From: an uncultured SAR86 cluster bacterium
GTDB taxonomy: Bacteria > Pseudomonadota > Gammaproteobacteria > Magnimaribacterales > AG-339-G14
DNA length: 64,000 nt
Direction of reading: 5' to 3'
Assembly: GCA_902540995.1 (NCBI GenBank)
Contig: CACBOY010000001.1
Span: forward strand, 62,001 to 126,000
Shown here: positions 1 through 64,000 of the stretch, piece by piece
How the letters are laid out: the number at the start of each line of letters is the position of its first letter
Position numbering within the stretch: position 1 is the first letter of the stretch
Notes under the pieces: model-generated
The model's input: the letters and a program-made list of their open reading frames with translations, nothing else
Told to the model about the DNA's origin: nothing
Database searches by the model: none
Position numbers and translations under genes: made by a program

Positions 1-1836
1 TTTTCCTAGATTTGTTGCTCCTCCAGCAAAAGACGTTAGATTTTTTAAACTAATATTATTAGTTATCGGATAAAATCCAGGTTTTCTAATTTCTCCGCTC
101 ACAAGAGAAGCATTTTCTAAAGCAACAATAAGTAAATCTGGGTTGTCTTCAAAGATTTTTGGGCAGCCCTCATTCAAACCCAAACGATCAGAAATATTGG
201 TCTCTGATGTTGAAAATTTTAAGCTCTTAAGATTTGAAACAAGTGTGGATGCATTAAATTTAGCCACATACTTTAGAGACTTACATGGATATCTATCATC
301 AGGTATAAATTTAGTTAAATTTTTACTCTTTAAGTTAAATTCCTCTCTTTTTTCTTCCTCAGTCTTTTCTGGCAGTCTTTGAAAAGGATTATTTTGATCA
401 TTAAGAGTCACAGCAGGTGCATTGTCTTGTTCAGCCAGATTTTTTTTCCTTTCCTCCTCATAAAAAAGATCAATTTTAATTTTATCTTCTTCTGATAATA
501 GTCCTAATGCATCTGCTAAAAGAGCCGAATTTATAAAATCTATATCGAATTGAGAAAATACGTAAACGAAATCATTAGGCCTGAGTTTGAATTCTTCTCT
601 AGTTTTTAAATTTAGATCGGTAGCGATAAATTCTCTTGAGCCATTGTCATCTCGTCTAGAAATGACGCTAAAAGGTAGATAGGTTTTATCAGTTAAATCA
701 TTTTCATCAATGAAGTCTGAAATTTTTGAATTTTCAATATAAGAATAAACTCCTCTATTACTTATAAAACCTTCTATACGAATATTATTAGAAAGCTTCC
801 CAGATAAATCATGAATGAAAATTTCATCAGAATCTTTTAATTTCATGGAATTAATATCTTTCAAAGAGTAATCAGAAAATTCTCTTTCTCCTTGATCATT
901 TAATCTGCTTAAAGTGATTTTATTTTTATCAGCCTTACTTGATAGACCAGACGCAAAATTCAAAACATCACTAAATGTCTCACCTTCTTTAATTTCATAA
1001 ATTGCTGGTCTATTAACATTTCCCCAAATTTTTACCCTATCGCCCACAGGATTTACAAGCAATGCATCCCCAGATTGAATCCTTAAGTCATTTGAAGTGT
1101 TGGCATTAATTAGTAAGTTATACATATCTAGTGAGCCTATTTCTTTATTTGCTCTTTTCAAAGATATGTTTCGCAAGGAGCCATTCTCAGTAGGTCCTCT
1201 GGTATTAAAAAGAATGCTTGAAATTGAAGATAGTGGTGAAAAATTGTAAGAACCAGGTCTTTTTGAATTTCCCAGAACAAAGACTTGTATCGTTCTAAGC
1301 CTGCTCAAAGAAATTTCAACTTCTGTTCCAATTAATGAAGCTTGGGTAATATTTTTTAATTTTTCTGAGGCTTCATCAAAGGTTAAGCCGCTAAAAGATA
1401 TTGTTCCAAGTTCTCTTAAAAAAACATTGCCTTCGCGATTAACAGAAACCTTTTTTATGGCCTGAATACTTCCAGAAAAACTTATAGTCAATTCATCTCC
1501 AGGTCCTAATACATATTCTCTTGGAGCTGCGATGATGCCACTAGAATCAAACGAAGACTCTATATCAAAAAGATCATATCCAAAAAAAGAAGGGATAACG
1601 TTATCAAATTCATCATACTCAACAGGTTTTTCTTCCATTTCCATGAAAGATTCTCTCCTAAGCTGATTTAACTCATCGTAGTCAGAATCATCTTCAACAT
1701 CTGATTTGATTCTAGATTCTACAGAAGATCTAACGGATTCAGGTAAGAATCTTAGATATTCCTCGTAATCACTTACTTGTGCAAAAGAATTCGTGATAAA
1801 AAAGAGAAAAAGTATCTTCTTTAAATTATTTAACAA
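1..1836 (-). CDS. Polysaccharide export outer membrane protein (Wza-like, SLBB domains), 3' end cut by window edge
   Basis: Own translation of the minus strand from a TTG at 1836 gives LLNNLKKILFLFFITNSFAQVSDYEEY... then ...APREYVLGPGDELTISFSGSIQAIKKVSVNREGNVFLRELGTISFSGLTFDEA..., the poly-export/SLBB pattern. Open to the left edge. Confidence 0.8.
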   Translation of the reverse strand, partial: MLNNLKKILFLFFITNSFAQVSDYEEYLRFLPESVRSSVESRIKSDVEDDSDYDELNQLRRESFMEMEEKPVEYDEFDNVIPSFFGYDLFDIESSFDSSGIIAAPREYVLGPGDELTISFSGSIQAIKKVSVNREGNVFLRELGTISFSGLTFDEASEKLKNITQASLIGTEVEISLSRLRTIQVFVLGNSKRPGSYNFSPLSSISSILFNTRGPTENGSLRNISLKRANKEIGSLDMYNLLINANTSNDLRIQSGDALLVNPVGDRVKIWGNVNRPAIYEIKEGETFSDVLNFASGLSSKADKNKITLSRLNDQGEREFSDYSLKDINSMKLKDSDEIFIHDLSGKLSNNIRIEGFISNRGVYSYIENSKISDFIDENDLTDKTYLPFSVISRRDDNGSREFIATDLNLKTREEFKLRPNDFVYVFSQFDIDFINSALLADALGLLSEEDKIKIDLFYEEERKKNLAEQDNAPAVTLNDQNNPFQRLPEKTEEEKREEFNLKSKNLTKFIPDDRYPCKSLKYVAKFNASTLVSNLKSLKFSTSETNISDRLGLNEGCPKIFEDNPDLLIVALENASLVSGEIRKPGFYPITNNISLKNLTSFAGGATNLGK

Positions 1837-2659
1837 TTGGAAGACCCCAGTAAAGTTTTGACCTACATGCTTCAAAATAATCATAATCTGTTGGATGAAT
1901 TAAACGATATCTTGTTGAACTGTTTTTTATTTTTAAAGAATCTCCAGAATTTAAATCAAACTCATTGTGTCCATCTAGAATGACTTTTGCTTTTTCATCA
2001 TGTTCATATTTAAGTTCTAATTCATCTTCAGCTGGAATAATCATTGGCCTCGTGGATGAACTATGTGAAAACATCGGCATGATAGCAAAAACATCCAATG
2101 TAGGATATAAAACTGGTCCTCCGCCTGAATACATATAAGCTGTTGATCCAGTTGCGGATGAAACAATTAATCCATCAGATTTATGGTTAGCAATTAATTT
2201 ATTATTTTTAAAAAGAGAAAAACTTGTCATTTTTGCTAGTTCTCCTGAGTGAAGAACAACTTCATTTACTAGAAGAAAAGAATTATTTTTGTCAGAAACT
2301 TCTAGAAGATTTCTTGATTCTTCTTGGTAAGAACCTTTTAAAATTTTAGGTAATTCAAGCTCCAAAGAGCCTAATTGCAAATCTGTCAAAAAGCCAAGTC
2401 TTCCAATGTTCACTCCTAGAAATGGAGTATTTAAATGACAGAGATCTCTTATTGCTCCTATCATTGTTCCGTCTCCGCCAATTACCAAAATAAGATCTTC
2501 GGATGGCTCTAATTTTTTCAATTCTTTTTGAGACTTATTTGCCACAATGTGTTTTATGACCACATTATTTTCTTCCAAAGTTTTTTCACACCTCTTTAAG
2601 GTTTCTTTGTAGTCTCTGGTCGAGGAATGAATGATGTTTATTGACGAAATTTTATCCAT
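1826..2659 (-). CDS. nadK: NAD kinase
   Basis: GGDGTMIGA motif; LGVNIGRLGFLTDL; SSATGSTAYMYSGGGP. Confidence 0.95.
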   Translation of the reverse strand: MDKISSINIIHSSTRDYKETLKRCEKTLEENNVVIKHIVANKSQKELKKLEPSEDLILVIGGDGTMIGAIRDLCHLNTPFLGVNIGRLGFLTDLQLGSLELELPKILKGSYQEESRNLLEVSDKNNSFLLVNEVVLHSGELAKMTSFSLFKNNKLIANHKSDGLIVSSATGSTAYMYSGGGPVLYPTLDVFAIMPMFSHSSSTRPMIIPAEDELELKYEHDEKAKVILDGHNEFDLNSGDSLKIKNSSTRYRLIHPTDYDYFEACRSKLYWGLPIVK

Positions 2660-3392
2660 TTGTCGTTTGTAAATCCTTTGGATTAAAGTTTCTCACGAAA
2701 TAAATAAATATTGTATCTACTATTGCTATAAAAAACTTAAAAACGTATTTGGTTAAGGCAATTCCTAGGGCTACTTTAAACGACATTTGTCCTGCTAATA
2801 CCCATACAAAGGTATATATAAAAGTATCAAGGGCTTGAGAGCTTAAAGTTGAAACATTATTTCTTAACCAAAGATACTTATCCCCAGTTATGGTTTTAAT
2901 TTTATGAAAAACCCAAACGTCAAAAGTCTGACTTATCAGGTAAGCGGTTATAGACCCTATCACGAATATAGGCGAGTAAAGAGCTAAGGTAGATATTGCT
3001 TGATGTACTTCATTGGCCGAAGAGGCAATCCCTGATGGTAGATAATAAGTACTCAGAACAAGAGTAAACATTACTATCACATTTGCTACTGCCCCAATTA
3101 TTACCGCTCTATTTGCTTCAGCTCTACCATATTTTTCATTCAATAAATCTGTTGCGAAGTATATTCCGGAATACATTATCGCTCCCATACTTACTACAAA
3201 TGTGTTTCCAAAAATAGTTAGCTCACTTACTTTGCCGCCCTGTAAGTTTGCAAGAATAATTCCTAGAATAACGGCTGTATAGAGTCCATTTTTACCAAAA
3301 AAGTAAAATAATATTATTGCCAAAGTCAGGTCATAAAAAACCGTAAAAATCCATAATAATTCTGGGTTTTGGCTAAAAAATTCTAAGTTCAT
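2652..3392 (-). CDS. Queuosine precursor transporter (YhhQ/DUF165 family)
   Basis: Multi-pass protein with DLLNEKYGRAEANRAVIIG and ALDTFIYTFVWVLAG patterns of the YhhQ family. Confidence 0.8.
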   Translation of the reverse strand: MNLEFFSQNPELLWIFTVFYDLTLAIILFYFFGKNGLYTAVILGIILANLQGGKVSELTIFGNTFVVSMGAIMYSGIYFATDLLNEKYGRAEANRAVIIGAVANVIVMFTLVLSTYYLPSGIASSANEVHQAISTLALYSPIFVIGSITAYLISQTFDVWVFHKIKTITGDKYLWLRNNVSTLSSQALDTFIYTFVWVLAGQMSFKVALGIALTKYVFKFFIAIVDTIFIYFVRNFNPKDLQTTNG

Positions 3393-3474
3393 GGCTGATT
3401 AATTATCAAAAATTGCTACAATTAGACACGTTTGGAAACAAAAAATCACTTAAAAACTTACATTTATAATAATT

Positions 3475-4692
3475 ATGGAAAATTTAGATCAATTTAGAAA
3501 AGAAACAAAAGAATGGCTGGAAGAGAATTGTCCGCCTGAAATGAGAAAACCAATGGGTCCTGGAGATGTAGTATGGGGTGGAAGAAACTGTAAATTCCCC
3601 CACCCAGATGCAAAATTGTGGTTAGAAAGAATGGGTGAAAAAGGTTGGACCTGCCCTACCTGGCCAAAAGAATATGGTGGCGGTGGTTTGAGTTTTGATG
3701 AAAATAAGATTTTACAGGAAGAATTGATGGCTATCAGAGCCAGACCTGCTTTATCCAGTTTTGGTATCTGGATGCTTGGGCCGGCATTACTTGAATTTGC
3801 TTCAGAAGAACAAAAAAAGAAATACATTCCTGAAATTGTTAAAGGTGAAATTAGGTGGTGCCAAGGCTATAGCGAACCTGGATCTGGATCGGATCTAGCT
3901 AGCTTGAAAACCAAAGCCGAAGATAATGGAGATCATTTTATAGTTAATGGCCAAAAGGTTTGGACTTCTTATGCTGACGACTGTGACATGATTTTTACTT
4001 TAGTAAGAACAGGTCCACAAGAGCCTAAACATGATGGTATAAGTTTTTTACTCATCGACATGGATCAACCTGGAGTTACTACTAAGCCGATCAAACTTAT
4101 CTCAGGAAAATCTCCCTTTTGTGAAACTTTTTTTGATAATGCGATTGTTCCAAAAGAAAATTTAGTTAGCGAATTAAATAAGGGCTGGGATGTTGCAAAA
4201 AGACTTCTTCAACATGAAAGAAATATGATCGCTGGAATGGGTCTTGGAGGCGCAGGTTCTGCCAAAAAGAAAAAAGATCAAACAATTTCATCTGGAATGG
4301 CAACCATGGCGAAGACATATGTTGGAGAAGAAGAAGGAAAATTAGCAAATGCTGGCTTAAGACAAAAAATTGCATCTTTTGACATTAACTCACACGCATT
4401 TTCTCTTACTATGAGAAGAGCAAGCGAAGAAAGCAAGTCTTCTAATTCTGGACCAAGTCCAGCTTCATCAATGTTCAAATATTATGGTAGTGAGAGCAAT
4501 AAACTCAGGTATGAGTTAATGCTTGAGGCTATGGGCACTAAAGCTCTTGGTTGGGAAGGAGAAGGTTTTGGCCCTGCAGAACTTGCAATAACCAGAGAGT
4601 GGCTGAGAACTAAGGCTAATTCAATTGAAGGCGGAACTTCTGAAGTTCAGCTTAATATTATTGCAAAACGAGTCTTAGATTTACCTCAATAA
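3475..4692 (+). CDS. Acyl-CoA dehydrogenase family protein
   Basis: YSEPGSGSDLASLKTKA, VNGQKVWTSYA, SIEGGTSEVQLNIIAKRVL. Confidence 0.93.
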   Translation: MENLDQFRKETKEWLEENCPPEMRKPMGPGDVVWGGRNCKFPHPDAKLWLERMGEKGWTCPTWPKEYGGGGLSFDENKILQEELMAIRARPALSSFGIWMLGPALLEFASEEQKKKYIPEIVKGEIRWCQGYSEPGSGSDLASLKTKAEDNGDHFIVNGQKVWTSYADDCDMIFTLVRTGPQEPKHDGISFLLIDMDQPGVTTKPIKLISGKSPFCETFFDNAIVPKENLVSELNKGWDVAKRLLQHERNMIAGMGLGGAGSAKKKKDQTISSGMATMAKTYVGEEEGKLANAGLRQKIASFDINSHAFSLTMRRASEESKSSNSGPSPASSMFKYYGSESNKLRYELMLEAMGTKALGWEGEGFGPAELAITREWLRTKANSIEGGTSEVQLNIIAKRVLDLPQ

Positions 4693-4716
4693 TAGTAATT
4701 TTTTTGGGAGAAAAAA

Positions 4717-5853
4717 ATGTCATTAGTTTTGAATGAGGAGCAAGTCTTTTTAAAAGATAGTGCCAAAAAATTCGCATCAGAAAAGACTCCTACTACTCAC
4801 TTTCGTGAAGTAAGGGACAGTGAAATCGATAACTGCTATGACGATAAAATTTGGCAAGAAATGGTATCACTTGGTTGGACCGGTATTTTAGTTCCTGAAG
4901 AATTTGGTGGGTCAAATTTTGGAGTAGCTGGCATCTCTTCTATTTTAGAGGAGCTTGGTAGAACACTAACTCCTTCCCCTTTATTTTCTACCGCTGTTGT
5001 AGGTGTAAGCCTTATAAAGCATGCGTCCGATGATGTAAAAAAAGATATTCTTACAAAAGTTGTTCAAGATGGTTTGAGACTCTGCTTTGCCATCGAAGAA
5101 AGCAATCATCATGATCCAGTTAAAATATCTTGTGAAGCAAAAAAAGATGGCAGTAATTTCATAATTTCAGGAGAAAAGTCCTTTGTAATTGATGGTGGTT
5201 TTTCAGATAAAGTCATTGTTGCTTGTAGGACTTCAGGAGAAGAAGGCTCTAAAGATGGCCTGTCTCTTTTTGTCTTGGATTCTGATTCAAAGGGTTTGAC
5301 CATTACGGCCACTAAGATGGTAGATTCTAGAAACGCGGCAAATATGAAATTTGAAAATGTTAAAATTCCTTCAGAAAAGTTAATTGGAAAAGAAAATGAT
5401 GCCTATGAAATTATTGAATCAGTACTGGATATTTCTAGAGCTGCAATTTCTGCAGAAATGTTAGGTAGCGCTCTTCAAGCTTATCAAATTACTCTTGATT
5501 ACTTAAAGGAAAGAGAACAATTCGGTTCAAAAATTGGTTCCTTTCAAGCCCTTCAGCATAGAGCTGCAATTATGTTTTCTGAATTAGAACTATGCAAATC
5601 ATGTGTTATAGAATCTATAACTTCTTTTGACGAAGGAGGAAATGATTCTGAGAGATTAGCAAGTCTATCGAAAGCTAAAGTTGGAGAAGTATTTCATTTG
5701 ATCTCTAACGAATCAGTTCAAATGCATGGCGGAATAGGTGTTACAGATGAGTATGATATTGGACTCTACCTAAAACGAGCTAGAGTAGCTGAACAAATTT
5801 TTGGAGATTCTAATTTTCATAAAAATAGATATGCCGAATTAACAGGCTATTAA
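4717..5853 (+). CDS. Acyl-CoA dehydrogenase family protein (likely partner subunit)
   Basis: GWTGILVPEEFGGSNFG, QFGSKIGSFQALQHRAA, QMHGGIGVTDEYDIGLYLKRA; SD gggaga just upstream. Confidence 0.92.
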   Translation: MSLVLNEEQVFLKDSAKKFASEKTPTTHFREVRDSEIDNCYDDKIWQEMVSLGWTGILVPEEFGGSNFGVAGISSILEELGRTLTPSPLFSTAVVGVSLIKHASDDVKKDILTKVVQDGLRLCFAIEESNHHDPVKISCEAKKDGSNFIISGEKSFVIDGGFSDKVIVACRTSGEEGSKDGLSLFVLDSDSKGLTITATKMVDSRNAANMKFENVKIPSEKLIGKENDAYEIIESVLDISRAAISAEMLGSALQAYQITLDYLKEREQFGSKIGSFQALQHRAAIMFSELELCKSCVIESITSFDEGGNDSERLASLSKAKVGEVFHLISNESVQMHGGIGVTDEYDIGLYLKRARVAEQIFGDSNFHKNRYAELTGY

Positions 5854-5862
5854 AGTTTAGTC

Positions 5863-6246
5863 GTGCATGAGAATAAAACAGAGAAACTTCTTAAAATTAT
5901 TTCTGAATTAAGAGATCCTATTTCTGGATGCGAATGGACTAAATCTCAAACTTCAAAAACCCTCCTCCCTTTTATAATAGAAGAAGCAAAAGAAGTTCAT
6001 GATGCTTTTGAAAAAGAAGATAACGAAAACCTTAAAGAAGAATTAGGAGATCTTCTTTTGCAAATAGTTCTCCAGAGTAAAATAGCTGAAGAAAATAAAC
6101 TATTTTCTTTTAATGAAGTAATTGATAACTTATGTGAAAAGCTGATTAGAAGACATCCATATGTTTTCCAGGATAAAAGACCTCATACAATAGAAGAACA
6201 AAGAGAGGCATATTTTAAAATTAAAGAGTTTGAGAAGAACAAGTGA
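5863..6246 (+). CDS. MazG-type nucleoside triphosphate pyrophosphohydrolase, single domain
   Basis: LRDPISGCEWTKSQTSKTLLPFIIEEAKEVHDAF...ELGDLLLQIVLQ...RRHPYVF; GTG start. Confidence 0.85.
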   Translation: MHENKTEKLLKIISELRDPISGCEWTKSQTSKTLLPFIIEEAKEVHDAFEKEDNENLKEELGDLLLQIVLQSKIAEENKLFSFNEVIDNLCEKLIRRHPYVFQDKRPHTIEEQREAYFKIKEFEKNK

Positions 6247-7124
6247 AGTTTTTATTTGAAAATCTTATAGGTATAACTTCTATCACTATTTTGGTACTGA
6301 ACACAGTCATCTTGTCATGTTTGTTGATACCCTTGGGAATAATTAAATTTTTCTTACCAATCACTTCACTAAAAGTGTTATTTACAAAATTTATTATAAA
6401 GGTAGGTGAATTATGGATTTTCACCAATAAAATTTGGGTAAAGGCTTTACACAATCCCAAATGGCAAATAATTGGTAAAGAAAATATCAAGTCCGATGGC
6501 TGGACAATAGCTACTTCAAATCATCAATCATTTGCGGACATATTTCTTCTGCAGGATATCACCAATAGAAAAATGCCCATGCTTAAATTCTTTATGAAAT
6601 ATGTTCTGATTTACGTTCCAATTATAGGTCTTTCTTGGTGGGCTTTAGATATGCCTTTTTTGAAGAGGTATACAAAAAAGGAACTAGAAAAAAATCCCAA
6701 GCTGGCTGGAAAAGACGTGAGAGAAATGAAAAGAGCTTTGAAACATTACGCCCTTTATCCTGTAACTGTTTTTAGTTTTGCTGAAGGAACAAGATTTACT
6801 CTTAAAAAACATCATAATCAAAATAGTCCTTTCGAAAATCTTTTGAGGCCTAAAGAAGGAGGCTTGGCTACAGCGTTAAGTTTAGTGAATAAAATTGATT
6901 CTCTTATTGATTTTACAATCAAGTTTGATTCTAAAAAAAGAAGTTTTTGGGACTATCTTTGCGGAAGAATGAATTCAGCTAAAATTATTATTAAGGAAAT
7001 AAAAATCCCAAAAAAATTTCTTAATGAAAATTTATTAGACAATCATTCTCTGAGAACAGAATTCAAGGAATGGGTTAATTCATTATGGTTGGAAAAGGAC
7101 CTTTTGCTCAGTAATAGAGACTAA
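6243..7124 (+). CDS. 1-acyl-sn-glycerol-3-phosphate acyltransferase family (PlsC-like)
   Basis: TSNHQSFADIF (HX4D-like) and SFAEGTRFT motifs. Confidence 0.85.
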   Translation: MKFLFENLIGITSITILVLNTVILSCLLIPLGIIKFFLPITSLKVLFTKFIIKVGELWIFTNKIWVKALHNPKWQIIGKENIKSDGWTIATSNHQSFADIFLLQDITNRKMPMLKFFMKYVLIYVPIIGLSWWALDMPFLKRYTKKELEKNPKLAGKDVREMKRALKHYALYPVTVFSFAEGTRFTLKKHHNQNSPFENLLRPKEGGLATALSLVNKIDSLIDFTIKFDSKKRSFWDYLCGRMNSAKIIIKEIKIPKKFLNENLLDNHSLRTEFKEWVNSLWLEKDLLLSNRD

Positions 7125-7128
7125 ATCT

Positions 7129-9168
7129 ATGGTATTTAAATTCAATAAATTTCTTATTTTATTAGTTTACTTTCTGGCGTCACTTTATCTCCCAAGCGAA
7201 GAATCTTTGGTGGTAAAAAATGAATATAAACCGGTTGTAAATGAAATCATAGAAATTCTGGACCAAAATCACTTTAAAAAGAATATTGTAATTAATGAAC
7301 AAAAAGTTATTGATAACTTTTTGGTAAATATAGATAAAGAAAAAATTGTATTTACTTCTGTTGAGTTCAATTCATATAAAGCAAGATTCAAGAATATTTA
7401 CAACCTAGATGAAATTTTTAAAATTTATCAAGATTATTCTGATAGAACGCTTGAATTGATTAACTATCAAAAAGATGTTGTTCATTTGATTGATACTTCT
7501 GCCGACTTAAATACGACAGAATTTGTTGAAAAAAGTAGAGAGGATGAAAAAAGATTTAATTCCTTAGACTCAATCAAAAACTATCATGCTCTTTTAATTA
7601 GAAACGAATTTATAAACATTCTTTTGTCAAATGATAATTTTAAAAACTCTAAGTCAAAACTTCTCAAAAGACTCAAAAATAGAGTTAAAAGTTTAAAAAG
7701 AATTAAGTCAGACGATATCTTTTCTTTATACATAAATTCGATTACCTCTCTTTATGATCCTCATACAAATTATTTATCTCCAAAATCTCAGGAAGACTTT
7801 GAGATAAATATGAGTCTGTCTCTAGAGGGAATTGGAGCAATTTTATCTACAGAGGATGGAATTACTAAAATAGTGAGATTAATTCCAGGAGGGCCAGCTG
7901 ATAAATCAGGTCTCCTAAAAGTAAATGACAAAATTGTAGGGGTAGCCTCTCTGCCAGAAGATGATATAGAAGATGTACGAGATTGGAGAATCGATGAAGT
8001 GGTTCGACTCATCAGAGGTCCAAAAAATACCAAGGTCAGACTTGAAGTTATTCCTAATTCTTCTCCGGATGACATTTTAGGTAGAGTCATAGAAATCACC
8101 AGGGGGTTGGTAAAACTAGAAGATCAGGCTGCAAAGAAAAAGAAGGTAGAAATATATAAACCAAATAAATCTTACAATATTGGGGTAATAGATTTACCTG
8201 CTTTTTATATGGACTTTGATGCATTTAGCAGAAATCAATTTAACTACAAAAGTAGTTCAAAAGACGTCAGGAACCTTCTAAGGGAATTAAAAGAAGAAAA
8301 AGTAGATGGAGTTATTCTTGATTTGAGAGGAAATTCTGGAGGTTCCTTATATGAAGCTTACTCGCTTGCCAAGCTTTTCATAGGAAAAGGAAGTATTGTT
8401 CAAGTAATGGAGTCGAATGGCTCGATTCAGCCTTTGGGTCACACAAGAGGAATTCAAAACTATGATGGGCCAGTAATGATTTTGGTTGATAAATTGAGTG
8501 CCTCGGCTTCGGAAATTCTTGCAGGAGCTTTTCAAGATTACAAAAGGGGATTAATTGTGGGCTCAAACACTTTCGGTAAAGGGACTGTTCAAAGGCTGGA
8601 AAATCTTTCTTATGGACAACTAAAATTTACAGAACAGAAGTTTTATAGAGTCTCTGGGAAAAGTACACAAAATTTAGGAGTTATCCCCGATATTAACCTG
8701 CCCTATGTTTTTGATAGTGAAGAAGTTGGAGAAATGGCTCTTGAAAACTCTCTTCCTTATGATGATATTTCATCTTTAGATTATGAACCTTTTAATTCAA
8801 CTTCAAATATAGAGATGATTCAAAGTTTCTCAAAAAAAAGAGTATCCGATTCAAACTTGAATGAGTACATTAAAGATCAAAAAATTCATAGCAAAAACGA
8901 ATTAGATAAAAAATTGATTCCCGTAAATTATTTAGTAAGAAAATCTGAAAAAAAAGCACAAGAAGAAAAAAGACTATTCATTGAAAATAGATTTAGAGTT
9001 TCTGTAGGTTTAAAGCCCTATTTAAATTTTCAAGAGTTTTTGGATGCTGATCCTGAGGAATTAAATGAGTTTTCGGAGAGAATGGTTCTTGAAGAAGCAG
9101 CGAGAATTTTAATTGATCAAATTAATTTTAATAAGCCCAAAAGACTTTCTAGCTCAGACTTCAGATGA
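7129..9168 (+). CDS. prc: Carboxy-terminal (tail-specific) processing protease, S41 family
   Basis: DPHTNYLSPKSQEDFEINMSLSLEGIGAIL, PDZ domain, DLRGNSGGSLYEA, SASASEILAGAFQDYKRGLIVG. Confidence 0.93.
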   Translation: MVFKFNKFLILLVYFLASLYLPSEESLVVKNEYKPVVNEIIEILDQNHFKKNIVINEQKVIDNFLVNIDKEKIVFTSVEFNSYKARFKNIYNLDEIFKIYQDYSDRTLELINYQKDVVHLIDTSADLNTTEFVEKSREDEKRFNSLDSIKNYHALLIRNEFINILLSNDNFKNSKSKLLKRLKNRVKSLKRIKSDDIFSLYINSITSLYDPHTNYLSPKSQEDFEINMSLSLEGIGAILSTEDGITKIVRLIPGGPADKSGLLKVNDKIVGVASLPEDDIEDVRDWRIDEVVRLIRGPKNTKVRLEVIPNSSPDDILGRVIEITRGLVKLEDQAAKKKKVEIYKPNKSYNIGVIDLPAFYMDFDAFSRNQFNYKSSSKDVRNLLRELKEEKVDGVILDLRGNSGGSLYEAYSLAKLFIGKGSIVQVMESNGSIQPLGHTRGIQNYDGPVMILVDKLSASASEILAGAFQDYKRGLIVGSNTFGKGTVQRLENLSYGQLKFTEQKFYRVSGKSTQNLGVIPDINLPYVFDSEEVGEMALENSLPYDDISSLDYEPFNSTSNIEMIQSFSKKRVSDSNLNEYIKDQKIHSKNELDKKLIPVNYLVRKSEKKAQEEKRLFIENRFRVSVGLKPYLNFQEFLDADPEELNEFSERMVLEEAARILIDQINFNKPKRLSSSDFR

Positions 9169-9977
9169 AAATTTTTTCTTTTAATGTAAATGGCTTAAGA
9201 GCTAGACTGCACCAGATGAGTGCTTTAATTGATAAGCACTCTCCAGACATTATTTGTCTGCAAGAAACAAAAGTAGACAATGAAAACTATCCCATGGCGA
9301 GCATAAATGAATTGGGTTACAAAGCTATAATTAATGGGCAAAAAGGACATTATGGTGTGTCAACTCTCTATAAATCTGAACCTTTGGATTTTCAATTGGG
9401 CTTCCCGACTGATGAAGAGGACGCCCAATGTAGGCTAATTTCTTCAAGACACAAGTTTTCTTCTCAAGAAGTAACCATTATCAATGGGTATTTCCCTCAA
9501 GGAGAAAGCAGAGATCATCCAAAAAAATTTCCTTACAAAGAAAAGTTTTTTAAGGATCTGATGATCTATTTAAATGAGAACTTTTCTCCAGAAGACAATA
9601 TTATTATCTTGGGAGACCTAAATATTTCCCCAGAAGATATTGATATAGGTATTGGAGAAAACAATAGAAAAAGATGGCTTGCCACGGGAAAATGTAGTTT
9701 CTTACCTGAAGAAAGAGAATGGTTAGAAAATATAAAAACTTGGGGATTTTTTGATTCTTATAGAAAATTTTACCCAGATTCTAATGATAAGTTTAGCTGG
9801 TTTGATTACCGCAGCAGAGGGTTTGATGATAATCCCAAAAGAGGCTTAAGAATTGACCATCTATGGGTAACAAAACCTCTTTTAGAAATGGCAATTGAAT
9901 CTGAAATAGATTATGAAATAAGAGGTATGGAAAAGCCTTCTGATCATGCTCCGGTTTGGACTGAATTTAAAATCTAA
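9165..9977 (+). CDS. xthA: Exodeoxyribonuclease III
   Basis: SFNVNGLRARLHQ, CLQETKVD, LGDLNISPEDIDIG, LRIDHLWVT, SDHAPVW. Confidence 0.93.
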   Translation: MKIFSFNVNGLRARLHQMSALIDKHSPDIICLQETKVDNENYPMASINELGYKAIINGQKGHYGVSTLYKSEPLDFQLGFPTDEEDAQCRLISSRHKFSSQEVTIINGYFPQGESRDHPKKFPYKEKFFKDLMIYLNENFSPEDNIIILGDLNISPEDIDIGIGENNRKRWLATGKCSFLPEEREWLENIKTWGFFDSYRKFYPDSNDKFSWFDYRSRGFDDNPKRGLRIDHLWVTKPLLEMAIESEIDYEIRGMEKPSDHAPVWTEFKI

Positions 9978-10441
9978 TTTCTCCTTTCTTGGAAAAATTT
10001 CTTTAATAACTCAGAACTTTCGGTTGCAAGAATTCCTCTTGAAACTGAAATTTTATGGTTAAAGAAACTTTCCTCTTTTAAATTCAAATTATTTATCACT
10101 ACTCCTGATTTTTGATCCTCTGTAGCAAAGATTAATCTATCTATTCGAGCATGAATGCATGCCCCAAAACACATCAAACAAGGTTCTAAAGTAACATAAA
10201 GACTGGCTCCATTGAGTCTATAATTGTCTACTTTTTTTGCAGCTTCTCTCAGCACATTCATTTCTGCATGCGCAGAAGGATCATTTTTACTTATTGATTG
10301 GTTATACGAACGAGAAATTACTACGTCGTCTTTGACTAAAACCGCACCAACCGGGACTTCTTTTTTAGAATAAGCTAATCTGGCTTCGTCTAAAGCCAAT
10401 TTCATATAAAAAAAATCCTTTTTAGTTTGGAAGTTATTCAA
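9974..10441 (-). CDS. tadA: tRNA-specific adenosine deaminase
   Basis: HAEMNVLREA and PCLMCFGACIHARI zinc/catalytic motifs. Confidence 0.9.
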   Translation of the reverse strand: MNNFQTKKDFFYMKLALDEARLAYSKKEVPVGAVLVKDDVVISRSYNQSISKNDPSAHAEMNVLREAAKKVDNYRLNGASLYVTLEPCLMCFGACIHARIDRLIFATEDQKSGVVINNLNLKEESFFNHKISVSRGILATESSELLKKFFQERRN

Positions 10442-10817
10442 GGATCTTTTTAATCATCTCGATGGATGATTTCATACCATCTGAAATTAATTTTTCAAAC
10501 TCATCTGGTTCAACTTCAGAGGTCCAAACTAATTTGGAGAAATTATTATCTTCAAGCACTATAACTTTGGCTAAATGGTGATTCAAAGGTGCGGGGGATT
10601 TAATCACGCTATAAGTCAAAGATTTATTTGCTTGATCCTTTTTAATGATCTTTTCCTTAATTTCTCCAACACCATCCATTTTGAAAGTCCTTACGTCGTT
10701 TTCAAGAACAATTTCGTTTGCAAAAGGAACCCAATCAGATCTCGTAACGTCTGCGAATAGTTCCCAAAGTGAATCGGCTGAACATTTAATCTGTTTTTCT
10801 ATCCTAATTTTTTTCAT
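10434..10817 (-). CDS. SRPBCC family protein
   Basis: Short START/SRPBCC-like pattern (IEKQIKCSADSLWELFADVTRSDWVPF). Confidence 0.65.
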   Translation of the reverse strand: MKKIRIEKQIKCSADSLWELFADVTRSDWVPFANEIVLENDVRTFKMDGVGEIKEKIIKKDQANKSLTYSVIKSPAPLNHHLAKVIVLEDNNFSKLVWTSEVEPDEFEKLISDGMKSSIEMIKKILE

Positions 10818-11874
10818 TAAATTCCTGTCTTAAGTAATTTGATACGTGATTATTGACGTGAAAATCGCTATCTAAAGGCATTATTTCATTATGAATTAAT
10901 TTTTTTGCAACTCTAATCATTATCACAGAAAATTTAAATAGACATAGTATTCGATAATAAAGGAAATTCTCAGCTGAATAACCGGTATTTTTTTCCCAAA
11001 ATTTTATCGCTTCTTCATTTGCAATTGAACCTGGAAGCTTTTCAACATTTAGCCCGTGGCTACTTACATCGTCGGTTGTAAGTCCCCAAGCTAAATCGCA
11101 TAGAGGATCTCCAATGGTTGCCATTTCCCAGTCAAGTAAACTCTTTACTTGAAAATCTTCAAAAAGTACGTTTCCTATCCTTGAGTCTCCCCAGCAAAGT
11201 TTTTTTGGATTTGGGCTTAAAGGAAGGTTTTCAGATAACCAAAGAAAAACTTCTTCTAAAAATGCATTTGTTTCTCCATCCATGCCCCATTCCATAAACG
11301 ATTTGTAGTATTGAAGATCAGACTTTAGATGAGAGCTTTCATTGCTTCTCTTATCGATCATACTCAATTCTAAATCTTCATAATTTATTTTATGAAAAGA
11401 TACTAAGTTTTCTAACCAGCCAAACCAAACTGATCTAATTTGATCTGGAGAAGCTTTCCCCATCATACCTTCAGGATCCATATGATATGGCGGATTATCG
11501 GAAGGCGCCTCTCCGCTAACATATTTCATTACATAAAATTCTGATCCAATAATTTCTTCATTTTGTTCAAAAAATAAAATTTCCGGCACAGGAAATTTTA
11601 GTTGTTTTAATTGCTTCATGATTTCGACTTGCAACCCGAGATCATATTCAGGAAATACTTGAAAACCGGTTGGCTTTATCCTCAAGACTATATCCTCTTC
11701 AATGTTTTTCCCTAAAATTTTGCAAGAGAAAGTTTCATTTGAAAAACCGCTTGCCTCAGATGATTCGTGCGGCTGGATAGAAATATTATGTTTCTTATAA
11801 CGCTCTTTAGTTTCGAGCCAGTTTTTAAAAATTAATAATTTTTTTTGAAAATTTTTTTCTGAAGAAACAGGCAT
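10804..11874 (-). CDS. Phosphotransferase family protein (APH fold, ACAD10/11 kinase-domain-like)
   Basis: LCWGDSRIGNVLFEDFQVKSLLDWEMATIGDPLCDLAW motif. Confidence 0.88.
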   Translation of the reverse strand: MPVSSEKNFQKKLLIFKNWLETKERYKKHNISIQPHESSEASGFSNETFSCKILGKNIEEDIVLRIKPTGFQVFPEYDLGLQVEIMKQLKQLKFPVPEILFFEQNEEIIGSEFYVMKYVSGEAPSDNPPYHMDPEGMMGKASPDQIRSVWFGWLENLVSFHKINYEDLELSMIDKRSNESSHLKSDLQYYKSFMEWGMDGETNAFLEEVFLWLSENLPLSPNPKKLCWGDSRIGNVLFEDFQVKSLLDWEMATIGDPLCDLAWGLTTDDVSSHGLNVEKLPGSIANEEAIKFWEKNTGYSAENFLYYRILCLFKFSVIMIRVAKKLIHNEIMPLDSDFHVNNHVSNYLRQEFNEKN

Positions 11875-11876
11875 TA

Positions 11877-12974
11877 TTAGGGTTTATCGAAAAGATCTTT
11901 AAACCCACTAGGCTCGTGAGGTCCCAAAAACAATTGTTCTAAAACACCTCGACCTTGAAGCTCTTTTTCTGGAGTCTTAAGCTTAACTCCACACAATGAT
12001 TGAATATGAAGAAATGGCGGATCTTGAGGATCATCATTTAAATCATAGGTGTCATAGTGAGTTTCTAATTCTCCTTTGAATTGGCCATGACCCCAATCAG
12101 GATGCATGTATCCTAAACCACACATAAACATATTTACTTCAGGCGTAATTTGAAATTCAAATAAATCCTCTTGTGAAGTTTTTAAGTTCAAAGATAAAGA
12201 TTCAACTCTTCTTGTTTTGGGTTTATATGAAATAGACTTTTGATGAGAGACAAAATTGGATTGTTCTTTTCCATCATCGAATTGAATTTTTGCGAAAGCA
12301 TTGTCAGCTTCTCCTTTTTCGTTATCAATGTAATAAATGTGTGTCGCTAAATCATCAAAATGAACAGGAGCCCAAAGCCAAAAAAATTGGGGCATTTCAA
12401 AAGGCACCATAGGTTGACTATCTCCTGCGCCAACAGGTCTAACTCCCCAAGATCTATCTCTAGTTCCTACAAACTCTTTTGGCGATATTTTGACAACTTC
12501 ATCTTTTATTTTTATTTCCCCAGACCAATTTCCATGCTGGGTTAACCTGCAGGTATCCATTATTTTTCTAGGACCATTAAAAAGAGTCATGTTTGGCTCC
12601 TGCATGGGTTCAAATCTTTTGGTAAATTCTAGCTTTGCTGTAATGTCTGAATCATTATTTGTAAGTTCGACTGAGAGCTTTTCTAAAGGCTCAAGAACTT
12701 TAACTTCAATAGGGCCCACTTTTGTATTAAGTCTCTCAAGCCCTAGAATTCTTGAAGTTCTTATATTATGTTGCTTTCCGTCAACTGCTAAAGTGAAAGA
12801 AGCATCCATGATATTCAAATTAGGATACAAACAAAGTACAGCAGCAAAATAAAAATCTTCTTTTTTAGAATATCCATTAAAAAAATAACGATCATAAAAA
12901 TTTCTTTCTGTACCGACTTCTGAAACAGGATGAGGTAGTTGGTGTATTGGATAGTCGTCTGCTTTAGTAATCAT
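11877..12974 (-). CDS. Conserved hypothetical protein (possibly DUF7064/DUF7065-like, lipid-associated)
   Basis: Intact 365-aa ORF; GTRDRSWGVRPVG and WLWAPVHFDDLATHIYY; adjacent to the APH-type kinase. Confidence 0.6.
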   Translation of the reverse strand: MITKADDYPIHQLPHPVSEVGTERNFYDRYFFNGYSKKEDFYFAAVLCLYPNLNIMDASFTLAVDGKQHNIRTSRILGLERLNTKVGPIEVKVLEPLEKLSVELTNNDSDITAKLEFTKRFEPMQEPNMTLFNGPRKIMDTCRLTQHGNWSGEIKIKDEVVKISPKEFVGTRDRSWGVRPVGAGDSQPMVPFEMPQFFWLWAPVHFDDLATHIYYIDNEKGEADNAFAKIQFDDGKEQSNFVSHQKSISYKPKTRRVESLSLNLKTSQEDLFEFQITPEVNMFMCGLGYMHPDWGHGQFKGELETHYDTYDLNDDPQDPPFLHIQSLCGVKLKTPEKELQGRGVLEQLFLGPHEPSGFKDLFDKP

Positions 12975-12987
12975 CTTTTTGATTAAA

Positions 12988-13530
12988 TTATTTGGAAAAA
13001 CTCATCGAAGCAATATCAATGTCCATATCAAAATCCCTTCCAGAAGCTTCAACACCAATAAGTTTTATTTTACTAGGATTGAGATTCCTTTTTTTTGGAC
13101 TTTTATTACTGTAACGAATGAATTCAGTGAATTCAATTTCAAAATCTTGCCATTCATTAGTAACTTCAAATTCACCGAGATATCTCACCCAAGGAAAGAT
13201 CGAGCCTTTGGTTTTAATATGGATAAAATATTTTTCGTTATTTCCTCTTGCCTTGAATTTCACTTTAGAAAAATCACTCAAGTTATTTGCATCAATTTCT
13301 TTCCTAAACATTAAGAACCCTCCGCCATCGGTAGATACATTTCCTTGTGCAGAGATAAAATCAAAATTTTCATCTGTAGATTCTTTTAATACCATGTAAC
13401 CATCTGATTTGCCTCCCATGACCTGATCTTTTACAAACCGCCAGGCATCTATATCGACATTTTTTTTTGGCAGAATTTCAAAAGAAAGCATATTAAAAGA
13501 CAAAAAGACTGATAAAAAATATTTCAGCAT
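12988..13530 (-). CDS. CIA30-like (complex I intermediate-associated protein 30 / NmrA-associated) family protein, secreted
   Basis: WRFVKDQVMGGKSDGYM...FVSTDGGGFLMFR-type pattern and KVKFKARGNNEKYFIHIKT; N-terminal hydrophobic signal. Confidence 0.75.
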   Translation of the reverse strand: MLKYFLSVFLSFNMLSFEILPKKNVDIDAWRFVKDQVMGGKSDGYMVLKESTDENFDFISAQGNVSTDGGGFLMFRKEIDANNLSDFSKVKFKARGNNEKYFIHIKTKGSIFPWVRYLGEFEVTNEWQDFEIEFTEFIRYSNKSPKKRNLNPSKIKLIGVEASGRDFDMDIDIASMSFSK

Positions 13531-13533
13531 AAT

Positions 13534-14094
13534 TTAGTCTAAAAGTTTTTCTGACGCTATATTTGTTAATTCTTCTTCAAAAACTAAATCCTTTGTAGAA
13601 TTAAGTCTATCCACGTAAAGAAATCCAAACAAATGATCAAGTTCATGCTGGAATACTGTTGCTAAGAAATCTTCAACTACCACTTCTTTTTCAACAGCAT
13701 TTTCGTTGAGATATTTAATTTTAAGCTTTCGCGGCCTTTCAACATAACCTCTTAAGCCAGGAACACTTAAACAGCCCTCCCAAAAGCCTTGTTTTTGTTC
13801 GTCAATTACTTCTAGTTTTGGATTAAATATGACAAATTCTTCAGAATTTTCTAAATTGTCGTATCTCTCAGAGTCGCTTTCCAATTTTATAACCGCTAAC
13901 TGGATAGAAATTCCTATTTGGGGTGCAGCTAGGCCAATTCCACCAGCGTTTTTCATAACATCCCACATTTTAGGGATTAATGCTTGTATTTCCGAAGATA
14001 AAATTTCTTCTTTGGTAAGTTCTCTAGCAGTTTGCCTTAAAATAGGATTGCCTAATTTTAAGATTTCAAACTCGTTTTCAGTGATTTTTGTCAT
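13534..14094 (-). CDS. def: Peptide deformylase
   Basis: GIGLAAPQIG, EGCLSVPGLRG, QHELDHLFG. Confidence 0.96.
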   Translation of the reverse strand: MTKITENEFEILKLGNPILRQTARELTKEEILSSEIQALIPKMWDVMKNAGGIGLAAPQIGISIQLAVIKLESDSERYDNLENSEEFVIFNPKLEVIDEQKQGFWEGCLSVPGLRGYVERPRKLKIKYLNENAVEKEVVVEDFLATVFQHELDHLFGFLYVDRLNSTKDLVFEEELTNIASEKLLD

Positions 14095-14207
14095 AAAAAT
14101 ACCAATTTTTATTGTTTAATTTAGCTTTCACTAAAATTGACTTAAGTTTTTAAAGGTCTTAAACTTGCCGTCGTAAAGGCATATTAAGTGTCTTAGGAGA
14201 ATTATCA

Positions 14208-14699
14208 ATGATTTTAACTAATTTAAAGAACTTATTTGGTCAATTTTCAAAACTATTTGCTTCAGTGGCTCTATTAGTTTTAGTTGGTTGCTCAAGCACT
14301 CCTTTTATGCAGAACAATATTGTTGCAACAAAGTATCTTTTGGACAATTTTGTTGAAGATGCCGGTGGAAAAGGACAAGTAAATGCTGAAACTTATCATT
14401 GGGAAGTTGATGCTACAACATTAGGCTGTGCTGAACTTCAGGCTGAAAGAATCAGGCATTCTGCTTTAATTGATAGTGTTGCAGAAAAAGTAATTGAAAA
14501 TTCCTCAAGATCTACAAGTTATGCATCTTATGGCCTTGAAATGCATGATCCTACTGCCGGAACAAGTTTCATTGGTGTTAAGTCTACAGGTTTAAATCCT
14601 GAAGTAGCGGAGTACAGAAAATTAAAATTAGCTGTAGAAAAATTAAAATCCGCTTCAATTGATAAATGTACTTCTGCTGAAGTAATGAGAACCCCTTAA
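14208..14699 (+). CDS. Hypothetical lipoprotein
   Basis: Signal peptide with lipobox LLVLVGCSS; preceded by aggag SD. Confidence 0.7.
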   Translation: MILTNLKNLFGQFSKLFASVALLVLVGCSSTPFMQNNIVATKYLLDNFVEDAGGKGQVNAETYHWEVDATTLGCAELQAERIRHSALIDSVAEKVIENSSRSTSYASYGLEMHDPTAGTSFIGVKSTGLNPEVAEYRKLKLAVEKLKSASIDKCTSAEVMRTP

Positions 14700-14712
14700 T
14701 TTAGGGAAAAAT

Positions 14713-16227
14713 TTAACCAGTTTCCAAAGCTTTTATAATTATCGACCTAGTATCTGCTGGGTCGATAACTGCATCTATCTCTAATTGGGTGGCCGCCTCT
14801 AACGCTTTTCCAGCATCGTACATTTTTTGGACAAGCGTATTGAATAATTCTTCTCTTTCATTTTCATCTTCGACAGCTTCCAGCTCTTTTTTATAACCTA
14901 GTTTTACTGCTCCTTCTAAGCCCATTCCGCCAAATTCTCCAGTTGGCCAAGAAGCGGTGAAAATAGGTATATAAAAACTTCCTCCAACCATAGCCATTGC
15001 ACCCAATCCATAGCCTTTTCTTAAAAAGATTGCTACGAGAGGAACTGAGATATTTGCTCCTGCATTAAAAAGGCTGCCCATTTTCCTTACAGCTCCTTCT
15101 CTTTCGCTATCAACGCCAACCATAAAGCCAGGAGTGTCTGCTAAAGAAACTATTGGAAGATTATGTTCATTACAAATCGAAATAAACTGTCCAGCTTTTT
15201 CAGCTGAAGTTGCATCTACAGCTCCACCCAAATGCTGACAATCGTTTGCAATAAGAGCAACTGGTTTACCTTCTAATCTCATAAAGCCAGTAATTACACT
15301 TCGGCCATAGATTTTTCTTACTTCCAGAAAAGAATCTTTATCAGCAATGGTTTCTATAATATCTCTTACTGAGTAAGCCATTCTTCTATTTTCTGGAATG
15401 AGGTTTCTTAAAATTGACTGGTCCTTAGTTTCCCATTTATTTAGACTTCCCTGAAAATAAGAGAGTAATTTCTTCGCAAAGCTTGTTGCATCTGCTTCGT
15501 CTTCTGCAAGGTAATCGATTACACCAAATTTTTCTTGCTCTTCAGCTGGGCCAATATCTTTTGGATTAACCTTGCCAAGTCCTCCTCCTTCTATCATTGC
15601 GGGGCCTGCCATTCCCAACCAAGAATTTTTTGTAGAAATGCAAAAATCAGCAGTTCCAAATAATGCAGCATTACCAGCGAAACAATAACCATTATTGACA
15701 GCAATTCTAAGACTTTTTCCTTTTAATTTAGCCCAATTACTAAAAGAAGGAATTTGTAATCCTGCAAATTGAACATGTACATCCGTATCGCCTGGCCTTC
15801 CTCCGCCTCCTTCTGTATACATTACGACGGGTAAATTTTGTTTTTCGGCTGTCTCGCAAATCCTATCTAATTTTTTGTGGTGATAATAACCTTGAGTTCC
15901 TGCTAAGACTGAATAGTCATTGATGATTATTGCCGAAAGAGCTTTTTTAGCATCTAAGATTTCACTATTTATTTTACCAAATCCAGTAATTATTCCATCA
16001 GCAGCCGTTTCGGTTCTTAACTCTTCGAGTTCCCTTCTACTTTTTTGCGCTGCAATAGCAAGCTGGCCATATTCCACAAAAGAATCTTTATCCACTAAAT
16101 CATCAAGATTTTCTCTGGCTGTTCTGTAGCCTTTTTCGTATCTCTTCTCCCTAGCAGCTAATCTTTCTTCATCCAGAGTTTTAGATAATCTATTGTGGAG
16201 TTCTATGAGCTCTGATCTAGTTTTCAA
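14713..16227 (-). CDS. Acyl-CoA carboxylase carboxyltransferase subunit (PCC/MCC beta-like)
   Basis: NDCQHLGGAVDATSAEKAGQFI, LADTPGFMVGVDSEREGAVRKMG, LRKGYGLGAMAM. Confidence 0.9.
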   Translation of the reverse strand: MKTRSELIELHNRLSKTLDEERLAAREKRYEKGYRTARENLDDLVDKDSFVEYGQLAIAAQKSRRELEELRTETAADGIITGFGKINSEILDAKKALSAIIINDYSVLAGTQGYYHHKKLDRICETAEKQNLPVVMYTEGGGGRPGDTDVHVQFAGLQIPSFSNWAKLKGKSLRIAVNNGYCFAGNAALFGTADFCISTKNSWLGMAGPAMIEGGGLGKVNPKDIGPAEEQEKFGVIDYLAEDEADATSFAKKLLSYFQGSLNKWETKDQSILRNLIPENRRMAYSVRDIIETIADKDSFLEVRKIYGRSVITGFMRLEGKPVALIANDCQHLGGAVDATSAEKAGQFISICNEHNLPIVSLADTPGFMVGVDSEREGAVRKMGSLFNAGANISVPLVAIFLRKGYGLGAMAMVGGSFYIPIFTASWPTGEFGGMGLEGAVKLGYKKELEAVEDENEREELFNTLVQKMYDAGKALEAATQLEIDAVIDPADTRSIIIKALETG

Positions 16228-16228
16228 C

Positions 16229-17224
16229 TTAAATTACCTCAAAATAAAAGGCTGCCGGTTCATGTTTTGCATTTAAATGAGGGCATACTTTCTTAAGTTC
16301 CTCAAAATAATCTTTTGCAAGATAATTTAAAGAAGCAATCACTCTATATCTATTTGAGTTAGAAAGCAGAGTTTCCAATAAATATTGTTCATTCCAAAAC
16401 TTTACATCTGTTTTTAGCCAAGTTTCCGGATAGTCTCTTGGAGAAAAAATATCATGTACATGAACAAATACACCGGGATTCAGCATAGGTATTACCTCAA
16501 GGTATTCATAAAGAACATCTCCTTGCGGTCTGATCATATGAGAAGAATCAATGAATAGAAAGTCTCCATCAGATAATTCTTTTGTCCAATCTAATGAGGT
16601 TTGTTCTAATTTTGACCTTAAAATTTTTATATGTTCGGTGCTTTTAAGCCAGGGTTTGTAAGGTTCAATACAAGTAAATTTTGGATTTGAACCTTCCTTT
16701 ATATTGAGTTTTAAAGCAGCTTCGATTACTTTTGTAGAGTTTCCACTGCCTATTTCTATAATCTTTGAAGGTTTTTTTAATCTTAAAAAGTTAAATAAAA
16801 TCTCGGCATCTCCAGCTCCATATGAACCATTGGTAATAGAAAAACTTCTTAGTGTTTTTAAGTTGGCTTCGCTATCTAAAAAAGACTGAAAATCTTTTTG
16901 GAATTTAAAACTTTTTAAAAGATCTAGTTGTTCTTGTTCTCGAAAATTAATTGAGGGTAGATTTCTAATTTTTGAAAAATCCTCGGTAAGAGTTTTATGA
17001 TTAAAAAAGGGCTCATAAAAATGATCTATTATAGGAAATACACCGATTTTTTTTAAAAGATTTGTATTTATGGGAAATCTCTTAGAACCTACTTTTCTGT
17101 AGAACTTAAGAAATATCCCTGAGAAAAAAATTATAGGAATTAAGATTAAATCTAGAAGAAATGAAATAGGCTTGCCTAATATCTGTAAAAAAGGAATTAA
17201 TTTATTTTTTATCCAGCGTCCCAT
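16229..17224 (-). CDS. Class I SAM-dependent methyltransferase
   Basis: IIEIGSGNSTKVIEAAL, GDFLFIDSSHMIRPQGDV. Confidence 0.75.
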   Translation of the reverse strand: MGRWIKNKLIPFLQILGKPISFLLDLILIPIIFFSGIFLKFYRKVGSKRFPINTNLLKKIGVFPIIDHFYEPFFNHKTLTEDFSKIRNLPSINFREQEQLDLLKSFKFQKDFQSFLDSEANLKTLRSFSITNGSYGAGDAEILFNFLRLKKPSKIIEIGSGNSTKVIEAALKLNIKEGSNPKFTCIEPYKPWLKSTEHIKILRSKLEQTSLDWTKELSDGDFLFIDSSHMIRPQGDVLYEYLEVIPMLNPGVFVHVHDIFSPRDYPETWLKTDVKFWNEQYLLETLLSNSNRYRVIASLNYLAKDYFEELKKVCPHLNAKHEPAAFYFEVI

Positions 17225-17289
17225 TTAAAAATTAACATCTTGAGTTTGAATATAAATCCTCAGGTTTGTAAAAGACATATTATTAGAAT

Positions 17290-18831
17290 TTAGGAAATTA
17301 AAGGGGCAGATTTCCCAAGTTTATTTTCTCTTAAAGTTCTTTTTAAAACTTTCCCTGTAGCGTTTCTTGGTAAAGCATCTATGAACTCTACACTCTTTGG
17401 TATTTTGAATTTTGCTAAGTTCTTTAGACAATGATTAATGATATCCTCGCCAGATAAATTTTCACTAGGCTTTAGTGCAATAAAAGCAAGACCAACTTCT
17501 CCCCACTTTTCATCAGGTATACCTATGATTGCAGCTTCAGCAATTTGAGGTAATTGATAAAGCACATTTTCTACTTCAGCTGGATATACATTTTCTCCAC
17601 CAGAGATGTACATATCCTTTTGACGGTCAACTATGTAGATGAAACCTTCGTCATCCATTTGTGCAGCATCTCCTGTCTTTAACCAGCCATCCACAAAAGA
17701 ATTTTTTGTTGCTTCCTCATTATTCCAATATCCTGGTGTGATATTGGGACCTTTGATAAGTATTTCTCCTACTTCACCTTGCTTTACTTCATTACCCTTT
17801 TCATCGACTATTTTTACCTCTGTATGTAACAAAGGTTTTCCTGCTGAACCAATTTTTCTCGCAGCATCATCACCAGATAATCCAATTCCGCCAGGGCTGG
17901 TTTCTGTCATTCCCCAACCTTGCCATAGTTCTACGCCCTTATTTTGCCAAGTCTCTATGATGACTTCAGCGCATGGTGCTCCACCTACACCGGCTCCTTC
18001 AATTTTTGAAAAATCTGTTGTCGCAAAATTTGGATGTTGCATCATAAACTGGAAAGGTGCAGGCACAGCAAAAAAATGTGTAATTCCAAAATCAGGGTTG
18101 TTAATAATTTCCAAAGCTTTTCCTGGATCAAACTCTTTCATCAAAACTATTTGTCCGCCATTGTGCAAAATTGGATTTGCGTAACAGTTCATGCCGCCTG
18201 TGTGAAATAATGGCAAAACAACAAGTTGAATTGTTTTATCAGTAATTCTTGCAGTAGCTCCTAAATTTACAGTATTGAAAAATTGCATTTGATGATTGAT
18301 CATGGCGCCTTTAGGATGACCAGTCGTACCGGAGGTATACATCAACATAATTAAGTCATCATGATTGGTTTCTACGGTTTCAAAATTATTATTTTCTAAA
18401 ATAGCTTGTTCATATTCACTGCCAAAGTTGTTCTCTTCTAACATCAAAGAGTTTTTTATTCCGCAATCTTTTATAAGTTCTTGAGCAATATCCTTAAACT
18501 CAACAGAATAAATTAAACACATTGGCTTGCTATCATTCAAAATGTATTCAAGTTCTGGCTTTGTTAGCCTCCAGTTAAGAGGTAATTCAACACCGCCAAT
18601 TTTTCCGCAAGCAAATTCAAGTTCAAAAACTTCGGCACAGTTATGGACTAAGATCGCAACTCGATCTCCTTTTTTTAAACCTTTTTTTTGCAACCATCCC
18701 GCCAATGATTTAGATCTTTGATTCAACTCATAATAAGAGGTTTCTCGACCACTTGAGATCTCTTTGATAGCAATTTTTTTTGGCCTAAAGTTAGATTGAT
18801 ACTCTACCCAGTCGTAATATTTTACAGTCAT
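17290..18831 (-). CDS. AMP-dependent acyl-CoA synthetase/ligase
   Basis: LMYTSGTTGHPKGAM, GWGMTETSPGG, DRQKDMYISGGENVYPAEVE, PRNATGKVLKR. Confidence 0.93.
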   Translation of the reverse strand: MTVKYYDWVEYQSNFRPKKIAIKEISSGRETSYYELNQRSKSLAGWLQKKGLKKGDRVAILVHNCAEVFELEFACGKIGGVELPLNWRLTKPELEYILNDSKPMCLIYSVEFKDIAQELIKDCGIKNSLMLEENNFGSEYEQAILENNNFETVETNHDDLIMLMYTSGTTGHPKGAMINHQMQFFNTVNLGATARITDKTIQLVVLPLFHTGGMNCYANPILHNGGQIVLMKEFDPGKALEIINNPDFGITHFFAVPAPFQFMMQHPNFATTDFSKIEGAGVGGAPCAEVIIETWQNKGVELWQGWGMTETSPGGIGLSGDDAARKIGSAGKPLLHTEVKIVDEKGNEVKQGEVGEILIKGPNITPGYWNNEEATKNSFVDGWLKTGDAAQMDDEGFIYIVDRQKDMYISGGENVYPAEVENVLYQLPQIAEAAIIGIPDEKWGEVGLAFIALKPSENLSGEDIINHCLKNLAKFKIPKSVEFIDALPRNATGKVLKRTLRENKLGKSAPLIS

Positions 18832-19009
18832 TATTTATCTATATTTATGAAAATCAGTCGTTTTACTATGCTTCAAATAAATTTTGGATGCAATGATTTA
18901 GAGATGTATTAATTTGTAATAAAAAAAATTTTTTTAATAAATTTTATATAAAGGTATAAGTAAAAATTACCTGAAGATTGTCTATTATAAAACTCCCCTA
19001 AGAGATGAA

Positions 19010-19117
19010 ATGATTAGTGAGTATTTAAAATCAGTTTGGAATTTTTGTAGAGAATATCCTTTTTATGCAGTTGCCTTTTTCTATGGCGGCTACTTAATAG
19101 GCGTAGTCTACTTTTAA
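19010..19117 (+). CDS. Putative 35-aa small membrane protein
   Basis: Not in the supplied ORF track. ATG at 19010 to TAA at 19117: MISEYLKSVWNFCREYPFYAVAFFYGGYLIGVVYF; hydrophobic second half; weak AAGAG upstream. Confidence 0.4.
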   Translation: MISEYLKSVWNFCREYPFYAVAFFYGGYLIGVVYF

Positions 19118-20011
19118 TTATTTTGTAGATTTTTGAACCAGTTCCTTAGGATCTGGTATAGCAGAGAATTCGTCAAAAGCTTTATCCTTAAACATGTTTT
19201 CTGGTGAAACAGATTCATATTCTGCATTTTTATCTAAGGGATCAGAATAGAAACCCAGTACGTAGCCTCCCTTCGAATATCCTATTAAAGATCTTATTTC
19301 AGGCGAAATATCTTTTGCAATCTCAGGAGGACAGGATAGATATTGATTTTCTTCCTGACGAAGCCAATTAAGAGCATAATGCAGAAATACTCCAGTTCGA
19401 ATATCATTTTTTGAAGAATTTTCTCCTCCGCCATGCAGTACAGTTCCAGTATAAAGAAGTACTGATCCCGCTTTCATTTCGGCATAAGCTATTTCATCGT
19501 CATTAGGAATTCGGTCTTTTTCCCAGAGATGAGATCCAGGGACAATCTGCGTGGCTCCATTTTCCTTAGTAAAATCTGTTGCTGCCCAAATGGTACTCAT
19601 AAGTGGTTCAACTTTTCTAGGTAAATAACCACCCCAAATTCCTCTATCTCTATGTAGAATTTGTTTACTTTCTCCTGGGCCAATACTTACCGCCGAAGTG
19701 AAATGCAGTTGATAACCGTCGCAGTAAGGAGATAAATACTTTTTGGAAACTTCATTGATTAGAGGATTTAATGCCAATTCTCTGCAGGCTTCAGATCTTG
19801 CAATTAATGCCCCAACTCTTTTCGTTTTAAATCCAGTAAATTCATCCCTACCAAAAACATCATTTTTTAAGTATGGTTTAAGATCTTGATTGATTCTAGA
19901 AATATCATCTGAGTGTAAGAGGTTATCAATTATCACTCCAGCATCTTTCTTAAGAACATCGACAATCTCTTCCGAAGAAGCTGAGCTTGAGAGGTGAACT
20001 AAATCAGCCAT
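19118..20011 (-). CDS. Phytanoyl-CoA dioxygenase family protein
   Basis: LHRDRGIWGGY (HxD), TQIVPGSHLWE, LLYTGTVLHGGGENSS. Confidence 0.88.
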   Translation of the reverse strand: MADLVHLSSSASSEEIVDVLKKDAGVIIDNLLHSDDISRINQDLKPYLKNDVFGRDEFTGFKTKRVGALIARSEACRELALNPLINEVSKKYLSPYCDGYQLHFTSAVSIGPGESKQILHRDRGIWGGYLPRKVEPLMSTIWAATDFTKENGATQIVPGSHLWEKDRIPNDDEIAYAEMKAGSVLLYTGTVLHGGGENSSKNDIRTGVFLHYALNWLRQEENQYLSCPPEIAKDISPEIRSLIGYSKGGYVLGFYSDPLDKNAEYESVSPENMFKDKAFDEFSAIPDPKELVQKSTK

Positions 20012-20041
20012 CCAAGAAATATACTATTAAATGCGAGAAAC

Positions 20042-21085
20042 TTAAAAAGATTTTTGAAAGCCAAATACTATTTGGGTTTTATCTTTCATCTGGAGACCAT
20101 TTTTTTCATTGATTATTGGGTTAATAATCTCCAAGGCAAGCCTGTCTTCAGATCCAGGAAAGATTTGCGTAAGAAAATTAAAACCTAATCCTACTTCAGC
20201 TGTAAAACCGCCATAATTTGATGTAATGGAGGTCTGAATTGGTGTCTTGATATTGTAATCAAAGCCTGAAATTTCTTGCTGATGATTAAGTTTCAATCTC
20301 GATGAAATAGAAAAGTTTCTGCTGATTGAATATTGATACCAGGAGTCAAAATAAGTTTTATCTCCATAATGCCATTCCTCAGATGAAATATTTCTAAAGA
20401 ACCTCATTTGATTTCCAAAAATATGTTTATCAGATAATGTATAAAGGTTAGTAAAGCCAACAACTAAAGCAACAGAATCGTCTCCTGATTGCATACCATA
20501 AGGCAAAACCATTTCCATATTGGTATTCATGGGTGTTAGTACTTTACTTTTTTCGTTTTTATCTCCAACGGAAAACTTCAAGCCAATTTCTGCATGACAC
20601 TTGCTTTTGACTTGCTCGTTAATATTTACTAATGCAGAAAAAGATAAATCAGAAAGATCCGAAGAAGATGAATTGAATGAACCAATATTGTTTCTCATCA
20701 TTGCGTGATAAGTATTTAAATTCATGGATTTATCCATAAACATTGTCATGAACATCAAAGTAACTTCATCCGATGGAGCATACATACCACCAAGCATTAA
20801 CATTTTCATACTCATTTCGATTGGAACAACACTAAGTTTTGCTGGTGAATTTGAATGTGGGTTGTCTATAACTAAAATTTCGCCATCTGAGATCGAATTT
20901 CCATCTAAAGAATTACCTCTCATTTTCATGTAAGAGGCTCTTAAAGAAATCATTGATTCGCCTTTTTTGTGCATATGATCCGCCATAACTCCAATAGGTG
21001 CATGACCAATTGCCTGAGAGCCAAATGCCGAAATCGAGGAAAATAAAAGAAAAATTATTTGAATAGAACGCATGAGCATGCGCAT
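20042..21085 (-). CDS. Met-rich outer membrane beta-barrel/transporter-like protein
   Basis: Signal peptide, GHAPIGVMADHMHKKGESMISLRASYMKMRGN, C-terminal aromatic (KSF). Confidence 0.6.
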   Translation of the reverse strand: MRMLMRSIQIIFLLFSSISAFGSQAIGHAPIGVMADHMHKKGESMISLRASYMKMRGNSLDGNSISDGEILVIDNPHSNSPAKLSVVPIEMSMKMLMLGGMYAPSDEVTLMFMTMFMDKSMNLNTYHAMMRNNIGSFNSSSSDLSDLSFSALVNINEQVKSKCHAEIGLKFSVGDKNEKSKVLTPMNTNMEMVLPYGMQSGDDSVALVVGFTNLYTLSDKHIFGNQMRFFRNISSEEWHYGDKTYFDSWYQYSISRNFSISSRLKLNHQQEISGFDYNIKTPIQTSITSNYGGFTAEVGLGFNFLTQIFPGSEDRLALEIINPIINEKNGLQMKDKTQIVFGFQKSF

Positions 21086-21101
21086 TCTATCTTATTGAAA
21101 G

Positions 21102-21872
21102 CTATTGAAGTAAGAAATTAACTCCGCCGATATGAATTAAATCATTCTTTATCAAACCGAGTTCTTTTGCTTTTTCATAGACTATTTCTTTATTCTTTAC
21201 TGACAACTCAAAGGCGTTAATTCCCTCGCCCCTCTGATCGAGATCATCAACAAACCTGATTCTGGAGTCTGAGAAATTAATTTGAAGATTTTCATCTGCT
21301 TTAAACCCAAAAGCTTTTTCCCATTTTTTACAAAGAGCGGATTTATCATCCGATTGCATCACAACGCCGCACAATCTTTCAGCATTATCATTTTTGGAGA
21401 CGCACTTTTCCCAATCAAGGCCTGCCCAAAGCCATGCTGACTCAGGTTCCATTTTATCAATTGAAACTATTGCTCCACCAATATGTTTGGGATGCAAGTG
21501 AATGGTTTTTCCAGTTACGTGGCCTTCGCTTCTCTCAACTTCATAAACAATGCCAATATTTTCATTGGTTACTCGCTCTTTTTCTTTCGCAACATCATCG
21601 CAATCTACAATTACCATGTAACCACCATTTCCACCTCTACGATTTAAAAATCTTTCTGCAGTGGTGTTTTCTTTTACAGGAGTAACAATCTCTATAAAAG
21701 TATCCCCCAAAGGAATTAATGAGTTTATAAGTCCAAAGTGAATGAGACCATCATCATGAAAAGCTACTTTTAAATCAAACACATCACAAATTTGATTCGC
21801 AATAGAATTCCTTTCTTTAGCAACGATAACTAACTGTCTTAATCTCATAATATTTGTAAAATAATACTTCAA
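21102..21872 (-). CDS. VOC (glyoxalase-like) family protein
   Basis: Glyoxalase-like pattern (LRQLVIVAKERNSIANQICDVFDLKVAFHD; ALCKKWEKAFGFKAD). Confidence 0.7.
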   Translation of the reverse strand: MKYYFTNIMRLRQLVIVAKERNSIANQICDVFDLKVAFHDDGLIHFGLINSLIPLGDTFIEIVTPVKENTTAERFLNRRGGNGGYMVIVDCDDVAKEKERVTNENIGIVYEVERSEGHVTGKTIHLHPKHIGGAIVSIDKMEPESAWLWAGLDWEKCVSKNDNAERLCGVVMQSDDKSALCKKWEKAFGFKADENLQINFSDSRIRFVDDLDQRGEGINAFELSVKNKEIVYEKAKELGLIKNDLIHIGGVNFLLQ

Positions 21873-21894
21873 GGATAAATAAAAGGAGAGAAAA

Positions 21895-22710
21895 ATGAAA
21901 GAAATAGATATGGGAACAGATCACCTAAAAGCTCTGAAAGGAGATGGTTTGGGAAAAATTATAATGAACAGACCTGAAGCTAGAAATGCTATGTCGGATG
22001 AAATGAATGCAGCGATGATGGCAACTTTAGAAGATTTTGAAAATGATCCTGAAGTAAGAGCGGTCATTCTTACAGGTTCTGAAGGTGCTTTTTGTGCGGG
22101 CGGAGATGTAAAAGGTATGGCAAATAAAAAAGATGATCCTAAGCGAACAATAGATATAGCAATCCATGAGCAAAGAATGCATCAAAGAGGCACGTCGGGT
22201 AAATTATTTAAAATGCCCAAACCCACAATTGCTGCAGTGAATGGGCCCGCAGCCGGGGCAGGAATGTCTTATGCTCTTTCTTGTGACCTCAGAATAATGT
22301 CCGATAGTGCTTTTTTCACTACTGCTTTTGCAAAAGTAGGCTTTTCTGGTGACTATGGAGGGTCTTACTTTATGACCCAGTTAGTGGGTTTATCAAAGGC
22401 AAAAGAGCTTTATTTTTTATCAGACAAAATTCCTGCTGAAGAAGCTCTGAAACTTGGGCTAACTAATTGGGTTGTAAAACATGAGGAGCTTGAGCAGAAA
22501 ACTCTAGAAATAGCTAAGCAACTTGCTGAAGGTCCAGCAGTTGCTTTTCGATACATGAAAGAAAATCTAAACAGAGCCGTAAGTGGAGAAGTAGATGATT
22601 GTCTGGATCTAGAAGTCACGCATCATGTTCACTGCGGTCAAACAGAAGATCACAAAAATGCTACAAAAGCTTTTGTTGAAAAAAAACAGCCAGTATTCAA
22701 AGGTCGATAA
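21895..22710 (+). CDS. Enoyl-CoA hydratase/isomerase family protein
   Basis: AVILTGSEGAFCAGGDVKGM, AAVNGPAAGAGMSYALSCDLRI. Confidence 0.92.
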   Translation: MKEIDMGTDHLKALKGDGLGKIIMNRPEARNAMSDEMNAAMMATLEDFENDPEVRAVILTGSEGAFCAGGDVKGMANKKDDPKRTIDIAIHEQRMHQRGTSGKLFKMPKPTIAAVNGPAAGAGMSYALSCDLRIMSDSAFFTTAFAKVGFSGDYGGSYFMTQLVGLSKAKELYFLSDKIPAEEALKLGLTNWVVKHEELEQKTLEIAKQLAEGPAVAFRYMKENLNRAVSGEVDDCLDLEVTHHVHCGQTEDHKNATKAFVEKKQPVFKGR

Positions 22711-23844
22711 TTACTTATGAGGAGTAACTAAATACTTTTGGCCGGTAGCCTGTTTAGCGTATTTTTTCAAGATCTCTGGATCTAGCATTTCTTCAAGAGA
22801 AATTTCAGCTGTATAGGAGCTTGAAAAAGTAGTAGTGATTTCATTGGCTACTCTCTCTCTCATTTTTAAGAAAATTTCTGGTCCTGCTTTTCCAATGAAT
22901 GGTGTTAAAAGCCATCCTCCTAAACCCCATTGCAATCCATAAGATCTATTCAAAACTGTTGGTGTTGGGTCTAGGCCGCCATAAATATAAACTTGTTTAT
23001 AGGTATCCGAACCATATCTACTATATTCGGAAGCTTTCTTATTTGCTGAGATCTCCATTGCAGATAAAATCTGCCCGGCTAATTTTCCTTCGTTACCTCC
23101 CCCGGTAGCATCAAATCCTAAGGTTGCACCAGTAGCATCAATTGCAGCTATTAAATCAGTCATAAAAGAATCTTCGCTCATATTACAAACATATTCAGCA
23201 CCAAGATCTTTTAAGAGATTCACGTGTTCTCCTTTTCTAACGATATTTACCAAAGGAATATCATCTGCCTTACATATTTTTACTAACATCTGACCCAAAT
23301 TTGATGCTGCGGCAGTGTGGATGATAGCTGTATGATTTTCCATTTTCATGGTTTCTGTAAAACCAAGTGCAGTAAGCGGGTTTACAAATGAAGAAGCAGC
23401 TTCTTTGGGACTAGTTCCATCATTCATGACAAGGCAACTATCTGCAGGTACACATCTGTATTCGGAATACATCGCACCGCCTGCTACTCCCACAGTTTTG
23501 CCGATAAGGCCTTTTCCAGCTTCCCCGGCATCGACAACAACTCCGCCTCCTTCATTTCCAACTTTCATAGATTTATCAAATCTAGCAGCCATGGTTTTAT
23601 GCAAAGCGGGTAATATATTCATTGTTGTAACTTTGTCTTCTCCAGAGCCTTCTGTAGTTAAAGAACTAAGATCTGCTGCAAAGCTTATTAATAATCCCAA
23701 GTCAGATGGGTTGATAGGAGAAGCTTCAACTTTAAGTAAAACCTCGTGATCTTTAGGTGTAGGCATTTCCACACTTTCAATAGATAGCTTTAACTGACCA
23801 TCGCTCGTTACTTCCGAACGAATTTCTCTTGATGTATTAGACAT
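22711..23844 (-). CDS. Zinc-binding dehydrogenase family (MDR) oxidoreductase
   Basis: EVLLKVEASPINPSDLGLL, VGNEGGGVVVDAGEAGKGLIGKTVG. Confidence 0.85.
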   Translation of the reverse strand: MSNTSREIRSEVTSDGQLKLSIESVEMPTPKDHEVLLKVEASPINPSDLGLLISFAADLSSLTTEGSGEDKVTTMNILPALHKTMAARFDKSMKVGNEGGGVVVDAGEAGKGLIGKTVGVAGGAMYSEYRCVPADSCLVMNDGTSPKEAASSFVNPLTALGFTETMKMENHTAIIHTAAASNLGQMLVKICKADDIPLVNIVRKGEHVNLLKDLGAEYVCNMSEDSFMTDLIAAIDATGATLGFDATGGGNEGKLAGQILSAMEISANKKASEYSRYGSDTYKQVYIYGGLDPTPTVLNRSYGLQWGLGGWLLTPFIGKAGPEIFLKMRERVANEITTTFSSSYTAEISLEEMLDPEILKKYAKQATGQKYLVTPHK

Positions 23845-23883
23845 TTTTTCTCCTATGTTAATTCAAAAATTTTTATCTTTTGC

Positions 23884-24696
23884 CTAATCAAATAGACAAA
23901 TCGCTCTAACTTCTATGCTCTCACGAGGGGAAACTTTTGAATCACAACTCAAATCATCAAAGGCGCTATGTAAAGTAGGCATAAAGGGATTTTCATTAGA
24001 ATCGTAAGTTTTAAACATCACCACTTCATCTCTGTTCATTTTTGGATAAAAGTACCATTTGTGATTATCGCTGTTCATTGATTGATATATTTCAACGGTA
24101 AAACCATTTTCATCGGCTAAAGTTTCAGTTTTTTCCTCTTCTTTTCCGTAATTGAATAAATCAGTAGGAATTAATTCTTTTTCAGAAACTGTTCTGGAAT
24201 CGCAAAGAGCAAAGGGTGCGTCCATCCCATCTTCATCAAAACGCCTCCATAAATTATAGACAGAGATTCTACTTGGGTTGGAACCATTCTCATCAAGTAA
24301 GGGTTGAATGGTTTGTTTGAAATTTGGAGTAAAGTCATTGTGTACCAATCTATGAGCGCCTAATCTTTTGCCTTCAGCAGCTTCAGCTTCGTTTCTTGTA
24401 ATGTGACTTACGATAAAAACTTGAGCAGCCCCAGTCTGCTTTTTAACCAAATTTGCCATTTCGCCGTAGTAGATTTCTGTTACTTCTTTGTCGTCATAAA
24501 AATCAGTCATTGCCGATTTATGATTCAATAAAATAAAACCGGACTCGGTTAAGGAGTGATCTTCTTCTCTAGCATTGAGAACTTCTTTCATGAAGCCCTT
24601 GTGGTCAGGCCTATCTGGATCAGGCTCCTTAACTCCAAAAGCTGGCTTTGGTTCCCCTTTCTTTAATGGGTTTCTGTAAAAAAATTCTGCTTTCAT
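23884..24696 (-). CDS. CmcJ/NvfI family oxidoreductase
   Basis: VFIVSHITRNE...VHNDFTPNF...ISVYNLWRRF..., HKWYFYPKMNRDEVVMFKTYDS, PTLHSAFDD pattern of the CmcJ-like family. Confidence 0.75.
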   Translation of the reverse strand: MKAEFFYRNPLKKGEPKPAFGVKEPDPDRPDHKGFMKEVLNAREEDHSLTESGFILLNHKSAMTDFYDDKEVTEIYYGEMANLVKKQTGAAQVFIVSHITRNEAEAAEGKRLGAHRLVHNDFTPNFKQTIQPLLDENGSNPSRISVYNLWRRFDEDGMDAPFALCDSRTVSEKELIPTDLFNYGKEEEKTETLADENGFTVEIYQSMNSDNHKWYFYPKMNRDEVVMFKTYDSNENPFMPTLHSAFDDLSCDSKVSPRESIEVRAICLFD

Positions 24697-24725
24697 GATT
24701 TATTTTGCATATTCTATGCTAAAAA

Positions 24726-25880
24726 CTATCTCTTTCGAAGCATATGTGGTTTCAAATCTTTTAACTGATTTACTCCCATTAATTTCATATCTCTTTCGAT
24801 TTCATTTTTCATATTGCCTAGAGCTTTTTCGACTCCATATTGGCCAGCAGCAGCTAAGCCGAAAAGATACATTCTTCCCCCCGAGCAAGCTGTAGCTCCC
24901 ATCGCCATTGCTTTGAGAACATGCGTACCTCTTTGTATGCCCCCATCTAAAATAACTTCTATTTCACCGCCTACTTCTTGAAGAATTTCATCGAGTTGAT
25001 CAAAGGGACTTCTTCCTCCATCAAGTTGTCTGCCACCATGATTCGACACCATGATTGCATCGGCTTTCATCTCTACTGCTTTCCTAGCATCGCTTGGGCT
25101 CATAATGCCTTTGAGACAAAATTTTCTTCCCCAATCTTCTTTGAGCTTTATGACATCATCCCACGTCATACTTTGGTCCAACATAGTCGTGAAATAGTCT
25201 CCAACAGATATAGCGATATTTGTTCCCTCATTAACATGACTGGATAATTGAGATAATTCAAACTTTTCTCTAAACAAATAATTTAAAGCCCAGGCAGGTT
25301 TTATGCCAAATTGAAAAATACTTTTTGGTGTTAATTTTGGCGGAGTTGTGAAACCTGTTCGTAAGTCTCTCTCTCGATTGCCTCCGGTAATCGTGTCAAC
25401 AGTTAGAGTTAAAATTTCAAAATTGGCCTCTTGTGCCATAGAAATCATTGAATCATTCAAGCCTCTATCTTTATGAAAATAAAACTGAAACATTTTAGGA
25501 GTCTTAATCAATTCATCTATATCTTTAAGTTTTACCGTCCCTAAAGAAGACACGCCAAATAAGGTGTTGAACTTTTCAGCTGCTTTTGCAACTGCCCTTT
25601 CGCCTTGATGATGAAACAATCTCTGTAAAGCGGTTGGAGAACAAAAAATTGGTAATCCTAACTTGTGACCCATTACCTCTACCGACATATCAATATTTTC
25701 AACTCCTGCAAGTACATTAGGAATTAAATCAACATCTTGGAATGCTTCGGTATTTCTTTGATAAGTAGTTTCGTCCTCTGCTGCCCCATCAATGTAATGA
25801 TAAATTGGACCGGGCAGTCTTCTTCTAGCTAAGTCTTTTAAATCTTGAAAATTGTTACAGTTTTTAAGTGATCTTGGCAT
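24726..25880 (-). CDS. Alpha-hydroxy-acid oxidizing protein (FMN-dependent, lactate dehydrogenase-like)
   Basis: YHYIDGAAEDETTYQRN, FCLKGIMSPSDARKAVEMKADAIMVSNHGGRQLDGG. Confidence 0.92.
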   Translation of the reverse strand: MPRSLKNCNNFQDLKDLARRRLPGPIYHYIDGAAEDETTYQRNTEAFQDVDLIPNVLAGVENIDMSVEVMGHKLGLPIFCSPTALQRLFHHQGERAVAKAAEKFNTLFGVSSLGTVKLKDIDELIKTPKMFQFYFHKDRGLNDSMISMAQEANFEILTLTVDTITGGNRERDLRTGFTTPPKLTPKSIFQFGIKPAWALNYLFREKFELSQLSSHVNEGTNIAISVGDYFTTMLDQSMTWDDVIKLKEDWGRKFCLKGIMSPSDARKAVEMKADAIMVSNHGGRQLDGGRSPFDQLDEILQEVGGEIEVILDGGIQRGTHVLKAMAMGATACSGGRMYLFGLAAAGQYGVEKALGNMKNEIERDMKLMGVNQLKDLKPHMLRKR

Positions 25881-25953
25881 GATATTTTAAAAATCTATTT
25901 TAAACGGCAATCTTCTTATGTAATAGTAATGATTATAAAAAATAGAGGTCAAA

Positions 25954-26733
25954 ATGTCAGAATACAAAACGCCAAACTTTTCCATAGATTTATCAGGTCA
26001 GATTGCCTTGGTAACTGGAGCATCTTCAGGGCTAGGATACCGTTTTTCGAAAGTATTAGCTTCCTGTGGTGCAAAGGTCGCAATATCTGCTCGTAGGAAA
26101 GAGAAACTAGAATCTTTGGCTGAGGAAATAAAAGCCAATGGAGGTGAATGCATGGTTGTTCCGATAGACATGACTGACAGAAAAAGCATCAGGTCAGCAG
26201 TAGATGCTGTTTCTAAAGAAATGGGAACTATTAATACTTTAGTAAATAATGCTGGCATCCCAGATGCGCAATGGGCTGTTAAACAGTCAGAAGAATTGAT
26301 CGATAATGTAATGGAAACCAACTTAACTGGTCCATACATTCTTTCTTGTGAAGTAGCGAGAAAATTAATTGAAGAGAAAAAACCTGGCAGAATGGTAAAT
26401 ATAGCCTCTGTTGCAGCTTTCAATACCACGCCACAATCAGCAGCTTCTCTCTATTCAATAACTAAAAAAGCTGTAGTGAGAATGACTGAGGCCTTAGCTG
26501 TTGAATGGTCAAAAAGTTATATTAATGTGAATGCTATTGCCCCAGGTGCTTTTTCGTCAGAAATGCTTGATGGGATGATAGAAAGAGTCGGTGACTTTAG
26601 TCAGGCATTTCCAAGAAAAAGGATTTGTACTCCAGAGCAAATGGATTCAACTTTGTTATTCCTAGTATCTCCTTCTTCAGAGTGCGTCACTGGAACTTGT
26701 ATAAAAATTGATGATGGACAAGGCCCTAGGTAA
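25954..26733 (+). CDS. SDR family NAD(P)-dependent oxidoreductase
   Basis: ALVTGASSGLGYRFS, LVNNAGIPDA, YSITKKAVVRMTEALA. Confidence 0.92.
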   Translation: MSEYKTPNFSIDLSGQIALVTGASSGLGYRFSKVLASCGAKVAISARRKEKLESLAEEIKANGGECMVVPIDMTDRKSIRSAVDAVSKEMGTINTLVNNAGIPDAQWAVKQSEELIDNVMETNLTGPYILSCEVARKLIEEKKPGRMVNIASVAAFNTTPQSAASLYSITKKAVVRMTEALAVEWSKSYINVNAIAPGAFSSEMLDGMIERVGDFSQAFPRKRICTPEQMDSTLLFLVSPSSECVTGTCIKIDDGQGPR

Positions 26734-26738
26734 ATAAT

Positions 26739-27170
26739 TTACGCTTTCATTCTTTCAAGCATATCTTGCATTTGTTGATGAAGCTTATTCACCGCTTGAA
26801 GAGGTCTTACAATTACTTTGAACTCTGTGATTTTGTTTTCTTCGTTCCAAGAGATTAAATCAATACCGTTGACATAAATTCCATCGATCTCTGTTTCAAA
26901 TTCTAGAACTGCTGAATTTTCACCAATGATTTCCTTAATGTACTTAAATTTTGAAGGACTTTTTTCATCTAATATTTTTTTAGGCGAATCTTCCCCTCCG
27001 AAAACTCCTCCTGCTGCCATCAAATACATCTTGGTTATTTCTCTTCCTCTTTGAGGCGTGTAAACCACCGGAGAATAAAAAACGCAATCCTCAGCTAGGA
27101 CTTCATCATATTTGTCAGGATTATCTGATTTAATTACCTCGTACCATTTTTCTATAGCATTCATTTTCAT
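26739..27170 (-). CDS. Nuclear transport factor 2 / SnoaL-like family protein
   Basis: Small alpha+beta protein with AEDCVFYSPVVYTPQRGRE; NTF2-like pattern. Confidence 0.65.
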   Translation of the reverse strand: MKMNAIEKWYEVIKSDNPDKYDEVLAEDCVFYSPVVYTPQRGREITKMYLMAAGGVFGGEDSPKKILDEKSPSKFKYIKEIIGENSAVLEFETEIDGIYVNGIDLISWNEENKITEFKVIVRPLQAVNKLHQQMQDMLERMKA

Positions 27171-27224
27171 CTCCTTATAAGAATTAAAATAGAATTTTTA
27201 TCATATAATAAAACTTTTATAAAA

Positions 27225-27887
27225 ATGATTGTAAATTTTCACAATATAGAACTAGAAAGCTCTGAAGATGCTTTTCGTCCTACCTTAATAAGTGAGGAAT
27301 GTGCATTGAAGGCTGATTTTAAAAATAAAAAAGTCTTGGATATGGGATGTGGCATTGGGCCTCTAGCAATTTATTTTGCAAAAAATGGAGCTACTGAAGT
27401 GGATGCTTGTGACATCTATGATAAGCACGTAGAACTTACCAGACTTAATGCAAAGCGAAACGATGTCTCAATAAATGTTATTGAGTCTGACTTATTTCAA
27501 AATGTGACTGATAAATACGATTTAATATGTTGTGATGTTTCAGGAGTATCAAAAAATATTGCCGAAGTAACTGGCTGGTTTCCGACCGAAGTTCCCAAAG
27601 CAGATGATACCGGATCAAATTTAATCGTAAGAGTTGTTGAAGGCAGTCCTCAATATCTAAAAGATGGGGGCTGTTTAAATATTTGCACAACTTCATTTTC
27701 AAATATTGAAGAAATTGAAAGCACTATGCAGAATTCTTTTCCAGACAAATGGGAAAAGATTCTAGAAAAAGAAGTCCCTTTCTCAAAACGCTTGATAGCA
27801 AATATTGATTTGTTGAAAGATGAAATGTACTTGGAAAAAAATGGGAATTATTTCTGGATATTCTCTATGTATAAGTTAAGTAAATAA
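27225..27887 (+). CDS. Class I SAM-dependent methyltransferase (PrmA-like small methyltransferase)
   Basis: VLDMGCGIGPLAIYFAKNGATEVDACDIYDKHVELTRLNAKRN. Confidence 0.8.
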   Translation: MIVNFHNIELESSEDAFRPTLISEECALKADFKNKKVLDMGCGIGPLAIYFAKNGATEVDACDIYDKHVELTRLNAKRNDVSINVIESDLFQNVTDKYDLICCDVSGVSKNIAEVTGWFPTEVPKADDTGSNLIVRVVEGSPQYLKDGGCLNICTTSFSNIEEIESTMQNSFPDKWEKILEKEVPFSKRLIANIDLLKDEMYLEKNGNYFWIFSMYKLSK

Positions 27888-28853
27888 ATTATTAAGTTCT
27901 TTTAATTGTTCTTCGCTTAACTCACCCATATTTTCAGTATCTAGGCACTCTTTTAACTCTTCAGTATTTTTTACCCCCAAAATCACTGAGCTTACTTTTT
28001 GTATCGAAAGAGCATAACGATGTGCTAAAGAGGCTGGAGATTCGCCCCACTTTTTTGCAAGTTCTCTAAAAGGCTTTGCTCTCTCGTAGTCATCAAAGTC
28101 GAGTTTGTCTCTTCCTGATGGATGCGGTTTGCGATCCATTTTTGATGTTAATGCTCCTGCTTGAACAGCTCTAATGGCCAAAATGGGAATGTCTTTATCC
28201 TGACACTCTTTTAAAATTCTATTTGGATTGGGTTTTTTGCTTATGAAGCCAATAGCTCCAATAGAATTCATCATGTTCACTGCGCACTGCATTGCCTCGG
28301 GTTGTTTTTCATGATTAATTGCAGAAATTAAAGCTTCTTCTTCGCCCAACCCTATTCCCCAAGAATCTATCTTTCCTTCAGACTTCAATCTTTCGAAGGC
28401 TGGAATCACTGAATCATAATAACAAGACAAAGAAGTTGTAATTGAATCTCTTAAATCATTTAAAACGGGTAATTGATAGTCATCTTTGATCAATTGAGAG
28501 TGCAAAAGAAATAAGTTCACCTTTTCTATATTCATTCTCTCAAAACTTTCGATAAGAGATTCATTGAGTTTTTCATAAACCTTATCGTGCGGAAGAGTGC
28601 CCAACTGACATTTGGTTGTAATATTTAATTTAGTTACGTCTCTATCTTTGAGAGCTTCTCCAACGACTAGTTCAGCCTCTCCTCTGCCATACATTGGAGC
28701 CATATCAAGATGATTGATACCAGAATCAATAGAATATAGAACAGTATCAACTGCTTCTTTTCTGGTTGTTTTACCCCATACATTCCCTATCCCACCTCCA
28801 CCTAAAGTTAAAGAACTGATTGATCCAAAAGGTGTGAAGTTTCTATATTTCAT
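27876..28853 (-). CDS. Aldo/keto reductase
   Basis: GINHLDMAPMYGRGEAELVVGEALKD, HSQLI, AHRYALS. Confidence 0.9.
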   Translation of the reverse strand: MKYRNFTPFGSISSLTLGGGGIGNVWGKTTRKEAVDTVLYSIDSGINHLDMAPMYGRGEAELVVGEALKDRDVTKLNITTKCQLGTLPHDKVYEKLNESLIESFERMNIEKVNLFLLHSQLIKDDYQLPVLNDLRDSITTSLSCYYDSVIPAFERLKSEGKIDSWGIGLGEEEALISAINHEKQPEAMQCAVNMMNSIGAIGFISKKPNPNRILKECQDKDIPILAIRAVQAGALTSKMDRKPHPSGRDKLDFDDYERAKPFRELAKKWGESPASLAHRYALSIQKVSSVILGVKNTEELKECLDTENMGELSEEQLKELNNLFT

Positions 28854-28874
28854 AAACGTGTCCTAGTTAAAATT

Positions 28875-30050
28875 TTATTTTGAGATGGCATCGTATTTAT
28901 AAAAACTATCCATAATTTTTTTTATAAAAAATTTCATTACTAAGTTTCTAAAAATAGCAAAGAAATCCGAAAGATGAAAAATCGTTGCATTCCTAGTAGC
29001 AGTTTTTTGTGCCTTTGCTGTTCTATACTTTCTTTTATTCTCGTAATCATTAAGTCCTAATTCAACATTATCGAAAGAAGAAAGGCTTGAGGCCAAAACA
29101 ATACCATCTTCAATAGCCATAGCAGCTCCTTGAGCAACAAACGGTAACATTGGATGAGCAGCATCGCCAAGCAAACTAAATCTTCCTTTACTCCATTTAT
29201 TCATCGGCGCCCTATCATGCAATCCCCACTTGAACAAACTACCGGCTTTTGTACTTTCTAAAATCTCTTGAATTTCAGGATGCCAGTCGGAAAAAATATG
29301 CTTGAGTTCAGAAATATCTCCTTTTTCAGACCAATCTTCACTCGTCCAGTCATTTTGTTCAACAAGACATACGCAATTTAAAAAATTTCCACCTTTAACT
29401 AGATATTGTACAAAGTGCTTCTTAGGTCCCAACCAAACTTTGGTATTTTGTTTTATGAATTTTGAAGATATTTCTTCTATTGGGACTAGCATTCGCCACG
29501 CTACATTCCCTGTGTATCGCGCTTGATCTTCCCCCCAAAGCTTTTTGCGTACAACTGAATGAATACCATCTGCACCGATCACAGCATCCGACTCAATAAC
29601 CCTTTCTCTAGTTTTAATAAATGCACCATTTGCTTCTTCATATAAGTCTATGATTTCAGAATTTTTTTCAATCTGAATTTCTTCTTTATTAATAATTTTT
29701 AAAAGAGCTTTTTGTAAATCAGCTCGGTGAACATCGTAGTTTGGAGAACCGTATATCTTTACTGAGGAATTTTTTAAAGCCCGTTGAGCTAAAACTTTTC
29801 CAGTTCGATAATGCACAAATTGAAACGCTTCCGGTTCATAAACATCTGCCTGTAATTCTTCCATAACACCAAGATATTCAAGTACCTTATTAGCATTTGG
29901 AGAAAGCTGAATTCCTGCACCAAGCTCACTTAAAGATTCTGTCTTTTCGTAGATTGTTGGTTTATGACCTCTTTTTTTTAAGGCTAAAGCAGCTACCAAT
30001 CCTCCAATTCCAGCTCCAACAATTGAAATTTCTAAGGGTTTAGATTTCAT
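28875..30050 (-). CDS. FAD-dependent monooxygenase (salicylate hydroxylase-like)
   Basis: SIVGAGIGGLVAALALKKRGH, VIGADGIHSVVRKKLWG, RFSLLGDAAHPMLPFVAQGAAMAIEDG. Confidence 0.92.
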   Translation of the reverse strand: MKSKPLEISIVGAGIGGLVAALALKKRGHKPTIYEKTESLSELGAGIQLSPNANKVLEYLGVMEELQADVYEPEAFQFVHYRTGKVLAQRALKNSSVKIYGSPNYDVHRADLQKALLKIINKEEIQIEKNSEIIDLYEEANGAFIKTRERVIESDAVIGADGIHSVVRKKLWGEDQARYTGNVAWRMLVPIEEISSKFIKQNTKVWLGPKKHFVQYLVKGGNFLNCVCLVEQNDWTSEDWSEKGDISELKHIFSDWHPEIQEILESTKAGSLFKWGLHDRAPMNKWSKGRFSLLGDAAHPMLPFVAQGAAMAIEDGIVLASSLSSFDNVELGLNDYENKRKYRTAKAQKTATRNATIFHLSDFFAIFRNLVMKFFIKKIMDSFYKYDAISK

Positions 30051-30062
30051 AAAGATCTACAG

Positions 30063-30512
30063 TTAGAGAACAGGAGAAGAATGATGAATTTTTATCTTAA
30101 TTTCTCCATCTTCAAGACAAAAAACAAAAGTGAAAGCAACCAAAGTCGTCTCACTCGATGAGACTGGTTTAAATGAGAGCGTACCCATTGCAGTTGATAA
30201 GTTTTCCTCATTTAATATATTCAATTCTTGAAGATTTATTTCTTCCCAAGGCTTTAAAGCAAAACCATTATCTTCTGCAAATTTTCCCTTAACAAAATAA
30301 GATAGAGCTTCTTCTAAGTTATTTCTAAATATTTTATCTTTGGTAAAAGTTGGTTTAAAAAGTATCTGTTGAGTCTTAAAAGCATAATGCTTAGATAAAA
30401 ATTTCAAAGCTTCTTTTTCAAAGTCCTCTTTTTTTGAATAAGCTTTTCCTATCTCAATTACCCCTTTGGTCCATGAATCAAGAAACTCTTTAATTTTAGA
30501 TTCGTTCATCAA
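30063..30512 (-). CDS. NTF2-like (CaMKII association-domain-like) hypothetical protein
   Basis: C-terminal EIKIKIHHSSPVL resembles the DHHSS motif of that NTF2-like subgroup. Confidence 0.5.
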   Translation of the reverse strand: MMNESKIKEFLDSWTKGVIEIGKAYSKKEDFEKEALKFLSKHYAFKTQQILFKPTFTKDKIFRNNLEEALSYFVKGKFAEDNGFALKPWEEINLQELNILNEENLSTAMGTLSFKPVSSSETTLVAFTFVFCLEDGEIKIKIHHSSPVL

Positions 30513-30561
30513 ATCATGATAATTAATTTATTTAGGTATTGAAACTTAGTAAGATGAATTC

Positions 30562-31386
30562 ATGAGTATATATAAAGATAAAAAAGTCCTAATCACAGGT
30601 GCGTCAACTGGAATAGGCTATGCCTTGGCTGAAGAATTAAATAAACGAGGTGCAGAAGTTATTTTAACTGCAAGATCAGAGGATAAATTGCATGCTCTTG
30701 CTGAAAAAATCAAAGCATCTGGTGGGAAAGCGCATGTCTTTATAGAAGATCTTTCTATTCAAGGTTCCGCTGAAGCTTTATATAACCAAATTAAATCCCA
30801 AAATTTATCTATCGATATCTTAATTAACAATGCTGGATACGGTAGATGGGGAGAATTAACTAGCTTTGAAAGAGATGATTATGCAGAGATGCTACAGCTT
30901 AATGTTGTAACACTGACAGATCTTTGCCATTTGTATTTACCTGATATGGTAAAACAAGGTGGTGGTGGCATCATAAATGTTGGCTCTATGGCATCTTTAG
31001 CACCAATACCTTATGCAAGTATTTATTCTTCTTCAAAAGCATATGTTTTGATGTTTTCTGAAGCAATTAGGTTTGAATACCAAGATAAAAATATTAAAGT
31101 TATGGCGCTTCTTCCTGGAGGGACGGAATCGGAGTTTGCCCGAGTAGCTACAGAAAAATCGGAAGAACTTACGAAAAGATATCAAAATCGAGATAACTCA
31201 GCTTCTGGAATGACTATGCAAACTTCTCATGATGTTGCTTTAGAATGTCTTGAGGGTTATGAAAAAGATAAGCAATTCGTCATTTGTGGCAGAAGCAATA
31301 GAGTTTTAAATTTCGTTACTGGTTTTATGACTAGAAAAGCCGTTCTTAATTTCACCGGCAAAATGTTTAAAAAAATAGCTGGCTAA
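30562..31386 (+). CDS. SDR family oxidoreductase
   Basis: VLITGASTGIGYALAEEL, LINNAGYGRWGE, YSSSKAYVLMFSEAI. Confidence 0.92.
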   Translation: MSIYKDKKVLITGASTGIGYALAEELNKRGAEVILTARSEDKLHALAEKIKASGGKAHVFIEDLSIQGSAEALYNQIKSQNLSIDILINNAGYGRWGELTSFERDDYAEMLQLNVVTLTDLCHLYLPDMVKQGGGGIINVGSMASLAPIPYASIYSSSKAYVLMFSEAIRFEYQDKNIKVMALLPGGTESEFARVATEKSEELTKRYQNRDNSASGMTMQTSHDVALECLEGYEKDKQFVICGRSNRVLNFVTGFMTRKAVLNFTGKMFKKIAG

Positions 31387-31404
31387 ATTCCAAAATTGTA
31401 ATAC

Positions 31405-31423
31405 TATACCCCCCATGGGTATA
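31405..31423. promoter_or_regulatory. Putative CsoR operator TATACCC-CCCAT-GGGTATA
   Basis: Perfect 7-bp inverted repeat with 5-bp spacer, matching the general TACCC-N5/6-GGGTA architecture of CsoR sites; lies at the head of an operon that ends with a csoR-family gene. Confidence 0.7.
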
Positions 31424-31446
31424 AGAATTATATTTTTTTTTGCTTA

Positions 31447-32016
31447 ATGACTTCTCTGTATAGTCAAGCAAGACCAATTTCTTATCCAGAAGGATTCACC
31501 CTCATGTCTCATTCTGATATTTACAAAGACTCAGTCTATTTTCATTATTCTCCTAGTTTTAAGTATTCAGTAGGCTTGGAAGTAGCAAAAGATGATTATT
31601 TTGATGATGAGTATTCTTTTTTTAGATTTACTTATTTACTAAACAGAAAAAATACACAAAATTCTCAAAGCAATTTATATTTTCAATCAGGCGTTGACCC
31701 TGAAAACTTTGATCGTCATTTTTATGGTCTCCATGGTGATTGGGAAACGAGAAGATGGTTTGTAGGCTTTGGATATAAAGAAAGCTTCAATGACTTTGAA
31801 GATTTTTCTGAAAAATATCTTCAATTCGGGATAGCACCCTACCTAGGAAAATATGGCGACTTGCATACCTGGTTGATGTTCAAAACAAAAAAGAATTCTT
31901 TAGGAGATAGCTGGTCAACTTATCCTGTAATTAAATTTTTCAAAGGTGATTTTTTAATCGAGCTTGGTTACAACAACAAAACAAGAACCGATGCTCATCT
32001 CATGTACAGATTTTAA
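31447..32016 (+). CDS. Small outer membrane beta-barrel-like protein (5' end likely at ATG 31415 if a T-tract indel is corrected)
   Basis: Alternating beta pattern and terminal ...HLMYRF; first gene of the CsoR operon. Listed ORF lacks a full signal peptide. Confidence 0.55.
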   Translation: MTSLYSQARPISYPEGFTLMSHSDIYKDSVYFHYSPSFKYSVGLEVAKDDYFDDEYSFFRFTYLLNRKNTQNSQSNLYFQSGVDPENFDRHFYGLHGDWETRRWFVGFGYKESFNDFEDFSEKYLQFGIAPYLGKYGDLHTWLMFKTKKNSLGDSWSTYPVIKFFKGDFLIELGYNNKTRTDAHLMYRF

Positions 32017-32025
32017 GGAGGAAAT

Positions 32026-32433
32026 ATGAGACTAATATGTTTAATTTTAATGTTCATGGCGTCAGTAATTTTTGCCGAAAAAAATCATGATTCCCATGAG
32101 CACCAAGGTCATGCAGTTCATCAAAATGATGTTTACGTGGACGGAAAAAAATTCAAAATAGATAAAGAAAGGTTCGATGAATTTAAAAAAAATCTTAAAG
32201 ATGTTCAAGTTGCAATAATTAATGTTCAAGGCATGGTCTGTGATTTTTGTGCCCGAGGTATCGAAAAGGCTTTTCTTAAAGATACCAAGGTAAAAAAAAT
32301 AGATGTTGACCTTGAAAATGGAAAAGTTGTGATTGCCTATTCTTTAAATAAGAAAATTGAATTTAAGGAAATCAAAGAAAAAATATTAATGAATGGTCAA
32401 AACGCAACAGACTATAAGCTGATGAAAATTTAA
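32026..32433 (+). CDS. Secreted heavy-metal-associated (HMA) domain protein with His-rich N-terminus
   Basis: Signal peptide MRLICLILMFMASVIFA; NHDSHEHQGHAVHQ; HMA motif GMVCDFCARGIEKAF; strong aaggagg SD. Confidence 0.88.
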   Translation: MRLICLILMFMASVIFAEKNHDSHEHQGHAVHQNDVYVDGKKFKIDKERFDEFKKNLKDVQVAIINVQGMVCDFCARGIEKAFLKDTKVKKIDVDLENGKVVIAYSLNKKIEFKEIKEKILMNGQNATDYKLMKI

Positions 32434-32434
32434 C

Positions 32435-32800
32435 ATGTTTGACCGATCTGCTAATCTCATATCTTTGTTTGCATCTTCATCTACATTGATATGTTGTGCA
32501 CTACCTGCGGTATTTATAGTTATTGGAGCAGGAGCAACTTTTGCAAGCATCATTTCTATATTCCCTTTTTTGGTAGTGATTTCAAAATATAAAGTTTCTA
32601 TAACTTTGGTATCTCTTCTTATATTAGTTTTTGCTGGCTACATAAATTACAGAACCTATTATCTTCCTTGTCCAGCAGATCCCGAGTTAGGGAGAATTTG
32701 TCTTCAAACCAGAAAACGTTCAAGGTCAATTTACTATTTTTCAGTTATTCTCTTTACGTTTGCTACAATATTTACTTATCTCATTCCAAATATCATTTAA
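32435..32800 (+). CDS. MerT-like inner membrane protein
   Basis: STLICCALPAVFIVIGAGATFASI, several TM segments, CPADPELGRICLQTRKRSRSIYY. Confidence 0.65.
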   Translation: MFDRSANLISLFASSSTLICCALPAVFIVIGAGATFASIISIFPFLVVISKYKVSITLVSLLILVFAGYINYRTYYLPCPADPELGRICLQTRKRSRSIYYFSVILFTFATIFTYLIPNII

Positions 32801-32807
32801 ATAAATC

Positions 32808-33068
32808 ATGAGTCATCCTAGTCATAAAAAAGAATTATCAAGTGTAAGGCGGATTGAAGGTCAGCTAAGAGGTATCGCTAAAATGATTGAAGAAGAGAAA
32901 TACTGTGTCGATATACTCAATCAAATCAAAGCTGTTAGAAAATCTATTGCTTCAGTGGAAGGAAAAATCTTAAAAACACATCTTGAGGAATGTGTTAAGG
33001 ACTCTTTGAAAGGTGAAAAAGAGTTCGAAAGCAAGGTCGAAGAAATAATTAAAGTCCTTAAAAGATAA
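32808..33068 (+). CDS. csoR: CsoR/RcnR/FrmR-family metal-sensing repressor (Cu(I)-type C-H-C)
   Basis: VRRIEGQLRGIAKMIEEEKYCVDILNQI...KTHLEECV; C32, H57, C61 have the Cys-25-His-4-Cys spacing of CsoR. Confidence 0.88.
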   Translation: MSHPSHKKELSSVRRIEGQLRGIAKMIEEEKYCVDILNQIKAVRKSIASVEGKILKTHLEECVKDSLKGEKEFESKVEEIIKVLKR

Positions 33069-33075
33069 AAGAACG

Positions 33076-33828
33076 TTAATCTAGTCTTGAAGCGATTTCA
33101 TTCAAATGGCTGAAAGTCTCTAAATTGGCGTTCATGATAATTTCCATTTCGGGAACCGTTTCACTTATATCGCCCATTTTGGTTAAAACCATGTGAACGT
33201 CGTCGTGATAAGGAAGCTTACTCATGTCCTCCAACCAACGACTTAGATTTTCGAAGTCACTATAGTCATAGAGATTGGTAAATTGCGTATTCAGTTGAGC
33301 AATTTCAACATAGGCTGAAAAATCGGCAATGGTGACGTGGTCTCCTGCAATAAATTTATTTTTTTTAAGCCACTGAGTTTCTAATGCTTTGAGGGCATTA
33401 TTAAACATTTTTTGAGACATATTGATTAAGTCTTCTGAAAGTCCTAAGTCAGGTCTTAAAATTGGCGCAAAATAACCAGTGGATGCCTCTTTGATACTTC
33501 GGTGATGATAGTGAAGGTAATGATCGACCTTTCCTCTCAGTTCGGGATCTTCTGGGTACAAATCGTCCCATTTGTGTTTGTTACATAAGTAACACATGAT
33601 TGCGATCGACTCCGATAATAAATATCCACTTGCAGGATCTTCCAAGCCAGGAATGGTTCCATTGGGATATTTTTCCAAATAAGAGGGATGACGAGTTCCG
33701 TTTTCTTTTGGAGAACCTGGTGCAGTAATAATCAACTCAAAAGGTAATTTTTTATAAAGCATCATCCATAGAACTGTCCTTACAGCCTGAGACATTGGAA
33801 CGCCAAAAATCTTAAGTTTACTGCTCAT
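33076..33828 (-). CDS. Glutathione S-transferase family protein
   Basis: GST N-domain pattern (KLKIFGVPMSQAVRTVLWML-like, PNGTIPGLEDP, LLSESIAIMCYL). Confidence 0.85.
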   Translation of the reverse strand: MSSKLKIFGVPMSQAVRTVLWMMLYKKLPFELIITAPGSPKENGTRHPSYLEKYPNGTIPGLEDPASGYLLSESIAIMCYLCNKHKWDDLYPEDPELRGKVDHYLHYHHRSIKEASTGYFAPILRPDLGLSEDLINMSQKMFNNALKALETQWLKKNKFIAGDHVTIADFSAYVEIAQLNTQFTNLYDYSDFENLSRWLEDMSKLPYHDDVHMVLTKMGDISETVPEMEIIMNANLETFSHLNEIASRLD

Positions 33829-33830
33829 GT

Positions 33831-34673
33831 TTAATCAAGATCACTGGCATCATGTCTTTCAGGAATTGCATTGTCTTCCGGTCCACTAGGAGGTCGCCCT
33901 ACTCTAGCTCCTCTTTTGAAAGCAGGTCTCTCAGAAATTTCCTCAGCCCAACGAACGACATTTTTATAAGATTTCACATCTAAAAATTCTGCGGCATTGT
34001 ATGCATTTTTTAGCACCAAATAACCATACCAAGGATGAATGGCCATATCAGCAATGTTGTATTCATCGCCGCAAATAAATTTTCTATTTTCTAAATTTTT
34101 ATTCAAGACATCTAATTGACGCTTAACTTCCATAGCAAAACGATTGATGGGATATTCAAATTTTTCTGGAGCATAAGCATAAAAGTGTCCAAATCCTCCC
34201 CCCAAGTAAGGAGCGCTACCCATTTGCCAGAAAAGCCATGACATGCACTCTGCTCTTGCAGCAGGATCAGTTGGAATAAACTCCCCAAATTTTTCAGCAA
34301 GGTAAACGAGAATTGCACCGGATTCAAAAACTCTCGTATGTGGCTCTGAACTTCTATCTAAAAGAGCAGGAATTTTAGAATTTGGATTTATTTCAACAAA
34401 ACCACTTCCAAATTGATCGCCATTTCCAATGTTAATCAGATATGCATCATATTCGGCACCTTCGTGTCCCAAAGCCAAAAGTTCTTCAAGCAGAACAGTG
34501 ACCTTGACCCCATTAGGTGTTCCAAGCGAATAAAGTTGCATCGGATGTTTCCCTACCGGAAGCTCTTTATCATGGGTTGAGCCTGAAATTGGTCTGTTTA
34601 TGTTTGCAAATTTACCTCCGCTTTCTTGATCCCAAGTCCATACTTTTGGAGGTGAATATTTTTCGTCTGACAT
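33831..34673 (-). CDS. yghU: Glutathione-dependent disulfide-bond oxidoreductase, YghU-like GST
   Basis: WTWDQESGGKFANINRPISGSTHDKELPVGKHPMQLYSLGTPNGVKVTVLLEELL. Confidence 0.88.
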   Translation of the reverse strand: MSDEKYSPPKVWTWDQESGGKFANINRPISGSTHDKELPVGKHPMQLYSLGTPNGVKVTVLLEELLALGHEGAEYDAYLINIGNGDQFGSGFVEINPNSKIPALLDRSSEPHTRVFESGAILVYLAEKFGEFIPTDPAARAECMSWLFWQMGSAPYLGGGFGHFYAYAPEKFEYPINRFAMEVKRQLDVLNKNLENRKFICGDEYNIADMAIHPWYGYLVLKNAYNAAEFLDVKSYKNVVRWAEEISERPAFKRGARVGRPPSGPEDNAIPERHDASDLD

Positions 34674-34787
34674 GAAGTTTCTCCTATTTTTTGAATACTT
34701 GCTGATTAATCATACTCTCAAAGTAAATAAATTTATGTAAATATAAAAAAATATAAAATCAATTTAAAAAGAAGTTCTGAATAAAAT

Positions 34788-35975
34788 CTAATTTAATTTA
34801 AAAACCTTATTTTCGGAAATGAGGGATGTTATCTCTTCCTCTGAGTAACCCAATTTTGAGAGTATTTCCTCTGTGTGTTCGCCAAGCTTTGGTGCAGGCT
34901 TAGATATCTCACTTGGTGTTTTCTCAAATCGTGCTGCTGGTCTTGCCTGACGAACTTCGCCAAAAGATTCGTAATTCGTTTTTAGAATAGATTCATTGGC
35001 AATTATTTGTTCATTTTCTAATAATTCCATTCGATCAAGTAAGGGTGCGCTGGGCACTCCTTCAGCTTGAAAACGAGCTAAAATTTCATCGCTATTCCAT
35101 TTTGAAATTTCTTCTCCAGTGATTTCTTTTCTTTCCTGGGCATTACTAACCCTGCCTGCAGGTGAGGCAAAACGTTCATCCTCGACCAAATCTTCTCGAT
35201 TTAAAGCTTTACACATACCTTTCCATTCAGCATCTGATACCGCGCCAGCTGTAATATATCTATCTTTTGCTTTATAAATTAAATCTTGTGAGCCTTGAAG
35301 TTTTCTAACATCGATTTCATTTTCGGCAAAAACTATTCCTGCCATTCCCTCGGGCCAAAAAAAAGAAATCATCGAATCAAGCATGGATAATTCAATATGT
35401 TGTCCAATTCCATGTTTTTCTCTTGCATACAAAGCAGAAGAAATTGCTTGGGCAGCAGTTAAAGAAGTTACTTTATCTGCAATTATGATTCTAAACATTT
35501 TAGGTCTACCGGTATCCCTATCGGCTTGAATGTCTGTTGCTCCAGATAAAGCTTGGATGACAGGATCATAAACTCTTGAATTTGCGTAAGGGCCATCATT
35601 TCCAAACCCACTAATGGAGGTATAAATTATCTTAGGATTTATTTTTCTTATTTCCTTTTCGCCAAAACCCATTCTATCGATGGCGCCAGGTCTAAAATTT
35701 TGCATGAATACATCTGCATCTTTCGCTAATTGAAAAAGAATTTTTTTTCCCTCCTCCGACTTCAAATCAATTGCTATAGATTTTTTTCCTCTATTACAAG
35801 AAAAGAAGACTGGGTTTACACCCTTATGAGGAGCAGCCATGTGCCTCACCAATTCTCCTGTTATTGGTTCAACTTTAATGACATCTGCACCTTGATCAGC
35901 CAAAATCATAGCTCCCACAGGACCCGAAACCATGCTTGTCAGGTCTAAAACTTTAATTCCTTTTAAGGGTCCCAT
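34788..35975 (-). CDS. CaiB/BaiF CoA-transferase family protein
   Basis: GIKVLDLTSMVSGPVGAMILADQGADVIKVEP, CNRGKKSIAIDLKSEEGK, QNFRPGAIDRMGF. Confidence 0.93.
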   Translation of the reverse strand: MGPLKGIKVLDLTSMVSGPVGAMILADQGADVIKVEPITGELVRHMAAPHKGVNPVFFSCNRGKKSIAIDLKSEEGKKILFQLAKDADVFMQNFRPGAIDRMGFGEKEIRKINPKIIYTSISGFGNDGPYANSRVYDPVIQALSGATDIQADRDTGRPKMFRIIIADKVTSLTAAQAISSALYAREKHGIGQHIELSMLDSMISFFWPEGMAGIVFAENEIDVRKLQGSQDLIYKAKDRYITAGAVSDAEWKGMCKALNREDLVEDERFASPAGRVSNAQERKEITGEEISKWNSDEILARFQAEGVPSAPLLDRMELLENEQIIANESILKTNYESFGEVRQARPAARFEKTPSEISKPAPKLGEHTEEILSKLGYSEEEITSLISENKVFKLN

Positions 35976-35978
35976 TTT

Positions 35979-36665
35979 TCAATTTGAATAGTTTATCTTC
36001 ATTGCCTTTTGATATGCAGTTCTTTTGGATATTTTATCTCGATATGATGAAATATTTTTAGGGAGAGAAAATTCATAAAATATAGCCCAATCTAGGCAAG
36101 TCATCAAAAAGATATCTGCTAAACCAAACCCATTTTTTAAAATTGTCTCCTGTGATTTTAGATGCTCTTCAATGACATTCAGTTGTTTTAAAAAATATTG
36201 TCTACAAGCTTTTACAACTACTGGAGATTCTCCATATATCTCCTTCAAATCATAATGACGTCTCATCACGTAAAGCGAAGTTTCATCCAATTCACCATAA
36301 ATAAAGTCACACCATTCCTCTTCTTTAGCGATGGAAACTTCATCATTAGGCAAAAAAATATTTTTAGACTTAAAATTTCTTTGAAGATATTTACATATTG
36401 CAAGACTTTCTGACAAGTTTAAGTCTTTGTGCTGCATCGCTGGAATTTTCTGCTTTGGATTTAAAGAAGTAAATTCTTTCGTTTGAGTTTCTCCAGTTCG
36501 AGGTCCTATTGGAATTAATTCATAATCTATTTCCAACTCTTCTGCCATCCATATTGGTCGTAAGGTCCTTGCTGTCCCTGCTCCCCATAGTTTTAGTAAT
36601 ATGCTCATCTTTTCAGTTTGCAAGATTAAAGAATTTCCAAAATCTAGGAATGATCCAGGAAACAA
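35979..36665 (-). CDS. Glutathione S-transferase family protein
   Basis: LKLWGAGTARTLRPIWMAEELEIDYELIPI, NPKQKIPAMQHKDLNLSESLAICKYL. Start possibly at internal Met (MSILLKLWG). Confidence 0.85.
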   Translation of the reverse strand: MFPGSFLDFGNSLILQTEKMSILLKLWGAGTARTLRPIWMAEELEIDYELIPIGPRTGETQTKEFTSLNPKQKIPAMQHKDLNLSESLAICKYLQRNFKSKNIFLPNDEVSIAKEEEWCDFIYGELDETSLYVMRRHYDLKEIYGESPVVVKACRQYFLKQLNVIEEHLKSQETILKNGFGLADIFLMTCLDWAIFYEFSLPKNISSYRDKISKRTAYQKAMKINYSN

Positions 36666-37470
36666 AAATTGAAAAGAAAAGACCCAAGGAATAACTGTAT
36701 AGAATAGACATTAATCCAGATAACTTTACTAGCTCATCTAATTGAAAGAGAAATATCATCATGAAGAAAACTGCAGAGGTGCTCATTAGCGATAAAAAGA
36801 ATTTAACTAAGTTGTTTGAAGATATTTCTAAGTTTGATGCGCCCAAGAACCAACCTGTCATAGCTCCGAGTAACCAATTGGATATTTCATGTCCCTCGTG
36901 AGCAGGATAAAGCAAATGAACAAAAAATTGAGAGGATAACAAAATAAAAAACCATGATAACTTATCAAATTTTTCATAAATCTTATAAACAATTGCACAA
37001 TGCCAAAGCAGAAGTATAAAGCATCCAATTAAAAGGCCTGCAACTACATCTCCTAAATCATGAACGCCTAAATACATTCTGCTAAAAGCTACTAAGAAGA
37101 TAAAAGATATAGCTCCTATGGATATTAATTTATTTTTAAGTTCGTATGCCAAAAGCCCCCAAAGTGTTACAGCAATTTGAGCATGTCCGCTGGGCCAACC
37201 ATAACTAGTTCCGGTTCCTTCATCCAACATAAAGTCTGCTGGAGGTCTTGGATCCTGAAACAAATCTTTTAAAAAGCTATTTATAACAGCAGAAATAAAT
37301 AGCAACATTGCGACTCTTGAGAATCTTTGAGGTGACCAAAAAAAATACCCAAAGGCTATGAATAAAAATAAAAAAATTGGGTATCCAGTTAACGAAACAT
37401 TGTAAAAAAAGAAATTAAAAAAAGGAGTTCTTATCCCCTCAACCCACGATAAGTCGTTCCAAATAGACAT
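36613..37470 (-). CDS. PAP2-family phosphatase
   Basis: KDLFQDPRPP, SYGWPSGHAQIAVTLWG, SRMYLGVHDLGDVVAG. Confidence 0.88.
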   Translation of the reverse strand: MSIWNDLSWVEGIRTPFFNFFFYNVSLTGYPIFLFLFIAFGYFFWSPQRFSRVAMLLFISAVINSFLKDLFQDPRPPADFMLDEGTGTSYGWPSGHAQIAVTLWGLLAYELKNKLISIGAISFIFLVAFSRMYLGVHDLGDVVAGLLIGCFILLLWHCAIVYKIYEKFDKLSWFFILLSSQFFVHLLYPAHEGHEISNWLLGAMTGWFLGASNLEISSNNLVKFFLSLMSTSAVFFMMIFLFQLDELVKLSGLMSILYSYSLGLFFSIFVSWIIPRFWKFFNLAN

Positions 37471-37481
37471 CTTTTATTTTT

Positions 37482-38291
37482 TTAAATAGGATCTCCACCA
37501 AGTACAGCAGGAGTTTCGCAATAAGTTTTCAAAATATAGTCTCGATGAGAAAGAATTCTATCTGTCAATACCTCTTTGATCTCTGGAATCTTGGAATTTG
37601 CCTCAAAGAAAAAAAGCATTCCCTCATTTTGTTTAGTCTTAGGCATAATTTCCAAAGAAGCTGGAAGGATTGTCATGCTGATAGTTGACCAGTAAATATC
37701 TACTGCAGAAATTTTGTCGCCAATTAAATATTTAGAGCCTCTTTCTTGCTGTTTTTCTAGCTGACGGTCAATCACTTTGACAATTTCTGCCATTTTGCTT
37801 GGAGCTTTGGAACTTGCGTCATCACTATAACCGTATTTTCTTGCAAGCGGACCATCCGATAAAATTCTCATATTCCAAACAAGTCCATCTTCACCCAAAA
37901 CTATGGCGCACAGCCCAAACATATCTGATCTGTCTTGGAAATTATCCGGAATCAAATTTATGCTATCTGAGGAGCCGATCTTTTCTGCCAAAGCAAGTTG
38001 TTCTACCCAAACGTTTCTAGGACGCTCTTCATCATGAAACATCGTAGGCAGAGAAGTTTGACTGGTAAGTTCGTAAAGCCTCGCTTGTCTATCTTTACCA
38101 GTATTTTTATCAATGCCCATGAAGGGGTGTAAAACTCTTATGATTTTTATTTTTTTTACATAACAAATATTTTTTAATGCTTCCGCATAAATTGCCTGAA
38201 TTCCCGGAACAAATGTAATTCTTGTTCCTTCTTTCATTTTTGCAGCTTCATCTAGTGAAATGAATTCTGGTGATGTAGTTTTTTTAGTCAT
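37482..38291 (-). CDS. GST-like protein (thioredoxin-fold plus GST C-domain)
   Basis: TSLPTMFHDEERPRNVWVEQLALAEKIG and KYLIGDKISAVDIYWSTIS. Confidence 0.65.
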   Translation of the reverse strand: MTKKTTSPEFISLDEAAKMKEGTRITFVPGIQAIYAEALKNICYVKKIKIIRVLHPFMGIDKNTGKDRQARLYELTSQTSLPTMFHDEERPRNVWVEQLALAEKIGSSDSINLIPDNFQDRSDMFGLCAIVLGEDGLVWNMRILSDGPLARKYGYSDDASSKAPSKMAEIVKVIDRQLEKQQERGSKYLIGDKISAVDIYWSTISMTILPASLEIMPKTKQNEGMLFFFEANSKIPEIKEVLTDRILSHRDYILKTYCETPAVLGGDPI

Positions 38292-38418
38292 ATGCTCTCC
38301 CTGATATGTCTAAAGTTAAATTAAACAATTTAGGTATTTTTTACAAGACAAAGACTTTTAGTTACTCATTATTTTTTGTGTATAGTATTTTTAAAAATTA
38401 ACATTTTAGGAAAATATT

Positions 38419-39141
38419 GTGATTGAACTAGAAAAAAAAGAATCCATTTATCATTTGAGTATGAACGCAGGTGAAAACCGATGGAACACTACATTCGTGA
38501 GACAATTTGCAGAAGCATTGGATGAAATTGAAAAAGACGAGGGTCCAGGAGCGTTGGTAACATCTTCAAAAGATCCTAAATTCTTTTCAAATGGGTTAGA
38601 TCTTGACTGGATGCAAAAGCCTGAGGACTATCCTGAAAGTGGAGACAGAGAAGTTTTTGGTGAAGAATTCATGTACTTAATGGGAAGGATTATTACTTTA
38701 CCAATTCCAAGTATTTGTGTGGTCAATGGTCATGCTTTTGGTGCAGGTTTTATGTTGGCTCTCTCGCATGACATAAGATTAATGAGAGAGGATCGAGGAT
38801 TCCTTTGCGCAAATGAAATGCAACTTGGATTTAAAATTCCGAGACCTGAATTGGCTTTATTTAGACATAAAATTCCTGCAAATTCATTTTTTGAGACCGT
38901 TCAATTATCCAAACGTTGGACTGGGGAAGCTGCTTTTGCAGCTGGAATTGTTCAGGGCAAAGGTTCGTTTGAAGAATTACCTGAGATAGCAATAAAAAAA
39001 GCAGAAGAATTGGCGCCTCTTGCTAAAGATAGAAAACATTATGCAGCTCAAAAAGAAATGCTCTATGGAGAAAACGCAGCTATAAATCTAAACCATGGAC
39101 CGGCGCATATGTTAAAAAATTCAAAAGAATTTGAAGTCTAA
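38419..39141 (+). CDS. Enoyl-CoA hydratase/isomerase family protein
   Basis: ALVTSSKDPKFFSNGLDLDWM, ICVVNGHAFGAGFMLALSHDIRLM. Confidence 0.9.
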   Translation: MIELEKKESIYHLSMNAGENRWNTTFVRQFAEALDEIEKDEGPGALVTSSKDPKFFSNGLDLDWMQKPEDYPESGDREVFGEEFMYLMGRIITLPIPSICVVNGHAFGAGFMLALSHDIRLMREDRGFLCANEMQLGFKIPRPELALFRHKIPANSFFETVQLSKRWTGEAAFAAGIVQGKGSFEELPEIAIKKAEELAPLAKDRKHYAAQKEMLYGENAAINLNHGPAHMLKNSKEFEV

Positions 39142-39211
39142 CTTTATTTAATTTAAGTAATTAAGTTGCTCGCCCTGATAGTGTCTTCTCCCTTTAACAA
39201 TCCTTAATAAA

Positions 39212-40051
39212 ATGGAAAACAATAAGACTGCTCTTATCGTAGAAGGTGGCGGTCAAAGAGGTGTATTTTCTTTTGGAATAACTGACACTTTTATAAAAAG
39301 AAACTTCGATCCATTTGATATTTATATTGGCGTATCAAATGGTGTAGCTGTTCTTTACTGGTATCTGATTAGAGAAACAGATAATAATCTTGATAAAATG
39401 CTTTATGCCGCTTCCGGTGACTACTTCAGTTATAAAAATATTTTTACTGGGAAGGACATTTTCAAGGTTCATCAGATGTACACAGATGGAGAAAAAAAAT
39501 TTCGACCAAATATTGAGAAGATTTCAAATAACCTAAATAAAAAAAAATATATTGCAGTAGTGACAGATGCAATAAACGCGAAAGCAGAATATTACTCTTT
39601 TGGGGAAAGTGAATGGATGCCGAAAATGATCGCCTCTGGAACCCTGCCCATATTGGTAAGAACACCAAGCTTAATAAATGGCCGCAGGAAATTTGATGGA
39701 GGGATTGCAGACCCCTTGCCTGTAGAAAAAGCATATGAAATGGGAGCTAAAAAAATAATTGTAATAAGAACATATGAAAAAAAATTTAGAAGGAAGCTCA
39801 AGTTTGAAAATTACATAGGCGCCTTACTTTCGCGAGAATATCCTAAATTGAGAAGAGCATTACTTAATCACGACGAAACATACAATAAAGCTCTTAATTT
39901 CATTAACAATCCTCCAGAAGATTGTGAAATTGTTCAGTTATGTCCTCCAGAAAAACTTAAGTCAAAAAGAGATTCAAAAAATATTGAGATTTTAAAAGGA
40001 GACTACGAAATAGGAAAGAAAGTTGCTGAAAAATATTTAAAAAATAATTAA
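39212..40051 (+). CDS. Patatin-like phospholipase family protein
   Basis: LIVEGGGQRGVFSFG, GVSNGVAVLYW (nucleophile elbow-like), FDGGIADPLPVEKA. Confidence 0.87.
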   Translation: MENNKTALIVEGGGQRGVFSFGITDTFIKRNFDPFDIYIGVSNGVAVLYWYLIRETDNNLDKMLYAASGDYFSYKNIFTGKDIFKVHQMYTDGEKKFRPNIEKISNNLNKKKYIAVVTDAINAKAEYYSFGESEWMPKMIASGTLPILVRTPSLINGRRKFDGGIADPLPVEKAYEMGAKKIIVIRTYEKKFRRKLKFENYIGALLSREYPKLRRALLNHDETYNKALNFINNPPEDCEIVQLCPPEKLKSKRDSKNIEILKGDYEIGKKVAEKYLKNN

Positions 40052-40056
40052 ACAAG

Positions 40057-40089
40057 TTCACTTTTATACAAAAATTTGTCTAAAGTGAA
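40057..40089. terminator. Putative bidirectional terminator between convergent genes
   Basis: TTCACTTT ... AAAGTGAA arms enclosing ACAAA-AA-TTTGT, with flanking A/T tracts, in the convergent 40051/40110 gap. Confidence 0.5.
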
Positions 40090-40109
40090 ACCTTTTTAAT
40101 CTTAATAAG

Positions 40110-41186
40110 TCACTTCCCTACGAAACCAGGCCAGGCACCCATGTAATCTATGAATTTATCGCTTAGGCCCTCTTTACTCAAATGAGCTATTGAAACTGGA
40201 AGTTCTATAGGTTCAAAATTTGGATTTTCCATCACTCTCAATGGGAAATCATGATGAAGAATAGCTGCCCTTCCTATGGTCACAAAATCGACTTTATTAT
40301 TGAGGACCTTATGAACATTTTCTCCCGTTCTTATATTTCCTGCTACTGTTAACAAAACATCTTTAAAATCAAGTTCCGTAAAATGTTCAAGCAAATTTTT
40401 TCCCTGATGTTCTTCTTCTACAGGTTCTTTGAAAGAATCCCAAAGTGACATATCTAAAAAATCTATTTTGTCCGTATCAATAAGTTTTTTACATACTTCT
40501 TTTGATTCTCCCAATTTAATTCCAAATCTTTCTGCAGATAGTCTAACTCCTAATAGAAATTCAGAACCGCATTTGTCTCTGATACCATCAACTATCTCAA
40601 ATATTATTCTAGATCTATTTTCTAAATTTCCTCCATATTCATCGTCTCTATTGTTGATATCAGAACTCAAAAATTGACAAAGAATATAGCCATGAGCTCC
40701 ATGGATTTCTACTCCTTCATACCCTGCTTTTTTTGCTCTAACCCCTGCCTCAATGAAGTCATCTCTTAGTCTTTTAACTTCATCTATCGATAAGGCTCTT
40801 GAGTTTGTCTCCTCATCATCTGATGGGCAGACAGGCTGTTCACCAATGATATCTTCTGGAGATCTCATTCCGGCGTGATGTAGTTGAGCGACAGCCAAGC
40901 TATCATGGGATTTGATTTCATCAGTTAATCTTTTTAATCCTTCTATATGTTCGTCTCCAAAAATACCCAACTGACCGGGAAAGCCTTTACCAATTGCCTG
41001 CACGTGAGAAGCGCAAGACATGGTTAATCCAAAATTTCCTTTGGCCCTCATAGTTAGCCAGTTATATTCCTCATCTGAAAGCTTTCCGTTTTCATGACTC
41101 TGAGTGTTTGTTAACGGAGCAAGCATAAACCTATTTTTCATAGTTAAGCCGCATGGAAACTTAATCTGATCGTTTAAATTTTTCAT
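40110..41186 (-). CDS. NADH:flavin oxidoreductase (Old Yellow Enzyme family)
   Basis: NRFMLAPLTNTQSHENG, AVAQLHHAGMRS, GYEGVEIHGAHGYILCQFLSSDINNRDDEYGG. Confidence 0.92.
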   Translation of the reverse strand: MKNLNDQIKFPCGLTMKNRFMLAPLTNTQSHENGKLSDEEYNWLTMRAKGNFGLTMSCASHVQAIGKGFPGQLGIFGDEHIEGLKRLTDEIKSHDSLAVAQLHHAGMRSPEDIIGEQPVCPSDDEETNSRALSIDEVKRLRDDFIEAGVRAKKAGYEGVEIHGAHGYILCQFLSSDINNRDDEYGGNLENRSRIIFEIVDGIRDKCGSEFLLGVRLSAERFGIKLGESKEVCKKLIDTDKIDFLDMSLWDSFKEPVEEEHQGKNLLEHFTELDFKDVLLTVAGNIRTGENVHKVLNNKVDFVTIGRAAILHHDFPLRVMENPNFEPIELPVSIAHLSKEGLSDKFIDYMGAWPGFVGK

Positions 41187-41238
41187 AGTTTTACTCCTTT
41201 TGAATAATGCCTTTTAAGGTGAAAATCCTTTACTAATA

Positions 41239-41589
41239 TTAATCATGACTAGCCCCATCTATTAGACCTATGTGAATATCTTCAGGCAAATCTAAATCAT
41301 CTAGACAGGCAAAATTTACTGCTATTTGATCAGGATATCTTCTTCTCTTATGATGAGTATAAACCCCGCAAAGTTTACAAAAATAATGCTCAGCAATATT
41401 TTTGTTCCATTTATACAAACCTAAATTTTCGTCACCTTCCAACAAAGTAAAAAATTCCTGAGATACCGGTTTCATTACAATAGATTTCTTTCTGCATAGT
41501 GAACAATTACACCTATATAAATCCTCATAAACTTTCTCAGTCTCTATTTGAAAACGTACTTTCTTACAATGGCAAGATCCTTCTATCAT
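41239..41589 (-). CDS. GFA (glutathione-dependent formaldehyde-activating) family protein
   Basis: GSCHCKKVRFQIE, CNCSLCRKKS, YFCKLCGVYTHHKRRR. Confidence 0.9.
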   Translation of the reverse strand: MIEGSCHCKKVRFQIETEKVYEDLYRCNCSLCRKKSIVMKPVSQEFFTLLEGDENLGLYKWNKNIAEHYFCKLCGVYTHHKRRRYPDQIAVNFACLDDLDLPEDIHIGLIDGASHD

Positions 41590-41620
41590 AATTTATTCCT
41601 ACTCTATAGGTTTATCACTC

Positions 41621-41647
41621 TGAAACCCAATATCTAAATGGGTTTCA
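41621..41647. repeat. 9-bp perfect inverted repeat TGAAACCCA-N9-TGGGTTTCA
   Basis: Read directly in the GFA/GNAT intergenic region. Confidence 0.7.
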
Positions 41648-41696
41648 AAAAAGTTTGTATTAACTTTGTATATGGTAATTGTCATTTTTCCTGATT

Positions 41697-42359
41697 TTAA
41701 TCAAGAAGTTTACCCATCCTAAATTCTATAGGCACACCAAATTCAGCTGGTTTTGGAGCCCTCGTTTCAGCAAGTACTTCTAAACCAAGAGAACGATAAA
41801 ACCCTACGGCGGGGTTATCGGATAGAACATCAAGCTGAAATTCAAGATAACCAAGCTCTTTAGCTTTGTTAAATAAGTACTCCATCATCAAATAACCTAC
41901 TCGTTGACCCCTTGCCTCAGGCTTAACTGCAATGGCATGCACATAGAAGGTATTAGAGTAGATTACGGGATTCAACCAACTAGCTAATTTTGACCTTTCT
42001 GCAACTCCGACTATCTCTTCAGCAGTTACTTCTTCAGCTTTTAACATTTCTTCCCATAAAGGTCCTAGTGCTGCTACACGTTCTTTGAATTCAGTCCCAT
42101 TAAAAGCAATTGCAACTCCAAGTAATTTACCCTCTCTAATGCTCAATATTGCCGAATCAGCACTAAAAAGTGTACCGGGGGTTCGCCATGAACGTTGCAC
42201 CGAAGCATCAAATAGGGAGCGACGTTTCATATGATATTCGTAAGATAGCGGTCCTGTTGACCAGGCTAATTCTGGGATTTCATTCGCATACAATTCTATG
42301 AGTTCGCCTTCTGCTTTGACGATATCAATATTCTCTTTCTTCATAATATTCTTTATCAT
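41697..42359 (-). CDS. GNAT family N-acetyltransferase
   Basis: FYVHAIAVKPEARGQRVGYLMMEYLFNKAKELG...LSDNPAVGFYRSLGLEV. Confidence 0.85.
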   Translation of the reverse strand: MIKNIMKKENIDIVKAEGELIELYANEIPELAWSTGPLSYEYHMKRRSLFDASVQRSWRTPGTLFSADSAILSIREGKLLGVAIAFNGTEFKERVAALGPLWEEMLKAEEVTAEEIVGVAERSKLASWLNPVIYSNTFYVHAIAVKPEARGQRVGYLMMEYLFNKAKELGYLEFQLDVLSDNPAVGFYRSLGLEVLAETRAPKPAEFGVPIEFRMGKLLD

Positions 42360-43105
42360 TTAGTTTCATAGCTGTACTTCAACCGAGGTGCTGACTCGAC
42401 TATTGCGCCGGCATTTATGCTGGCATTAGCAATGTTATCCAGTGGGTTGGCATCGAGCATCCTTGCCTGCGTTCTGATGAATTGATCGTGCCAGTGTTTT
42501 CTGTCAGCAGGTTTTTTGGCGATTCCGGCCAGCATCATGGAAACGGATGCTTCTGTTTCAAGTCTGAACTGCTGATCTGTCACCTGCTGCGTAACCCAGC
42601 GCTGCAGTAAACCCAGGTATGCATTCCTGATGGTGTGCGCCACGAGTACCGTGCTCATCGCCGTGTCAATCTGACCCTGAACTGCGGCATCTTTCAGCCC
42701 GTCTTCCCACAAGGCGAGCCAATCCTCCGCATCCTGGGTTTCCGGAGCTGACCCTGGAGCCAGCTTGAACAGGGTTGATAGAACCGGGCGGTACAGGGGG
42801 GCATCACTGATGTACCGTTCGACCCGGCTCATGGCAAATGCCATGGACTTTGTGAGTCCATCACTGTGGTCGGCGCTACCGTTCCGCGAAGCAGCTGCTT
42901 CGAGGGCGTGTTCGGGGTCCAGTACAGCAGCAAGGACACCGGCCTTGGACTGAAAGTAGCTGTAGGGCGTGACCAGTGCGACCCCCGCCCGTTCTGCCAG
43001 TTCCGGCATCGTGAAGTCTGCGTGGCCATGCTTCAGGATCAGCCCGGTAGCAGCTTCTATGATCTGCGCTTTCTTGCGTTCCTTGTTCTGGGCTCGCTTC
43101 GACAC
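42356..43105 (-). CDS. TetR/AcrR family transcriptional regulator
   Basis: AQIIEAATGLILKHGHADFTMPELAERAGVALVTPYSYFQSKAGVLAAVL. GTG at 43105 (VSKRAQNKERKK) is the likely start; the longer track ORF overlaps the cupin gene. Confidence 0.88.
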   Translation of the reverse strand: MSKRAQNKERKKAQIIEAATGLILKHGHADFTMPELAERAGVALVTPYSYFQSKAGVLAAVLDPEHALEAAASRNGSADHSDGLTKSMAFAMSRVERYISDAPLYRPVLSTLFKLAPGSAPETQDAEDWLALWEDGLKDAAVQGQIDTAMSTVLVAHTIRNAYLGLLQRWVTQQVTDQQFRLETEASVSMMLAGIAKKPADRKHWHDQFIRTQARMLDANPLDNIANASINAGAIVESAPRLKYSYETK

Positions 43106-43124
43106 GTTCGGGAGATCTCGCGTA

Positions 43125-43652
43125 TTACTGCCGGTCGGTACCGACCAGTACAACAGCCATCCGGCAGTGCTCCTCGACACGCCAGGCGTGGCGGGTACCG
43201 TTCTGCACGAACACGTCACCTGCCGTCAGTTCCACCTGCTCACCGTCGTCGAGTTCGAGCTTGATTTTACCTGAAATGATCACGCCATAGTCGACGCTGT
43301 CTGTGGTGTGCATGCTTGGGTCGTCCTGCTCCATGTGACTGGCAACACCGGGTAGCTGGGAAATAAACGCTTCGAGTTCGTCCGGTGATGGCGCGTCCGC
43401 CGCGTCCCTCGGTTTGAAATCCAGGACCCTGAACATCGACTGGTTCGTGACTGGAAACACGTTATGCACATCGGCGGTGTATTGTTCTCTCGATTTGCCA
43501 GCTGACGTGTCGACCGGGATCTTGTCATCGGCATGTGTCGCCCAGATTTCGTGCCAGTCAACGACCGGGGAGCCCACCGTGACTGCCTCGGATTCAACTT
43601 TGAAGAATACGGATTTGCCCTGTCCATCATGGCCGGTGATAACTTTTTTCAT
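43125..43652 (-). CDS. Cupin domain-containing protein
   Basis: YGVIISGKIKLELDDGEQVELTAGDVFVQNGTRHAWRVEE; ggag SD upstream. Confidence 0.88.
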   Translation of the reverse strand: MKKVITGHDGQGKSVFFKVESEAVTVGSPVVDWHEIWATHADDKIPVDTSAGKSREQYTADVHNVFPVTNQSMFRVLDFKPRDAADAPSPDELEAFISQLPGVASHMEQDDPSMHTTDSVDYGVIISGKIKLELDDGEQVELTAGDVFVQNGTRHAWRVEEHCRMAVVLVGTDRQ

Positions 43653-43694
43653 TGTAACGCTCCATTGGTGTTTTTAAATGATTGCACAAAATAA

Positions 43695-43735
43695 CATAAT
43701 GAATTATGGTTTTCAAAAATACATAATAAATTATG
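43695..43735. promoter_or_regulatory. Two tandem palindromic operator candidates CATAAT-NN-ATTATG in the divergent promoter
   Basis: CATAATGAATTATG at 43695-43708 and CATAATAAATTATG at 43722-43735, 27 bp apart, in an AT-rich gap inside a GC-rich island containing a TetR gene. Confidence 0.65.
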
Positions 43736-43761
43736 GTTATTATTCTAGCGAGGAGGTTGCC

Positions 43762-45204
43762 ATGGAAAAGACTGTTATCCGCAATGCTTATGTCGCATCG
43801 CAAGACCCCCTGATCGGCAACCAGGCAGACCTGGACATTCTGATAGAAGACAATCAGATTGCGGCGGTAGGTCGCGATCTTGAGGTGGGAGATGCCGCAG
43901 TCGTCGATGCCACCGGCTGTATTGTTATGCCGGGTTTTGTTGATGCCCATCGCCATATCTGGCAGGGCGCCATCCGTGGCGTGTGCGCTGACTGGTCAAT
44001 CATGGACTACGCAACCCGCATCAGGATGAACGCAGCACGATTCTTTACGCCGGAGGATATGTATGCCGCGCAGTTGCAGGGGAGTCTGGAGGCTCTCAAC
44101 GCCGGTGTGACCACGCTGACCGATTACTGTCACAACATTCTGACGCCCGACCATGCCCATGAGGCGATCCGTGGCAGTGCGGAGTCAGGTATGCGTGCCG
44201 TATGGAACTATGGCTTTAATTTCCCGCCGTCCGAGTCCCCTCACTTCAAGTCGCTGGATCAACGCGTCGCTTTCCTGGATGAGATCGCGGCGGGATATTT
44301 TTCCTCACCGGATAACCTGTTAACGCTCGGCGTTGCGCCTGAAGAAGCCACGTTCGCCGGCTCACCGGAGGCGCTGGACCGTCAGATCAATGCTGCGCGC
44401 AACGTCGGTGCGCGTATGTTCTGGCACGCCAACGGCGGACCCTCGCCCGAAGGCCAGGCACCGCGAGACGTGGCCGCGCTGGCAGAGCGGGATATGCTGG
44501 GCAGCGACATCACGTTTGTCCACATGGCAGCGACAGAACCGGATGAATGGCAGATGCTAGCAGATGCCGGTGCATCGGTTGCCTTCACACCGGAAACGGA
44601 ACTACAGATGGGCATGATGTGGCCAAGCAGCATTACGGCGAGAGAATACGGTGTGAACCAGGCCTACGGGACCGACATCGTCTCCAACAATTCGGCCGAC
44701 ATGTTCACGGCACTGCGGCTCGGCCTGCAGGCAGTCCGAGGCAGGGTGCTCGAACTGGAAGGGGCGATGGAGACCGGTGTGCCCGTCACCTGTCAGGAAG
44801 TCCTGGACTGGGGAACAATTGATGCCGCCAAAGCGCTTGGCCTTGACTCGGTCATCGGCAGCATAACCCCGGGCAAGCGGGCAGACCTGGTGCTGCTGCG
44901 CGGCGATGCCATTACCCTCGCGGGATGGGATCGATCCAATGTTGCGGGCGCCATCGTTATGCAGGCGCAGTCAACCGACGTGGATACGGTCTGGGTTGAC
45001 GGCAGAGTCGTTAAAAAAGATGGTCAGCTCGTGGCGGATACAAAGAGACCCAGCGCCTTGCTTCAGGCAGCCAGTGAGCGCCTGCACGAGAAGATTTCAG
45101 CCGCAGGGGGCTTCGCACTGTCGCAGACGCAAGCTGCCGGTCGCATGATGGCGGTCGCGGGCAGTGAGCATGGCGAGTACGTATTTGACAATGAAGTCGT
45201 TTGA
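43762..45204 (+). CDS. Amidohydrolase family protein (AtzA/TrzA/cytosine-deaminase-like)
   Basis: GFVDAHRHIWQGAIRG, FWHANGG, TFVHMA, GTDIVSNNSADMF; SD aggagg before ATG 43762 makes this a better start than 43678. Confidence 0.9.
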   Translation: MEKTVIRNAYVASQDPLIGNQADLDILIEDNQIAAVGRDLEVGDAAVVDATGCIVMPGFVDAHRHIWQGAIRGVCADWSIMDYATRIRMNAARFFTPEDMYAAQLQGSLEALNAGVTTLTDYCHNILTPDHAHEAIRGSAESGMRAVWNYGFNFPPSESPHFKSLDQRVAFLDEIAAGYFSSPDNLLTLGVAPEEATFAGSPEALDRQINAARNVGARMFWHANGGPSPEGQAPRDVAALAERDMLGSDITFVHMAATEPDEWQMLADAGASVAFTPETELQMGMMWPSSITAREYGVNQAYGTDIVSNNSADMFTALRLGLQAVRGRVLELEGAMETGVPVTCQEVLDWGTIDAAKALGLDSVIGSITPGKRADLVLLRGDAITLAGWDRSNVAGAIVMQAQSTDVDTVWVDGRVVKKDGQLVADTKRPSALLQAASERLHEKISAAGGFALSQTQAAGRMMAVAGSEHGEYVFDNEVV

Positions 45205-45236
45205 AACCGGGATGTTTTTTAATAAAATCTTTCAAT

Positions 45237-46790
45237 TTATTCCCACTCAATAGTGGCCGGTGGTTTGCTGGAAATATCATAAACAACTCTAGAAACCTTT
45301 GGAATTTCATTAATAATCCTATCTGAGACTTTATTCAATAAATTATGGTTTAGTTGAGAAGCTTTAGCTGTCATGAAATCTATGGTCTCAGCAGCTCTCA
45401 AAGCAATCACATATTCATAACGCCTAGCATCCCCCACTACACCAACACTTTTGATTGGTAAAAATACTGCAAATGCTTGGCTTACCTTATTGTAAAGTTT
45501 TGCTGCTATTAGCTCTTCTATAAAAATATGATCTGCTTCCCTTAAGATATTTAATTTTTCTTTCGTAATCTCTCCAATTGTTCTTACTGCTAAACCAGGA
45601 CCGGGAAAAGGATGTCTACCAATCAAAGTCTTCGGCAGGCCCAGTGTAAGGCCTATTTTTCTTACCTCATCTTTGAATAAAGAATTTATAGGCTCTACCA
45701 AAGGTAACTTTAAATAGGATGGTAAACCGCCCACATTGTGATGAGATTTAATGACGTGCGCCTTGCCGCCTTTGACGCCAGAAGATTCAATTACATCGGG
45801 ATAGATAGTGCCTTGTGCTAGGAAGGAAACATCCTTAATTTTTTTTGCTTCTTTCAAAAAAACATCAATGAAGTTTTTTCCTATTACTTTTCTCTTTTCT
45901 TCGGGATCTTCTTTACCTTTTAAATTTTTAAGGAAAAATTTTTCGGAATCGGAAAAGTGAATCTTAATTTTTAAAGCTTTTTTTAAATCTTTAAGAACTT
46001 GTTTGGCTTCGTCTTTTCTTAATAAACCATTATCAACAAAAATACATTCCAATTGCTTGCCTATTGCCTTTGATAAAAGCGCAGCAACCACAGAAGAATC
46101 AACTCCACCAGAAATACCCAATAATACTTTTTTCTTACCTACTTGTTTTTTTATATCATCAACAAGTTTTTCAACTATGTTTTTTGGTCTCCATTTAGCC
46201 TGACAGCCGCATATTTCCCTGACAAAAGTTTTTAAAATTTGAGCGCCCTTTTCGGTATGTGTTACCTCTGGATGAAACTGCAAGCCATATTTTTTAATTG
46301 AATTGTTTTCAAAAGCTGCAATTGGACTATTTTTAGAGGAAGCAACTTTTTTAAAACCTTTGGGTAATTTAGTTACTTTGTCACCATGACTCATCCAAAC
46401 ATTTAGTGTAGAGATTTTGATATCTTGAAATAACTTACTTTTATTCAATTTAATTTCAGCATGGCCAAATTCTCTTTTCTTTGAGGTATTTACTAACCCC
46501 TTAAAGTGTTTTGACATGAGTTGCATGCCATAACAGATTCCTAAAATGGGTATTTCACTTTCTAAAATTTTAGGATCAGCTTTAAGGGTATTTTTTGCAT
46601 TTACTGACTCTGGGCCTCCAGAGATGATAATGCCTTTGGGATTAGCTTTAAGAATGTTTCTATAAGAAGTATTGCAAGACAGAATTTCGGAATAAACCCC
46701 AAGTTCTCTGATACGCCTAGCAATCAATTGAGTATATTGTGAACCAAAATCCAGAATAATTATTTTTTCTGAATCAATAGTGCTATTCAC
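45237..46790 (-). CDS. guaA: GMP synthase (glutamine-hydrolysing)
   Basis: ILDFGSQYTQLIARRIRELGVYSE, GICYGMQLM, GISGGVDSSVVAALL, C-terminal SKPPATIEWE. Confidence 0.97.
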   Translation of the reverse strand: MNSTIDSEKIIILDFGSQYTQLIARRIRELGVYSEILSCNTSYRNILKANPKGIIISGGPESVNAKNTLKADPKILESEIPILGICYGMQLMSKHFKGLVNTSKKREFGHAEIKLNKSKLFQDIKISTLNVWMSHGDKVTKLPKGFKKVASSKNSPIAAFENNSIKKYGLQFHPEVTHTEKGAQILKTFVREICGCQAKWRPKNIVEKLVDDIKKQVGKKKVLLGISGGVDSSVVAALLSKAIGKQLECIFVDNGLLRKDEAKQVLKDLKKALKIKIHFSDSEKFFLKNLKGKEDPEEKRKVIGKNFIDVFLKEAKKIKDVSFLAQGTIYPDVIESSGVKGGKAHVIKSHHNVGGLPSYLKLPLVEPINSLFKDEVRKIGLTLGLPKTLIGRHPFPGPGLAVRTIGEITKEKLNILREADHIFIEELIAAKLYNKVSQAFAVFLPIKSVGVVGDARRYEYVIALRAAETIDFMTAKASQLNHNLLNKVSDRIINEIPKVSRVVYDISSKPPATIEWE

Positions 46791-46792
46791 TT

Positions 46793-48262
46793 TTAACTTA
46801 TTCTGTAATTTGGTGCTTCTTTTGTGACGCTCACGTCATGAACATGACTTTCGTTAATTCCTGCGGATGTAATCTGCACAAATTTTGTTTTGGTTCTCAT
46901 AGCTTTGATGTCTTTACTCCCCGTATAACCCATGCTTTGTCTTAAGCCGCCAAGCATTTGATGGATGGTTGTTTCTACCCAACCTTTATAAGGGACTCTA
47001 CCTTCAATTCCTTCCGGTACCAGTTTGTCAGAACTTGAAACATCATCTTGAAAATATCGATCTCCAGAATTTGTCTCTCCAGACATAGCTCCAACCGAAC
47101 CCATGCCTCTGTATGATTTATAACTTCTCCCTTGAAAAAGTTCTACTTGGCCAGGAGCTTCTTCTGTTCCAGCAAGAATACTACCAAGCATAACGGTACT
47201 GGCTCCAGCAGCTATGGCTTTTGCAATATCGCCAGAGAATCTAATCCCACCATCAGCAATAACTGGAATATTCTTCTTGCCAATTGCTTTGACTACATTT
47301 GCAATAGCAGAAATCTGAGGTACACCAACGCCAGTTACTATTCTGGTCGTACAAATCGATCCAGGACCTATGCCGACTTTGATGGCATCGGCACCAGCCT
47401 TGATTAAGTCTAAAGCACCATCGCCCGTTGCAACATTTCCTCCAATAACTTGAATGCCTTTTTTCAGCTTCTTAATTCTTCGAACTCGATCAATGATACC
47501 TTTGGAATGACCATGAGCACTATCAACGACAAGGACATCAACGCCCGCTTCAACGAGAGCGTCCACTCGCTCATCAGTTTCTTCACCGTTGCCAACTGCA
47601 GCTCCTACGAGAAGTCTACCTTCGGTATCTTTTGAGGCTAAAGGAAAATCCTTATTTTTATTGATGTCTTTTAAAGTTACGAGGCCTTTTAAAGCAAAAC
47701 TTTTATCAACCAATAAGATCTTTTCTATTCTGTTTTTATAAAGGAGGTTTTTAATAATATCTAACTTTGCATCTTCCTCTGCTGTAACCAAACGTTTTTT
47801 TGGTGTCATGATGGATTCTACTGGAGCAGATAAATCAGAGACATTACGAAAATCTCTGGAAGTAACAATGCCAACTAGATCTCCATCATTTACAACAGGC
47901 ATGCCTGAAATATTCAAGTCTTGCGTAAGCTTGATTAATTCCCCAACACTTTTTTTAGAGGAAATGGTAATTGGGTCTCTTACTACTCCGCTTTCAAATT
48001 TTTTAACCAAAGAAACTTCTTTTGCTTGATCAGGAATGGATATATTTTTATGAATTATTCCAATTCCACCTAATTCCGCTAAGGCAATTGACATTCTACT
48101 TTCGGTTACTGTATCCATGGCTGCGGATACTATTGGAATTTTTAAATTAACCTGTTTGGTTAATTTTGTGCTTAAATCGGTTTCTTGGGGAAGGACGCTA
48201 GAATATTTCGGTACCAAAAGTACATCGTCGAAGGTCAGAGCTTGCTCTTCAATACGCAACAT
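46793..48262 (-). CDS. guaB: IMP dehydrogenase
   Basis: [58 protein letters not shown] domains. Start placed at MLRIEEQ. Confidence 0.97.
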
Positions 48263-48309
48263 TTTCAAATTATACAGAAAGAAAACAAAAAACAAAGTTA
48301 CCTTAAAAA

Positions 48310-49533
48310 ATGAAGTTCAAAGGCTGGCAAATGGTTTATACCGGGATGATGATGGAATTCTCCGTCGTAGGCTTCATTTTTTACTGCTTTCCTTTGATGT
48401 TCAACGCTTTAGAAAGAGATTTAGGTGCTACACAATCTCAACTTTCAGGTGCTTTGTCTCTTTGGTTTATAAGTTCTGCTGTAGCTTCAATTTTTCTTGG
48501 GAGATTATTAGATAAATTTTCCATAAAAAAAATAATGATGATTGGGGGAGTAATTTTCAGTCTTGGGTTATTTTCCATTTCCTTTGTTCAAAGCAGCTTT
48601 AGCCTGCTGTTAATTTATGCAACGTTGCTTGCTATTGGTGGGCCTGCTTTAGGAAATCTTTCTGTTACAAAATTAGTCGCTAATTGGTTTGAAAGTAATG
48701 CCGGTATGGCTCTCGGAATAGCTGCCATTGGTATATCCTTTTCTGGCGTAGTCTTGCCAATTTTAGTAGATCCGCTTATTGAAATGATAGGTTGGCGAAA
48801 CGTGTACATGGTTTTTGGGTTGATAGTAATTTTTTTATTGATTCCAACTGTTAGATATTTCGTAATCGATACCCCTGAAGAGATTGGTCAGCACAAAGAT
48901 AATCTTCCAGGTCAACCTACCCTGGATTCTTCTCAAGATTTAATGGAAATCAAAGACTTTTTTAAACATAGCATTTTTTGGATTATTTCTCTTGCTTTTG
49001 CTTTTCAATTTTTAGCAATGGGAGGAGTTTTACTTCACTTACCTTTGCATTCAGAAAATCAAGGTTTTCTAGAGACTTGGAACGTTTTGGGTTTTCCTAT
49101 AAAACAGACTGTGTTCGCATATTCTTTTGCAGCCTTGGGTGGAGTGGTTGGTAAAGTTTTCTTTGGTTATCTCATGGATAGATTAAATCCAAATATTCCT
49201 GTGATGATCATGATGGCAATGCAATCAATTGGAATCTTTGGCTTGACTTTGATAGATAATTATCTTTTCTTCACAATTTTTTGTTTTGTTTTTGGTTTAG
49301 GATTTGGTGGTGCTATGGTTCTTATGAGCGCCTGTTTTCTAAAAGCTTTTGGTTCACAAAATCTAGGCTCTGTTAGAGGAGTATCGGCATTATTAATCGT
49401 ACCTGTCCAACCCGTTGGTATGGTTTTGGTAGGAACAGCTTTTGATCTAAACCTTTATCTTGAGTCCTTCTTATTGATGGGAGCAATTACACTGATTGGG
49501 TTTGCAATTGGCTCTAGAATAATTATTCGCTAA
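48310..49533 (+). CDS. MFS transporter
   Basis: 12-TM-like hydrophobic pattern, [20 protein letters not shown]. Confidence 0.85.
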
Positions 49534-49864
49534 ATAAAGCATCCGTTTTAGCGGCTGCTATAAAATCATTCTTGTGCAGCCCTTTGATTTTATGGGACCA
49601 CCAATTAACAGTGACTTTTCCCCACTCCAAAACTATTTCAGGATGATGATCTTCTTCTTCTGCGAGATGGGCAACTTTCTTTAAAAAATCCAGACCCGAG
49701 AGATAATCTTTGAAAGCAAAAGCACAAGTAAGCTGTTCTATGCCGTCAACCTCAATTACATCCCAACCGGGAATTTGTGGCATCAATGTTTTTCTCTCTT
49801 CAGGGGTCACTAGAGGAGCATCAGCTTTGCAAGCTTCGCATTTTCCCTCAATAAGTTTTTCCAT
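49523..49864 (-). CDS. phhB: 4a-hydroxytetrahydrobiopterin dehydratase
   Basis: CAFAFKDYLSGLDFLKKVAHLAEEEDHHPEIVLEWGKVTVNWWSHKIKGL. Confidence 0.93.
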   Translation of the reverse strand: MEKLIEGKCEACKADAPLVTPEERKTLMPQIPGWDVIEVDGIEQLTCAFAFKDYLSGLDFLKKVAHLAEEEDHHPEIVLEWGKVTVNWWSHKIKGLHKNDFIAAAKTDALFSE

Positions 49865-51273
49865 TAATTGATTCCGCCTTTAGTTAATTTTGCTGGATTT
49901 AATAATTTTTGTAATTTAGCTTTTGATATGTTCGTTTCCTCCAGAGCAACATCGATTATTGCTCTGTCTTCCTTATAGGCTTTCTTTGCTATAGCTGCTG
50001 CTTTTGCATATCCGATGATGGGGTTTAAAGCTGTAACCAAGATAGGATTTTTATCCAAAGATACTTGAATTGATTTTTGATTTACTTTGAAAGTTTTTAT
50101 GGCTTTAGAAGCCAAAACATTCATGCCGCCACTTAAAATATTGATGCTCTTTAAAAGGTTATATGCAATTACAGGCAGCATCACATTAAGCTGAAAGTTA
50201 CCTGATTGTGCGCCAACACTTATGGCAACATCGTTTCCAATAACATCAGCAGCAACCATTGCCACGGCTTCTGGAATGACTGGGTTAACCTTACCTGGCA
50301 TGATACTGCTTCCGGGTTGTAAAGCTTGAAGTTCAATTTCTGATAAGCCTGCCAAAGGACCGCTGTTCATCCAACGGAGATCATTTGAGATTTTTAATAA
50401 AATGGTTGCTAAGTTTTTGAGCTCTCCAGAAACTTGAACAGCGGTATCTTGAGCACTTAACTCATGAAAAAAATTTTCGCTTGGGACATTTATACATTTT
50501 CCTCCACTTAACTTATTCAATTCTTGAGCAAATAGCTTTGCAAATCTAGGATGAGCATTAATACCTGTTCCGACTGCAGTCCCGCCTAAAGGCATCTCCA
50601 GCATTCTGGTTTCTAAGAACAAAAGAGTTTTTTTTGAATTCTTTAATTGAGCTACCCAAGCAGAAAGTTCTTGATGAAAATCTAATGGCATTGCATCCAT
50701 CAAATGAGTTCTTCCTGTTTTTATCAAACCTTTCAAAGAATTTCCTTTTTTTTCAGTAACCTCAATAAGTTTATCCAATGCAGGAAGAAGTTTTTTAGTC
50801 AGATCCATATGAGCGCTTACCTTTATTGCAGTTGGAATAACATCGTTACTGCTTTGACTCATGTTTACGTCGTCATTAGGATCAACTTGTGTTTTAGCAA
50901 ATTTGCTTGCTAAATTTGCTATCACTTCATTGGCGTTCATATTTGAGCTTGTCCCCGAGCCTGTTTGAAAAACATCTATCGGGAATTGATCATTATGTTT
51001 GCTCTGCCAAACCTCTTTTGCAGCTTTTGATATAGCGTTGGCCTTCTTAGAAGACATAAGACCAAGTGATTTATTTGCTCTGGCAGCAGCATCTTTAATA
51101 ATACCTAGTGAACCGATAAATGAATTAGTGAAAGGAAAATCCATTTTGATTCCGCTGATGGGGAAATTATCAATTGCTCTTTGGGTTTGTGCTCCATATA
51201 AAGCGGAATTAGGAACGTATACTTCTCCCAAGCTATCTTTTTCTATTCTGAAACCTTTTCTTTTCTTGGGCAT
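49864..51273 (-). CDS. fumC: Class II fumarate hydratase
   Basis: GAQTQRAIDNFPISG, SGTSSNMNANEVIANLA, PGSSIMPGKVNPVIPEA. Confidence 0.95.
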   Translation of the reverse strand: MPKKRKGFRIEKDSLGEVYVPNSALYGAQTQRAIDNFPISGIKMDFPFTNSFIGSLGIIKDAAARANKSLGLMSSKKANAISKAAKEVWQSKHNDQFPIDVFQTGSGTSSNMNANEVIANLASKFAKTQVDPNDDVNMSQSSNDVIPTAIKVSAHMDLTKKLLPALDKLIEVTEKKGNSLKGLIKTGRTHLMDAMPLDFHQELSAWVAQLKNSKKTLLFLETRMLEMPLGGTAVGTGINAHPRFAKLFAQELNKLSGGKCINVPSENFFHELSAQDTAVQVSGELKNLATILLKISNDLRWMNSGPLAGLSEIELQALQPGSSIMPGKVNPVIPEAVAMVAADVIGNDVAISVGAQSGNFQLNVMLPVIAYNLLKSINILSGGMNVLASKAIKTFKVNQKSIQVSLDKNPILVTALNPIIGYAKAAAIAKKAYKEDRAIIDVALEETNISKAKLQKLLNPAKLTKGGIN

Positions 51274-51351
51274 AATTTTTTTATTAAAATGGAATATAAA
51301 TTGTACAAAATATTAAGTTAGAATATCGAAGAATTTTAAGGAGAAGATGAA

Positions 51352-52173
51352 ATGTCAGACGAAAAAGAAATAAAATTACCTATCGACACTTCTTTAGGAA
51401 AACTGCCTCAGAAAACTAAAGGTTCCATTGTTCCGGTTGAATGTAAAACCATGGAAGAAATAAGAAGACATCAGTTAGAGAGACTTGCTGCAGGTTTTAG
51501 GATGTTTTCTCATTTTGGATATGACGAAGGGATTGCAGGACATATAACTTTGAGGGATCCAGAGTACCCTCACTATTTTTGGGTAAATCCTTTTGGAATG
51601 CATTTCGGTCAGATATGTATATCTGATTTGATTTTGGTAGACAGAGAAGGAAATATTGTCCAAGGCGAAGATAAGATGCTTAACACTGCGGCTTTCGCTA
51701 TTCATTCCAGACTCCATGAGGCAAGATCAGACGTAAATGCTGCTGCACATTCTCATTCAATGTATGGAAAATCATTTTCCACTCTAGGCAGACTTTTAGA
51801 ACCTATTACTCAAGATTCTTGTGCCTTTTATGACGATCACGTTTTATTCGATGATTATACTGGAGTTGTTTTAGAGACTGATGAAGGAGATAGAATCGCG
51901 GAAGCTCTAGGAGACAAAAGAGCAGCTATTTTAAAAAATCACGGTTTGCTGACAACTGGTGAATCTGTAGATGCAGCTCTATGGGCATTTTTATCAATGG
52001 ACAGGTGCTGTCAATCTCAACTTCTCGCTGAAGCTGCAGGTCAAATGGAGAGAATTTCTGACGACGTTGCAAAGTTAACAAAAACACAAGTTGGTACAGA
52101 AATGGCAATGTGGGCTAGTTTTCAGCCTTTATATGACTTAATGCTTGAGAAAGACGATAGTTTTTTGAATTAA
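51352..52173 (+). CDS. Class II aldolase/adducin family protein
   Basis: FGYDEGIAGHITLRDPEYPHYFWVNPFGMHFGQI, AAHSHSMYGKSFS, AILKNHGLLTTGES. Confidence 0.9.
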   Translation: MSDEKEIKLPIDTSLGKLPQKTKGSIVPVECKTMEEIRRHQLERLAAGFRMFSHFGYDEGIAGHITLRDPEYPHYFWVNPFGMHFGQICISDLILVDREGNIVQGEDKMLNTAAFAIHSRLHEARSDVNAAAHSHSMYGKSFSTLGRLLEPITQDSCAFYDDHVLFDDYTGVVLETDEGDRIAEALGDKRAAILKNHGLLTTGESVDAALWAFLSMDRCCQSQLLAEAAGQMERISDDVAKLTKTQVGTEMAMWASFQPLYDLMLEKDDSFLN

Positions 52174-52193
52174 ACCCTTAAGATTCTTTCCAA

Positions 52194-53297
52194 ATGCCAG
52201 AAATTTTTCAGCCTTTCTATTTGGCTACATTTTCTTTTTTATTTTTCATAAGTCTAATTATTCATTTTTTATTTAGAATAATTTTAAGGAGACTAAAAAT
52301 AGTCGACGTACCGGACGGAGAAAAAAAGAAACATAGAATGTTAGTCCCCATCTCTGGCGGAATATCAGTCATGGCTTCTTTGGTTGTTATTGGATGCCTT
52401 TATTTAATATTAAGTTATTCACAATTTTTAGAAATCTTTTTTGAAACGGAATCTCTTAAACTTTCATCTTGGAATCTAGATATTCAAACAGGATTATTAT
52501 TTGGAATGACCGGGTTGATTGTTGCCGCTGTTTCATTCTTTGACGATGTTTTGGAACTGCCCGTATGGTTTAGATTTATGACCTTGATTTTATGCTCTGG
52601 AATAGTCATCGGAGTGACTGATCTAAGTATTACTTCACTAGGAAATCTTTTAGGTTTTGGGGAAATAAAGTTAGGCCCTATTTTTAGTCCGATTTTCACA
52701 ATCTTTTGTGTGGTAGGAGTAGCAAATGCTTTCAATTGGATTGACGGCTTGGATGGCCTTTTTTCAACTCAAGTTTTAATTGTATCTACTGCAATATTTT
52801 ATTTTAGTGGAGGAAACGGTATTTTCTTTGCAATATTTTTATTAGCTTTCATGCCATATCTAATGATGAATTTAAGTTTTTTTGGGAAGAAAAATAGAGT
52901 TTTTATGGGAGATCATGGCTCTATGGCCATTGGCTACACAACCGCATGGTTCTTGATAAGTGCTGCTGAGTTTGAAGTGATTAGCCCCATGACAGCTCCT
53001 TGGCTTATAGCTTTAGTTCTTTTAAATGCTTTAAGAGTTATGTTCAAAAGAGCACTCCTCAGGGTATCTCTCTACAGATCAGATAGAGAACATATTCACC
53101 ATTTCTTTTTAGATAATGGCTTTTCAAAAGGTCAAAGCCTTATTATTGTTACCTTGATAAGCATCTTTCTGACTTTAATTGGAATACTGTTTGAAATTTA
53201 TGAATTATCAGAATACTTATCTTTTTATTTCTTCATCTCAGCTTTTATCATTTGGAGTTTTTTTAGTTCCAGTATGAAAGAAAGATTTAAGAATTAA
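52194..53297 (+). CDS. Undecaprenyl-phosphate N-acetylglucosaminyl 1-phosphate transferase-like (MraY/WecA family)
   Basis: VDVPDGEKKKHRMLVPISGGI, FFDDVLELPVWFRF, NAFNWIDGLDGL, FMGDHGSMAIGY, DREHIHH. Confidence 0.88.
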   Translation: MPEIFQPFYLATFSFLFFISLIIHFLFRIILRRLKIVDVPDGEKKKHRMLVPISGGISVMASLVVIGCLYLILSYSQFLEIFFETESLKLSSWNLDIQTGLLFGMTGLIVAAVSFFDDVLELPVWFRFMTLILCSGIVIGVTDLSITSLGNLLGFGEIKLGPIFSPIFTIFCVVGVANAFNWIDGLDGLFSTQVLIVSTAIFYFSGGNGIFFAIFLLAFMPYLMMNLSFFGKKNRVFMGDHGSMAIGYTTAWFLISAAEFEVISPMTAPWLIALVLLNALRVMFKRALLRVSLYRSDREHIHHFFLDNGFSKGQSLIIVTLISIFLTLIGILFEIYELSEYLSFYFFISAFIIWSFFSSSMKERFKN

Positions 53298-53301
53298 AAA
53301 A

Positions 53302-53901
53302 TTATTTTGAAAGAAGCTCTTCAATTTGCCAAAGAGTATCTTTACCAAAAAACATCTCATCGTCGACAAAAAAAGTAGGAATACCAAATACTCCTCTTTC
53401 TACAGCTGCCTCGGTATTTGAAATTAGTTTGGCTTTTACTTCTGGGTCTTGCATTTGAGCCATTAACTTTTCACCATCAAAACCTGATTCTTCGTAAGCC
53501 GCTTTTATAACTTCAGGATCATCCATTTTTTTTGGCTCTTCCCACATATGGACTAAAACTTTGTCAATATAATCTTCTAAGTAACCATCCATTTCAGCTG
53601 CTATAGCTCCGCGGATAATTTGAAGGCTTATAACTGGAAAATGAGGGTTCATTTTAAAGGCATTTAATTCATGTCTTTCAATGAATCTCTGCATTTCTAA
53701 GTTTTGATACTCGTTCTTGTTTTTTACGCCAAAAAATTGCTCCATTGGCGGTTTATTGTTAGTTGCTTTAAAAATTCCTCCAAGTAAAACAGGAATGTAG
53801 TTGACTTCTACATCGTAATTTTCTTTAATTTTTTGAATTACTTTGTGGCTCAAATAAGCATTTGGGCTAGCAAAATCAAAGTAAAAATCTATTTTTTTCA
53901 T
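53302..53901 (-). CDS. 2-hydroxychromene-2-carboxylate isomerase (DsbA-like fold)
   Basis: DFYFDFASPNAYLSHKV, GVFGIPTFFVDDEMFFGKDTLWQIEELL. Confidence 0.9.
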   Translation of the reverse strand: MKKIDFYFDFASPNAYLSHKVIQKIKENYDVEVNYIPVLLGGIFKATNNKPPMEQFFGVKNKNEYQNLEMQRFIERHELNAFKMNPHFPVISLQIIRGAIAAEMDGYLEDYIDKVLVHMWEEPKKMDDPEVIKAAYEESGFDGEKLMAQMQDPEVKAKLISNTEAAVERGVFGIPTFFVDDEMFFGKDTLWQIEELLSK

Positions 53902-53904
53902 TTC

Positions 53905-55689
53905 TTACTCTCCTTGTAAACATTTTTCATTATAAAAAGAAATGGCATCTTTTTCATAGGCATTTTGGACCAAATTATTTAGAAATTTACATTTGGTTTT
54001 ATTTTTTTTGATTCTTGAATCTGCATATAATCTTTTAAATTCATCAATTCTTCTTAATTCAAAATCGCTCATGACTATGCCTTGATCGTTTTGAGAGTCT
54101 AAGGTCAAAAATTTTTCACCTGACTTGGACCAAGAATTCCATTTTGGCAGGTTATTGTCTCTACCTTTTCCAGGATCCCCAGAGTAGGCAAATTCAGCCC
54201 AATAAGATTGCATGGCAATGGATAATCTGATGGCATCTGGAAGATTTTCATCATTAAACATAAATCTTTCAATTCCAAGAAGCTTCATAGTTCCTGTAAC
54301 AAAAGGTATTTCCATAGCATGAGCTGCTCCAAAGATTTTTGAAAAATCCATCCATAGCAACTTTCCTTGCTCATCCCAATCAAATCTATAAGCAAATACA
54401 TCTTTTTTGCCTGAAGCGATCATGTCTCTTGCAGGGTTATCGACAGCTGATATTTTCCAATTATTTGAAGCATATTCAGCTGTTAAGTCATACATCTCTT
54501 GATTACGAACAACGATTAATCTATTGAAAAGACTAGTTGAGTAATCTGATTCCATAGCAGCAAAAAGTTTTGTTTCGTCTCGATTGGTGCCAAAGATTAC
54601 TGGTACGTCGTTGAAAAAACTTTTTCTGGAAAATTGCATGCCTCGCTTAGGAATGACGTAACCATCGCTCAAAACCCTTGGAATCATTTTTTTTCCTACT
54701 TGTTTGGATTTATCTATTGCTTTGTAAACTTTAAAGATCTGACCTAAATCTAATCCTTGCATTTGCTCTAAGAGTTTGAATTCATTCATTGAATCTTGGG
54801 CAATGTTTGCTTCAAACAAATCTTTAGAGCTTTCAGAAGAAACTAATAATTTACTAACAACTTCTTTTGAAGAGGTTAACAAAGAAGATTCTTTATTATC
54901 AAAAAATTTAGATGCTTCTTTTAAATCAAAAGTATTTGTAGCCCCGCTTTGAGAAATTGCTTTATGAAAAAGGCCTTTTGCAAGAGGAGAACTAAGCAGA
55001 GCAAAAACATTATGTCCGCCAGCAGACTCTCCAAATATAGTGACGTTGTCCTTATCCCCGCCAAAATCTTCAATATTTTGTTTTACCCACTTCAAAGCCA
55101 TAATTTGGTCAAGTGTTCCAAAATTTCCTGATTTGTCTTCTAAATTATTAGATGTTGCAGCAAAAGCTGGGTGATAAAACCAACCTAAGAAGCCCAGTCT
55201 GTAATTTATAGAAACAACGACTAGGTCATGAGCGGATGCTAATTTACTGAAGTCATATGAGGCTGCCTCTCCTGAAGTATTACCACCTCCATGAATCCAA
55301 AACATAACTGGGAGTTTTTTATCTGAACTTATTTTTTTTGGAGTAAAAATATTTAGATAAAGACAATCTTCTGATCCAGTATATTCACCATTACCACCTC
55401 TATCCAAAGAGATAGAAGGAACCTGAGGACATGCATCGCTAAATTTAAAAGCCTTAACTTTTTCCTTTTGTTTAGTTAGAGCTCTCGGAGCTTTCCACCG
55501 CAAACTGCCTTGAGGAGGCTCGGCATAGGGAATACCCAGCCATTGATAGCTATTTTTTAGTTCGATACCAACATATTTATCTGAGATTGAAGAAATAAGT
55601 TTAGTTTCTTCAAGATTCTCTTTTTTTGTTGCATCTATGGCACAAGCCGAGATAAAAATCGTTATAAATAAAAAAGAAATTTTTTTCAT
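53905..55689 (-). CDS. Carboxylesterase/lipase family lipoprotein
   Basis: Lipobox ISACAIDA; GNFGTLDQIMALKWVKQNIEDFGGDKDNVTIFGESAGGHNV. Start at MKKISFLFITI preferred over the longer track ORF. Confidence 0.9.
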   Translation of the reverse strand: MKKISFLFITIFISACAIDATKKENLEETKLISSISDKYVGIELKNSYQWLGIPYAEPPQGSLRWKAPRALTKQKEKVKAFKFSDACPQVPSISLDRGGNGEYTGSEDCLYLNIFTPKKISSDKKLPVMFWIHGGGNTSGEAASYDFSKLASAHDLVVVSINYRLGFLGWFYHPAFAATSNNLEDKSGNFGTLDQIMALKWVKQNIEDFGGDKDNVTIFGESAGGHNVFALLSSPLAKGLFHKAISQSGATNTFDLKEASKFFDNKESSLLTSSKEVVSKLLVSSESSKDLFEANIAQDSMNEFKLLEQMQGLDLGQIFKVYKAIDKSKQVGKKMIPRVLSDGYVIPKRGMQFSRKSFFNDVPVIFGTNRDETKLFAAMESDYSTSLFNRLIVVRNQEMYDLTAEYASNNWKISAVDNPARDMIASGKKDVFAYRFDWDEQGKLLWMDFSKIFGAAHAMEIPFVTGTMKLLGIERFMFNDENLPDAIRLSIAMQSYWAEFAYSGDPGKGRDNNLPKWNSWSKSGEKFLTLDSQNDQGIVMSDFELRRIDEFKRLYADSRIKKNKTKCKFLNNLVQNAYEKDAISFYNEKCLQGE

Positions 55690-55779
55690 AGGAACTATTA
55701 AAAGGATTTTTTGAATTCTAAATAAAATTATATAGTAAAATTTAATTATTAAACTTAATAAAACAATATAGGAAGAAAC

Positions 55780-56997
55780 ATGCAAATTTCACCGATACCT
55801 ACTTTATCTGATGATATTAATGATATTAGGACAAGGACAGCAAATATAGTTGCTGAAAAAATTATTCCTAATGAAAGAGAAATTTATTCAAAAAGCGAAA
55901 ATTCTGCTTCAGTTAGAAAAGAAATAAGAGAACAAGTAAAGAAAGAAAAATTGTGGGCACCTCACCTTCCAGAAGAATATGGTGGTATGGGTATTGGTTT
56001 TATGGCTCATGCTTACATGAATGAAATCCTTGCATGGTCACCACTTTCTAACAGACTTTTTGGTGTTATTGCTCCTAACTCTGGAAATCAAAAAGTACTT
56101 CTTAAATATGGCTCTGAAGAACAAAAAAAGAAATGGCTTGAACCTTTGATTGCAGGAGAAATGGAATCAGCATTTTCTATGACTGAGCCTGATAATGCAG
56201 GATCTGACCCAAGATCTATTCAAACTACTGCAAAAAAGGAAGGTGATGAGTGGGTCATTAACGGGCACAAAGTTATGACTTCAAACGGAATCAAGGCAGA
56301 TTTCGCAATCGTAATGTGCAGAACAGAAGAGGAAGGAGAAGATGGCGAGGTTAATTCTCGAATGACCCAGATAATTGTCCCTACTAATACACCTGGATTT
56401 AATGTCATTCGTTCGGTTCCTATTTGGGGACATACAGGAGGAGATCACGTTGAAATTAAATATGAAAATGTCAGAGTTCCAGTAGAGAATCAACTGGGTG
56501 CGAGAGGAACTGGACATGCTGCAGCCCAAGATAGATTAGGTGCTGGAAGAGTCTTTCATTGCATGAATAGTATTGGTCAAATGTGGAGAGCTTTCGATCT
56601 AATGCTGCAAAGGACTATTACAAGAGAAGTTCATGGCGGCAAGCTTGAGACAAAGCAATTGATTCAAGGCTTTATTGCAGATTCATACATTGATATTCAA
56701 ACTGCAAGATTAATGACAATTCATTGTGCTGAAGTAATGGATAGTGAAAATGATCCTAGAGTCGATATTTCAGCAATAAAAATTTATGTTCCTGAAGCCA
56801 TGCATAGAGTTGTAGATCGAGCTATTCAAGTTTACGGTTGGAAAGGAGTGTCTGCTGATCTGCCTTTATTTGGAATGTATCAAGGAGCTAGAACTCTTAG
56901 ACTGGCTGATGGTCCAGATGAAGTTCATAGAATTTTAATAGCAAAGCAGGTGCTAAAAAAATATCACCAAGGACTATCTTGGGACTTTGGAATTTAA
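55780..56997 (+). CDS. Acyl-CoA dehydrogenase family protein (ACAD10/11-like)
   Basis: AFSMTEPDNAGSDPRSIQTTAKKEGDEWVINGHKVMTSNG, YQGARTLRLADGPDEVHRILIAKQVLKKY. Confidence 0.92.
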   Translation: MQISPIPTLSDDINDIRTRTANIVAEKIIPNEREIYSKSENSASVRKEIREQVKKEKLWAPHLPEEYGGMGIGFMAHAYMNEILAWSPLSNRLFGVIAPNSGNQKVLLKYGSEEQKKKWLEPLIAGEMESAFSMTEPDNAGSDPRSIQTTAKKEGDEWVINGHKVMTSNGIKADFAIVMCRTEEEGEDGEVNSRMTQIIVPTNTPGFNVIRSVPIWGHTGGDHVEIKYENVRVPVENQLGARGTGHAAAQDRLGAGRVFHCMNSIGQMWRAFDLMLQRTITREVHGGKLETKQLIQGFIADSYIDIQTARLMTIHCAEVMDSENDPRVDISAIKIYVPEAMHRVVDRAIQVYGWKGVSADLPLFGMYQGARTLRLADGPDEVHRILIAKQVLKKYHQGLSWDFGI

Positions 56998-57446
56998 GCT
57001 TTTATTATTTTCGCTTCCTTAGCTATATTATCTTTAAGAAAATCCTTCTGAGAACCTTCAATTTTTACCAGTTTTAAACTGGATGATGCGGTAGCAATTA
57101 TTTCACCATCTTGATGTAGCTCTGCACAGGCAAACCCAATCGATTTTCCTAATTTAATAATTTTTGACTTACAGTCTAATTGTCCTGGTCTTCCTGCAGC
57201 CAAAAATGAGACATTTATATCAATCGACATAGGTGTGTAGATAAAATCAGTCAATTCCATGACTAAGAAAGCCATACATGAATCCATCATGACCGTAGTA
57301 AAACCACCCTGAATGATCGTCCCATTTGAATGACAAATGTCTTCAGTAGCTAGAAATGACATTTTTAGAGACTGAGATTTGAAATTGATCTCCAACACTT
57401 TCCCAGATAACTGTTTCATATATTCAGGGGTATTATCTTTTTTCAT
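56994..57446 (-). CDS. PaaI-family (hotdog) thioesterase
   Basis: CHSNGTIIQGGFTTVMMDSCMAFLVMEL, start at MKKDNTPEYM. Confidence 0.8.
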   Translation of the reverse strand: MKKDNTPEYMKQLSGKVLEINFKSQSLKMSFLATEDICHSNGTIIQGGFTTVMMDSCMAFLVMELTDFIYTPMSIDINVSFLAAGRPGQLDCKSKIIKLGKSIGFACAELHQDGEIIATASSSLKLVKIEGSQKDFLKDNIAKEAKIIKA

Positions 57447-57450
57447 TTTT

Positions 57451-58842
57451 TTATTTTGAAAAGTTAGAAAAAGCCTCAATAGCCTTTTTTCTTGATTCTT
57501 TTAGATCTACTAAATGATTACTATACCCTAGGTCATTTCTTTCATCAGGTGATGGGTCGTGGATATTTTTTACAGATGATATTTTAGGAATCCATTTTTT
57601 TATAAAATCTCCTTTTTTATCGAATTTTTCAGATTGAGTAATGGGATTAAAAATCCTGAAATATGGTGCAGCGTCGACACCCGTTGATGCGCTCCACTGC
57701 CAGCCACCATTATTGGAAGCAAAATCTCCATCAATCAAATTCTGCATGAAATATTTTTCACCCTTTCGCCAATCGATTAGTAAATTTTTTGAAAGATACA
57801 TCGCAACTATCATTCTTAGCCTGTTATGCATCCAGCCGGTTAAATTTAGCTGTTTCATTGCAGCATCAATTATCGGAACTCCAGTCTCGCCATTGGACCA
57901 AGCAATAAAATGATCTTGATTATCTGACCATGGAAACTCATCATATTTCTCTGAAAAAGATAAATTTTTACTAACTCTTGGATTATGAAAAAGAATGTAT
58001 TTATAAAATTCTCTCCAGATGATCTCATTTACCCAAGTCTTGACTCCATCTTCTTCTTCTGAGAGTTTTTCAAAAACCTCAAAAAGACATTGCTTTGAAG
58101 ATAAAACTCCTGAAGAAAGATAAGGCGAAAGCGAACTTGTTCCATCAATTGCAGGAAAATCTCTTTTTTCTTTATACACAAGTATTTTCTGGTCAATAAA
58201 TTCATTTAATTTATCTAGCGCATACTCTTCCCCAACTCTATAAAGATCTAAAATTTTTTTTCTTTCTTCATTTAAAGGAATGTTTTCAACTTCGTCGCTT
58301 TCTTGAGTCATTTTCTTTTGTTTTTTTGGTAAGCCTAATACTTGAAGTTTATTTACTAAAAGCTTTGATCTAAAAGCTCTTGAAAATGGTGTAAATACTT
58401 TAAAAAATGTGTTGCTTTGAGTTTTAATACTTTCAGGAAGAAAAACAGAGGAATCAAATGAGTTAAGCTTCTTGTTTAAACTGACTAACTCTTTTTCTAG
58501 ATTTTGGTCTCTATTTATTTCATTGATTCCATATTCTTTATTAATGAATACTTCATTTATATCATTATTTTTTATGTACTCAATAATTTTTTTATTCTCT
58601 TCGTCTATTCCTTCAGCGTGTATGACTTTTAGAGATATGTTGAGCTCGGCAAATTTTCTAGAAATATTTTTTAGATTATCAATTTGAAAAGCAATTTTTA
58701 AATTACTTTCATTGTGACTTTCCCATTTTTTAGGATTGTGAATAAACATAGCTACTAAAGACTCGCCATTTTCGGCAGCATAAAAAAGAGCGGGATTATC
58801 TCTTACCCTAAAGTCTGTATTAAAAATAAATAAATTAGTCAT
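57451..58842 (-). CDS. Deoxyribodipyrimidine photolyase / cryptochrome family
   Basis: WNEIIWREFYKYILFHNPRV-type pattern, MHNRLRMIVAMYLSKNLLIDWRKGEKYFMQNLIDGDFASNNGGWQWSASTGVDAAPYFRIFNP. Confidence 0.95.
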   Translation of the reverse strand: MTNLFIFNTDFRVRDNPALFYAAENGESLVAMFIHNPKKWESHNESNLKIAFQIDNLKNISRKFAELNISLKVIHAEGIDEENKKIIEYIKNNDINEVFINKEYGINEINRDQNLEKELVSLNKKLNSFDSSVFLPESIKTQSNTFFKVFTPFSRAFRSKLLVNKLQVLGLPKKQKKMTQESDEVENIPLNEERKKILDLYRVGEEYALDKLNEFIDQKILVYKEKRDFPAIDGTSSLSPYLSSGVLSSKQCLFEVFEKLSEEEDGVKTWVNEIIWREFYKYILFHNPRVSKNLSFSEKYDEFPWSDNQDHFIAWSNGETGVPIIDAAMKQLNLTGWMHNRLRMIVAMYLSKNLLIDWRKGEKYFMQNLIDGDFASNNGGWQWSASTGVDAAPYFRIFNPITQSEKFDKKGDFIKKWIPKISSVKNIHDPSPDERNDLGYSNHLVDLKESRKKAIEAFSNFSK

Positions 58843-58907
58843 ATTATGGTGACAAGACGATGTGTATAGTTGCGCCCAACATAAAATTTAACACACATCA
58901 TCTCGCC

Positions 58908-58943
58908 AAAAAAAGCGAGCCTTTTATGGGGAAAAGACTCGCT
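58908..58943 (-). terminator. Intrinsic (Rho-independent) terminator
   Basis: Minus strand AGCGAGTCTTTT-CCCCAT-AAAAGGCTCGCT then a 7-T run (first T shared with the stem): 12-bp stem with one G-U pair. Confidence 0.8.
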
Positions 58944-58990
58944 GAATCCAGATTTAGGAGAGTTTCTTTGGGAGAAAATGAAAATCTGAA
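58908..58990 (-). ncRNA. Candidate small RNA with anti-Shine-Dalgarno loops and terminator (5' end uncertain)
   Basis: Minus strand TTCAGATTTTCATTTTCTCCCAAAGAAACTCTCCTAAATCTGGATTCAGCGAGTC...: CAGATTT/AAATCTG stem enclosing TCTCCC and CTCTCC motifs, then the terminator. Confidence 0.4.
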
Positions 58991-59051
58991 TAAATGTATG
59001 ATATATAAATAAAATTTATATTGGGTTATAAAATACTTAAATTTAGTTATA

Positions 59052-60242
59052 TTAAGAAAGCTCTTTAAAGGTGATCCCCGCTTTCATTAACCTGCTTATT
59101 AGGGGATTACCTAGTCCTACAGCTGAAGTTAAAACTCCTCCAAATTCATTACCAAATGGTAAATCATCTGAAAAAGCTAAAGTTAAGGCTGATTCACAAA
59201 CCATTTTTGAGGTAGATTTGTAACCTGGATCTCCAGAACCATAGATTTCAAAACGTTTCTCTCCACCATCCTGAAGTTTTGCTACAAAAAGGCCTCTAAA
59301 CCAACCATTATCTCTTGTCTCCTTGTCGGGACCTTCTCCTGGTTTAGGAAGAAATGGTCTCACTAGACGACGAAGAGGAGTTGCTATTACTAAAAAAGCA
59401 GAAATTAAGACAAAAGAAGTTATTCTAGCTGCAGCCTTGGAAGAATAACTGCCTAATTCTTTAAAAGTAAAATCTTTGCCATATGATTTTTGATTTAAAT
59501 CAAACAATGCTGCACTTCTTCGAACAACTCTTGTGTTAGCGAAAGCCATTAGTCCCATCCCTGAAAATTCATTAGTTCCAGAAATTGGCTTTACAGAAAA
59601 ATCGTCAGAACTATTTCTTCTTTGAATATCAGATACCGTATCTTCAGGGTTTAATAAAAAAGGGTCTCGCATCTCTTTTGGAAGAGGTCCCATGGTAAAC
59701 ATTGTTTCAGTTGTGCCTCCACTAGCTCCACCTTTTGCAGAATGATAAACAGTTACATGAGAAATTGGTTTTTCAGATCTAGTAACTGAAAAATAAACGC
59801 CCATATCAGAGGGGATTGAATCATAGCCGCACGAAGGAATTATTCTTGTTCCATCCAACGCAGCTTTCTCATGAAATCTATCTATCAATCCTTTTACCCA
59901 GTGATTTTCTCCAGTTATATCTGTGTAATGGGTTTTGCACTCCACACAAGCCTCCACAACTTTTGTACTATATCTTGCAAAAGGTCCTGCAGCAGACAAG
60001 ACAACTTTAGTTTGTTTTACAAAGTTTTGTATTGCCTCATAGTCTTCTGAATCAGCAACAAAAATATCACAATCTAAATTCAACTCGGCTTTTAAATTTT
60101 CTAACTTTTCTTTATTTCGACCTGCTATAGCCCAATTAAGATCTGGATAATTAGAATGATAGTATTCGGCACAAAGTTTTCCTGTAAAACCTGTCGCTCC
60201 ATACAGGATTATTTGATATTTCTTTTCTTCCATGAGCTTCAA
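59052..60242 (-). CDS. Saccharopine dehydrogenase-like NADP-binding (trans-acting enoyl reductase) family protein
   Basis: IILYGATGFTGKLCAEYYH, VLSAAGPFARYSTKVVEACVECKTHYTDITGE. Confidence 0.88.
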   Translation of the reverse strand: MKLMEEKKYQIILYGATGFTGKLCAEYYHSNYPDLNWAIAGRNKEKLENLKAELNLDCDIFVADSEDYEAIQNFVKQTKVVLSAAGPFARYSTKVVEACVECKTHYTDITGENHWVKGLIDRFHEKAALDGTRIIPSCGYDSIPSDMGVYFSVTRSEKPISHVTVYHSAKGGASGGTTETMFTMGPLPKEMRDPFLLNPEDTVSDIQRRNSSDDFSVKPISGTNEFSGMGLMAFANTRVVRRSAALFDLNQKSYGKDFTFKELGSYSSKAAARITSFVLISAFLVIATPLRRLVRPFLPKPGEGPDKETRDNGWFRGLFVAKLQDGGEKRFEIYGSGDPGYKSTSKMVCESALTLAFSDDLPFGNEFGGVLTSAVGLGNPLISRLMKAGITFKELS

Positions 60243-60244
60243 AT

Positions 60245-60556
60245 TTAAATCATGCTGTAATAAACATCTGTACTAATATACTTTACATCGGGATAACCCT
60301 CATTTATGAATGCTTGTATCCCTGTCCAAAATTCTGAATCCATCATTTTGTCATTAAACTTTCCATATTCCTCATGAGAATCAAACTCTATTGAATAGTA
60401 TGCTCTCTGAAAGTTTCCTCCAGTCATAGCTCTCCAAAATCTTGGATTTTTAGCTCCAATGGACTCGTGGAAGTCAGCAGAAGCCTTTACATCGTCTACT
60501 AAAGATTGAATTTTTTCGGGAGTTCCTTCCCATGTGGTAACTGCTTGAACAATCAT
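60245..60556 (-). CDS. Small conserved hypothetical protein (dimeric alpha/beta-barrel-like)
   Basis: Intact 103-aa ORF, 2 nt from the downstream gene; aromatic-rich ferredoxin-like pattern. Confidence 0.55.
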   Translation of the reverse strand: MIVQAVTTWEGTPEKIQSLVDDVKASADFHESIGAKNPRFWRAMTGGNFQRAYYSIEFDSHEEYGKFNDKMMDSEFWTGIQAFINEGYPDVKYISTDVYYSMI

Positions 60557-60620
60557 AAAATCTCCTAAAATAAGTTTTCTAATATTAATTTAAACAATAT
60601 AAAAATGACAAGATATATTT

Positions 60621-60697
60621 TGGTCGGGGTGGCGGGATTTGAACCCACGACCACTTGACCCCCAGTCAAGTGCGCTACCAGGCTGCGCTACACCCCG
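60621..60697 (-). tRNA. tRNA-Pro(GGG), CCA encoded
   Basis: Minus strand CGGGGTGTAGCGCAGCCTGGTAGCGCACTTGACTGGGGGTCAAGTGGTCGTGGGTTCAAATCCCGCCACCCCGACCA folds as cloverleaf; anticodon GGG. Confidence 0.95.
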
Positions 60698-61018
60698 TTA
60701 GGTTTTTAATATTTTGAGAACCTCTTTTAATGATTCTATTATTTCTACTTCAAGTTCCAAAGAAAAGTCTCCTTCTTCCAAAATTTTTTTAATCGCCTTG
60801 ACATTTAAGCCTCTCTCAGAGAGTTCTTTTATTTTTAAGAAAATGACCAAGTCTGATTTTTGGAACATTCTTCTATTGGAAATTCTTTTAACAGTAAAAT
60901 AATTTTTAAAAGCTTTTTCCCAATATCTCAAAATATAGTCTTTTACGCCCAATAAGTTACTTGCCTCTCCAATAGAAAGGTATTTTTTATCAGGCAAGTT
61001 AGCAAGGTCAATTTCCAA
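60698..61018 (-). CDS. MerR family transcriptional regulator
   Basis: [68 protein letters not shown]; sits between ihfA and tRNA-Pro as in other gammaproteobacteria. Confidence 0.9.
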
Positions 61019-61020
61019 TT

Positions 61021-61296
61021 TTACAAAGACTCTCTAAGTTTTTTTGAAGCTTTAAAAGAAACAACATTTCTATCCGAAATTTTATATGGTTCACCTGTTT
61101 TTGGATTTCTTCCGGGTCTACTTTTTTTATGCTTCACAACAAAATTTCCAAGCTTTGGAATTTTTACTTCTTCTCCATTTTCTAGGCATTTACTAATTTC
61201 TTCAAAATAAGTATTAACTATTTTCAAACAATCTTTTTTTGGAAGACCTAGTTGCTCCCTCAATAAATTAACAATATTCGCCTTGGTTAATGTCAT
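61021..61296 (-). CDS. ihfA: Integration host factor subunit alpha
   Basis: MTLTKANIVNLL..., GNFVVKHKKSRPGRNPKTGEPYKISDRNVVSFKAS. Confidence 0.94.
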   Translation of the reverse strand: MTLTKANIVNLLREQLGLPKKDCLKIVNTYFEEISKCLENGEEVKIPKLGNFVVKHKKSRPGRNPKTGEPYKISDRNVVSFKASKKLRESL

Positions 61297-63315
61297 TTAT
61301 CTTAAAATTGCTCCAAGTTTTTTTTGCATACCAGAAATAATAAGATTAGCTTCTTTATTTATCTCTTCCTCAGATAAAGTTTTTTTACTTGATCCCCATG
61401 AGACTCTGAAGGCAATACTTTTTTTGCCATCAGAAATATTTTTGCCATCATAAACGTCAAAAATTTTTGTGCTGATCAAAAAATTTTTTGATGAAATGTG
61501 AATGCAATTCTCTATTTGTTCGAAAGAAACTTTATTATCTATTTCAAAAGAGAAGTCTCTTTGAGATATAGGATAAATTGAAGGCGCTATTAATTTTCCA
61601 AGATCATTAAGTGGTAAGGATTCAACCTTTATTTCAAAATATAAGAAAGCTTTATTGAGTCCAAGTGATTTTATAAACCTTGGATTGATGCTCCCAACAG
61701 AGCCAATAAGCTTATTTTTGAGGTAAATGTCAGCAGATGCATAAGGATGTAATAAATCATTTTGAGATTTTTTCCAGAATATTTTCTCTATTCTGAACTC
61801 TGCAAAGAAGTTTTCCAAGATTCCTTTCAAATAGTAAAAATCATAATTTTGATTTGTATTCCAATTTTTAAACTTTTCATCATCATAAATTAACCCAGCA
61901 AGATTTATCTCTTCCATATGAGTATCGTTTGAGAAGGATTTACCCATTTCAAAAATACTTAAGAAATTTTGCCCTCTATTGATATTAAATTCTAAATTTG
62001 TTGCTAGGCTGGGCAGTAAAGAAGTTCTTAAGACACTTAAAGAATTATTAAGAGGATTTTTTATAGCAATACTTTTGTTTTCTATACCCAAATTTTCTAA
62101 AACCTGTCTATCAAGAAAAGAATAGTTTATGACTTCATTAAATCCTTTGTTGGTCATAAAAGTTTTGATCTGATTGATAAAATCATAATCTGATTTTTCA
62201 TAATGCTGATTTATTGAATTGTTTTTAATTTGAGGTAAATTGTCATAACCGATAATTCTTGCAACCTCTTCAATTAAGTCTTCTTTAATTGATAAATCAA
62301 AACGATGACTAGGTACTTCGAAAGTTAAATTATTTTTATTTTTTTTCATAAATTTTATCTCAAGTCTATTCAAAATAGACTTGATTGTATTTTCTTTAAG
62401 ATCGGTTCCAAGTTTCAGATTTACGTCTTCCATGGAAATGTTTATGAGTTTTTTTCTAGGAAAATACTTATTTTTTATTGTCTCTACATTAGAAATATCT
62501 GCCTGGTAAATTTCTCTGATAATTGAGAGAGCCTCCTTTAAAGCATCCTCATGAAGATTAAAATCAACGCCTCTTTCAAATCTTTGTGAAGCATCAGTTT
62601 GAAAACCATATCTTCTAGCTTTGCCTTTAATAATACTGGGAAGAAAAAAAGCAGATTCGATCAGAAAATTTTGTGTTTTTTTAGAAACTGAATGATTTAA
62701 ACCTCCTGAAATTCCCGCAAAAGCTATAGGTTCTTTTTCATCAGCAATAACAAGGCAATCTTTAGTAAGTTTAAGATTCTTTTCACCTAAAATTTTTATT
62801 TGTTCTTTTGTTTTTGCAAATCTAACTTCAATATCTCCCTCAATTTTATCTTGATCAAAGACATGCATTGGCTGACCACTTTCTAACATGACAAAATTCA
62901 CGATATCTACTAAGGGGTGGATGGATTGAATTCCAGCCGCTTTAAGAGTCTTTTTTATATGATCCGGAAACTTCTTAATTAATTTTAAATTTGAAATAGA
63001 AACGGCTGAATAGGCTGAACATGCATCTTTAGCAAATAAATTAATTTTTTTATTAAATTTTTTTTCTCCTTTGAAAGAGCTTTTCGTTGCTGAAGAAAAT
63101 TTTTTATCTTTGTATGCACAATAATCTCTCGCCAAGCCTTTTACAGAAAAGCAATCTCCCCTGTTAGGAGTTAAGTCAAAATCAATTATCTTATCTCCTT
63201 GAAAAGACTTTATCTCGTCAACTTCTATGCCTATTAATGTAAGGTCATCGCAAAGGTTTTCTATCTTAGGTTTAGCCTTAATAGCCTTGGTAATATTTGA
63301 ATATAAAACTTTCAT
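61297..63315 (-). CDS. pheT: Phenylalanyl-tRNA synthetase beta subunit, shortened
   Basis: DFDLTPNRGDCFSVKGLARDY, QPMHVFDQDKI, FERGVDFNLHEDAL, C-terminal FDX-ACB-like domain; adjacent to pheS and ihfA. Confidence 0.94.
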   Translation of the reverse strand: MKVLYSNITKAIKAKPKIENLCDDLTLIGIEVDEIKSFQGDKIIDFDLTPNRGDCFSVKGLARDYCAYKDKKFSSATKSSFKGEKKFNKKINLFAKDACSAYSAVSISNLKLIKKFPDHIKKTLKAAGIQSIHPLVDIVNFVMLESGQPMHVFDQDKIEGDIEVRFAKTKEQIKILGEKNLKLTKDCLVIADEKEPIAFAGISGGLNHSVSKKTQNFLIESAFFLPSIIKGKARRYGFQTDASQRFERGVDFNLHEDALKEALSIIREIYQADISNVETIKNKYFPRKKLINISMEDVNLKLGTDLKENTIKSILNRLEIKFMKKNKNNLTFEVPSHRFDLSIKEDLIEEVARIIGYDNLPQIKNNSINQHYEKSDYDFINQIKTFMTNKGFNEVINYSFLDRQVLENLGIENKSIAIKNPLNNSLSVLRTSLLPSLATNLEFNINRGQNFLSIFEMGKSFSNDTHMEEINLAGLIYDDEKFKNWNTNQNYDFYYLKGILENFFAEFRIEKIFWKKSQNDLLHPYASADIYLKNKLIGSVGSINPRFIKSLGLNKAFLYFEIKVESLPLNDLGKLIAPSIYPISQRDFSFEIDNKVSFEQIENCIHISSKNFLISTKIFDVYDGKNISDGKKSIAFRVSWGSSKKTLSEEEINKEANLIISGMQKKLGAILR

Positions 63316-63317
63316 TG

Positions 63318-64000
63318 TTATTGAGATAGAAATTTTATGTCGTTTGAAAATAGAGAGCGCATATCATCTATTTCATAAGAAAGCTTAGCCATTCTTTCAA
63401 TACCCATTCCAAAAGCAAAGCCAGAAAATTTCTTTGAATCCAATCCTGACATTTCTATTACGTTAGGATGCACTAAACCGCAGCCCATGATTTCTAGCCA
63501 ATTTTTGGACTTTTTTTCCATAATATCCACTTCAGCAGAAGGTTCTGTAAAAGGAAAATAAGAAGGTCTAAACCTAACTTTGGTATCTAGCCCAAAAAAG
63601 AAATCTATGAAGGTCATAATTTCATTTTTAAGATGGCCAAAATTAATATTTTCATCAATAACTAGACCTTCTACCTGATGAAACATAGGCGTATGAGTTT
63701 TGTCTGCATCACTTCGATAAACTTTTCCAGGACAAATAATTTTTAAGGGTGCGCCTCTTTTTTCAATGGATCTTATTTGAACAGGAGAAGTATGTGTTCT
63801 TAAAAGATTTCCGTTATCTAAATAAAAGGTGTCATGCATATCGCGAGCAGGATGGTCTTTGGGAATATTCAAAGCATCAAAATTATAATAATCGCTTTCA
63901 ATCTCAGGACCATCTTCAATCAAATATCCCTTGGAAGAAAAGAAATCTGTTATCTTTTTGGTAGTTATAGTCAAAGGATGAAGCTTCCCTTGAGATTTAA
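63318..64000 (-). CDS. pheS: Phenylalanyl-tRNA synthetase alpha subunit, 5' part outside window
   Basis: Reading frame continues to the edge ([60 protein letters not shown]). Confidence 0.95.

Follow-up and report, generated by a model that had tools for sequence, protein, structure and literature searches.

A cassette of four co-directional genes was found at positions 31415-33068, on the forward strand, of the analysed stretch of DNA (64 kb in full, hereafter the window), which belongs to an uncultured SAR86 bacterium whose genome assembly comprises 0.98 Mb and is 79% complete. The cassette encodes, in this order, a predicted 12-stranded outer-membrane-type beta-barrel of an unnamed family (31447-32016), a secreted His-rich protein with a single HMA domain (32026-32433), a MerT-like inner-membrane protein (32435-32800) and a CsoR-family repressor (32808-33068), all of them on the forward strand. 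The four open reading frames listed in the initial annotation were thus present, according to the list of open reading frames and the domain searches, and the motifs it had pointed out, namely GMVCDFC in the HMA protein, ICCALP in the MerT-like protein and the C-H-C residues of the repressor (C33, H58 and C62), were recovered and are invariant or nearly so across relatives. No publication describing the cassette was found in a search of open-licence full texts. On the 3′ side of the cassette, the opposite strand carries, as judged by eye, genes for glutathione S-transferase-like proteins (33076-33828, 33831-34673 and 35979-36665) and, lying between them within 33076-36665, a probable CoA-transferase (34788-35975).

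The HMA domain was identified with a Pfam score of 39.9 bits (cut-off of 24.8, E-value of 5.4e-10), while the signal peptide of this protein was recognized by inspection. The sequence GMVCDFCA was invariant in 36 HMA-protein sequences, and the His-rich N-terminal part was variable. The MerT-like protein scored 22.3 bits against Pfam MerT, under the curated cut-off of 32.9, and this family matched 25 of 38 orthologues (with E-values up to 0.01). Moreover, a profile alignment with genuine MerT using hhalign gave a probability of 94% and an E-value of 1.4e-7, and the protein was 18-24% identical to MerT. When the two were aligned, the two adjacent cysteines of helix 1 (C20 and C21) coincided with the Cys pair of MerT, and a second pair (C79/C89) was placed in a loop; these cysteines were invariant or nearly so among the orthologues. 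The protein therefore appears to be a divergent MerT homologue, and is not classed as MerT. Its AlphaFold2 model was too poor for use (pLDDT of 66).

The repressor matched PF02583 with 95.5 bits (E-value of 2.5e-27), and its residues Y32, C33, H58 and C62, which present the ligand spacing of the Cu(I) type, were invariant in 32 orthologues, as was His6 in the N-terminal part. In a ranking of profile scores, the nearest solved structures were those of CsoR (4adz and 4m1p), above InrS and FrmR. CsoR is elsewhere a repressor released from DNA by Cu(I). Copper as the metal and the control of the cassette by CsoR are thus well supported from the sequences. The initial annotation had proposed copper or mercury; copper agrees with the Cu-type residues of CsoR and with the operator described below, while mercury is disfavoured, and mercury resistance was rejected as the main reading, since MerA was found above the cut-off in none of 71 cassette genomes and the repressor is of the copper type.

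A palindrome with a G/C tract, as expected for a CsoR operator, was predicted at the promoter of the operon (TACCCCCCATGGGTA, 31407-31421, forward strand; 31406-31422 in its extended form), on the basis of match counts and conservation. It had one match in the 64-kb window compared to 0.06 expected, with one mismatch allowed, and was present as a single copy in the host genome and in about one copy in most of the SAR86 genomes bearing the cassette. A palindrome of the same kind appeared at the equivalent position in the loci with a complete 5′ end (L033-L075), and was absent from a distant locus of Legionellales (L076). The sequence also shows a putative -10 element, TACTAT (31402-31407, forward strand), located 7 nt upstream of an ATG at 31415, in an AT-rich genome without a clear -35 element. 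This ATG lies within the palindrome, an arrangement shared by SAR86, the alphaproteobacteria and several other gammaproteobacteria, so that the operator spells the residues MGI, while in the SAR92-like forms the ATG is found at the 3′ edge of the palindrome. In the orthologues, the reading continues in frame from the equivalent ATG (MGI...) into the barrel. Thus, the barrel gene exists as claimed, but the start assigned to it at 31447 has to be replaced by the ATG at 31415, which is almost certainly the true one.

In 20 of 38 orthologous loci, the best-scoring sigma-70 pair ended 7-8 nt upstream of the ATG, for which reason a leaderless or nearly leaderless mRNA is predicted. A leaderless mRNA was demonstrated by 5′-RACE for the nickel operon nreAXY of Mesorhizobium, which likewise has a CsoR/RcnR repressor and a promoter abutting the start codon (PMC12724321). 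However, the operator of nreAXY lies between the -35 and -10 elements, while that of the cassette covers the end of the -10 element and the start codon. A similar palindrome with an embedded ATG precedes an operon encoding a DUF4396 protein, CsoR and a CDF cation efflux protein in another SAR86 genome (L114:2462-4102, genome G079), which is a genuine second use of this design. Further operator matches in two genomes (G058 and G019) belonged to genuine cassettes truncated by contig ends, while those checked in G043, G044, G046, G051, G076, G091, G094, G103 and G126 had no cassette genes and were discarded as apparent chance matches.

In the clade of the window, translation from the ATG within the operator ends after ten codons (31415-31447, forward strand; MGIRIIFFFA and a stop), the TAA overlapping the next ATG (TAATG). 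The reading frame passes through a run of nine T (T9, 31433-31441, forward strand), and one additional T in this run restores the signal peptide (MGIRIIFFFCLMTSLYSQA), giving MGIRIIFFFCLMTSLYSQARPISY, in agreement with the signal peptides of the orthologues. The T9 run, with the signal peptide out of frame, was present in each of the five members of the clade that were examined (the window and L033-L036), which include both single cells and metagenome bins, while the barrel is in frame in the next clade (L037). Downstream of the run, dN/dS ranged from about 0.03 to 0.12 in the frameshifted clade, comparable to the values obtained against the in-frame clade, and the barrel is therefore maintained under strong purifying selection despite its out-of-frame export signal. 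Bacterial RNA polymerase is subject to slippage on runs of at least seven T (PMC6260861), and transcriptional slippage at the T9 run would be the likeliest way in which the signal peptide is rescued. Reinitiation at TAATG is a possible alternative, but its product would be devoid of a signal peptide. The barrel was confidently modelled by AlphaFold2 as one of the outer-membrane type with 12 strands (pLDDT of 86.3 and pTM of 0.80), and its orthologues present a C-terminal F and signal peptides by inspection. Neither Pfam nor NCBIfam families matched it, and a Foldseek search with the model only retrieved generic barrels, with TM values near 0.5, so its function cannot be read from the structure.

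The same order of four genes recurred in about 70 genomes, which is far beyond chance, and included SAR86, SAR92/Porticoccaceae, other marine gammaproteobacteria and alphaproteobacteria of the PS1 clade/Rhodobiaceae. When contigs from one genome per species were scanned with the HMA protein, 44 loci were obtained, and nearly all of those with enough flanking sequence had the barrel, HMA and MerT-like genes, most of them also csoR, with the order kept. With this conserved synteny, the earlier proposal of a CsoR-controlled metal operon that has no P-type ATPase and spans the outer membrane, the periplasm and the inner membrane is supported as far as sequences go. The MerT-like gene was found in 43 of 151 genomes of the SAR86 order, while the barrel appeared in 12 of 369 genomes of a class-wide sample and in 4 of 399 of a phylum-wide sample, two of the latter being outside the class. 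The upstream SDR gene adjoins the cassette only in the clade of the window, which indicates that the cassette sits at varying genomic places. Moreover, the alphaproteobacterial copies (IMCC14465, PS1 clade and Rhodobiaceae) formed one well-supported group among the gammaproteobacterial ones, in a tree with midpoint rooting and weak deep support, and this position suggests that the cassette was spread by horizontal transfer. Spread by plasmids was discarded, as plasmids gave no match to the barrel and only remote ones to the MerT-like protein, and no viral carriage of the cassette was confirmed. A remote fusion of the MerT-like/HMA type is encoded on a Vibrio plasmid, adjacent to a GDCCVxC (seleno)protein (L136:3736-5380), and represents another little-described metal cassette. 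In another genome, the cassette was observed near genes resembling, by eye, znuB, znuC, zur and znuA (L140:1-2646, G434).

At one locus (L139, G235), the genes of the barrel, the HMA protein and the MerT-like protein each overlap the next and follow those of an outer-membrane efflux protein, a multicopper oxidase and CusF, a neighbourhood that links the three to copper. Other distant relatives encode, upstream of the barrel, a small secreted protein rich in Cys and His, one of these proteins being weakly CopL-like, under the cut-off.

The lack of a P-type ATPase in the cassette, noted by the initial annotation, extends to the genome: PF00122 had no match in the 79%-complete assembly, where the HMA domain was found once, without a second HMA protein, and thus a P-type ATPase appeared neither in the operon nor elsewhere in the genome, as opposed to CopA operons. 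Likewise, the possibility that CopA belongs to the same regulon as its main effector finds no support and was rejected, given that the operator occurs once in that genome. Furthermore, P-type ATPases were found in none of 40 near-complete genomes of the SAR86 order, and in 2 of all 151 genomes of this order, only one of these matches being above the cut-off. Among 28 further genomes with the cassette, 23 likewise had no P-type ATPase, and large ones are found among these, for instance G193 (2.4 Mb, 99% complete) and G877 (2.6 Mb, 100% complete). Class-wide, 2 of the 12 barrel genomes had a P-type ATPase above the cut-off vs. about 311 of the 357 others, a split that depends on the threshold to the extent of two genomes at most and is uncorrected for phylogeny or genome size; the corresponding Fisher P-values were 1.6e-7, and 2.4e-5 without SAR86, for genomes that are not phylogenetically independent. 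Heavy-metal RND pumps of the CusA type were found above the family cut-off in none of the 151 genomes of the SAR86 order. Many SAR86 genomes have neither the cassette nor P-type ATPases, so the cassette is not essential. This dearth of ATPases in cassette genomes goes beyond the initial annotation, as do the operator, the start codon embedded in it and the out-of-frame signal peptide.

Different known systems resemble the cassette in part. The csoR-ctpV and copZA operons likewise have CsoR with C-H-C ligands and a short palindromic operator with a G/C tract, but act mainly through a P1B-type ATPase, instead of a MerT-like protein, a secreted HMA protein and a barrel. In merT-merP, a MerT homologue having CC in helix 1 and a further pair of cysteines also adjoins a secreted HMA protein, while the cassette has CsoR rather than MerR, no merA and an additional outer-membrane barrel. 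CopABCD/PcoABCD, too, comprise outer-membrane, periplasmic and inner-membrane copper parts, and the L139 trio lies beside a multicopper oxidase and CusF; however, the cassette has no homologues of CopB, CopC or CopD, its parts being of other families. As read from the sequences, the cassette is real, conserved, linked to copper and free of ATPases, and joins a CsoR switch to a relay of the mer type and a barrel without a name in a new combination.

A Cu(I) detoxification operon derepressed through CsoR, in which a relay of the MerT-like protein, the HMA protein and the barrel works without a P-type ATPase and probably outwards in place of CopA, has in our judgement about an even chance of being the right reading. 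At low copper, CsoR would bind the palindrome over the end of the -10 element and the start codon, blocking transcription, while cytosolic Cu(I) bound by C33-H58-C62 would release it and allow the leaderless mRNA to be made. The secreted HMA protein and the MerT-like protein would then exchange Cu(I) across the inner membrane, by means of the Cys pairs of the latter, and the HMA protein might hand it to the small outer-membrane barrel or hold it near the barrel, with a net direction from MerT-like protein to HMA protein to barrel. Copper sensing and the thiol relay are suggested by the protein families, while the direction and energetics of the relay are inferred, an outward course being favoured because the usual exporter is absent. 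In addition, derepression of CsoR by excess copper and the anti-correlation with ATPases are more suggestive of detoxification or export than of import. Against this, moving Cu(I) outwards from a cytosol buffered at very low free copper costs energy, and nothing that would couple the transport to an energy source was seen. The complete version, namely a widespread exporter that takes the place of CopA in abundant marine bacteria and carries Cu(I) out of the cell from the cytosol by a CsoR-controlled and ATP-free relay of the MerT-like protein, the HMA protein and the barrel, with a leaderless mRNA, a start codon embedded in the operator and, in one SAR86 clade, barrel export through T9 slippage, is put forward tentatively and is somewhat doubtful as a whole.

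Known MerT proteins are importers, and both the MerT homology and the Cys layout would suit an inward route, in which the barrel and the HMA protein capture envelope copper and leave the import of Cu(I) to the MerT-like protein, in the way that MerP and MerT do for Hg(II), either to clear the periplasm or for use; such a movement would also be downhill along the membrane potential. However, control by CsoR would then increase import when the cytosol already has an excess of copper, no cytosolic sink such as MerA was found above the cut-off, and the ATPases for copper removal are mostly absent, so that this route seems unlikely. Alternatively, the His-rich HMA protein and the barrel might hold copper in the envelope, as in the CopABC-type protection of Pseudomonas, with the MerT-like protein only exchanging copper or serving cuproenzyme assembly. 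The multicopper oxidase and CusF beside the L139 trio would fit, but nearly all complete loci keep the MerT-like gene together with both others, and its cysteines are invariant or nearly so, for which reason passage through the membrane is probably central and sequestration is considered decidedly unlikely. More improbable still is another metal (Hg, Ni/Co or Zn) sensed by a CsoR/RcnR relative of other specificity. The resemblance to MerT, the invariant His6, which recalls the N-terminal ligands of InrS/RcnR, and the related CsoR at L114 beside an efflux protein of the CDF family, which frequently serves Zn, Cd or Co, speak for it, whereas the precedence of CsoR structures over InrS and FrmR, the invariance of C33-H58-C62 and Y32, the lack of MerA and the copper context of L139 speak against it.

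Both SAR86 and SAR92 belong to the abundant bacterioplankton of the sea, and SAR86 is almost entirely devoid of P-type ATPases, so the cassette, which tends to be found where these ATPases are absent, is a concrete and testable candidate for copper handling there. It would bring transport of the MerT type to copper, add an uncharacterised barrel family and provide an instance in which an operator and a start codon are one and the same sequence. Moreover, the frameshift at T9 makes a free-living bacterium a natural case in which to test rescue by slippage. Overall, the cassette may represent an uncharacterised substitute for the usual copper-pumping enzymes in marine bacteria.

Follow-up and report, generated by a model that had tools for sequence, protein, structure and literature searches.

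The gammaproteobacterial small RNA sX13 of Xanthomonas exposes C-rich apical loops and represses mRNAs that carry G-rich motifs near the start codon in an Hfq-independent manner; it comprises three stem-loops with 4C motifs, and the flanks of its 4G target motifs are not conserved (PMC3771888). Hfq is likewise not required for the action of LhrC1-5 of Listeria on lapB (PMC4132741), and CcsR1-4 of Rhodobacter sphaeroides are phototroph stress sRNAs in a photo-oxidative stress network, which are processed from the ccaF1 co-transcript, occur as four homologous copies and interact with Hfq (PMC8307010).

The element described here lies in a 64,000-nucleotide stretch of DNA (the window, whose positions are used throughout) from a SAR86 bacterium; public genomes of exact-match relatives mostly bear the title SAR86 cluster bacteria, and two are named only as Gammaproteobacteria. 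SAR86 is among the most abundant lineages of the surface ocean and is hard to culture. The family of the host (f1) is represented by four genera in the examined genomes, labelled g1 (that of the window) to g4. With a probability of roughly 0.8, we interpret the element as a stand-alone, trans-acting small regulatory RNA of this family that pairs with Shine-Dalgarno (SD) regions independently of Hfq and ProQ; conservation, structure, synteny, a promoter motif and the co-variation of target sites in g1 were observed computationally. Neither Hfq (PF17209) nor ProQ (PF04352) was detected at profile sensitivity in any of the 40 family genomes, the E. coli controls being positive, and such an absence is unexpected for Gammaproteobacteria. 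The host does not meet the requirement for membership in the Hfq- or ProQ-dependent sRNAs, namely that it encodes one of these proteins, and since both went undetected, the RNA would act unaided or with another protein.

No Rfam 15 family scored above its gathering threshold for the element. Over the same stretch, sub-threshold resemblances to Pseudomon-1/ErsA (RF01719, 12.8 bits) and to the Betaproteobacteria toxic sRNA (RF02278, 15.7 bits) were seen against a gathering value of 50, which amounts to weak covariance-model similarity only and is far below membership. Unlike sX13, with which no Rfam family links it, the SAR86 RNA matches the flanks of the SD core in its targets, and its host lacks detectable Hfq. 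LhrC is multicopy, Gram-positive and defined by three UCCC sites, whereas the SAR86 RNA is found once per genome among other neighbours, with both main seeds in one loop and a third C-rich loop in g1 only, so that LhrC membership is not met. The likeness to CcsR1-4 is that these are stress sRNAs of a phototrophic proteobacterium; they differ in their co-transcript origin, their four copies and their interaction with Hfq. The loops of CcsR1-4 are C-rich. We conclude that the SAR86 RNA is a new family that works like sX13, LhrC and other sRNAs with C-rich loops, and that it is a member of none of those that could be tested.

The element is read from the minus strand (58992-58908, 5'-UAUUCAGAUUUUCAUUUUCUCCCAAAGAAACUCUCCUAAAUCUGGAUUCAGCGAGUCUUUUCCCCAUAAAAGGCUCGCUUUUUUU-3') in the gap between a saccharopine-dehydrogenase-like gene and a photolyase gene. 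Its boundaries are the extent of two covariance models (R1 and R2, see below), with a predicted 5' end at about 58991 and a 3' end at about 58908. The roughly 85 bases form two hairpins, and the fold of 83 nt reaches -23.9 kcal/mol, compared with -10.5 +/- 2.4 for shuffled sequences, none of which was as stable (z -5.6). Hairpin 1 (58946-58991, minus strand) is closed by a stem of 58991-58982 with 58955-58946, and its large loop holds two C/U-rich motifs. Direct reading of the minus strand bore out the position, the stem and both motifs (TTTC-TCCCAAA-GAAA and CTCTCC) of the original prediction: CAGATTT (58988-58982) and AAATCTG (58955-58949) enclose TTTTCTCCCAAAGAAA and CTCTCC. Motif 1, UUUUCUCCCAAA (58967-58978, minus strand; family core UUUCUCCC), keeps its CCC unpaired in the ensemble, and motif 2, CUCUCCU (58956-58962, minus strand; family core UCUCUCC), is unpaired as well; both are putative anti-SD seeds. 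A small inner stem of hairpin 1 (UUUCU/AGAAA) occurs in g1, g2 and g4 but not in g3, and because of its absence there, the essentials of the design reduce to a large, closed loop bearing both C/U-rich seeds, followed by a second hairpin.

Hairpin 2 (58908-58943, minus strand) is a 12-bp intrinsic terminator with the C-rich loop CCCCAU and a U7 tail. A terminator scan returned exactly this hairpin (stem 58943-58914, then T7 to 58908), in keeping with the 12-bp terminator and 7-T tail that had been proposed. The C-rich character of its loop in the g1 element (UUUUCCCCAUAAAA), a feature of g1 only, had not been pointed out before. The predicted terminator has a strong U-tract in g1 and a moderate one in g2; in part of g4 the tract is weak or absent, and g3 lacks it. 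As g3 has no real U-tract and that in part of g4 is weak, the 3' end in these relatives may arise by processing or another mechanism.

Within g1, the element is found at the same place in 15 of 16 genomes with 96-100% identity, and in the exceptional genome the contig ends inside the photolyase gene. Mean pairwise identity in g1 is 97.4% for the RNA and 91.6% for the preceding 62 bases, compared with 81.9% and 75.6% for the coding DNA of the saccharopine-dehydrogenase-like gene and of the photolyase, respectively. The covariance model built from g1 (R1) recovered full-length relatives in g2, g3 and g4, and in the one locus read fully from each of these genera the order of saccharopine-dehydrogenase-like gene, RNA and photolyase is the same. 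With the broader model R2, a single copy was found at E<1e-9 in 36 of the 40 family genomes; four genomes left out of the building of R2 (G018, G021, G023 and G030) gave E values of 1e-11 to 1e-12. Of the four genomes without a match, three have a photolyase gene that runs off the contig (G007, G020 and G024) and the fourth (G028) lacks an assembled locus. Thus, none of the 36 family genomes with a readable locus lacks the element, and the four absences are only apparent. A search with R2 over a 200-genome sample of the order revealed no convincing relative outside the family, to which the RNA is restricted as far as these models can see.

Several further candidates were rejected. The best hit among other SAR86 families in the order sample (R2, E 0.011) is weak and lacks the CCC motif, second copies suggested by R1 in g3 lie inside coding sequence and were gone with R2, and the matches to viral contigs amounted to 20 nt shared by coincidence with a single phage sequence that lacks the hairpins. 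The possibility that the plus strand is the decayed leader of a lost gene was also discarded, as its ATG is absent in other genera and the constraint follows the RNA pairing of the minus strand. Separately, a shared sRNA-like hairpin pair with an 8-U terminator was noticed in two related genomes of family f3, genus g15 (L086:899-976 and L087:1006-1083); its likeness to the RNA described here is at chance level, but it has the look of a separate sRNA.

A lack of conservation of the C-rich loops beyond the terminator and the decayed leader discarded above had both been named beforehand as refuting conditions, and the RNA withstood these two checks, which could be made in silico. Bases A2 to A39 are invariant within g1, and every one of the four genera retains UUUCUCCC and UCUCUCC, although the stem sequences have been replaced. 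The first stem reads CAGAUUU/AAAUCUG in g1, UCUGAGA/UCUCAGA or CAAGU/ACUUG in g2, UUCAGG/CCUGAA in g3 and CGAG/CUCG in most of g4; seed 1 is CUCCCAAAG in g1, CUCCCCAG in g2 and g4, and CUCCCCCAU in g3. In an alignment of the four genera made from sequence only, 17 of 21 pairs show two-sided changes, and 89.9% of the cells are paired, compared with 74.4% after shuffling and 31-47% in slid controls. A model-guided alignment raises the count of pairs with two-sided changes to 24 of 27, albeit with a bias toward structure by construction. These compensatory stem changes around constant C/U-rich loops indicate, on alignment evidence, that the RNA structure is under selection, and the expectation for this class of RNA, that unpaired C/U-rich loop motifs are kept while stems drift, is met.

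If the seeds pair with ribosome-binding sites, TTT would be expected ahead of GGGAG sites in g1 more often than ribosome binding alone accounts for, since the leaders would co-evolve with the seed; an AAAG flank beyond the SD core is found only in g1, and the loops of g2 and g3 do not have it. Gene starts were examined after calling open reading frames with a simple ORF caller in parts only of G009 (g1, 640 kb), G016 (g2, 800 kb) and G017 (g3, 758 kb) and in the contig of the window (142 kb). In g1, TTT precedes 11 of 32 GGGAG ribosome sites and 5 of 128 other GGAG sites (Fisher p 9e-6), and there is no such excess in g2 (2/29 versus 11/160) or g3 (0/25 versus 14/160). In G009, the sequence TTTGGGAG was found at 11 start regions, compared with 0.56 expected from its overall frequency; two of these matches (G009_0486 and G009_0606) are probably false internal starts, and without them the TTT/GGGAG test gives p 1e-4. 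Ten starts in g1 have an exact antisense run of 10 nt or more, compared with 2.1 for shuffled sRNA, and none of 200 shuffles equalled this number, while in the partial genomes of g2 and g3 exact antisense runs to their own loops are not clearly enriched. The second expectation for this class, more complementarity at ribosome-binding sites than chance would give, is accordingly fulfilled in g1 only, and site conservation inside g1 does not consist of independent events, as these genomes are related. Trans-acting pairing to SD regions, which had been put forward at the outset, is supported by this genus-specific co-variation of ribosome sites, inferred from comparison of genomes and clear only in g1, with no transcript measured.

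The serious rival is a cis-acting one, in which the two hairpins belong to the photolyase mRNA as its 5' leader or an attenuator, and any short RNA is a prematurely ended leader. The photolyase gene (57451-58842, minus strand; PF00875, PF03441) is the downstream neighbour in the family loci examined, the element stands upstream of it on the same strand in loci read from all four genera, and the weak terminator in g3 and some of g4 makes read-through plausible. Yet the photolyase gene itself lacks a purine-rich SD that the loops could cover, and in g4 the stretch between RNA and photolyase has been replaced while the RNA was kept. Moreover, fixed loops with drifting stems are the pattern of intermolecular seeds, and it is the SDs of distant targets that co-vary with the loop in g1. 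We therefore regard a photolyase leader as improbable, though it retains an appreciable chance of being right. The photolyase leader itself (58851-58907, minus strand) forms another conserved structure, in which a long stem (GGCGAGATGATGTGT...ACACATCGTCTTGTC) encloses a TTGGGC core that is likewise conserved. This structure is found with altered stem sequence in g1, g2 and g3 and is absent in g4; it could be either a structured leader or a DNA operator.

The remaining explanations are less likely. The saccharopine-dehydrogenase-like gene (59052-60233, minus strand; PF03435) is the upstream neighbour, and the RNA begins about 60 nt past its stop codon and ends in a terminator, as would a 3'UTR-derived RNA or the plain terminator of this gene. 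Against this, conserved promoter-like repeats and a -10 element lie between the stop codon and hairpin 1. A direct repeat, TATAAC(TAA) from 59051 and TATAAC(CC) from 59030 (59023-59051, minus strand), has its copies 21 bp apart at about -59 and -38 and is a candidate activator site; in all 17 loci examined from the four genera, the (T/A)ATAAC copies start 21 bp apart right after the upstream stop codon, and no second convincing copy of the repeat was found elsewhere in the stretches searched. The candidate -10 element TATCAT (58998-59003, minus strand) is located 6-7 nt before the predicted 5' end, and relatives carry an AT-rich, -10-like element at the equivalent place shortly before the hairpin. 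This candidate promoter has no consensus -35. Repeats two helical turns apart, with the nearer one over the -35 place, correspond by inference to the layout of an activator-dependent promoter, which the promoter of the RNA probably is. In addition, the conservation of hairpin 1 and its loops, which termination does not require, equals or exceeds that of the terminator, and we deem an origin from the saccharopine-dehydrogenase-like transcript very unlikely. The conserved promoter-like block and, in g1 and g2, the terminator would fit an independent short RNA gene with a promoter and 3' end of its own; in g3 the U-tract is missing, and in the absence of transcript data transcription of the RNA is inferred only. 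That the RNA merely titrates a protein or acts generically on translation without specific mRNA pairing is scarcely credible: the C/U-rich loops resemble the 16S anti-SD, from which generic effects are conceivable by inference, but target leaders match the flanks past the SD core (AAAG in g1) only where the genus has these flanks, a match that a generic decoy would not need, and CsrA decoys display GGA, not CCC.

Returning to a trans-acting RNA, we propose that its own, probably activator-dependent promoter between the saccharopine-dehydrogenase-like and photolyase genes would drive an RNA whose hairpin 1 would present the two C/U-rich seeds in its large loop, with the terminator loop contributing a third C-rich seed in g1. 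By pairing with the purine-rich ribosome-binding sites of a group of mRNAs, the seeds would keep translation from being initiated, with neither Hfq nor ProQ involved; repression as the outcome is an inference in the absence of reporter data. In g1, the predicted set includes proteorhodopsin, which would be clamped both upstream and on its SD, an acyl-CoA dehydrogenase, a MAPEG protein, a glutathione S-transferase (GST), a CaiB-type racemase and others. The inducing signal is likewise inferred and might be light or photo-oxidative stress, hinted at only by the links to photolyase and proteorhodopsin.

The unusual point would be the probable target proteorhodopsin, which the original prediction had missed and which is encoded outside the window (PF01036, E 7.5e-47). 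To our knowledge, the mode of proteorhodopsin control in SAR86 has not been established, and in searches of open-access papers, with subscription journals mostly outside their scope, no title or abstract reported a SAR86 sRNA or sRNA control of proteorhodopsin. The gene was searched for with a query of 69 residues, the last few of which are approximate, and the g1 matches span residues 1-68 at 93-96%. In 13 g1 genomes its leader reads ATTTAGGAGAGTTaatttataaattaaatcaCTTTTGGGAGGatttATG, with a spacer run two bases shorter in G012; ATTTAGGAGAGTT and TTTGGGAG are both present in 12 of the 13 genomes with the gene, and in the thirteenth (G007) one base of the upstream site is changed. The first block of the leader is antisense to seed 2 over 13 nt and lies too far upstream for an SD, the second (8 nt), antisense to seed 1, lies over the SD, and the order of the two sites is correct for antiparallel pairing. 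In cofolding of the RNA with the leader, both helices form simultaneously, with a AAUUUAUAAAUU hairpin in between.

By duplex energy over -65 to +15, proteorhodopsin ranks first among 649 genes (-29.4, mean -10.2) and is thus the strongest predicted target in g1 by this measure. Its two-site run length of 21 was reached by none of 300 leader shuffles and by one of 300 sRNA shuffles. By net cofolding energy, which includes the opening cost, it is fifth, the first three places going to the MAPEG protein, the acyl-CoA dehydrogenase and the GST. In g3, proteorhodopsin ranks 7 of 779 (-22.1), with the seed variant CCAUAAU able to pair across its start codon (AUUAUGG), and in g2 it ranks 18 of 789. 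In both genera this is no better than the top few percent, a heterologous loop at times scores equally, and pairing by the RNA is no more than suggestive there. When genera were compared by simple duplex energy (-35 to +15), proteorhodopsin did not stand out (p 0.0075 for the pair of g1 and g2, eighth of 361 groups), and a threefold cross-genus combination of 5e-4 was picked post hoc and is not relied on. We surmise, tentatively and at somewhat less than even odds, that an Hfq-free sRNA serves as a post-transcriptional phototrophy switch in SAR86, clamping the proteorhodopsin mRNA at its SD and at an upstream anchor with the intervening hairpin folded, acting also on genes of fatty-acid catabolism, and being re-matched to its target across genera, as with CCAUAAU over AUUAUGG in g3. 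A single, covariation-supported sRNA in a streamlined gammaproteobacterium without detectable Hfq or ProQ offers a concrete regulator with named targets and exact, testable base pairs, and may provide a natural example in which the loop of an sRNA and the ribosome sites that it targets change jointly between genera.

As to the two targets originally named, the acyl-CoA dehydrogenase holds and the enoyl-CoA hydratase cannot be distinguished from background. The window holds two exact copies of the antisense of the loop, TTTGGGAGAAAA, one at 58967 and the other at 4703, where it forms a predicted target site (4703-4714, plus strand) over the ribosome site of the acyl-CoA dehydrogenase gene (4717-5853); the reported 12-nt identity is exact. 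A single additional exact copy in 64 kb would not be strong support by itself, but the site shows conservation within g1: perfect complementarity of 16 nt at -18 to -3 was found in 8 of 14 g1 genomes (G002, G004, G005, G007, G009, G010, G011 and G014), counted from secondary BLAST matches intersected with gene starts, and amounts to 15 nt in G001 and to a run of 12 nt in the window itself, while the more divergent G013 is without the site. At the enoyl-CoA hydratase (start 21895), the site at 21883 (aaaaggagagaaaaatg) matches only 7 nt (AGGAGAG), as do at least 7 nt at 138 of 649 start regions, about a fifth, and this gene was rejected as a target.

Further predicted targets are recurrent in g1. 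Among the matches listed, the MAPEG gene has TTTGGGAGAAATAAATG, or a sequence close to it, running up to its start codon in all six genomes covered by both lists (G000, G004, G007, G008, G009 and G010). The GST site TTTGGGAGAATAATTATG is found in at least six g1 genomes, with the identity of the gene read in G009 and G000 only, and the site of the CaiB-type racemase, TTTGGGAGAAATATAAATG, in at least five, with the gene read in G009 only. The starts of three small membrane proteins, G009_0159 (L113), G016_0022 (L138) and G017_0404, pair well with the RNA of their own genus; G009_0159 has no Pfam match, and its orthology to the other two is not established. Lastly, TTTGGGAGACTTATG occurs in seven g1 genomes (G009:C2:541719, G000:C10:25536 and five others) ahead of an unread gene, which is possibly a further target.
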